Positions 1-28,938 of a DNA stretch of 28,938 bases are shown here, piece after piece (positions within the stretch are counted from its first letter, which is position 1; every line of letters begins with the position of its first letter). The notes below the pieces were generated by a model. The model was given only the letters and a program-made list of their open reading frames with translations, was not told the DNA's origin and did no database searches. The DNA is from a virus: positions 1 through 28,938 of the IMG/VR virus record IMGVR_UViG_3300033992_000828. One strand, 5' to 3'. The translations under genes and the position numbers were made by a program.

Positions 1-183
1 TGCGCCCGTTTGACGATGTGTAATTTTTGATAGGTAGGCTTGCGACCGCCATATCAAAAACTTTTGCAGATACATAAGAGTATTTGTATCCGTTGCCTTT
101 TGCTCTTTGCGCCCGCTCGAAAAGTATTTCGTCGGGCGTTTTTTGTCGAATGCCATTTCGGCTGGTGTTTTCTGTACTTGCAT
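1..183 (-). CDS. Partial accessory protein, apparent -1 frame break at an A6 run
   Basis: The ATG at 183 lies 4 bases after the stop of the upstream gene, matching the tight packing of this operon, and the frame runs off the left edge (61 codons). The first 15 residues (MQVQKTPAEMAFDKK) look natural. After the A6 run (plus-strand T at 140-145) the -1 frame reads more like protein, starting TPDEILFERAQRAKGNG and ending IKNYTSSNGR, and it has no ATG, GTG or TTG start of its own. One extra A would join the two parts. This could be a -1 slip, a real frameshift or a homopolymer error. No family is recognised. Confidence 0.45.
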   Translation of the reverse strand, partial: MQVQKTPAEMAFDKKRPTKYFSSGRKEQKATDTNTLMYLQKFLIWRSQAYLSKITHRQTGA

Positions 184-187
184 TTTA

Positions 188-568
188 TTATTGTTTTGAT
201 TGTGATAAATAAGCCTCGGCCACGGCTTCGGCTGCGTTCCAATTATACCCTACTATTGTTGTTGTGCCTATTTTTAAACACCTCCATATGCTGCCAATAT
301 CTTTTGCAAGATATACCGTTTTTAATCGCTCTAAAATGTCAGTAGCAGTAGCAGCATAAAACCAATTTTGATATTGATTATCCCATATTTCACCTTTTTT
401 ATCTTTGCCCTCTATTACACCCACAACAATATCGTTATTGTTTGTTGACGAAATATGATAAAGGTGGCCGTTTGGCGTGTACCAAAATTGCCCAATTTCA
501 GGCGTTGGCCTTTCAAATCCAGCAACCTCTAATTTTTTAGCCGTTTCAAATGTTACTATGTTTTTCAT
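188..568 (-). CDS. Conserved phage hypothetical protein, 126 aa
   Basis: The protein begins MKNIVTFETAKKLEVAGF and contains GQFWYTPNG, ATATDILERL and a C-terminal AAEAVAEAYL segment. From memory this pattern (a start like 'VTLETAKxLKEAGF' and a later 'ATDIL') recurs in small cytoplasmic proteins of Bacteroidota phages. No catalytic motif, signal peptide or membrane segment is visible and the function is unknown. It starts 2 bases after the stop of the 571-891 gene, and the upstream ACTTAATTATG leader contains that gene's stop codon, so translation is probably coupled. Confidence 0.8.
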   Translation of the reverse strand: MKNIVTFETAKKLEVAGFERPTPEIGQFWYTPNGHLYHISSTNNNDIVVGVIEGKDKKGEIWDNQYQNWFYAATATDILERLKTVYLAKDIGSIWRCLKIGTTTIVGYNWNAAEAVAEAYLSQSKQ

Positions 569-570
569 AA

Positions 571-891
571 TTAAGTGTGTTTTAATTGTAAATTATGTTT
601 TATTTTTTCACGCTTTATGCTTGTGCCTTTGCTTGCTATAATTTTAGCGTCTAAGTAGATGCGTTTCTCATTATTGCAAAGAATGTACATCCTGCAATGT
701 GGCTTGTTTGCGTAGTGGCTTTTTATAGACATTACGGGGAAACTGCCTGTTTCCTCCATTACCACCACGTGATACATATACCTATTTCTGTTTTTTGATC
801 TAAAATGAAATACTTTGAGCAAATCGCCTTCTAGTATTTGTTTCCCTGTTTGGTCAAAATAGGTGTTATCTTTTCTTTGCTCTAATGTCAT
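571..891 (-). CDS. YopX-like phage protein, 106 aa
   Basis: The N-terminal part reads YFDQTGKQILEGDLLKVFHF at about residues 11-30. This matches the 'D..GK.I.EGD.V' hallmark of the YopX family, small phage proteins of unknown role with a beta-rich fold. A later stretch (YMYHVVVMEETGSFP) also fits a beta domain. The C-terminus is basic (IKREKIKHNLQLKHT). It starts 2 bases after the stop of the 894-1100 gene in a TAATTATG-type junction. The YopX assignment is by motif only and its function is unknown in the family generally. Confidence 0.65.
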   Translation of the reverse strand: MTLEQRKDNTYFDQTGKQILEGDLLKVFHFRSKNRNRYMYHVVVMEETGSFPVMSIKSHYANKPHCRMYILCNNEKRIYLDAKIIASKGTSIKREKIKHNLQLKHT

Positions 892-893
892 AA

Positions 894-1100
894 TTAAGTA
901 TTTTTTACTGGTTCATATTTCAAGCAAGATGCCATATTGCATTTTATTTTCAGTAACCCGTTTTCAGTTCGATTACTTGATCTAACGCCGCAATATTGAA
1001 TAATGCTACCGCCGCACTGGTGTCGCTGCCTGTGTTTGCAGGTTCGGCACGTGGTTTTGATTTCGTGGGCTTTAGTGTCGAAAAGTGTTATTTCTTTCAT
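894..1100 (-). CDS. Small Cys-rich, probably zinc-binding protein, 68 aa
   Basis: Six cysteines fall in a zinc-finger-like arrangement: CRTCKH, then QCGG, QYCGV, IKCNMASCLKYE. The CxxC pair near residues 18-21 and the C-x4-C pair near the end, together with several His and Lys residues, suggest a metal-stabilised fold that could bind nucleic acid or protein. Small Cys-rich proteins of this kind are common in phage early operons, usually with no assigned role. It sits between a small membrane protein gene and the YopX-like gene with short spacers. Function not recognised. Confidence 0.7.
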   Translation of the reverse strand: MKEITLFDTKAHEIKTTCRTCKHRQRHQCGGSIIQYCGVRSSNRTENGLLKIKCNMASCLKYEPVKNT

Positions 1101-1115
1101 ATGCTTTATGTCTAT

Positions 1116-1358
1116 TTATTCCCAAACACCATCCACGACCACGCCCGATAAAACCGTGTCGCGGTCTTTGATAATTAAATGAGTATCGCCATTTTTTAGG
1201 TAGTTACTTTTAAAACTGTATTCAACACCCGTCTTTGTGGTTGTTATTGTTACCTCGGTGTGCTGCTTTACGTTATACATAATTATTACCAAAAAAGCAC
1301 AAACAGCACCTAAAAAAGCAAATATAATTATTGCGGTTTTGTTAAATTCCTTTTCCAT
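1116..1358 (-). CDS. Small single-pass membrane protein, 80 aa
   Basis: A short charged N-terminus (MEKEFNKT) precedes one clear hydrophobic segment at about residues 9-27 (AIIIFAFLGAVCAFLVIIM). A hydrophilic beta-prone domain of about 50 residues follows and ends in VVVDGVWE. The predicted form is a bitopic inner-membrane protein. There is no cleavage motif typical of a signal peptide, so it is more likely an anchor. The position in the early operon leaves host takeover or superinfection exclusion as possibilities, but nothing in the sequence decides this. Confidence 0.65.
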   Translation of the reverse strand: MEKEFNKTAIIIFAFLGAVCAFLVIIMYNVKQHTEVTITTTKTGVEYSFKSNYLKNGDTHLIIKDRDTVLSGVVVDGVWE

Positions 1359-1399
1359 GTTTTTTGTTAGATGTGGGCGGTGTTGGCCGCCCGGGTTAG

Positions 1400-1639
1400 T
1401 TAATCTTTGTCAATCGTGTGCGGTATGCGTGCATTGTTTAGCATTAGCGCGGCCTCCATTGCCATTTCGATGCATTCATCTTCTGTAAAGTCGCACGGTT
1501 CGCCATCTGTGGAATATTCGCACAATTTCCAGCACGTTCCGTCTGATGGCATACCCACTTCGTACCCGCCAATATTTTCCAGTTTTGCCGCCGTGATATT
1601 GCTTATTGGAGTTTCAAAATTTATGTAAATTGCTATCAT
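1400..1639 (-). CDS. Hypothetical acidic protein, 79 aa
   Basis: A short soluble protein, begins MIAIYINFETPISNITAAKL, with an acidic middle (DFTEDECIEMAMEAAL) likely to be helical. Three cysteines are present without a clear metal-site spacing. It starts 4 bases after the stop of the wHTH gene at 1644-1871, so it belongs to the same operon. No family recognised. Coding is supported by the tight spacing and a compositionally normal sequence. Confidence 0.65.
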   Translation of the reverse strand: MIAIYINFETPISNITAAKLENIGGYEVGMPSDGTCWKLCEYSTDGEPCDFTEDECIEMAMEAALMLNNARIPHTIDKD

Positions 1640-1643
1640 AACT

Positions 1644-1871
1644 TTATTGTGTTTTAATTAGTTTGTAAGATGCAAAACGTTTGCCGTTTTGCTTTATCAT
1701 TTCGACTTCTATATTATACCCCTTTTTCTTTAAGTCTGCTATTCTAGCGGGCAACCTAAAGCAGCCGTAAAGTTTTAACGCCTCTAATCCGGTTATTGAT
1801 TTACCGCTTTGCATGTACGCCAAAATCATAGCGCATTGCGATTTAGTAACTTCGTTTGTTAGTGTTGCCAT
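1644..1871 (-). CDS. Small winged-helix (HTH_39-type) DNA-binding protein, 75 aa
   Basis: The sequence fits the short phage helix-turn-helix family PF14090: TKSQCAMILAYMQSGKSITG (first helices), LEALKLYGCFRLPARIADLKKKG (turn and recognition helix) and a C-terminal wing with KRFASYKL. Proteins of this family occur next to phage replication genes and may modulate transcription or replication. It follows the DnaC-like loader gene after 9 bases, with the recurrent ACTTAA leader in front of its ATG. The fold is fairly clear from motifs, the target is unknown. Confidence 0.75.
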   Translation of the reverse strand: MATLTNEVTKSQCAMILAYMQSGKSITGLEALKLYGCFRLPARIADLKKKGYNIEVEMIKQNGKRFASYKLIKTQ

Positions 1872-1880
1872 TTTTTTAAG

Positions 1881-2684
1881 TTATTTACGCTTTGAAGTGC
1901 CAGGCATTTCGATAGATAAAACCATAGCGCGTAACCTATCATAAGCCTGTTTTGATAATAAGGTTTTTGCGTCTGCTGGTGCAAAGTTTGATACAAAAAT
2001 ACTCTTTTGCCCGAACGCTTGAAAGTATTTGTATCGTAGTTCGATAAGTGTTTCGTTCGGGTTTTCTATATTCCCAAAATCTTTAACGTCGTTTGTTTTT
2101 TTCAAAAATTCATCAAAGCATCTATTGAGCCTAATTAGCATTTCATACTTTTTTACGTCCAAAATAAAATCTTCATACTCGATTGACCAGTCAACAAAAT
2201 GAAACTTTTTAGACAAATTATGCTGCTGTGAAAATTTGGCCATTAGTTGCATCAATTCGGTTTTAAACGTCCCAACTTCGCCGTACAACCAAATACCCTT
2301 ATCAAGTCTCAATGTGCTTGTGTTGTCGTTTATAAGCCACTTTAGCAGGTTCTTAATAACGTCCGCTTGATCGGGCGTAAAAACAATCGGGTAACTATCC
2401 AAATTTTTAAGAGCGGCAATTTCCATACCCCTGCATAAAATCATTTCCCAAAAGTATTTTTTTGCCGTGTCATAATTCCCTTCCTGATTATACGATATAA
2501 TTTTCTTTTTTTCTTTACCATCGTTTTCATCATTCCATATCGTAGCAAGGTAGGTTTTTCCGTGTTCAGAAACTTCGCCGACGTTTTGTAAACTAATCTG
2601 CTTTTTCCGTTCAGCCGCCGCCCTTAGTTCATCGAGCGACTTACCTCCGGCGGCCTGTTTTGCAACTTCGTTTATATCTATCAT
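1881..2684 (-). CDS. DnaC-like AAA+ helicase loader, 267 aa
   Basis: The predicted role is loading the replicative helicase at the phage origin, like DnaC or lambda P in function. The Walker A motif is YGEVGTFKT at residues 134-142 (Lys141). A weak Walker B-like stretch (CFDEF) lies near 189-193, a sensor-1-like SIFVSNF near 228-234, and an Arg-finger-like YDRLRAM near 248-254. This matches the IstB/DnaC clade. The Walker B is degenerate, so ATPase activity is uncertain. The gene directly follows the initiator that carries the iterons, with 13 bases between them, which strongly supports a replication role. Confidence 0.85.
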   Translation of the reverse strand: MIDINEVAKQAAGGKSLDELRAAAERKKQISLQNVGEVSEHGKTYLATIWNDENDGKEKKKIISYNQEGNYDTAKKYFWEMILCRGMEIAALKNLDSYPIVFTPDQADVIKNLLKWLINDNTSTLRLDKGIWLYGEVGTFKTELMQLMAKFSQQHNLSKKFHFVDWSIEYEDFILDVKKYEMLIRLNRCFDEFLKKTNDVKDFGNIENPNETLIELRYKYFQAFGQKSIFVSNFAPADAKTLLSKQAYDRLRAMVLSIEMPGTSKRK

Positions 2685-2697
2685 AAAAAATGTTTTT

Positions 2698-3627
2698 TTA
2701 AAAATCCTGTATTTGTGTTCGGTTTATTTGCGGAGCGGTGTTTATTGCTGTCTTTGGTTTATTTTGCTGATAATTATTTCCATTTTTGCCGCCGCCCGTA
2801 CTTTTGTCGCATTTAATTAGCCAACCTAAAAAACCGTTCTTAAAAAAACTTAACGGGTCTCGTCGGCACTGGTGCATACTGCTTTCTTTTTCGCGCTGGT
2901 AATAAGAGAAAAACGCGGCAATTTCCTGTACCGTTCTTTCAGTTGTCCACCCTGTTATCTTTGCAATATTAAACCAGTAACTTACCTGCTCAATATTTTC
3001 CTTTACAAACTTGGTTGACACGTCAATGGCGTTTGTTAGGTCGTCAACAATAACGGGCGTGACGGGGGGGGCTGCGGGTGTTGGGGGGGCTTTTTGATCT
3101 TCGGTCTTTTTAGAAAAAGAAACATTGTTTTCTTTGTTTTTTTCGAGTGCGCTATATAATAAACTATAACTATTATTACAATAATTATAACCTACCTTAT
3201 ATGAGTCGCCCGTTTGGGCAAATGGAATTGCCCGTTTGGGCAAATGGAATTGCCCGTTTGGGCAAATGGATTTTACTTTTTGGGCAAATGCATTTGCCCG
3301 TTTGGGCAAATGGCCATTTTTCATTAAAAACAATCCACTTGTAGTTACAAAATATGACTTAGTTCTGTCATATCCGCCGCCTTTAATTGACTGAATAACA
3401 CCCGTCTCTTCTAGTTTGTCAACCTCTGTCCGTATCTGCTTAATAGTCAAATATGAGTAAGTAGATGCCAACGCTGCAACACTTCGCGATACTGGCGCGC
3501 TTGCAAAATCGGTGTTATTATTCTTTGCCGCCTCTCTATTTAGAAAGTGGAAATGCTGCAATAGTATTGCGCCAATCACGCCGACTTGCTCGGCTACTGA
3601 AACGCTAAATGAATGGCTTTCGCTCAT
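2698..3627 (-). CDS. Lambda O-like replication initiator with internal origin, 309 aa
   Basis: The N-terminal part has a winged-helix-like region at about residues 45-95 (SRSVAALAS, IKQIRTEVDKLEETGVIQS), suited to iteron binding. Residues 104-140 are encoded by the iteron array. A Pro-rich linker lies at about 180-192 and a helical domain at about 205-275 contains a WLIK segment, probably contacting the loader. The architecture matches lambda O: N-terminal DNA binding, origin DNA inside the gene, C-terminal partner-binding domain, then the loader gene. Sequence similarity to O itself is not claimed; the role is inferred from motifs, iterons and neighbours. Confidence 0.8.
   Translation of the reverse strand: MSESHSFSVSVAEQVGVIGAILLQHFHFLNREAAKNNNTDFASAPVSRSVAALASTYSYLTIKQIRTEVDKLEETGVIQSIKGGGYDRTKSYFVTTSGLFLMKNGHLPKRANAFAQKVKSICPNGQFHLPKRAIPFAQTGDSYKVGYNYCNNSYSLLYSALEKNKENNVSFSKKTEDQKAPPTPAAPPVTPVIVDDLTNAIDVSTKFVKENIEQVSYWFNIAKITGWTTERTVQEIAAFFSYYQREKESSMHQCRRDPLSFFKNGFLGWLIKCDKSTGGGKNGNNYQQNKPKTAINTAPQINRTQIQDF
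3064..3089 (+). other. G-run cluster, possible G-quadruplex
   Basis: The plus strand carries G8 (3064-3071), G3 (3076-3078) and G7 (3083-3089), separated by 4-base loops. This is enough for an intramolecular four-tract quadruplex if one long run is split. On the coding strand it encodes part of the Pro-rich linker of the initiator. It lies about 65 bases beyond the AT-rich tract of the predicted origin. Folding is an inference. Confidence 0.4.
3152..3206. other. AT-rich tract, candidate DNA unwinding element
   Basis: This stretch is almost entirely A and T (3153-3190 has only three C and no G), far beyond its surroundings, and directly adjoins the iterons on the side downstream in the gene. 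In lambda the AT-rich part of ori lies on the same side of the iterons relative to O transcription. It probably melts first when the initiator binds. Confidence 0.7.
3208..3317. repeat. Five tandem 22-bp iterons, predicted replication origin
   Basis: Five head-to-tail 22-bp units start at 3208, 3230, 3252, 3274 and 3296 on the plus strand. The core is GCCCGTTTGGGCAAATGG, containing the dyad GCCC-GTTT-GGGC. Unit 4 keeps TTTGGGCAAATG but has lost the left arm. Because 22 is not a multiple of 3, the encoded peptide repeats only every 22 residues (HLPKRANAFAQ and HLPKRAIPFAQ), so selection appears to act on the DNA. A 22-bp period places sites roughly on one helical face. The array lies inside the initiator gene beside an AT-rich tract, as in lambda ori. 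Confidence 0.88.
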
Positions 3628-3632
3628 AGTGA

Positions 3633-3908
3633 TTAGTTATTAAAAAGTTGATCTTCGTTTATTTCGCCTTGCAAATATTGGTCAATCTTTTGTATTTTTT
3701 CTTTGTGTTCGTTGTCGCTTTGAAACTCGTAAAAACACAAAAACTTATTCCTTTCATTTGAAACATCAAACGGCTGCCAAAATACCGTAAAAAACACGCT
3801 TTGCGTTCCGTCATTTTGAGTGGTAAAGGATAGCGACACTTTGCGCTCCTTTGCTTTTTTCATTGCCATTTGCCTGGTAATAGCAATTGTTATTTTGTGT
3901 AAGTGCAT
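3633..3908 (-). CDS. Hypothetical protein before the initiator, 91 aa
   Basis: I place the start at the ATG at 3908 (MHLHKITIAITRQ) because the small membrane protein gene ends at 3910; an upstream in-frame ATG at 3998 would overlap that gene almost completely. The N-terminal third is basic (MAMKKAKERKVSLSF), the middle is aromatic (SVFFTVFWQPF) and the C-terminus is acidic and helical. No family recognised. The position between promoter and initiator gene suggests an early function. Confidence 0.65.
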   Translation of the reverse strand: MHLHKITIAITRQMAMKKAKERKVSLSFTTQNDGTQSVFFTVFWQPFDVSNERNKFLCFYEFQSDNEHKEKIQKIDQYLQGEINEDQLFNN

Positions 3909-3909
3909 A

Positions 3910-4017
3910 TTATTTGATCGGTAAAATGCCCCACGCTTGCAATAAAAGCACCGCGCAAAGGCCAAAGAATATCCATACCGCCACGTACTGAGCAGCAATT
4001 TTAAAATCTTTTTCCAT
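3910..4017 (-). CDS. Tiny single-pass membrane protein, 35 aa
   Basis: MEKDFKIAAQ is followed by one hydrophobic helix (YVAVWIFFGLCAVLLLQAW) and a short ILPIK tail. The start at 4017 is chosen because the in-frame extension to 4161 would read through a structured RNA element. The frame ends one base before the next ATG (3908), a junction typical of coupled phage genes. It is the first gene after the promoter at 4201-4209 and the terminator-like hairpin at 4032-4117. Its small size lowers confidence. Confidence 0.55.
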   Translation of the reverse strand: MEKDFKIAAQYVAVWIFFGLCAVLLLQAWGILPIK

Positions 4018-4031
4018 GTGAAAAGGTGAAT

Positions 4032-4117
4032 AAAAAAAGCCCGACATACTTTGGAGCAGCGGCTTGGACAAACCTAGGGAAATGCACTTTTCCCAACTGC
4101 TCCGAAATATTCGGGCT
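4032..4117 (-). ncRNA. Three-way-junction RNA ending in a terminator-like U tract
   Basis: Read as minus-strand RNA, AGCCCGA (4117-4111) pairs with UCGGGCU (4044-4038). After a one-base bulge come six further pairs, a mismatch, then GGAGCAG (4103-4097) with CUGCUCC (4059-4053). Inside are two hairpins: GGGAAA-AGUGCA-UUUCCC (4094-4077) and GGUUU-GUCC-AAGCC (4074-4061). The outer helix runs directly into U7 (4038-4032). The minus strand has the U tract; the plus strand does not. It lies between a promoter and the first ATG at 4017, so it could be an attenuator, an antitermination site or a small RNA. No known family recognised. Confidence 0.6.
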
Positions 4118-4200
4118 ACAAAAAAAATAATTCGATAACGTGCAATTATTAAAAGCAACAAAGGTGTCCAATCTTTGCTTTACTTTGCCTTAATAACAAT

Positions 4201-4233
4201 ACAAAGGTAAAAACTTTATTCCAATATTTGCAA
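4201..4233 (-). promoter_or_regulatory. Bacteroidota-type promoter for the replication operon
   Basis: The minus strand has TACCTTTGT (4209-4201), an exact match to the -7 consensus TAnnTTTG of Bacteroidota primary sigma. A TTG (4233-4231) lies 21 bases upstream and fits the -33 element. Transcription would start near 4195, pass through the structured element and enter the replication genes. The operator-like TATTGCGCAA abuts the -33 side. Confidence 0.6.
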
Positions 4234-4234
4234 C

Positions 4235-4244
4235 TATTGCGCAA
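4235..4244. promoter_or_regulatory. Operator-like site, copy 2 (TATTGCGCAA)
   Basis: This 10-base sequence is identical to the first ten bases of the perfect palindrome at 4521-4532 on the other side of the HTH gene, and it continues as AATA. It touches the -33 region of the promoter at 4201-4233. It also lies in a larger dyad, AATATTTGC (4223-4231) with GCAAATATT (4241-4249). Binding by the HTH protein is inferred from position and symmetry. Confidence 0.5.
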
Positions 4245-4258
4245 ATATTTTTTGTGTT

Positions 4259-4501
4259 TTATTTATTACCCATTTTTTCGACTTCAACTTTCGCCTGTCT
4301 AACTAGATTGTAAGCGGCCAACTTTATTTCCGATGCGTCCCGTCTGTTTTTAGGCTGAACACCCGACAAGCACCGCGATACCTTGCACCGAGTAAAACCC
4401 GTTATTTCTGCAATACGCGCTTGTTTTATGTTGTAGTGCTTCAAATTTTCATTTAGTTGTACTAAACTGCAAAGTCGCTTTAGTTCTGTTGCTTTACTCA
4501 T
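4259..4501 (-). CDS. Small HTH transcription regulator (Cro/CI-like), 80 aa
   Basis: A helix-turn-helix is visible at about residues 25-47 (IKQARIAEITGFTRCKVSRC, then LSG), close to the XRE/Cro pattern 'Q..iA..tGvs...vSr.LsG'. Basic residues surround it and no dimerisation or protease domain is present. It is flanked on both sides by TATTGCGCAA sites next to promoters: one over its own predicted start site (4521-4532) and one at the replication-operon promoter (4235-4244). It probably autoregulates and controls replication gene expression. Whether it acts as repressor or activator cannot be read from the sequence. Confidence 0.7.
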   Translation of the reverse strand: MSKATELKRLCSLVQLNENLKHYNIKQARIAEITGFTRCKVSRCLSGVQPKNRRDASEIKLAAYNLVRQAKVEVEKMGNK

Positions 4502-4520
4502 ATTCGCCTTTACTGCTTTT

Positions 4521-4532
4521 TATTGCGCAATA
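4521..4532. promoter_or_regulatory. Operator-like palindrome, copy 1 (TATTGCGCAATA)
   Basis: A perfect 12-base palindrome in the leader of the HTH gene, starting about 8 bases downstream of the -7 element at 4540-4547, so it would overlap or closely follow the transcription start. Ten bases recur at 4235-4244. This placement is typical of an autorepressor site. Confidence 0.55.
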
Positions 4533-4539
4533 AACGGAG

Positions 4540-4547
4540 CAAATGTA
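4540..4547 (-). promoter_or_regulatory. Promoter -7 element of the HTH regulator gene
   Basis: The minus strand reads TACATTTGC at 4547-4539, matching TAnnTTTGY. No good TTTG is found about 20 bases upstream, so the -33 element is weak or absent. The ATG of the regulator is about 38 bases downstream. Confidence 0.5.
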
Positions 4548-4597
4548 AGGCAATTAAAGATAATTGAAGCGGTTAAAATTTCATTTGGCTTTTGGGG

Positions 4598-4969
4598 TTA
4601 TTCATACTCCACCCCTGCTGCTTTTAATGCTTCGTGTTGGTCGTACTTTATTTGCGTTCTAAGAGCCTCCAAATATCCAATTATAAATTTATTTGGCCAT
4701 TGATCTTTGCTTTTTAGGTCATCAATTGAAAAATTAAGAGCATTGTAAACTACCATCAAGTTGGCCGTTCCTTCATGCTCAAATTGCTGCCATTTTTCGC
4801 CGTCCCATTTTTGGCCTAAAGTTGGCATGAGTATTGCTAATCCGTCGTTAATCATTTGCGACTTGTTTGCCTCTTTTAACATAGCATACATTTCATCTGT
4901 AACCCTGACCTTTAACCAGGTCTTTTTTGGGTTATTGCTTTTTTTTCTGCCTTTTTTATTTTGTGTCAT
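4598..4969 (-). CDS. Possible ribbon-helix-helix protein, 123 aa
   Basis: A very basic N-terminus (KKGRKKSNNPKK) is followed by WLKVRVTDEMYAMLKEA at about residues 18-34. This resembles the beta-strand and first helix of ribbon-helix-helix DNA-binding proteins, where alternating residues of the strand contact DNA. The rest (residues 50-123) is soluble and unrecognised, with a FIIGYLEALRTQI helix. It is the last gene of the unit starting near 9088 and follows the DNA methyltransferase after 11 bases. The RHH call rests on one short stretch and is tentative. Confidence 0.55.
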   Translation of the reverse strand: MTQNKKGRKKSNNPKKTWLKVRVTDEMYAMLKEANKSQMINDGLAILMPTLGQKWDGEKWQQFEHEGTANLMVVYNALNFSIDDLKSKDQWPNKFIIGYLEALRTQIKYDQHEALKAAGVEYE

Positions 4970-4980
4970 GTGTGTGTTTT

Positions 4981-6024
4981 TTATGCGTTATGATCAACTT
5001 CATTTTCGTTATCCTGCGCAATAGCATCAAACAGGCCAACAATCTTAACGCTGTTTTTAAATCGCTTTTCAGCGTCTGCCACATTTAGCCTCATTTGTTT
5101 AAAATAACTCTCTTTTAGTTCTATTCCAATCGCTTTACGGCCTAAACTAACAGGGCTAAAAACCTCGCTACCAACTCCCGCAAATGGGGTTAGGACAACT
5201 TCGCCGGGGTTTGAGTATAAATACACTAATCGGTCAATAACATCCAATTGAAGAGGGTGTACGTGCTTTTCGTCGTCATCTTCTTTTGCGCTTTTAAACT
5301 CTAGTACATTGTTATTTCTAATGTCGTCCCAAACGCTTGAAGCGTACCGCTGCCAAGTCAAATGGCTTAATTTGTTTACTTTTGGGTCTTTTTCATTTTT
5401 GTATTTTTTTACAAAATTTTCGTAATCTCCGTATGTTTGCTTGTGCATATCCAAAAAAGGCGTTCCGCCAAAATATGGGAAATCTGTTAACCCGTTTTCA
5501 TGTGTTACGGGTACTTTATTTTCGCCTCCTTTTCTAAATATTAAAATATAGTCCGGTATTGCGGTAAAGCAGCGGGTGCTGTCTTCAACTATGTTTTTAT
5601 GCGTCAAACTTTGCACCATTGTACGCATACGAACCTCTAAAGGCTCTTTCCATATCGTTATACGGTTATTGTAAGTAAATCCGTGTTTTTGATGTAGTTT
5701 TATTATTTCATGTGGAAAGTCCCACAAATTGTGCTTTGTGGTGTTTGTTATTACGTCTGTGCAATGAACAGCGCAAATACGACCAGGCTTTAAAACTCTT
5801 GACATTTCTTTTATAAGAAATTCATAATGTTCCAAAAACGCTTCCGGTGTATCGTTATTACTCATGTCCTTTTTGTCTGAACTGTAAATATATAACCCTG
5901 CAAAAGGTGGTGAGTAAACACTAAAATCAATTGAATCATTTTCTAGTTGAGAAATTACGTCAATGCAATCGCCGTTATAAATTGCATATTTATCTGTAAT
6001 TATCTGATCTTTTACTTTGCTCAT
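4981..6024 (-). CDS. DNA methyltransferase of the SPPF type (N4-cytosine or N6-adenine), 347 aa
   Basis: The catalytic motif IV is SPPF at residues 38-41 and the AdoMet-binding motif I is TPFAGVGSE at 279-287, followed by AIGIELKESYF (motif X/II region). Motif IV before motif I indicates the beta-class order (PF01555). SPP(Y/F) is more often seen in N4-cytosine enzymes, DPPY in adenine enzymes, so m4C is favoured but not proved. No restriction endonuclease lies nearby; together with the phage setting this suggests an orphan enzyme for protecting phage DNA or for regulation. It starts 2 bases after the helicase stop, so the two are co-translated. Confidence 0.88.
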   Translation of the reverse strand: MSKVKDQIITDKYAIYNGDCIDVISQLENDSIDFSVYSPPFAGLYIYSSDKKDMSNNDTPEAFLEHYEFLIKEMSRVLKPGRICAVHCTDVITNTTKHNLWDFPHEIIKLHQKHGFTYNNRITIWKEPLEVRMRTMVQSLTHKNIVEDSTRCFTAIPDYILIFRKGGENKVPVTHENGLTDFPYFGGTPFLDMHKQTYGDYENFVKKYKNEKDPKVNKLSHLTWQRYASSVWDDIRNNNVLEFKSAKEDDDEKHVHPLQLDVIDRLVYLYSNPGEVVLTPFAGVGSEVFSPVSLGRKAIGIELKESYFKQMRLNVADAEKRFKNSVKIVGLFDAIAQDNENEVDHNA

Positions 6025-6026
6025 TT

Positions 6027-7415
6027 TTATAAAAATTTTGGTATGATAATTTTTTTGTTAAACTCTTTGTTTATGTTTGTGTCAACTACTTTATTAATTG
6101 ACCTTTGTATGCTTTCGTTGAATTGAATAGCCTTTTGGGTTTTATACTTTAACGCCTCTAATACTCGCTCCTGACCGTCTGAATAAACCAAATCCACTAC
6201 TACTTCATTTTTTTGACCAAACCTCCAAAACCTTCTAACTGCTTGGTAGTATTGCTCATAAGACCAAGTTGGAAAATATACGGTATGGTTACAATGCTGC
6301 CAGTTTAGGCCAAAAGATGTTATTTTTGGCTTAGTTATTAATCGCTGTATTTCTCCTTTTGCAAAACTCAAAAGTATCTCTTCTTTTTTTTCAATAGTAT
6401 CGCCGCCCTTTATTTGAACCGCGTCCTTATCTATATCTTGCAATAAATTACCTTCGTCATTAAAATGACACCAATACACCGATGTTTTATTTTCCGCTAA
6501 TTGCACCGCCTTTTCGCACCTTATTTTTGTAGTGCCTTTTTGCTCTTCCCTTACCTCGGACATTGTGCGTGCTTTGCCATTAAATAACATTATTTGTCCG
6601 TTTATAACCCAGTTTTCCTGATTTCTTACCTCTATTGAATTTTCAATCAATTTCGGTAAAATATATCTTTCATCGCTAAATCCTAAATCTGAAGGCTTTT
6701 TTATTGACAAAGACCACATATTTAGCCAACTAAAAAAATCGTCTTTTGCGTGTGGCTTTAAATACCATTTATTGCCAATTTCCTGCGGCCTAATATTGTT
6801 CTCATTGTTTCTGAAAAACTTTTGTAGCATATCCATATAAGGCAAATACCCTAACGCTTCGCTGCTTGTTCCAAACTCAATATAATCATTCGGTGCTGGT
6901 GTTGCCGTGCTTAATATCCTGTACGGTATCTTTTTGATAAATGAAGTTATTGATGTTTTTATTTTGCCCTCAAAGTTTTTAAGGATTGAACTTTCATCTA
7001 AAATAACGCCAACGAAGTCGCTTTCATTAAAGTAGTGCAAGCGTTCATAATTACACACAACTATCTTTTTTGTGTGTACGCCGTTCTTTGAATATTCAAA
7101 GTCATCAATACCTAACTTTTCAGCCTCTAAAATAAACTGAAAAGCAACTGCCAAAGGTGTAAGTATTAATACTTTTTTATTGGTGTGTTGAATGATGTTT
7201 TTGGCAATTGACAACTGGATAAGGGTTTTGCCTAATCCGGTATCTGCAAAAATTGCAATTCTACCCTTTTTTACTGACTTTTCAATTATTGCCGCTTGAA
7301 AATCAAAAGCAATACTAGGAATGTAATTTGGTGTAAATCCAAAATCCCCGATTGTGTGCCGCTTTTTTTCTAAAAAGTCAAGGTAATTTTTTAGGCTTTC
7401 AGTATTTTGTTCCAT
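6027..7415 (-). CDS. SNF2/DEAD-like superfamily 2 helicase, 462 aa
   Basis: Motifs run in the expected SF2 order: Walker A ADTGLGKT at residues 57-64, Walker B ILDESS at 138-143 (DESS in place of DEAD/DEAH), motif III STATP at 169-173, and motif VI QAVRRFWRFGQ at 391-401 with the arginines needed for ATP hydrolysis. Both RecA-like lobes are present, so the protein looks intact. Helicases of this kind next to a DNA methyltransferase are a recurrent phage pairing; roles in replication, repair or countering host restriction have all been considered. Translation is coupled to the methyltransferase downstream. Confidence 0.88.
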   Translation of the reverse strand: MEQNTESLKNYLDFLEKKRHTIGDFGFTPNYIPSIAFDFQAAIIEKSVKKGRIAIFADTGLGKTLIQLSIAKNIIQHTNKKVLILTPLAVAFQFILEAEKLGIDDFEYSKNGVHTKKIVVCNYERLHYFNESDFVGVILDESSILKNFEGKIKTSITSFIKKIPYRILSTATPAPNDYIEFGTSSEALGYLPYMDMLQKFFRNNENNIRPQEIGNKWYLKPHAKDDFFSWLNMWSLSIKKPSDLGFSDERYILPKLIENSIEVRNQENWVINGQIMLFNGKARTMSEVREEQKGTTKIRCEKAVQLAENKTSVYWCHFNDEGNLLQDIDKDAVQIKGGDTIEKKEEILLSFAKGEIQRLITKPKITSFGLNWQHCNHTVYFPTWSYEQYYQAVRRFWRFGQKNEVVVDLVYSDGQERVLEALKYKTQKAIQFNESIQRSINKVVDTNINKEFNKKIIIPKFL

Positions 7416-7443
7416 GTATTATATTTTAAGTGTGATTATTTAA

Positions 7444-7581
7444 TTACCCAATCCAAACGTAACCCGTTTTTTCTTTAAGTTCCGCTTTGCATTGTTCAAT
7501 TATTTTAGCATCAGAACAACCGTGTTCAATGGCTTCTACTAGATAATAGAACTCGCTTTGTAATATTTGTGTAAATGTCAT
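7444..7581 (-). CDS. Small hypothetical protein, 45 aa
   Basis: This minus-strand frame begins MTFTQILQSEFYYLVEAIEH and ends EKTGYVWIG before a TAA at 7446-7444. It is rich in charged and helical residues and has normal amino-acid composition. It starts 8 bases after the stop of the preceding frame (7590-7819) and ends 28 bases before the helicase start, consistent with gene packing here. No family recognised. Its short length is the main reason for doubt. Confidence 0.5.
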   Translation of the reverse strand: MTFTQILQSEFYYLVEAIEHGCSDAKIIEQCKAELKEKTGYVWIG

Positions 7582-7589
7582 TGTTTTGT

Positions 7590-7819
7590 TTATTTTTTGC
7601 GCGTAACTTTTACCGCGCTCGGTGTGTGTTTATTACTGATCGTAAACAAATACCCGCCGCCTTTTAGCGTACTTGTTTGTTCGTCTATGTCTGAAAGTTT
7701 AGCGCGTTTCATTGCAGATAAAACACGGCGTTTTATTGCGGATGTTGCATTTTTACTTGCAAAACTTGTTGAGGCGCGTTTTCTGTGGCTGGAATAATCC
7801 AGTAGTGTGGTTTACTCAT
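7590..7819 (-). pseudogene. Small basic protein split by a -1 shift at an A5 run (about 76 aa if joined)
   Basis: An ATG at 7819 opens MSKPHYWIIPATENAPQQV and stops after 28 codons (TAA at 7735-7733). The -1 frame reads NATSAIKRRVLSAMKRAKLS and later TSTLKGGGYLFTISN to a TAA at 7592-7590. Both halves look like protein and overlap at the A5 run (plus-strand T at 7750-7754); adding one A joins them. Alternatively the distal part could start at its own ATG (7712, 40 aa). The ATG at 7819 overlaps the previous stop as ATGA. Programmed slippage, a true mutation and a homopolymer error all fit. Confidence 0.45.
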
Positions 7820-7938
7820 GGCCTGTATGTGTATGGTTTACGTGAACACCAAACAGTCATTCCAAATATTTTGTACTCTGTTACCCATTGATCGGTATCA
7901 AGATCAATGTATGGTTTGCATTTTTCAAAAAATTTCAT
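7816..7938 (-). CDS. Small hypothetical protein, 40 aa
   Basis: The frame reads MKFFEKCKPYIDLDTDQWVT and ends SRKPYTYRP. Its TGA overlaps the next ATG as ATGA at 7819-7816, a strong sign of translational coupling. The leader carries CACTTAAAATATAA, nearly the same as in front of the helicase gene. It has two cysteines and many aromatic residues; no family recognised. Confidence 0.5.
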   Translation of the reverse strand: MKFFEKCKPYIDLDTDQWVTEYKIFGMTVWCSRKPYTYRP

Positions 7939-7973
7939 AATAATAGTTTTATATTTTAAGTGCGATTTTATAT

Positions 7974-8276
7974 TTAAATCCAGTTTACACCAAATTCATC
8001 TGTTCGGCCATCTCTTGCATAAACGGTTTCATACTCATCATAACCTCCGTTTTTATCCTCCCAAATAACATCTGCAGCCTTGCTTGCGGCTGTCATCTTT
8101 TCAAGAATTGGATATATTTCAGGATGTAAATTTTCGATGTCATTATCCATAATTGCTATACCGCAATTGTCTGACCATTCCAATATCTTTACACCATTGT
8201 GTAGTACGGAAAAATTTTCAAATGTGCCATTTTGAGGCACACTGTAACTCGATTTTATAAACTCGTAATTTGGCAT
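7974..8276 (-). CDS. Hypothetical acidic protein, 100 aa
   Basis: A soluble acidic protein beginning MPNYEFIKSSYSVPQNGTF and ending DEFGVNWI. Acidic patches include DNDIENLHPEI and EDKNGGYDEYETVY. No membrane segment, cysteine cluster or catalytic motif is evident. It is part of a run of small genes downstream of the promoter near 9088; acidic small proteins in such positions sometimes inhibit host enzymes or defences, but there is no specific evidence here. Confidence 0.7.
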   Translation of the reverse strand: MPNYEFIKSSYSVPQNGTFENFSVLHNGVKILEWSDNCGIAIMDNDIENLHPEIYPILEKMTAASKAADVIWEDKNGGYDEYETVYARDGRTDEFGVNWI

Positions 8277-8336
8277 AATATTTTTTTATTTTTAAGTTTT
8301 AAAATTCCTTCCCGCTTTTACACGGGGCATTTCTCG

Positions 8337-8354
8337 TGGTTCGATTAAAAAGGT
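8337..8354. repeat. 18-bp intergenic repeat, copy 1
   Basis: TGGTTCGATTAAAAAGGT on the plus strand is found exactly again at 8808-8825. Each copy lies just downstream of a stop codon on the minus strand (genes 8357-8770 and 8833-9030) at the start of the leader of the next gene. It may be a protein or RNA regulatory site, or a trace of a local duplication. Confidence 0.6.
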
Positions 8355-8356
8355 GA

Positions 8357-8770
8357 TTACAGTGCTACATACTGAATTTCCGTGCTTTCTGCTGTCATTG
8401 AGCCATTGCCCCAAACAGCACATAAAACACCATCTATTTCAGCAGTAGCAAACCAACTTTCAGGATGGCTGGTATCGCCGTCAAAATCTTCGTAGCTTGC
8501 TAGTCTGTCAATTGCTATTTGTGGATTGTGTTGGTCAATAAAATTAACCTTGCTCCACCTTGACAGATGCCCGGCCGTTGTGTTTATAAATTCTTTTATA
8601 ATAACATTTGCTTTGCCATGCTCTGATACTGCAATTTCTATCATTTCTATCCTAATGTCTTTTTTTTCAAACTCAAAATTAGGTATAATTTCATCTATTT
8701 GAGCAACCGTAAAATCTGGGTTTTCTGCTTTTATTTTTTTAGCAAGCGTAAGTAATTCTCTGTAAGTCAT
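8357..8770 (-). CDS. Hypothetical protein, 137 aa
   Basis: Begins MTYRELLTLAKKIKAENPDF with a helical N-terminal half, and ends with a beta-rich segment around HPESWFATAEIDGVLCAVWG. The C-terminal stretch resembles small domains that sense or display a compact sheet, but I cannot name a family. It is preceded and followed by leaders containing the same 18-bp sequence. The product is predicted soluble and mildly acidic. Confidence 0.7.
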   Translation of the reverse strand: MTYRELLTLAKKIKAENPDFTVAQIDEIIPNFEFEKKDIRIEMIEIAVSEHGKANVIIKEFINTTAGHLSRWSKVNFIDQHNPQIAIDRLASYEDFDGDTSHPESWFATAEIDGVLCAVWGNGSMTAESTEIQYVAL

Positions 8771-8807
8771 AATTTTTATATTTATTTTGCTACCTGCAAA
8801 TTCCCTA

Positions 8808-8825
8808 TGGTTCGATTAAAAAGGT
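8808..8825. repeat. 18-bp intergenic repeat, copy 2
   Basis: An exact copy of the sequence at 8337-8354, 471 bases away, again just after a minus-strand stop codon. No third copy was seen by eye in the window. Confidence 0.6.
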
Positions 8826-8832
8826 TTTGCAA

Positions 8833-9030
8833 TTATGCAAACTGGTTCATAACAGCCTCTATTGCTTCATTCAAAAACTCTGTCGTTACTAATTCGCCGC
8901 TATGCGCGTTTTTGGCATAATTGAAAACATTAGTAATGTCGTCGTAAGATAATTCAGTTGTATCAACTGTGTTCATCCAAGATTCAGAATCAAGCATTTC
9001 TTGTACTGTTTGAAAAAATTCAACTTTCAT
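8833..9030 (-). CDS. Small acidic hypothetical protein, first gene of its operon, 65 aa
   Basis: I place the start at the ATG at 9030 (MKVEFFQTVQEMLDSESWMN), which has the recurrent ACTTAAAATT leader directly before it; the in-frame extension to 9090 would overlap the promoter. The protein is acidic and helical and ends AIEAVMNQFA. As the first gene after the predicted promoter at 9088-9095 it should be strongly expressed early. No family is recognised. Confidence 0.65.
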   Translation of the reverse strand: MKVEFFQTVQEMLDSESWMNTVDTTELSYDDITNVFNYAKNAHSGELVTTEFLNEAIEAVMNQFA

Positions 9031-9087
9031 AATTTTAAGTATTAATTGTGAGTGATAAATAAATGCGCTTACCGCGTTTTGATAGGT

Positions 9088-9095
9088 CAAAGATA
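9088..9095 (-). promoter_or_regulatory. Promoter -7 element for the small-gene/helicase/methylase unit
   Basis: The minus strand reads TATCTTTGA at 9095-9087, matching TAnnTTTG. A -33 TTTG at the usual spacing is not evident. It sits about 60 bases before the ATG at 9030 and downstream of the late-operon terminator, the expected place for a new transcription unit. Confidence 0.45.
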
Positions 9096-9206
9096 AGGGC
9101 GTTTAGTATTACGGTGGTAACATTTAATCAATTATTTTTCAAAAAAAGTAATTTTTATTTTTCAGAAAATAATGAAAGTTTGTAAGTGATTGATAATGAA
9201 CACAAT

Positions 9207-9244
9207 AAAAAAAGCGCAAAGGTTTTCACCCCGCGCTTTTTTTT
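9207..9244 (-). terminator. Strong intrinsic terminator at the end of the late operon
   Basis: On the minus strand a run of A is followed by GCGC, a 15-base loop, GCGC and U7; the A and U tracts extend the helix to 11 or 12 pairs. The plus strand has the same form, so it may work both ways. It lies about 30 bases after the stop of the holin-subtilase gene. The rest of 9096-9273 holds no gene that I can support. Confidence 0.85.
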
Positions 9245-9273
9245 GATTAAAATTTCTGTCTTATGCCTGCTGT

Positions 9274-11313
9274 CTAATTCTTTGGGAAGTGCCGCAACTG
9301 GTCATTTGTCCACGTTACTACATTTCCGCTGTTGTCGATTCCTGTTATTCGAGTGACGTTAATATTTAGCCTTGTCTTATATTGCGTATAGACTAACAAT
9401 TCCGCAAAGTATGCCGACCAATACACCGCGTCGGCAAAGTCCGAACCTTGAGCAAGCACAAGCCCCCTGTTAGCAAATACAAGCGTACTAAATGCTTCTG
9501 CTATTCTTTTGCGCTCTACGTCTGCATTGGTATTGCTATTTACAGATAGTTCAATTTCTGAAATCGTAACAAATTTGGTACTATTTGATTTAATTGTTTC
9601 ATCACTCATCCTTTTTATTGGCGGTATGGCAGACGGCACGGGCTTCCTAGGTAGCGGCGTACTAGGTAACGGTATATTTTCGCCCCAATACATTTTATAG
9701 TCGTTTTTAAAACCTAGTGTGTAAATTCGTATCGGGCGCACCGGATCGCCTGGTGGTGTTGGTGGTGGTGTTGGCGGTACAACCGTGCCGGGTCTAGTAT
9801 TCAAAACCGCCTCTATTAAAGCGATACCGTACCCAGTGCCGTTATCTTTGCCCGTCGGTGCTATGTCCCTAGAAACAGCCGCTAAATGCGTTTTAACCGC
9901 CGTATAATTAGGCAATAAATCGCCCCATTTAGATATTGCAATAGCGACTACGCCCGACAAAAAAGGCGTTGCCATGCTTGTACCGCTTATTGTAGCGTAT
10001 TGATTATTTAACCAGCAACTTTGAATTGACCGCCCCGGCTGCGCGTTCCAAACCTGTACGCCTTGTGTGCTGTAAGATGAACGCCCGCCTGATTGATCGA
10101 GTGAAGCACACGTAATTGAGTACTGAGACGAACCAGGGTATTGTACGCCTTCGCCGCCCGTGTTGCCCGCTGCAATGCAGTACACGCCGCCCAAATCTGT
10201 TATTGCTTTCATTGCTGCCTCTACGTTACCAATTGCCGCCGTGTTGCCGCCAAATGAACCACTTACAACCGTGCGTACTCCTTGTGCCTTTCTTGCTCTA
10301 TCTTTTGCAAGTTGATCTACTTCGCACAACCTAAACCACTCAAACGAACCGCCGCCCGTTGCCCCTAAAATTTGGTCAAACTCGAAAGTAAGAACGCCCG
10401 ATTTGATAAGGTCGTAACCTATACCGAAATCCTGTGCAAAGATAATACCGCCTACGTGCGTGCCGTGTCCGTTACGATCAATTCCCCGTGCGTCTGTTGT
10501 GTAATTAAACCCCGCCTGTTTGCCTTGCTGCAATTGCGCGTGGTCGGTATCCATTGCGGTATCAACTACCCTAATGTGTACTTTATTCTTGCATTCCGCC
10601 GCAATGCGATTACGGAGCGCGGTCAATCGGTGCTGTTCTGCACCCCAATTCGATACCAGTACGCGTGTCCCGTCCCGTTTAGTTACACTGCTTTCGATGT
10701 TTTGCGGAAATTCACCGGGCTGTGGCAAAATCTCGAAAGTATCCTTTTCAAGTTGCTGGATTTGCTCTATGTACGCGCTCCGTAAATTTCTGTTAGTTTG
10801 TCCACTTAAATTATGACAAAAAAAAACAAGCATTAAAATAGCGGTCGTTTTTGCGGCTGGTAATTTAGGCAACTTTGCGTTTTTAAATATTTCCCAAATA
10901 ATAGTAGCAAGTCCAATTGTAGCCGTTAAAATTTGCTGCCAATTGCCGCCAATGCCCGCTTCAACGACCGACCTTACAGCCGCAAACAATTCGGGCGTAA
11001 GTGAAGGGAAAAGTTGAATAAAAATAACAGATAAAAAGCCCCATGTGTTTGAGTTTTTTACCCATCCAATTGCGTCAATTTTTGCATCTTTGAAAAAGTT
11101 TCTAAATAAGCCAATGCCGCTAATTATAGAAAAAAATGCTTGCACCATCTTTTCGGCTTCGCCCGTAGGAAACCCTACCCAAAGCGTACCAATTACAAGC
11201 GTAATCATTAAGGCGAAGTTTGCGGAAAACAATTTTCCTACAACTACCTCTTTTGTGAGCGGCTCTTTTGCTTTTACCGCGCCGCTTTTTGCTTTCTGTT
11301 TGTTGTCTGCCAT
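9274..11313 (-). CDS. Holin-like membrane domain fused to a subtilisin-type serine protease, 679 aa
   Basis: Residues 1-145 are basic then hydrophobic, with probable membrane segments near 31-48, 57-72, 91-103 and 128-142, as in multi-pass phage holins. Residues 156-172 form another segment that resembles a Bacteroidota signal peptide end (LVFFCHNLSGQ). A full S8 protease follows: Asp251 in VVDTAMD, His283 in NGHGTHVGG, oxyanion Asn384 in AAGNTGG and Ser446 in SGTSMATP. After a Pro-rich linker (511-524) comes an unrecognised C-terminal domain. It ends the lysis cassette before a terminator. An internal ATG at 10833 could give a separate secreted protease. Active-site residues are complete, so activity is plausible. 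Confidence 0.85.
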   Translation of the reverse strand: MADNKQKAKSGAVKAKEPLTKEVVVGKLFSANFALMITLVIGTLWVGFPTGEAEKMVQAFFSIISGIGLFRNFFKDAKIDAIGWVKNSNTWGFLSVIFIQLFPSLTPELFAAVRSVVEAGIGGNWQQILTATIGLATIIWEIFKNAKLPKLPAAKTTAILMLVFFCHNLSGQTNRNLRSAYIEQIQQLEKDTFEILPQPGEFPQNIESSVTKRDGTRVLVSNWGAEQHRLTALRNRIAAECKNKVHIRVVDTAMDTDHAQLQQGKQAGFNYTTDARGIDRNGHGTHVGGIIFAQDFGIGYDLIKSGVLTFEFDQILGATGGGSFEWFRLCEVDQLAKDRARKAQGVRTVVSGSFGGNTAAIGNVEAAMKAITDLGGVYCIAAGNTGGEGVQYPGSSQYSITCASLDQSGGRSSYSTQGVQVWNAQPGRSIQSCWLNNQYATISGTSMATPFLSGVVAIAISKWGDLLPNYTAVKTHLAAVSRDIAPTGKDNGTGYGIALIEAVLNTRPGTVVPPTPPPTPPGDPVRPIRIYTLGFKNDYKMYWGENIPLPSTPLPRKPVPSAIPPIKRMSDETIKSNSTKFVTISEIELSVNSNTNADVERKRIAEAFSTLVFANRGLVLAQGSDFADAVYWSAYFAELLVYTQYKTRLNINVTRITGIDNSGNVVTWTNDQLRHFPKN

Positions 11314-11314
11314 A

Positions 11315-11563
11315 TTATTTAGATTTTTTCCTACTTTTTGTAGGCTGTGAAAAACTTTCTAGTGTTGCCTGCATTTCCGCAACCTGAATCGAAAGGTTTA
11401 GGCGGTCGCTTTCGCATATATGCAAGCGGTTAGCAACTAACTGTATTTCAGACCTCAATTCCGTCTTTTGCTCTTTTAGTTGCTCGTTTAAATACCAAAC
11501 TAAAGCACATAGTAGCACTACCAGAATACTTTGTTCTAATATCTTTTTTTGTAATTCCGTCAT
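11315..11563 (-). CDS. Small membrane protein with coiled coil, spanin- or holin-like, 82 aa
   Basis: From the ATG at 11563 the protein reads MTELQKKILEQSILVVLLC, giving one N-terminal membrane helix (about residues 8-25), then a heptad-like helix (EQLKEQKTELRSEIQLVANR) and a basic tail (KSRKKSK). This topology fits inner-membrane spanins of the Rz type or small accessory holins. An ATG at 11575 is also in frame but lies only 4 bases from the hairpin at 11580-11620, so I prefer the second one. It is 1 base upstream of the holin-subtilase start, so the two are coupled, which supports a lysis role. No outer-membrane lipoprotein partner was seen. Confidence 0.65.
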   Translation of the reverse strand: MTELQKKILEQSILVVLLCALVWYLNEQLKEQKTELRSEIQLVANRLHICESDRLNLSIQVAEMQATLESFSQPTKSRKKSK

Positions 11564-11579
11564 TATTTGAATCATTACA

Positions 11580-11620
11580 GCACGGTCGTTTTATTACTTA
11601 CTGTAATATAAAAACCGTGC
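11580..11620 (-). promoter_or_regulatory. Hairpin before the membrane/lysis genes
   Basis: GCACGGT (11580-11586) pairs with ACCGTGC (11614-11620), and TTTTATTAC (11589-11597) pairs with GTAATATAAAA (11603-11613) after a 2-base slip. There is no U tract on the minus strand, so it is not an ordinary terminator. It ends 4 bases before the first possible ATG (11575), suggesting translational or RNA-stability control of the lysis genes. Confidence 0.55.
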
Positions 11621-11629
11621 CAAATTTTG

Positions 11630-11962
11630 TTATTTAACTTCTAAGTGCTTAACTGGTTCACGTAAATTAGCCGCAACAATGTTGCGTAATTTAATCGCGC
11701 CTTTGAACTTAAGTTTCAGATAGTCCGGCTTTATCACCTCTTTGCCGTTTGCGACATACCTGCGACCTATGCAAGCCTCAACACGGAACGTTCCTATATC
11801 GTCAAGGATAACGGCGTTAACGCCTTTGCCCGCCGCCTCGGCAATGTTCTGAAACGCTAAATTTATAACGTCGCGCAAAACATCTTCGTCAAGTCCCGTT
11901 TGACTTTCAAGGCGTTTTACTAAGTCGCTTGTGTCGTAATAACCTGTTACTAATTCACTCAT
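11630..11962 (-). CDS. HU/IHF-family DNA-binding protein, 110 aa
   Basis: The helical N-terminal half (DLVKRLESQTG, VLRDVINLAFQNI) is followed by DDIGTFRVE at about residues 54-62, the GTF turn of the HU fold. A basic beta arm (GRRYVANGKEVIKPD) and LKFKGAIKLR follow, close to the HU pattern 'FKAGKALK'. HU-like phage proteins such as SPO1 TF1 bend and package DNA or act in transcription. Its place between endolysin and membrane genes is unusual and may only reflect late expression. The Bacteroidota have many divergent HU-like proteins, so capture from the host is likely. Confidence 0.8.
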   Translation of the reverse strand: MSELVTGYYDTSDLVKRLESQTGLDEDVLRDVINLAFQNIAEAAGKGVNAVILDDIGTFRVEACIGRRYVANGKEVIKPDYLKLKFKGAIKLRNIVAANLREPVKHLEVK

Positions 11963-11969
11963 AAGTTAA

Positions 11970-12449
11970 TTATTTATTTGTGTTATTTAATATTGTGTAT
12001 TTTGCGCTTCCGTCTTTGCGGCGCGTTGCAACTATCGCGCTTTGTCGGTTTTTGCGGCGTGTTGTGTAAGAAATATGTACCCATTCGCCGAACTCCTCAA
12101 TGACCTGATCGAACTCTATGCCCGACAATAAAATGAGATGAAACAATTCGTTTGCGGTATAACCTTTTGCGTGTATGTCTGCTGCTTCACCTCGTAAATG
12201 TTGTGAATTTGGCGCGCCTCGCACCTCTTTATGTGAATTTAACGCCCTACACCTAAACCCGCTCGAAACTCGAACAGGCGCGCCCAGTTTGTCACGTAAA
12301 GGTTGTAAAACGTTTTTGCATAAAGCGATTAAAGCATCCAAATGCTTACCGTTCGGCACGTTTTGTATGCCGTCCCGCGCTGCAATATCGCTATGTATCA
12401 TTTCACGCAAACTGAAATTTTTTGTTATTTGCCCGTCCGGTGTAAGCAT
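11970..12449 (-). CDS. Endolysin, M15 family peptidase, 159 aa
   Basis: Matches peptidase M15A (PF08291), zinc enzymes that cut peptide bonds in peptidoglycan. SGFRCRALN is at residues 63-71, QHLRGEAADI at 83-92 supplies the ligands His84 and Asp91, and WVHISY at 123-128 supplies His125. The N-terminus (ITKNFSLREMI) matches the family start 'NFtlsEf'. No signal peptide is present, so release needs a holin, which is likely supplied by the genes just downstream. The basic C-terminal tail is typical for cell-wall binding or for late phage lysins. Confidence 0.9.
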   Translation of the reverse strand: MLTPDGQITKNFSLREMIHSDIAARDGIQNVPNGKHLDALIALCKNVLQPLRDKLGAPVRVSSGFRCRALNSHKEVRGAPNSQHLRGEAADIHAKGYTANELFHLILLSGIEFDQVIEEFGEWVHISYTTRRKNRQSAIVATRRKDGSAKYTILNNTNK

Positions 12450-12454
12450 AAGAT

Positions 12455-13324
12455 TTATATTTTAAGGTATGACATTCTTGATCCTGCTTTTACTGTTACG
12501 TTACTTGTTGCAATTTCGGAACGTAGCCGCAATTGAACCGTGCCGCCCGTTGCGGTCGTAACAATCCAAACTCCATCTATGTAGGTGGTAATTGCCGGGG
12601 CAGGATTGCCGCTTGTTCCGATACCGTTCGTGCCTGTTGTTCCTGCTATTGCGTCATCCTGTACCTGCTGCATAGAACTAAGTGTTTGCGATCCGATTTG
12701 ATTAGTAACGCGCCCCGAAACCACACTTGCATCGTTCGGCACGTTCAATGCCAATCCTATGCCTGTTACCGCGCTTGCAAATGTCGCAAAACCGTACAAC
12801 CGCACTACATACGATGTATTTGCTTCCGCTGTAAAAGATAGCCCCGTTACGTCTGTTAAAGTTATCGTGCTATTGCTAATATCGCTCGGCAAACTTACAA
12901 AAGTTTCTGTATTAACGACGGGCAAAGCCTGTTGTATATTGAGTTGCAGTGTACTATCTTCTACCCAACTACCAATTTTTTGGGTAAAAATTGCGGTCGG
13001 CTTTGTTGCGGTAAATGTGCCGCCCGTTCCTAAGAAATAGTCTTTGCCCTTTTCGAGCGCAAACCCTTGCAATGTGCCGCTGTATGCAACTTGTATTGTG
13101 TCATTCGCGGCAAACGCTGTGTCTATTGCAATAGCGACCGCCGCGCTGTCTATTTTTGTGCTGCTTGCTATCCATGCCTTGCCTGCTGTAATCCTGACAA
13201 GCGTCCAATTAGGGATTGCTTCGCCTGCTAAAATTGTAACGACGTTGTTTGCCCCAATTATTCGCGGTTGTGCGTTTACCGAAAAGCAGCAAAAAAGAGC
13301 CAAAAAAATAATTAAATGCTTCAT
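12455..13324 (-). CDS. Secreted-type tail or adhesin protein, 289 aa
   Basis: The start is placed at the ATG at 13324 because it opens a clean signal peptide (MKHLIIFLALFCCFSVNAQ, cleavage after AQ); the longer in-frame form to 13375 overlaps the upstream gene. The mature part is beta-rich with many Thr and Ala, begins PRIIGANNVVTILAGEAIPN and ends IVTTATGGTVQLRLRSEIAT plus a GSRMSYLKI tail, like the jelly-roll tips of phage fibres. It is the last gene before the lysis cassette. Signal peptides are unexpected in virion parts that assemble in the cytoplasm. Function not certain. Confidence 0.7.
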   Translation of the reverse strand: MKHLIIFLALFCCFSVNAQPRIIGANNVVTILAGEAIPNWTLVRITAGKAWIASSTKIDSAAVAIAIDTAFAANDTIQVAYSGTLQGFALEKGKDYFLGTGGTFTATKPTAIFTQKIGSWVEDSTLQLNIQQALPVVNTETFVSLPSDISNSTITLTDVTGLSFTAEANTSYVVRLYGFATFASAVTGIGLALNVPNDASVVSGRVTNQIGSQTLSSMQQVQDDAIAGTTGTNGIGTSGNPAPAITTYIDGVWIVTTATGGTVQLRLRSEIATSNVTVKAGSRMSYLKI

Positions 13325-13335
13325 GTCTTTATTTC

Positions 13336-13839
13336 TTATTTGTAAATATTTGGTAGATATGTGCTTGGTAGACACTTACGTGCATTGGTTATTATTTCAA
13401 GTGCCTTATCTTCTGGAAGTATGCCGTAAATGTGTGGATGCACTGAAAGCAGACACCTTAAGCATTCTGCGTTTTGAATAAAGTATTTTGCGCTCGGTTG
13501 TATATACCATGTACGCGTTGCATTAATTGGTAGATTTACCGCAATAGAATCGTCTCCTACAACAAAATTATAAGAACCTGAATCGGCAAAAAAACCTGCA
13601 TAGTAGCCAATAAATGTATTGTGCCCAAAAACGCCTTTATGATGCCCAATTATTGTATCGCAGTCGTAATGCAATACAAAATCGTTCATTATATGCCCTC
13701 CTACAACCCTAATAGGTTGATGTATTGTACCTGATACGAAATGAACGCTTTTAAAACCTATTTGCTTTGGTAGTTGTGCGTTGCATGGCTTTGAGCCTAA
13801 AAGGTTTACTAAAGCCAAAATATAAATAATGTGTTTCAT
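13336..13839 (-). CDS. Secreted-type small fibre-related protein, 167 aa
   Basis: Begins with a signal peptide (MKHIIYILALVNLLGSKP, ending CNAQ) that is nearly the same as that of the large fibre gene 14221-16872 (VNLLGAKDCKAQ). Residues about 73-98 (GHNTFIGYYAGFFADSG, YNFVVGDDS) match the NTYIGYNAG and NLLVVDNSN stretch of the same fibre. The C-terminal part (SAKYFIQNAECLRCLLS) matches the protein encoded at 13841-14203 (NTKYFIQSDNYLWYLLLG). It appears to be a shortened paralogue of the fibre end. Two cysteines in ECLRC are unusual. Role unknown; perhaps a decoy, chaperone or accessory fibre. Confidence 0.7.
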   Translation of the reverse strand: MKHIIYILALVNLLGSKPCNAQLPKQIGFKSVHFVSGTIHQPIRVVGGHIMNDFVLHYDCDTIIGHHKGVFGHNTFIGYYAGFFADSGSYNFVVGDDSIAVNLPINATRTWYIQPSAKYFIQNAECLRCLLSVHPHIYGILPEDKALEIITNARKCLPSTYLPNIYK

Positions 13840-13840
13840 A

Positions 13841-14203
13841 TTAATTTATTATTTGTACGTAATTTATGTATTTTTTAGGTCGGCCTAAAAGCAAATACCA
13901 TAAATAATTATCAGACTGGATAAAGTACTTTGTGTTTAAATTATTTTGCCATACATTTACTGTATTGATTTGATTAACCCCTTTAATATTGAAATCGCAT
14001 CCTAATGAGTGCTTGTGCCGCTCTGCCTTATAACCAATAAGTGTGCCTGAAAGATTAATATTTTCAGGCAAATCACCTAATTTTGATTGCATATTACTCT
14101 TTGCGGTTTTTGTTATTTCTGCCTTATAACCAATAAGTGTTTGAGAAATAGCAACAAATTGTAAGGTAAAAAATGTAAATAAAATTATTTTAATTTTTAG
14201 CAT
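13841..14203 (-). CDS. Secreted-type small protein with repeated LIGYKAE motif, 120 aa
   Basis: The ATG at 14203 opens a typical signal peptide (MLKIKIILFTFFTLQFV, ending AISQ). The in-frame ATG at 14239 would overlap the preceding fibre gene, so I do not use it. The mature protein has TLIGYKAE twice, 32 residues apart, matching a 23-bp direct DNA repeat. Its C-terminal region (KYFIQSDNYLWYLLLG) is similar to that of the neighbouring 13336-13839 gene. No known family. The tandem paralogues downstream of the main fibre suggest accessory or variable fibre functions. Confidence 0.65.
   Translation of the reverse strand: MLKIKIILFTFFTLQFVAISQTLIGYKAEITKTAKSNMQSKLGDLPENINLSGTLIGYKAERHKHSLGCDFNIKGVNQINTVNVWQNNLNTKYFIQSDNYLWYLLLGRPKKYINYVQIIN
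14022..14140. repeat. 23-bp direct repeat within the 13841-14203 gene
   Basis: An identical 23-bp sequence containing CTTATAACCAATAAGTGT occurs at 14022-14044 and 14118-14140. The 96-bp period is a multiple of three and encodes the repeated LIGYKAE motif, so both copies are in frame. Exact identity at DNA level suggests recent duplication or continuing recombination. Confidence 0.7.
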
Positions 14204-14220
14204 AATTAATTTGTGTATTG

Positions 14221-16872
14221 TTAATAAAAAGAGTTCCACGCGCTACCGTCCCATCCTTCATGTTTTCCGGTATCTGTGTTGAATCCTATTGGGTTTGTGT
14301 TTGCGGCTGGTGTTGGCCTTGTTGCTGTTGTCCATCGCCCTGGAATAATAGACCCCGATGCCTTTATGTCACCCGAAACATCCAGTGATGTGGTAGGATC
14401 TGCAACCCCAACCCCAAATCGGCCAAACTGCCCATCCATCGTAAACATATTGGTTAAAAATCCGCTACTATTATTAACAAAAAACCTTAATCCTGTATAA
14501 TTAATGCCGCTGTTAAATGTTGCAAAACTTTCTATCTTAGCGGCATCTAATACCGCCGCTTTCATTAAAATTCCCGCTTTTGCGGGTGCGGCTGTTGAAC
14601 CAAACCCATCAAACTGCGTAGTATAAAAAGCGTTTGTTGCGCTTTTAATATGAAAGGGGGATAAAGGAGCAGTTATACCACTGCCTACATTGCCAGTAAA
14701 ATTCCACCCAGTAGAACTACACTGCAACTCTCTAGTTTTTGACTGGTTGGATAATGAAAAATATCCACTTCCACTACCATATAAAATACCGTTATTTCCA
14801 CTTGTTCCGTCCGATGTTACTACTATATTTTCGCCTACATTATTGGCTGTTATCCCGGCATTTGTTGTCAATCTTACGTTTGCGGCCAAACTTCCAGATG
14901 TGTTTTCTAGTTGGTTATTTGCGATAATCCTATTCCCTGCATCGTAAGAAATTGTTTGTCCGCTTGTTCCTGTTGGTATAAAGTTTTCTCCAGTACCCGA
15001 TGAAACAATGCGCCATAAAGTGCTAGACATTTTAATCATATTTACCGAGGCCAAGGAGGGTAATGGAAAGTTGTTTGTTCCTGTAACAAATAACTCAGGA
15101 CCATTTAAATTTACCGTTATAATTCCGCTTGATGTATTTGTTATTCTGTATTCAGCCCCATTTAACAACCCGCTTTGATGACTATAATTTGCAGATACAA
15201 ATGTATCTATTACTGTCTTGGCTATCAGCCCCTTTGTTATTTCGCCAGTTGTTTCATTAATAAATATTGCTTTATTGTGAGATACAGACTTGTTTGCTAG
15301 TCCTTTTAATGATACGGTTCCGTTAACATTAAAAGTGTGCTGCATACTATCTATGTGGGTGTTTACCCCTATTCTATTTAAGCCAAAATTTCCGCCTAAT
15401 AATGGCGTTACTGTATTGCTATTATCAACGACTAAAAGATTGTCTCTCCCTTTGTATAGCGTGTCTAATCCTGCGTTATAGCCTATGTAAGTATTTCCGC
15501 TACCCGTACCAACCAAGTAGCCAGCCCTGTCACCTATTGCGGTATTTCGGCTTGACCCAACCAAAGATCGAGCCGACCCTGTACCAGTAACGGGCGAACC
15601 ATTATACACAAATAAAGTATTAACTATTGTATCGGCTGCCCCAATATCTAACCAATTTGTATTTGCAGGGAAACCAATTGCGTATGTCTGCCCAGATACC
15701 ATTTCTTTTGCGTATATGGTTGTTAAGTTATATAAACTTAACGCGCCGACACTAACGTTATAACTTCCATTGTAGTTATCGTGTTGCGCTTGCTTTCCAA
15801 CCCCTGTGTTATCAATGCCATCAACGCCTTGATCACTCGCACTTTCTCCTAACAAGGTATTTCCACTACCATTTTGTTGGTAGCCCGCCCTTAGTCCTAG
15901 ATATACATTATCTACACCCGTTGTATTCCTATATCCTGCATTAGAACCTATAAAAATATTTCTTGTTCCTGTCGTATTGTCCCTGCCTGCAAAATTCCCT
16001 ATACCTATATTTTCAAGCCCTGTATTATCCCTAAATGCCCCTTCGCCTATTGCTGTTAATGACTGTCCCGTATTCCTTTCGCCTGCGCCATATCCTAGAT
16101 TTATCGACCTGTAACCCGTGTTATCCTTACCTGCAAAACTGCCGATATTTATAGATAAATTACTGGTATTGTTACTCCCTGCTTGGTGGCCAATATTTAC
16201 AGTTTCTGATCCTGTATTTTGATCACCTGCGTAAGGGCCTATATTTACCGAATAACCCGCTTTGTTTTTTTCCCCTGCAAAATATCCAACATTTACCGTT
16301 GCAATAGAGGTGTCTTTTTGCCCCGCGTTTGTGCCTATATTTATTCCAACCGTTTGAGATGCTAACGTACCTGCGCCAACACCAACCGAGGCAGATCCAT
16401 TGCCACTATCAATTTCTAATTTTCCCGTTAGGGTTAACCCTGTGGGTGTTTTTTTTAATTGGCTGGATGATGTTATGCCTGAACCTGTACCAAATACAAT
16501 TTCTTGATTTGGGGCATCAATGCTGCCGCCTCCACTTGGAGGCATAGCCCACGAAGTGCCATTCCAAATATATATTTCAGGGTTAGTACAACTATTGACA
16601 ACTACAAAAGAATTGTTTTTGCCGGGCGTGTAATTTGGAGCAGAACAACCGCTAATGCGTTGGATACGGTCGCCGCTTTGAACCCAACTTGTGCCGCTTA
16701 CCCATTCGTACCATCTAAACGTAGCGCGGTCAACCGCAAATCTTGCGCCCGACGCACCCGGGTTTGTTGTCGGTGCGCCATTTGTCCAAATAAATGTACC
16801 AGTTTGCGCTTTGCAGTCTTTTGCGCCTAATAAATTTACGATCAAAAAAATTGATAAAAAAAGTAATCTCAT
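14221..16872 (-). CDS. Large tail fibre/adhesin with YadA-like repeats and signal peptide, 883 aa
   Basis: A signal peptide (MRLLFLSIFLIVNLLGAK, ending CKAQ) is followed by domains with WNGTSW-type motifs. Residues about 161-380 hold roughly a dozen 16-17-residue repeats of the form NIGxxAGxxNTG (for example VNIGHQAGSNNTSNLS), the pattern of the YadA-like left-handed beta-roll of trimeric adhesins. A second set (NTYIGYNAG) lies near 460. The C-terminus has VSGDIKASGSIIPGRW and NTDTGKHEGWDGSAWNSFY, usual at the end of Bacteroidota tail-fibre proteins. It likely binds the host surface. No membrane anchor domain of a bacterial autotransporter is present. Confidence 0.82.
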   Translation of the reverse strand: MRLLFLSIFLIVNLLGAKDCKAQTGTFIWTNGAPTTNPGASGARFAVDRATFRWYEWVSGTSWVQSGDRIQRISGCSAPNYTPGKNNSFVVVNSCTNPEIYIWNGTSWAMPPSGGGSIDAPNQEIVFGTGSGITSSSQLKKTPTGLTLTGKLEIDSGNGSASVGVGAGTLASQTVGINIGTNAGQKDTSIATVNVGYFAGEKNKAGYSVNIGPYAGDQNTGSETVNIGHQAGSNNTSNLSINIGSFAGKDNTGYRSINLGYGAGERNTGQSLTAIGEGAFRDNTGLENIGIGNFAGRDNTTGTRNIFIGSNAGYRNTTGVDNVYLGLRAGYQQNGSGNTLLGESASDQGVDGIDNTGVGKQAQHDNYNGSYNVSVGALSLYNLTTIYAKEMVSGQTYAIGFPANTNWLDIGAADTIVNTLFVYNGSPVTGTGSARSLVGSSRNTAIGDRAGYLVGTGSGNTYIGYNAGLDTLYKGRDNLLVVDNSNTVTPLLGGNFGLNRIGVNTHIDSMQHTFNVNGTVSLKGLANKSVSHNKAIFINETTGEITKGLIAKTVIDTFVSANYSHQSGLLNGAEYRITNTSSGIITVNLNGPELFVTGTNNFPLPSLASVNMIKMSSTLWRIVSSGTGENFIPTGTSGQTISYDAGNRIIANNQLENTSGSLAANVRLTTNAGITANNVGENIVVTSDGTSGNNGILYGSGSGYFSLSNQSKTRELQCSSTGWNFTGNVGSGITAPLSPFHIKSATNAFYTTQFDGFGSTAAPAKAGILMKAAVLDAAKIESFATFNSGINYTGLRFFVNNSSGFLTNMFTMDGQFGRFGVGVADPTTSLDVSGDIKASGSIIPGRWTTATRPTPAANTNPIGFNTDTGKHEGWDGSAWNSFY

Positions 16873-16885
16873 ATTTTTTATGTGT

Positions 16886-17179
16886 TTATATTGCTTCTAT
16901 TTCTACAATCATGCCGCGCTTTAATCCTAGCGCGCCGCCCGTTGTCTTTACTTTATAAATTTGCCCTACTGCTAGTCCTGCTCCAATTGCTTCCTCGTCG
17001 GTATCATAGTAACTCAAAAGGGTGTACCACCCCGGCGGGTTTGCGGCTGGTACGGACGGAGCGCAAAAGGGTATAATTACCTGTGTAGTGCAATTTTGTA
17101 CCTTTACGATTGCCTCCGTATTTTGCGGCTGTACCGTTACGCCACAATCTGTTACTATTACCGTCGTCGTGCAACTCAT
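16886..17179 (-). CDS. Small tail or fibre-associated protein, 97 aa
   Basis: The N-terminal half is beta-rich with several cysteines (CTTTVIVTDCG, QNCTTQVIIPFC). The C-terminal half reads YTLLSYYDTDEEAIGAGLAVGQIYKVKTTGG, resembling a short 'A...GL.vG..Y.t..G' domain found in tail-associated proteins of Bacteroidota phages. Its ATG overlaps the previous stop as TAATG. It may bridge fibre and tail tip. The cysteines could form disulfides or bind metal. Function not established. Confidence 0.65.
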   Translation of the reverse strand: MSCTTTVIVTDCGVTVQPQNTEAIVKVQNCTTQVIIPFCAPSVPAANPPGWYTLLSYYDTDEEAIGAGLAVGQIYKVKTTGGALGLKRGMIVEIEAI

Positions 17180-17514
17180 TATATTTTTTGCTTTTTGAAC
17201 TGACCAAATAGATATGTTCGTTTTTTGCCGCTTGCAACCGCTGCGAGTGTATAATTTGCATCTATCAAATTATCAGATATTGCGATTGAATTTGCAAGCG
17301 TAACGCGCAAAACGTTAGCACTATCGAAAGTTATACCGCTTGCGTTTGTATAGGTTGCGACCGCGTCACCGTTGCATTTTGTTATTACCATAGTCCACGT
17401 CCAACCGCTTACCGAAATAGCCGCGCCTGCTTCATCTAAAAAGGTGAATGTGTGCACTATGTCGTCCCCTTGCGTGTAGCCTATGTCGGCTTTGCCTGCT
17501 GTATTATTTATCAT
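17179..17514 (-). CDS. Baseplate upper protein-like (BppU N-terminal-like) protein, 111 aa
   Basis: The pattern GDDIVHTFTFLDEAGAAISV, then GWTWTMVITKCNG and SANVLRVTLANS, resembles the immunoglobulin-like N-terminal domain of BppU-type baseplate proteins ('gdt...tf.l.d.dG.pi.l.g'). These attach receptor-binding proteins to siphophage tail tips. At 111 residues it is only that domain. It lies between two fibre genes, in keeping with a connector role. It has no signal peptide, unlike its neighbours. The call rests on pattern only. Confidence 0.55.
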   Translation of the reverse strand: MINNTAGKADIGYTQGDDIVHTFTFLDEAGAAISVSGWTWTMVITKCNGDAVATYTNASGITFDSANVLRVTLANSIAISDNLIDANYTLAAVASGKKRTYLFGQFKKQKI

Positions 17515-17519
17515 TTCGA

Positions 17520-19667
17520 TTAATTATGTACTAAAACGTTTAATCTGTATAAACCACCCGCCGTTAGTGTGCCGTTTGCCCTAATTACATAAGACCCTGA
17601 CGTACTACTATCGACATAGAATTTTGTTATTTCGGACGCTGCGAGTGCGTTTGCTGCTGAAAATACGGGGCGTGGTGCGCTGCTCCATGTTGACGGGAAA
17701 GTTCTTGTATAAATTATTTCGTTTGCCACGGGTGCAGTTCCGACCGTTAAACTTATTGTGTATGCTGATTCGTGGCCTCCATTTATTGTCACGGTTGGCG
17801 TTGTTCCCAGTGCTAATCCTGGTGTTAAAGAGCCTGTACTATTTACTAAATTTTGACTATTTAAAAGATGCCAATTGCCGCTATTTTTAACCTCTAATCC
17901 TTGCAACTGCGAATTGTATCTAATTATTTGAAGTGCAGAAACTGGCCTTTGCGCTGACGTGCCTGTGGGTACTGCGATTCCATCCGTTCCTGCTACTTGC
18001 AAAGAAACTAACGGAGCATCTTGGTTTATCCCAACTAGTCCGGCGGTTGTTACCGTTACGCCTGTCGTTGTGCTGCCTATTGATGTGGTAGGCTGTATCT
18101 TAAATTTGTCCGCGTCTGAATTGTCTATGCCGCCTACCCAAACATTGCCGCCCCCTGTGATATTGTACTGTACAACCGGGTCGCCCGTGCCGCCCGATGT
18201 TGCGCCCAATTGTAAGATGCTGCTGCCTGTTCCCGTGTTAAAAAACTTGTTTAGGTAGTTTGACGTTCCGCCCGTGTTGCCTTCCGCGTCAATTCCGTAA
18301 ATTGTTTGCGCGGCGTTAGATGCTCTCATTTGCATCGTTGAGCCAAAGTCGGGCAGTGCGCCTGCGTCAACTTGCAGCCCTACACTTGTGCTATTGCCTG
18401 TAACATTAAACCGCCCCGCGCCCGGTGTTGCCGTGCCAACCGATAAATTTGTGCCGTCAAACGCAAAATTGTTTGTTGCAGTTATTGCGTTCGTTCCGCT
18501 CCAATATGCGACTTTTCCGCTTACACCTGTGCCTGTTACTGTGCCTGTTGCTGTGCTGCTTAGTGTGCCGCCCGACAAAGATAAACCCGCGCCTAGTGTT
18601 GCGTTTGAAATATCGCCGCTTGCATTTCGTAGCATTATAGATGTTCCAGTACCGCTACTGCCTGTTATTCGAGCCGCGCCAACAACATGTAATTTTGCAG
18701 CCGGACTAACAGTGCCTATGCCTACATTGTCGCCAGTTATTGCCATTGCTGTAACTAAAGAACCAGCCGCCGTTCGTGACTTAAACTGCATTAAACCCTC
18801 TAAAACATTTGCAAGTCGCGCTTGCATTGTTATTTCTCCCAATTGATACGCGCCACCTCCAATAAATTTAAAGCCGACTGTTGCGGGCGAAGCGTTTGAC
18901 CCAAATTGTGTAGTCTCGCCAGTTATATAAGTGTTTATGTCGTTTGATAAAATATGAAAATAATCTACTGGATTGTATTTGTTTACGCCAAATTTGCCAG
19001 CCGCTGTTACCGTAAAAACAGGCTGACCCGGCGCAACAAGCGTGTACATGTGAAAATTATTTCTTGCAACTATTGATAAATCGTTTGTATCTGCATAGGG
19101 CATTATAAGTCCAGAATTTATAAACCTGTGTCCAAAAATATTTAACCCGTTGCCGTCGTACAATGCGTTTCCGCTGCCTGTTATTGTTTTTGCCCCTGTG
19201 AAATACGCTAATCTTGTATTTGCTCCCGTCCCTGTTATATCCCCCTGCGGAATAGCAACCGAACCACCGCCGCCCGATAAAGAAAGGTTTGGCGCGGAAT
19301 AGGAAAGGGTTTGTGTTGTATTGTCGTCATTAGCGGGTAGCCATGTCGTACCGTTCCACTTTAAAACCTGTCCACTTGTTGCGCTTTGTTGTGCAATTTC
19401 CAAAGGATCTCCCGCTGTGCCATTGCCCGACAAAGTAGCATTTGTGGATACGCTCGTTATCATTGCCGCCGTCAAATCGTAAACCGCTTTTGCGGTCGGG
19501 CTTTGGGCGTGTGTACTTAAAACGGTAATGGCCTCAACTATTGCCGTTAATGTTTTGTCGCTTAGTTGCAGTTTTTCGGTTGCGCGTATTTTTTTGGCCA
19601 CTACTTCGGCTGGTTGCGCCATGCCCAAAAAAGGCAAAAACAAAAATAATATAAATATCTTTCTCAT
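17520..19667 (-). CDS. Tail fibre protein with Gly-rich repeats and signal peptide, 715 aa
   Basis: Opens with MRKIFILFLFLPFLGMAQ, a Bacteroidota signal peptide. Repeating beta modules with GIGT.SPAAKLHVVGAARITG and SGKVAYWSGTNAITAT phrases follow, as in many phage tail-fibre shafts. SAQRPVSALQIIRYNSQLQG and GNWHLLNSQ resemble the 'RP.....G.iryNt..g.E.y.g..W' end module. The last 90 residues form a separate beta domain that could be the receptor-binding tip. The ATG overlaps the hub gene stop as ATGA, so translation is coupled. No chaperone domain (peptidase S74 type) was recognised. Confidence 0.8.
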   Translation of the reverse strand: MRKIFILFLFLPFLGMAQPAEVVAKKIRATEKLQLSDKTLTAIVEAITVLSTHAQSPTAKAVYDLTAAMITSVSTNATLSGNGTAGDPLEIAQQSATSGQVLKWNGTTWLPANDDNTTQTLSYSAPNLSLSGGGGSVAIPQGDITGTGANTRLAYFTGAKTITGSGNALYDGNGLNIFGHRFINSGLIMPYADTNDLSIVARNNFHMYTLVAPGQPVFTVTAAGKFGVNKYNPVDYFHILSNDINTYITGETTQFGSNASPATVGFKFIGGGAYQLGEITMQARLANVLEGLMQFKSRTAAGSLVTAMAITGDNVGIGTVSPAAKLHVVGAARITGSSGTGTSIMLRNASGDISNATLGAGLSLSGGTLSSTATGTVTGTGVSGKVAYWSGTNAITATNNFAFDGTNLSVGTATPGAGRFNVTGNSTSVGLQVDAGALPDFGSTMQMRASNAAQTIYGIDAEGNTGGTSNYLNKFFNTGTGSSILQLGATSGGTGDPVVQYNITGGGNVWVGGIDNSDADKFKIQPTTSIGSTTTGVTVTTAGLVGINQDAPLVSLQVAGTDGIAVPTGTSAQRPVSALQIIRYNSQLQGLEVKNSGNWHLLNSQNLVNSTGSLTPGLALGTTPTVTINGGHESAYTISLTVGTAPVANEIIYTRTFPSTWSSAPRPVFSAANALAASEITKFYVDSSTSGSYVIRANGTLTAGGLYRLNVLVHN

Positions 19668-22243
19668 ACTGTTAAAATCGTGATAATTGTGCTTACTGAA
19701 ATTCCAGCAAAAAATATATTCGTTCCGCTTGCGCCGCCATAAACAAAAAGCGTGACCGTGTTAGGTTCGCCGCTTACTACGTCCAATGTGCTATAATCGC
19801 CCGCGCCGCTCGTTTTGCCTATTGTGATAGTTTGCGCCGCGCTTTCGATTGATACCGCAACCGCCCATCTTTTAGCAGGTAAGGCGAAAGTATAATTTAC
19901 GCCCGTTGTAACCTGTTGGCTTTGGCTGTAATACTGCAAGCCTGTACCCGCCGCATTTACCTGCAAAATTTGCAAAGGGTTACCCAATGGCGGCAAATCC
20001 GACCCGCCTATTTTTGGCTTTTTAATGATCGGGGCATTTGCTGGATATTGACCACTCAAAGTACCGCTAACCGCTACCGATGTGTCACCCGCGACGCTGT
20101 TGGCTGTTACTGTTAAGTTTGTAAATTCGCCCGTTAATGGGTTTACAATTGTAACCGTGTCACCTATGTAAAAATCTCCGTCCGTTGCCGTTCCGCTGAT
20201 TGGTAGCGTTGTAATTGCGCCCGACAAAAGAGCGACCGCGCTCGTAGTTGCCGCAACCGGATAGAGCAAAGTTGCAGGCGGTTTTGCTACCATCTCATAA
20301 CTTGCGCCCCCTAATCCGTTTGAAGGCGGGTGTGTTGGCGGATCTGGGCCCTTCTTTATCTTTTTGATCGGGGGCGAAGGCGTAAAGTTCACATCATAGC
20401 GCAATAAAACCCAATCGCCTGTTAGTTCGTCCATGTCTGCATTCCACGTGCCGCCCAAAAACAGGTAATACTCGCCCTCCCATAAAACCCTATTTAACTT
20501 GTCTATCGTTCCATACAAAACCCCGTTTAACCTTTTAGTCGGTGCGTATTGTCCCGACATTGCTATTTTTGTAACAAGTTGCTCAAGTAGCGTGTTTGGC
20601 GTTGCTATGCCTGTTTGCCAAACGTTTGCAAGTGTAAATGTAGATGATGGCTTTATCCATAATGCCCCCAAACTGTTAGGGTCTGACGACGTACCAATTA
20701 TGCTATCTTGCTCTAATTTTGCCGTATTGGTGGTATTGGTGGTATTTATTGTCTCATACTCAACCTCATCTTCTGTTATTGCAGGATTACCATAACTGTA
20801 AACCTCTAGCCACTGGTTATTTAACTGAAAACCTATTTCAAAATCTGCTAAGTTGTAAGTTCCGCCGCTGTACTTTTGTATTGATTCAACATCGAAAGAA
20901 ATACTAAAATCTTCGCATGATTCGGGCATTACCGGGGTCATCACGTCAACGCCTTGCGTAAAGGTAAAAACGTCGCTTGTTGTGTTTACTAAAAACGCCG
21001 CGTTATCAATACGGAGCGCAATATAAAACCCGGGCGAAGCCGCCCACTCGGTCGCTCCGTAATTTACTTGAAAGGTTGGCAACACGGTATAAGGTCGCGA
21101 CAATCCAACCGTGTCCAAAAACAGATTTATTCTAAAGATTATACAAAACGGCTCGAATGGCGAACCGAAAGTTATATCAGGGTCTAAAGACTGCAAAGAA
21201 AGTACAACATTACCCGTTAGCCTTAAAGTAGAACTGCCTCCGTTTGCATTGATTGGCTTTTTTATGTCTAACAGGGTGCTTGTGTCATTTAACGCCGCCG
21301 CGCTTTCTAAAAAGTTGCGCCGCGTGTTTGACTTGTAGGTGTGGTGCGCCTCTAATAGTCCTGGAAAAAATTCATATTGCGCCCCTGCCAACAACGCGCC
21401 GTTTGCTGTTTGGTTTATGGTGTTTGTGCCAAAAAAGTTACCCGTATCTAAAAGCCCGCCATCTCGTGAATACTTGCGTTGTATTACTATTGATTCAGTA
21501 CGATAAAATATATTTTCAATTAAAAACTGGCCGTTTCTTTGGGTTATACGTGCAATAAACGGCTTTAGTATATGCTCAATAACATCGTAGCAATTAGTGT
21601 ACTTTTCTACGCCTTTTTCATATGTCTGCCAAACTGAATTATCAATGTAAGACTGGTATAATGCACACGTTCCGGTTCCTATGTTTGTCATACCTGCCGC
21701 CCAAATGTCCAATATGGTAGATATAAACGGGCTTGAACTTGTATAGTGAACCGCCACATAAGGTAGTTTTTTTATGCACCTTTTTATAATATCAATACTC
21801 CTGTCTTTACCTGTGTACGCGCCGCCCGTGTCTTTGTAATCTACCGTTTTCAATAAACCAAGTCCGTCCGTCGCTCGAATAGTGAACGCATACGGATAAT
21901 ACGCCTCCTCTATACTTCCAATGTCTGCCACAATTTGCCCCGCCCAATACAAATTTGTGGTTGTTGACTGGAATATTGCAACCGTAAAACGCCCTTCTGT
22001 TGCGTCTATCAAATCAGTAATCAAGCCTTCGTGCGTCGTGTTTTGCACAAAGAAATCAAATTGGCAACTTGTGGGAGACATATGGTTTAATATTTTGTCA
22101 CCTGACCCCGCTTGCTGTAACTGAAAATTATTTCCTGAAATAGTAAATGGCGTTACCGTTCCGCTGTAAGCAGAGTCCCAAATTTCAACAACGTATAAAA
22201 CGCTTTTTGCTGAATAGAATGTACTCGAAAACCTTTTAGCCAT
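19664..22243 (-). CDS. Large tail hub/tip protein, 859 aa
   Basis: The gene directly follows the tape measure gene, the position of tail tip or hub proteins. The start is placed at 22243 (MAKRFSSTFYSAKSVLYVVE) since a perfect AAGGAGG lies 7 bases before it; an earlier in-frame ATG at 22327 overlaps far more. The N-terminal 300 residues are a beta-rich tail-hub-like region (for example YPYAFTIRATDGLGLLKTVD). The C-terminal part has Thr-rich carbohydrate-binding-like stretches. It probably combines distal-tail and tail-associated functions. The family match is by position and general pattern only. Confidence 0.75.
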   Translation of the reverse strand: MAKRFSSTFYSAKSVLYVVEIWDSAYSGTVTPFTISGNNFQLQQAGSGDKILNHMSPTSCQFDFFVQNTTHEGLITDLIDATEGRFTVAIFQSTTTNLYWAGQIVADIGSIEEAYYPYAFTIRATDGLGLLKTVDYKDTGGAYTGKDRSIDIIKRCIKKLPYVAVHYTSSSPFISTILDIWAAGMTNIGTGTCALYQSYIDNSVWQTYEKGVEKYTNCYDVIEHILKPFIARITQRNGQFLIENIFYRTESIVIQRKYSRDGGLLDTGNFFGTNTINQTANGALLAGAQYEFFPGLLEAHHTYKSNTRRNFLESAAALNDTSTLLDIKKPINANGGSSTLRLTGNVVLSLQSLDPDITFGSPFEPFCIIFRINLFLDTVGLSRPYTVLPTFQVNYGATEWAASPGFYIALRIDNAAFLVNTTSDVFTFTQGVDVMTPVMPESCEDFSISFDVESIQKYSGGTYNLADFEIGFQLNNQWLEVYSYGNPAITEDEVEYETINTTNTTNTAKLEQDSIIGTSSDPNSLGALWIKPSSTFTLANVWQTGIATPNTLLEQLVTKIAMSGQYAPTKRLNGVLYGTIDKLNRVLWEGEYYLFLGGTWNADMDELTGDWVLLRYDVNFTPSPPIKKIKKGPDPPTHPPSNGLGGASYEMVAKPPATLLYPVAATTSAVALLSGAITTLPISGTATDGDFYIGDTVTIVNPLTGEFTNLTVTANSVAGDTSVAVSGTLSGQYPANAPIIKKPKIGGSDLPPLGNPLQILQVNAAGTGLQYYSQSQQVTTGVNYTFALPAKRWAVAVSIESAAQTITIGKTSGAGDYSTLDVVSGEPNTVTLFVYGGASGTNIFFAGISVSTIITILTV

Positions 22244-24965
22244 TACCGTACCTCCTTTGCTTTGTTGTTTTTGCTTTTTGAAGTACCAATTCCAAATCTT
22301 CGCCTCTAATCCTAAATGTACCGCCAACCATTATATCGCTTGCACCGCCGCCAATTATGTCTTTAAGTTTTGATAGTGGTGCGATTACTTCGGGGTCAAC
22401 ACTAGCGTTTGGATTATCACCAACCATTGCCAAAGTTTCGCCGTATGCCAAACCACCCTTTGCAAGTTTTGGTGCTGAAATCTTATTTGCCAATCCATTT
22501 AACAATGCGCTTGCAACACCAGCCGCGCCCGCCGCCGCTATTAAATTTATCGGGAAAGGTACGCTTTGCAATGCCTTAGAAACCGCCGCAAAAATACCCT
22601 GTACCGCGTATGCTTTTGCCACTTTTATAGAACTCAAAACAGCGGCCTTAGCAAAGTCTTTCATGTTTACGCTCCCTTCATTTGTAAGGTCTGCTATGCT
22701 TGCCCCCACTGCATCAAATATCGCCTTTTGAGCATCGCCGCCCGCTTGAAACGATTGCCCAAGCATTTGGAATTGTTCTCCTAACGCCTGAAACGCGAAC
22801 GACATTTCCTGCATTTTTAACCCCGTGCCTGTAAAGTTTTCATTTGTCGTTGCCAGTATGGCGTTAATTGCATCAAACCCCTCACTTGCTGAAATAAAGC
22901 CCGACTTCATTTGCTCTAAAACCTGCCCTATTCTTTGGCTGTCACTCAAAAACTCATTGAGTGCGTCTTTGTCGTATGCAATACGAACGTCGGGAATTTC
23001 TGCCGATCTTGTGCCGACTGATTGTGCTGTTGCCGCTGTTGGCAGCAAGTCGGGCGCGACCAATTGCGCCCCTAATCCCTCACGCGCTAATTGCTTTAAT
23101 GCTGTTATTTCTTTGCCGTCAACTTTTGCGCCCGCTTCTACTAATTTACTAATACCGCTTTCGATACCCTTTGCAAAGTCATCAAAATGATCTTCGCCGC
23201 CTGTTGCCCCTAATGCCGCCGCTTTTTTGTTTATGTCGTCAAGGTCTTTTGAAACCTCTTTAAAAATTGCGGATATTGACTTTGTTTTTTCTCCTGCACT
23301 TTTTGCGCTGTCTCCAACCGCTTTATTTCCTTTTGTTGTTGCGGCCAAACGTGGCGTTAAATCCAAATTTGCTTCAATAACGCCCCTTAGTGCTTTTTCT
23401 TCTTGCTCTAATGCGCTTACCGCCCGCGCCGCTTCGCTTATGTTTTGATTGCGCGTACTGCTTGCGCCCTGGTCAAATGCCGTTACACTACCAAAGCCGC
23501 CTGTTGATTGCTGAAAATTTCCACTACCTGCTTTTTGTAATCTCAATAACTCCTTTTGAGCCTCAGCCTTTTTTTGGTCAATCTCAATAAGTTTGCCCTC
23601 GGCTGCTTTTGCCCGCGCCGCCCTTAGTAGGTTGTTTATATATCCATCATAAGAGGCCGTTAATCCGACTACCTGACCGTTTTCAAGTTTTAAGTTGCCA
23701 AAATATTCGGGGCTTATTTGATTGAGTGTATCAAGTGCGGCAATTTTTTCCTGTTTAGTCCTGTTTTCGTCATTCAGTACGCCAATAAGCGTTTGAACTC
23801 TTACCTTTTGCTCCCCTATTTGCGCGTTAGCGTCTCTTTCTACACCCTCAAGTAGCCGCGTCGTATGTAGTGCTTTTTCTGTTTCGTCTGTAAGTTTTTG
23901 AAAACCTAAATACAATGCAGCCACAATTGCTATTGCCGCGCCTACATACGAAAACTTCATAACCGCGCTTAATTTACCCCATTTATCAGCCATTCCGAGT
24001 ATTGCCGCGCTGCCTGTCTGTATGCCACCACTTAAAAGCCGAATGCCAGCAACTACCTGCTGTCCTGCTCCATACATCAATGCCAACCCTTTTATTATAA
24101 CAGGAAACGCCGCCGCGTAAAGCGCAAAATTAAAAATACTCTTTTTTGTTTCAGGGTCTAAGTTTTTGAACATTTCGGCCAATTTGCCTACTTTCTCACT
24201 CATTGCGCCCGCAACTGCGTTTAGGTTGTACGCCTCATTTATACCGTCACCAATTGCCGCGAAAAATTGAGTAATTGCGCTGCGTGTGTTGTCAATTGCG
24301 TTTTTTATACCGCCTTGAACACGTTCGTTTTTTGCAAGTTGTTTGGTAATTCCGTCGATAAATTGATCCGCCGAAACACCCGCGTTTCGTATTCCTTCCG
24401 CTGTTGTTGTGCCGAACGCCTCGCGCATGGCCTTTACAACGCTGGGCATGTTTTCTTTTATTATCCCTAAATCTTCCTGTAATACTGTGCCTTTTGCCGA
24501 AATTTGCGCAAATTGCTTAACAACACCCTCTAGGTTTTCCGCACTACCACCCGCCGCCGCTACGCCATTTGCTAGTTGCTCTAATGTTTTACGCGCTCTT
24601 TCAGCACTAAAACCAACCGACTGCAAGGCAATTGAGCCTTTTACGGCCTGTTGTAAATCAATGCCGGGTGCAAGTGCAACCTTTCTAAGTGCCTCTAGTT
24701 CCTTTGTGGTTTCAATTGTTGAATACCCTGCATCCTTCATTGTGGTCTGCATGGCCAACTTTAACGCCTCGAAATCACCCGCCGCCTTAATTGCTAGCGC
24801 ACCAATGGCCAAAAATGGAGCGGTAAAAGATTGCGCCATTGAATTAGCAATACCGTCCATTGATTGTGCGGTCTGTTTGAGACGGTTTTCCACCTGCCTC
24901 ATCGACCTGTCAAAATCTCTAAATCTAACTCCCAGCCTTATATTTAATTCTGCAATATTTGCCAT
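22236..24965 (-). CDS. Tape measure protein, 909 aa
   Basis: Sets tail length and forms the inside of the tail tube. The N-terminal 240 residues contain the characteristic helical domain (TIGR02675 type), with LEGVVKQFAQISAKGTVLQE and LGIIKENMPSVVKAMREAFG near residues 145-185. Hydrophobic segments near 277-298 and 338-356 may insert in the host membrane during DNA entry. Long coiled-coil-like helices follow (about 365-620). It is preceded by the chaperone pair, as usual. Its stop overlaps the start of the hub gene by 8 bases, and the hub's Shine-Dalgarno lies inside it. Confidence 0.93.
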   Translation of the reverse strand: MANIAELNIRLGVRFRDFDRSMRQVENRLKQTAQSMDGIANSMAQSFTAPFLAIGALAIKAAGDFEALKLAMQTTMKDAGYSTIETTKELEALRKVALAPGIDLQQAVKGSIALQSVGFSAERARKTLEQLANGVAAAGGSAENLEGVVKQFAQISAKGTVLQEDLGIIKENMPSVVKAMREAFGTTTAEGIRNAGVSADQFIDGITKQLAKNERVQGGIKNAIDNTRSAITQFFAAIGDGINEAYNLNAVAGAMSEKVGKLAEMFKNLDPETKKSIFNFALYAAAFPVIIKGLALMYGAGQQVVAGIRLLSGGIQTGSAAILGMADKWGKLSAVMKFSYVGAAIAIVAALYLGFQKLTDETEKALHTTRLLEGVERDANAQIGEQKVRVQTLIGVLNDENRTKQEKIAALDTLNQISPEYFGNLKLENGQVVGLTASYDGYINNLLRAARAKAAEGKLIEIDQKKAEAQKELLRLQKAGSGNFQQSTGGFGSVTAFDQGASSTRNQNISEAARAVSALEQEEKALRGVIEANLDLTPRLAATTKGNKAVGDSAKSAGEKTKSISAIFKEVSKDLDDINKKAAALGATGGEDHFDDFAKGIESGISKLVEAGAKVDGKEITALKQLAREGLGAQLVAPDLLPTAATAQSVGTRSAEIPDVRIAYDKDALNEFLSDSQRIGQVLEQMKSGFISASEGFDAINAILATTNENFTGTGLKMQEMSFAFQALGEQFQMLGQSFQAGGDAQKAIFDAVGASIADLTNEGSVNMKDFAKAAVLSSIKVAKAYAVQGIFAAVSKALQSVPFPINLIAAAGAAGVASALLNGLANKISAPKLAKGGLAYGETLAMVGDNPNASVDPEVIAPLSKLKDIIGGGASDIMVGGTFRIRGEDLELVLQKAKTTKQRRYGNG
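22251..22257 (-). promoter_or_regulatory. Shine-Dalgarno sequence for the tail hub gene
   Basis: AAGGAGG on the minus strand, 7 bases before the ATG at 22243 and inside the end of the tape measure gene. Most other starts here have no Shine-Dalgarno sequence, so this decides the start site and may boost initiation at this overlap. Confidence 0.75.
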
Positions 24966-24970
24966 GTTTG

Positions 24971-25303
24971 TTAGTTTAGTAGTTTTAATGCCATTTCCTT
25001 AAATTTGGCCATGTCCGCCTTTTGTTCGGGCGTTATTTCTTTGAATTTCACTATTGGCTGTTGCTCCCAAGAAAAAGAACCTAAATTTGTGGGGCTTGAT
25101 AGTTTTTTGGCGTTAGGGCTAAATATAGCAACCCAATACGCTGCCTGTCGAGCCATTACCCAATTTTCGCGGTCGTCTCGCTGCTTGCCCCTGACCCGTG
25201 CGGCAAAATATCGGGGTGTTGTTTCCCAAAATTCGCTTTCGGGCATCCCAATCCACCCGGCAGCCTCTATCATTGTTTGCCAATAATCAACACCCGCTAC
25301 TCC
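24971..25303 (-). CDS. Tail assembly chaperone, second frame (GT-like extension)
   Basis: Contains VDYWQTMIEAAGWIGM and ESEFWETTPRYFAARVRG, the 'W.....aaG.i.m.p.eFW..TpRe....G' signature of the T part of phage tail chaperones. An ATG exists at 25273, but the frame is open upstream and overlaps the end of the G-like gene, so I give it from the slip site at 25303. Expected product after the -1 shift: about 231 residues fused to the first frame. Direct initiation at 25273 (100 aa) is the alternative. It lies just before the tape measure gene, as in lambda. Confidence 0.75.
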   Translation of the reverse strand, partial: GVAGVDYWQTMIEAAGWIGMPESEFWETTPRYFAARVRGKQRDDRENWVMARQAAYWVAIFSPNAKKLSSPTNLGSFSWEQQPIVKFKEITPEQKADMAKFKEMALKLLN

Positions 25304-25306
25304 CCC
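25297..25306 (-). promoter_or_regulatory. Probable programmed -1 frameshift site GGGGGAG followed by TAG
   Basis: In the zero frame the coding strand reads GCG GGG GAG TAG (25308-25297). Slipping back one base on GGG continues as GGA GTA GCG into the second chaperone frame. The stop immediately after the slippery G5 would favour slippage by stalling. G-rich slippery sequences are known in tail chaperone genes of other phages. Confidence 0.65.
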
Positions 25307-25665
25307 GCTTCTTGCTGCGTTGCTTCGTCTTTTTGATCTTTTGCAATGGGTAAACTATCTGTAATCATTTCCATGATGGTCATCATATTTTCGTTGTCCA
25401 TCCATGCTGCCACGTCGTCAACTATGCCCAAAAACGGCTTTCTTTCTTTGTTGCCGCCTGCGATTAGTGCGCACATTGTAATATCAATAAAGAATGAAAT
25501 CTTTACTTTGTTAATATCCACATTGCCCGTTTCGTCCTGCGGTACGGACTGCATAAAAGCAGCAAAACCGCTTTCTTTATGCCTCTTTTCGTAGTGATAA
25601 AATGCGGCGTTACCAAAAAGTATGGGCGTTTGCTCACCATTAAAATCAATATATTGTACTGCCAT
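25297..25665 (-). CDS. Tail assembly chaperone, first frame (G-like), 122 aa
   Basis: A mostly helical acidic protein beginning MAVQYIDFNGEQTPILFGNA with AFYHYEKRH and DITMCALIAGGN. Position between the tail tube and the tape measure gene, size and the overlapping second frame all match the G protein of lambda-like tails, which coats the tape measure during tail assembly. It ends in an acidic tail (KDQKDEATQQEAGE) over the slippery site. An intrinsic terminator lies just upstream of its start, so its level should be much lower than that of the tube protein. Confidence 0.78.
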   Translation of the reverse strand: MAVQYIDFNGEQTPILFGNAAFYHYEKRHKESGFAAFMQSVPQDETGNVDINKVKISFFIDITMCALIAGGNKERKPFLGIVDDVAAWMDNENMMTIMEMITDSLPIAKDQKDEATQQEAGE

Positions 25666-25676
25666 ATGGTTATTTT

Positions 25677-25711
25677 AAAAAAAGGACGGACGTATCTATG
25701 TGCGCCCGCCC
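25677..25711 (-). terminator. Intrinsic terminator after the tail tube gene
   Basis: Minus-strand GGGCGGGCG (25711-25703) pairs with CGTCCGTCC (25692-25684) around a 10-base loop; nine pairs include two G-U. Seven U (25683-25677) follow. It lies between the tube stop at 25723 and the chaperone start at 25665. It probably reduces read-through so that tube and capsid proteins are made in excess over tape measure. Confidence 0.82.
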
Positions 25712-25722
25712 TTTTATGTTTT

Positions 25723-26136
25723 TTATGGGTTCGTGGATTCGGTCAATGTTCCCGTACCTGTCAAACTAAACTCAAAGGTCACGTTTTCATCCGTGCCGCT
25801 CGAACTGCTTGAAAGGCTCGAAAGGTATGCCGAACCCGTGTAAATTTTGTCCCCCGAAACGGTCGTCCCAAAAATAACGGTTGCGAGTGTTTGCCCGTTC
25901 CAAAGAGCAAAAAAGTCTTCAAATGTGGTTGTACCGTCGTATGAAAACAACGCAGAACCCGACATTTCCCAACCGCGCTTTGCGGGTAAAATGTTATTAA
26001 ATCCGCCGCTATCTTTGCAGGTGGTGTCCCTGAACTCTTGCGAAAGGCTCAATGATGCATCTGTAAGGCAACTAACAACCGTCGTGCCTACTTTGATAAC
26101 CATTAACCTACTGTTTACTATTCCCGTAGTTGGCAT
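25723..26136 (-). CDS. Major tail tube protein, 137 aa
   Basis: Matches the TP901-1-like tail tube pattern: MVIKVGTTVVSCLTDASLSL near the start, FRDTTCKDSGGFNNILPAKR, then GWEMSGSALFSYD and a C-terminal TFEFSLTGTGTLTES. Small beta-barrel proteins of this kind stack in hexamer rings to form the non-contractile tube. It stands between head-tail completion genes and the chaperone pair, the expected place. The absence of a sheath gene next to it supports a siphovirus. Confidence 0.88.
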   Translation of the reverse strand: MPTTGIVNSRLMVIKVGTTVVSCLTDASLSLSQEFRDTTCKDSGGFNNILPAKRGWEMSGSALFSYDGTTTFEDFFALWNGQTLATVIFGTTVSGDKIYTGSAYLSSLSSSSSGTDENVTFEFSLTGTGTLTESTNP

Positions 26137-26138
26137 AA

Positions 26139-26414
26139 TTATTTTTTATTTTTTGTGTTAATTGCCGCTTGTGCTTCATTGGTATCAGGTGGCGTTATTT
26201 CTGCTTTTTGCGCCTCGCTCAGTTTGGTACAACCACCGGGAGCAAGTACGTTTTTTCTTTGTGGCGTAAAGTCTGCAATCTGCTTAACTATTCCGCTTGC
26301 TATTAGTGCCGCGCCGTCACCGTCCGACATTCGTGCGGTGCTACCTGACTTAAATGTCTTTGCGGGGTTTTGCGGATCTTGATAGTCTTTTAAAAACTGG
26401 TATCTATCTGACAT
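26139..26414 (-). CDS. Small hypothetical protein in tail module, 91 aa
   Basis: Begins MSDRYQFLKDYQDPQNPAKT and has KSGSTARMSDGDGAALIASG in the middle. The middle resembles in layout the small protein encoded at 28270-28461 (SRGQTVESNDPVAIEHLKDL), a beta-turn followed by a helix that may form a small adaptor domain. The C-terminal third is disordered and charged (NTKNKK end). No family named. It sits between the tail terminator and tube genes. Confidence 0.65.
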   Translation of the reverse strand: MSDRYQFLKDYQDPQNPAKTFKSGSTARMSDGDGAALIASGIVKQIADFTPQRKNVLAPGGCTKLSEAQKAEITPPDTNEAQAAINTKNKK

Positions 26415-26418
26415 ATTT

Positions 26419-26841
26419 TTAGTTTCTTTTTATCCTTACTGAATAGTTGTGAACGTGTCGGTAAATTCTCATTTGCCCATTACTGCCTTGTATGTCGGAA
26501 AAATCCTGGCTTCCGCTATCAAAATGCACTCCATCCATTTTTATCGTAGAACCCATAAATGTCACGTCCCCGATTTTCATATCAACCGCCGTCCTGACCA
26601 ATTCTGCATGGGCGCAATTATCTGAATATTTATCTGAATAAATATCTAATTGAACCATGACCATATCAACCAAAGACGGTACGATTTTATTTGTAGATGG
26701 TGTGATGCTTGTAACGGTCACAATTATTAACGGGAAAGTTGGCGTATCAACCGTATGCAATGGATAAACTCTATCCGCAAAAACAGCATAAGCCGCCGCG
26801 TCGTCTGCTATTAATTTTCTGAAAACCGCTGGTATGTTCAT
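26419..26841 (-). CDS. Tail completion/terminator protein (DUF3168-like), 140 aa
   Basis: The pattern 'aVfadRVYPLHTVDTPTFPLIIV' (residues about 19-41), then VQLDIYSDKY and HAELVRTAVDM, follows the DUF3168/HK97 gp10-neighbour tail completion family, which caps the tail tube at the head end. The start overlaps the previous stop (ATGA), giving coupled translation. Context between gp10-like and tube genes supports the call. Confidence 0.78.
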   Translation of the reverse strand: MNIPAVFRKLIADDAAAYAVFADRVYPLHTVDTPTFPLIIVTVTSITPSTNKIVPSLVDMVMVQLDIYSDKYSDNCAHAELVRTAVDMKIGDVTFMGSTIKMDGVHFDSGSQDFSDIQGSNGQMRIYRHVHNYSVRIKRN

Positions 26842-27344
26842 TTATTTGCGCTGTTTTTTTTATTGGCACTTTTAATAACCCTTTTTAGGCTTTTAATTAT
26901 GCCCGCCTCAACACCCGCTTTCATTCTGTTCCAAGTTGGAATAATAAAAGGGTCTTTTTTCTCTAGTATGTGCGTGTAGTATGCGTCGTATTGGCCTGTT
27001 CCTGGGCCAAAAGCGCCAGTTGCGTTTTTGCCTTGGAATTTTGCGCCTACTTGAATACTATATTTTGCCCTATTAAATCTAAACAACCTAAAAGACATTG
27101 CAAGATTTCCCGGCCTGTAAATTGCAACAACTGAACCTTTACCTTTTGGCGCACGCATTCTCTTGTTTAAGCCCGCACTTCTATACCTCTTGTGTATCTT
27201 ATGTCCGTGCGGTGCTGCCAAAAAAAGAGCGTCAACAATAGGCTTTGCGTTTTTAGTTAGTATTCTGCCTGTTTGCTTTTTAGATGTTTGACTAACTAAG
27301 CGCAAATCTTTTATTAATTGATTTACTTCGTTTTCTAGTGACAT
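26838..27344 (-). CDS. HK97 gp10-like head-tail/tail component, 168 aa
   Basis: A basic protein with NAKPIVDALFLAAPHGHKIH near residues 28-47, then a basic core (SAGLNKRMRAPKGKGSVVAI) and a helical C-terminus rich in Lys. This matches the HK97-gp10-like family ('A...i...ak..aP..tG.L..sI...'). Such proteins join or complete the tail. The high Lys and Arg content is typical. It is located between the adaptor and the tail terminator, as in HK97. Confidence 0.75.
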   Translation of the reverse strand: MSLENEVNQLIKDLRLVSQTSKKQTGRILTKNAKPIVDALFLAAPHGHKIHKRYRSAGLNKRMRAPKGKGSVVAIYRPGNLAMSFRLFRFNRAKYSIQVGAKFQGKNATGAFGPGTGQYDAYYTHILEKKDPFIIPTWNRMKAGVEAGIIKSLKRVIKSANKKNSANK

Positions 27345-27345
27345 T

Positions 27346-27681
27346 TTACCTAGATGATGAACAATGAATTTTATAACGCCCTGTTATCCGTTCTTTTTCA
27401 ATACTGTTAATATCAAAAAACATACTATCAAATTTTATCCGATCCGAAACAAGTATATCCGTTGCCCGTATTTCAAAAATTATTGAACGGGTGTAAACAT
27501 TTATACCTTCGTCGTAATTTTCGCCCGCGCCTGTTAGCGGGTATGTAACCGCCGCCCAAACCGTTAACAACTCCGTCCAAGTTTCTGCCTTTTCGGCGTA
27601 TGCGTTTTCTGTTATCGTTTTGCGCTGGATACATATTTCACTATCTAGTGTTCCAATGGTCTCCTTTTTTTTACGCTGCAT
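27346..27681 (-). CDS. Head-tail adaptor (Phage_H_T_join-like), 111 aa
   Basis: TLDSEICIQRKTITENAYAE, then TWTELLTVWAAVTYPLTG and SIIFEIRATDILVSDRIKFD follow the pattern of PF05521 ('R...i.i.r....d..G....w.....vWA.v.p..g.E'). These proteins form the ring below the connector. The ATG overlaps the stop of the connector gene (TAATG). The length is normal for the family. Confidence 0.85.
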   Translation of the reverse strand: MQRKKKETIGTLDSEICIQRKTITENAYAEKAETWTELLTVWAAVTYPLTGAGENYDEGINVYTRSIIFEIRATDILVSDRIKFDSMFFDINSIEKERITGRYKIHCSSSR

Positions 27682-28265
27682 TATACGCCCTGATTTACGA
27701 CATAAGGAGAAAGGAGTATTTCGGCTGCTGTGGGTAACTGCTTTACGGAGTCCATTCTATTTTCGTACATGTCGGCACAAACTAGCATTATTGCAACCTT
27801 AATATCCGGCGGTATTTCGCATTCCGTAAAACCCGCCGTGTATGTTATTGCTATGCTGTGCGGTGTAACATTACCCGCAAACTCTAATCCTTCTGGTGCG
27901 TACACCCTAGGCTTGTTTGTGTCTTTAACCAAAGTCCAATCCGATGTTATCGCAAATTCCGCTGTTAGGTTGTCCACTGTGTTACATGTTATGCTTGTTA
28001 CCGCCGTGGCGTTACCTATTGCAAGTGAAAAAAATTGTTTATTGTCCATTGTCGTAGGACTAAAAAACACTTGCTTAGACGTTCCGCCTGCCAACAAAAG
28101 ACGCGTGTAATTTTCCACATGCCGCGTTGCTGCTTTTATATAAATCTCAATCAAAGAGTCTTCGCTATTGCCAGTTACGCGCAAATGTTTTTTCATGTCA
28201 TCTACTGAAAAGATAACATCATTACCGTAATTGATTTTTAACGAAGACTCTTGATATTGATACAT
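27681..28265 (-). CDS. gp6-like head-tail connector, 194 aa
   Basis: The start of the domain (FSVDDMKKHLRVTGNSEDSL then IEIYIKAATRHVENYTRLLL) is the helical signature of gp6-like connector proteins (PF05135). The later part has DWTLVKDTNKPRVYAPEG, and DIKVAIMLVCADMYENR near the end, also typical of the family. It forms a ring under the portal. It is 4 bases from the small gene upstream. Confidence 0.9.
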   Translation of the reverse strand: MYQYQESSLKINYGNDVIFSVDDMKKHLRVTGNSEDSLIEIYIKAATRHVENYTRLLLAGGTSKQVFFSPTTMDNKQFFSLAIGNATAVTSITCNTVDNLTAEFAITSDWTLVKDTNKPRVYAPEGLEFAGNVTPHSIAITYTAGFTECEIPPDIKVAIMLVCADMYENRMDSVKQLPTAAEILLSPYVVNQGV

Positions 28266-28269
28266 GTAA

Positions 28270-28461
28270 TTATCGCTTTTCTATTTTAGTGGTGTCGCGC
28301 ATGGCGCGTTCTGCTTGATCGCCTTTAACCTCGGTAGCAAGTTCGCCCTTAATTAAATCTTTAAGGTGTTCAATAGCAACCGGGTCGTTACTTTCTACCG
28401 TTTGACCGCGACTATACACAAAGTCACTACCCGCGCACGATTCAACTATTAATACTTTCAT
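28270..28461 (-). CDS. Small hypothetical protein in head module, 63 aa
   Basis: Begins MKVLIVESCAGSDFVYSRGQ, then TVESNDPVAIEHLKDLIKGE, and ends KIEKR. Short proteins of this layout often sit between capsid and connector genes in Bacteroidota siphophages; role unknown, perhaps capsid-related. It starts one base after the end of the capsid gene, so it is co-translated. Some resemblance in layout to the product of 26139-26414. Confidence 0.65.
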   Translation of the reverse strand: MKVLIVESCAGSDFVYSRGQTVESNDPVAIEHLKDLIKGELATEVKGDQAERAMRDTTKIEKR

Positions 28462-28462
28462 A

Positions 28463-28938
28463 TTATGCCTGAACTAGGTGTTTTACAGCGGTGGTATCAA
28501 ACAGTTCACCGTCCCAGCGTGCGTGCGCGTAGAAACCAACTTCGCCAGTAGCCATGTGTAGTGCGTCGTTTCTCAAAATGGTCATATCTTTAGCGATACG
28601 AACGTTGTATTTTGAAAAATCACCGAAAAGAACGGTTCGTGTTGCGGTTGCGACTGTTGAAACCATATCTTGATTAACCCAGTAAGGGAAACCATTGATT
28701 GTGGCAGGTGCGCCGTCGCGGAATGAAGGCTGCCATGTACCCGCGCCCATGTTAGTTGCGGCTAATGACAATTTTTTGATGACGGCCAAAATTTTGTCGT
28801 TCATCATATATCCGCACGTTGGCGAAGCACGATAAGCGGGGTCAACCTCGTGTGAAAGGTCGATCAATTCGCCTAATGTAATAGCCGTTGCAGATGCTGC
28901 CGTCCTTCCCAATGTTGAAGCAACTACTATACCGTTTG
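28463..28938 (-). CDS. Major capsid protein (HK97 fold), C-terminal part
   Basis: The frame is open to the right edge, so the gene is partial; 157 residues are visible and a TTG at 28912 is probably not the real start. CGYMMNDKILAVIKKLSL, then INGFPYWVNQDM and TVLFGDFSKYNVRIAKDMTI, and the end DGELFDTTAVKHLVQA match the C-terminal half of HK97-type capsid proteins ('p.G.l.g.PV.....mp....g...i..GDf..y.i'). It is the building block of the phage head. The preceding part, maturation protease and portal should lie to the right. Confidence 0.9.
   Translation of the reverse strand, partial: NGIVVASTLGRTAASATAITLGELIDLSHEVDPAYRASPTCGYMMNDKILAVIKKLSLAATNMGAGTWQPSFRDGAPATINGFPYWVNQDMVSTVATATRTVLFGDFSKYNVRIAKDMTILRNDALHMATGEVGFYAHARWDGELFDTTAVKHLVQA

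Follow-up and report, generated by a model that had tools for sequence, protein, structure and literature searches.

Gene content of the locus

The window, which is the whole stretch of 28,938 nucleotides that was analysed, corresponds to IMG/VR virus record IMGVR_UViG_3300033992_000828. The leftward gene order on its minus strand is an N6/N4 methylase, an HTH regulator, a leader, a 35-aa protein, a 91-aa protein, a replication initiation protein and a DnaC-like helicase loader. The coordinates of the genes and of the leader elements are collected in Table 1.

Table 1. Features of the replication-operon leader and the adjoining genes, in window coordinates
Feature	Position	Strand	Details
DnaC-like helicase loader	1881..2684	-	weak match, PHROG 50, E 0.0045
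Replication initiation protein	2698..3627	-	PHROG 11233, E 1e-12
91-aa protein	3633..3908	-	PHROG 3119 (no function assigned)
Hydrophobic membrane-protein ORF, 35 aa (35 codons)	3910..4017	-	first gene past the terminator; 92-95% DNA identity in relatives
U7 tract, terminator tail	4032..4038	-	U7 also in L002; weaker UUCUUUU in L005
Three-way junction (3WJ) RNA	4038..4117	-	80 nt; outer helix is the terminator stem; from folding and covariation
Inner hairpin 2	4061..4074	-	element UGUCCAA (4070-4064) pairs with site 1
Inner hairpin 1	4077..4094	-	loop element GUGCA (4087-4083) pairs with site 2
Site 2 (a1-like)	4140..4144	-	UGCAC, in the linker past the leader hairpin; complementary to loop 1
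5' leader hairpin	4146..4196	-	outer helix UUAUUAA/UUAAUAA; inner stem-loop presents site 1; same fold in 3/3 phages
Site 1 (b1-like)	4165..4171	-	UUGGACA, in the leader hairpin loop; complementary to loop 2
P2 -7 box	4202..4209	-	TACCTTTG, Bacteroidota type, TAnnTTTG match; GTTG 21 nt upstream (4234-4231)
Operator-like inverted repeat	4223..4249	.	perfect 9 bp, AATATTTGC-N9-GCAAATATT; overlaps the P2 -33 region; kept in 3/3 phages
HTH regulator, 80 aa	4259..4501	-	weak match to PHROG 4779 'transcriptional regulator'; 84-85% identity in relatives
Palindrome	4521..4532	.	TATTGCGCAATA, right downstream of P1; has TTGCGCAATA in common with the P2 operator; in 3/3 phages
P1 -7 box	4540..4547	-	TACATTTG, promoter for the HTH regulator, TAnnTTTG match; kept in L005 (by eye)

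Two further IMG/VR contigs, IMGVR_UViG_3300046776_000001 (L002) and IMGVR_UViG_3300034013_000646 (L005), are the sole relatives found to carry this region among viral contigs, phage records and species genomes. The viral contigs were queried with the replication protein, the HTH regulator, the 91-aa protein, the operator DNA, the terminator DNA and a gapped 3WJ pattern. The pattern matches L015-L017 fail the 3WJ model, have no 3WJ and were rejected as further relatives. The phage DNA similarity search gives short chance matches only. The HTH query returns nothing from the genome contigs and the capsid query returns one weak match to a Thermomonas MAG, so that no host genome or prophage was found. 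The relatives of the tape-measure protein include those of Cellulophaga and Bacteroides phages, which fits a Bacteroidota host. Lysogeny and classical immunity are unproven, since no integrase or resolvase was found in the window, L002 or L005.

Several features of the wider region are variable. The 91-aa protein of L005 (5001-5282) is followed by a second, similar-looking protein (5287-5568), and the replication initiator of this phage differs from that of the window. The N6/N4 DNA methylase adjoins an SNF2/DEAD-type helicase at 4981-7415, and L002 has a different methylase in its place; the cassette differs between relatives and may act in anti-restriction or counter-defence. The region at 9274-11313 encodes a subtilase (Peptidase_S8) with an N-terminal hydrophobic part that is possibly holin-like, and lies next to an endolysin (11970-12449). 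The counterpart of the subtilase region in contig G001 consists of two separate ORFs (32063-32518 and 30531-31985).

Promoters and regulator

The P2 assignment is based on the consensus TAnnTTTG, which we take to be the -7 box of Bacteroidota-type promoters. Transcription from P2 is predicted to start at about 4196, a start that we infer from the box position. The sequence TTGCGCAATA is present both at the promoter of the HTH gene (4521-4532) and in the P2 operator (4235-4244) in 3/3 phages. This suggests that the HTH protein probably represses P2 and, by autoregulation, its own promoter. Site pairs of TTGCGCAA also occur at 2318-2354 of G001 and at 41180-41216 of contig G002.

The minus strand from the terminator to 2456 contains no TAnnTTTG box, and the replication genes therefore appear to need read-through of the terminator. 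The plus strand between 2963 and 5377 likewise contains no promoter-like TAnnTTTG. One TAnnTTTG lies inside hairpin 2 (4076-4069); it is missing from both relatives and was rejected as an internal promoter. A dispersed repeat of about 100-175 bp at 9026-9212 comprises the core box TATCTTTG (9095-9088, minus strand) and a common upstream AT-rich tract, and has several copies in both related contigs (G001 and G002). It looks like a multi-copy phage promoter, and was rejected as another copy of the RNA.

Structure of the three-way junction

The minus strand from 4120 to 4025 folds into two hairpins of 6 and 5 bp enclosed by an outer helix. This helix has 13 + 8 bp and is interrupted by a single 1x1 mismatch and a single bulge. 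The minimum free energy of the 3WJ is -39.8 kcal/mol, compared to -21.4 +/- 3.2 kcal/mol for shuffled sequences (z -5.84, 0/200). The first-pass annotation had described this same long outer helix with 6- and 5-bp hairpins and a U7 tail, and refolding reproduces it exactly. The ATG of the 35-codon ORF at 4017 lies 14 nt past the U-tract, in agreement with the earlier coordinates. The features of an intrinsic terminator are present, namely a GC-rich AGCCCGA/UCGGGCU stem followed by U7 in the window and L002, and by UUCUUUU in L005. As regards RNase P processing at the base of helix P1, a trait of C4 RNA, the 5' end of the 3WJ helix has no GGW motif. The 5' arm of the outer helix (4115-4103, minus strand) holds a hairpin of its own, CCGAA-UAU-UUCGG (CCGGA-UAU-UUCGG in L005), and this hairpin and the terminator stem are mutually exclusive.

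The earlier statement that the fold is seen on the minus strand only does not hold, as the opposite strand folds almost equally well (-36.5 kcal/mol in the window, -42.0 and -40.3 kcal/mol in the two relatives). What places the RNA on the minus strand is instead the U-tract, together with the direction of the promoter and a U-G pair of the outer helix that is invariant.

L002 and L005 fold into the same 3WJ (-41.0 and -39.5 kcal/mol), at about equal distances to P2 and to the ATG. The alignment of the three sequences has 94.6% of its cells paired, and 8 of the 31 pairs are changed on both sides, which is equalled in 2/500 shuffles; these counts are small because they come from three sequences of a single phage group. 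The changes are distributed across all three helices, and pairing falls to about 50% when the partner is slid by one column. Covariation in homologues had been proposed as the check on this structure, and its presence among the three phages bears out the earlier view that the RNA is more than a plain terminator. The proposal of a structured terminator or attenuator RNA, about 165 nt long and located in the leader of the replication operon, is likewise supported.

The first-pass annotation had also considered an antitermination site like the put RNA of phage HK022, which would modify RNA polymerase to pass downstream terminators. The structured, promoter-proximal leader, with its hairpins right past an early promoter, would suit such an RNA. 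In contrast, the 3WJ ends in its own terminator and no need to read through further terminators emerged; to our knowledge, put RNAs do not have loops that are complementary to their leader, which also counts against this explanation. Positive evidence for it was not found, and it is very improbable.

Complementarity between loops and leader sites

The earlier reading missed that the two hairpin loops are complementary to the leader, and this complementarity explains the inner hairpins. Hairpin 2 and site 1 read UGUCCAA/UUGGACA in the window, UGUCUAA/UUAGACA in L002 and AUCC/GGAU in L005. In the same order of phages, the hairpin 1 loop and site 2 read GUGCA/UGCAC, UGUAUC/GAUACA and ACGCC/GGCGU. 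The sites are at homologous positions in the three leaders, one in a hairpin loop and the other in the linker that follows. The outer helix of the leader hairpin also differs in each phage, with compensated pairs (UUAUUAA/UUAAUAA in the window, UUAUUUG/CAAAUAG and UUAUUGAAGCAC/GUGUUUUAAUAA in the others), and the energy of this hairpin alone is no better than that of shuffles.

The pairing was tested by scanning the entire transcribed leader and admitting only positions common to the three phages; shuffled loops served as the null. Loop 1 pairs with -24.6 kcal/mol against a null of -11.0 +/- 2.5 kcal/mol (0/10,000 shuffles), and loop 2 with -21.4 kcal/mol against -10.7 +/- 2.4 kcal/mol (4/10,000 shuffles). 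When the loops are assigned to the wrong phage, the summed pairing is weaker in every assignment. The weak case is site 1 and loop 2 of L005, with 4 continuous bp and -4.6 kcal/mol, and the leader of this phage pairs slightly better with loop 2 of the other phages. Base pairing between the loops and the sites is thus well supported by comparison of the three sequences. A word search of the three phage genomes found no conserved second target pair elsewhere. The downstream region is 85-97% identical while the loops differ, which indicates that it contains no second target of the P1/P4 kind.

The identity among the phages is 96-100% in the P2 promoter and operator, 91-97% in the downstream genes, 85-95% from the U-tract to the ATG, and 77-95% in the outer helix. 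It is only 43-67% in the leader hairpin, 29-50% in site 2 and the linker, and 49-57% in the inner hairpins. The loops and sites are 29-67% identical, compared to 85-100% for the promoter, the operator and the flanking genes. The complementary parts change fastest and keep their match, which is the pattern expected of specificity determinants, as in immunity or copy control.

This pattern bears on two other explanations. A plain terminator, with inner hairpins of no role, would end a short P2 RNA or limit read-through to the replication genes by a fixed fraction. The stable GC-rich lower stem and the U7 tract are as expected of one, and the operon can tolerate constitutive leakage. However, the inner hairpins change fast yet keep pairing, the loops match leader sites in each phage, and L005 keeps the 3WJ despite its broken U-tract; a plain terminator is improbable. 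A ligand riboswitch with the 3WJ as its aptamer had also been suggested. Three-way junction aptamers exist, which counts in its favour, and the structure sits ahead of an operon. Nevertheless, the hairpin loops and junction strands are variable and the outer helix alone is conserved, the RNA has no Rfam match, and the operon is one of replication and not of metabolism. Nothing positive points to control by a ligand, and a riboswitch is the least credible of the explanations weighed.

Comparison with C4, P4 CI and pT181 systems

C4 RNA: The Rfam searches, run at the gathering threshold and at E <= 10, give only chance matches in the window, for example mir-268. The C4 antisense RNA model RF01695, searched at E <= 10, finds nothing in the contigs of the window, L002 and L005, whereas in the positive controls it matches P1 c4 and P4 CI RNA with 68.8 and 74.9 bits. 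The models c4-a1b1 (RF03163) and isrK match upstream of the C4 RNA in P4 and P1, and at E <= 10 the isrK model (RF01394) finds nothing in the window. Even though the RNA scores no match, the C4 family has its shape, contrary to the earlier remark that no named family does. In the C4 consensus, the outer helix of the 3WJ has 17 bp and its two hairpins have 5 bp each; the C4 RNA of phages P1/P7 is a junction of about 80-88 nt. The 80-nt 3WJ of the three phages corresponds to the C4 plan of helices P1, P2 and P3 in about 77-87 nt. As in P4 and P1, two elements of the RNA are complementary to upstream leader sites in the same transcript. The RNA is also on the same strand as its target, and its specificity elements are variable.

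The window RNA differs from C4 RNA in several respects. C4 RNA has a constant tetraloop on P2 and its b' element in a junction strand, whereas both hairpin loops in the window are variable and complementary. C4 RNA has a second target at a downstream ribosome binding site (a2, b2), and none was found in the window. The C4 outer helix has no U-tail, while that of the window ends in U7. C4 RNA is recorded only in Proteobacteria and their phages (Weinberg 2010 table, PMC2864571), in contrast to the Bacteroidota-type phage of the window. A literature search did not find immunity by RNAs of the C4/CI kind outside Proteobacteria and their phages. The window RNA is C4/CI-like by plan and does not score as a member of RF01695.

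P4 CI RNA: The CI RNA of P4 pairs with the upstream seqA and causes termination ahead of the replication genes (PMC4825925), and the C4 RNA of P1/P7 confers immunity whose specificity is set by a few loop bases (PMC5320573). The P4 pairs are b' UUCUCAC with b1 GUGAGAA in the leader hairpin loop, and a' CCUGUGAA with a1 UUCACAGG in the linker. The order is alike in P4, P1 and the window and is antiparallel: the first site lies in the hairpin loop and has the 3' element as its partner, and the second lies in the linker and has the 5' element as its partner. The arrangement in the window also resembles P4 CI/seqA-isrK in its replication-operon leader, in having one site in a hairpin loop and one in a linker ahead of the 3WJ, and in a terminator within the leader; control by premature termination would be expected here too. 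In contrast, P4 has a separate isrK-type terminator between the sites and the CI RNA. The outer helix of the window RNA ends in U7, so that the 3WJ is itself the terminator and a separate one is absent. P4 also has a second target, seqC, downstream, and no seqC equivalent was found in the window.

pT181-type plasmids: These plasmids have RNA-controlled termination ahead of the replication initiator gene, with an antisense RNA from the opposite strand. The window is similar in the proposed RNA-controlled termination before a replication initiator gene. It differs in the strand, as the plus strand lacks promoter boxes of the consensus in the interval given above.

Proposed mechanism

It is fairly probable that the RNA is a C4/CI-RNA-like same-strand antisense RNA, made from P2 in the replication-operon leader and controlling termination. 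This reading builds on parts obtained computationally: the 3WJ, the leader hairpin, the loop-site complementarity kept despite sequence change, and the gene order. The trans action, the direction of control and the immunity are what we infer from them, and would take the following form. P2, which is probably repressed by the HTH protein, would give a leader that comprises the site-1 hairpin, the site-2 linker and the 3WJ. Terminated or processed transcripts would carry the 3WJ, and its two loops would kiss sites 1 and 2 of either a second nascent leader (in trans) or their own molecule (in cis). Before the 3' arm is transcribed, site 1 may pair with hairpin 2 in cis and thereby keep the outer-helix 5' arm in a different fold, and read-through into the replication genes would be favoured. 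In trans, a 3WJ RNA would occupy sites 1 and 2 and leave the nascent 3WJ free to close, and transcription would then stop 14 nt ahead of the first gene. Such a circuit may control the copy number, or confer immunity to phages that share the loop type. As no integrase or resolvase was found in the three contigs, its role may lie in copy control, or in exclusion by a phage that is not integrated, instead of classical lysogenic immunity.

Folding was computed for the transcript with and without the 3' arm. Before the terminator 3' arm, the fold with site 1 paired to loop 2 is within 0-3 kcal/mol of the minimum free energy in 3/3 phages, and includes the CCGAA-UAU-UUCGG hairpin. The terminator fold of the full transcript wins by 13-16 kcal/mol at equilibrium, which makes the antiterminator step speculative.

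These energies also bear on a cis-only attenuator, in which the loops would pair with their own leader, by double kissing or as an alternative fold, and folding kinetics, a protein or a ligand would set the terminator efficiency. All the complementary elements are on one transcript, and the alternative fold of site 1 with loop 2 is accessible before the terminator arm, as such an attenuator would have it. On the other hand, it is not obvious why a purely structural contact would change every one of its letters when the promoter and the genes are 85-100% identical, and C4/CI RNA, the closest known system with this anatomy, is trans-acting (PMC4825925, PMC5320573). Control in cis alone is doubtful, though to be taken seriously; the sequence itself cannot separate pairing in cis from pairing in trans.

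Significance

The antisense reading may be carried one step further. The chances are about even that the locus encodes a self-contained immunity or copy-control switch of a Bacteroidota phage, in which antisense RNA and terminator are one structure, with two hypervariable kissing loops that recognise the leader and an outer helix that ends transcription. If true, this switch would parallel the C4/CI RNA system, either as an independent counterpart or as a very diverged one, and the fused terminator would make it the simplest version known. A working counterpart in another phylum would mean that phages arrive at, or have in common, one solution, which is a same-strand antisense RNA with two specificity loops that acts ahead of the replication genes. 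The fast-changing pairs of loops and sites would give direct, swappable predictions of mutual exclusion between phages. Three-way junction terminators with loops that match their own leaders would also offer a search route to switches that family models miss.
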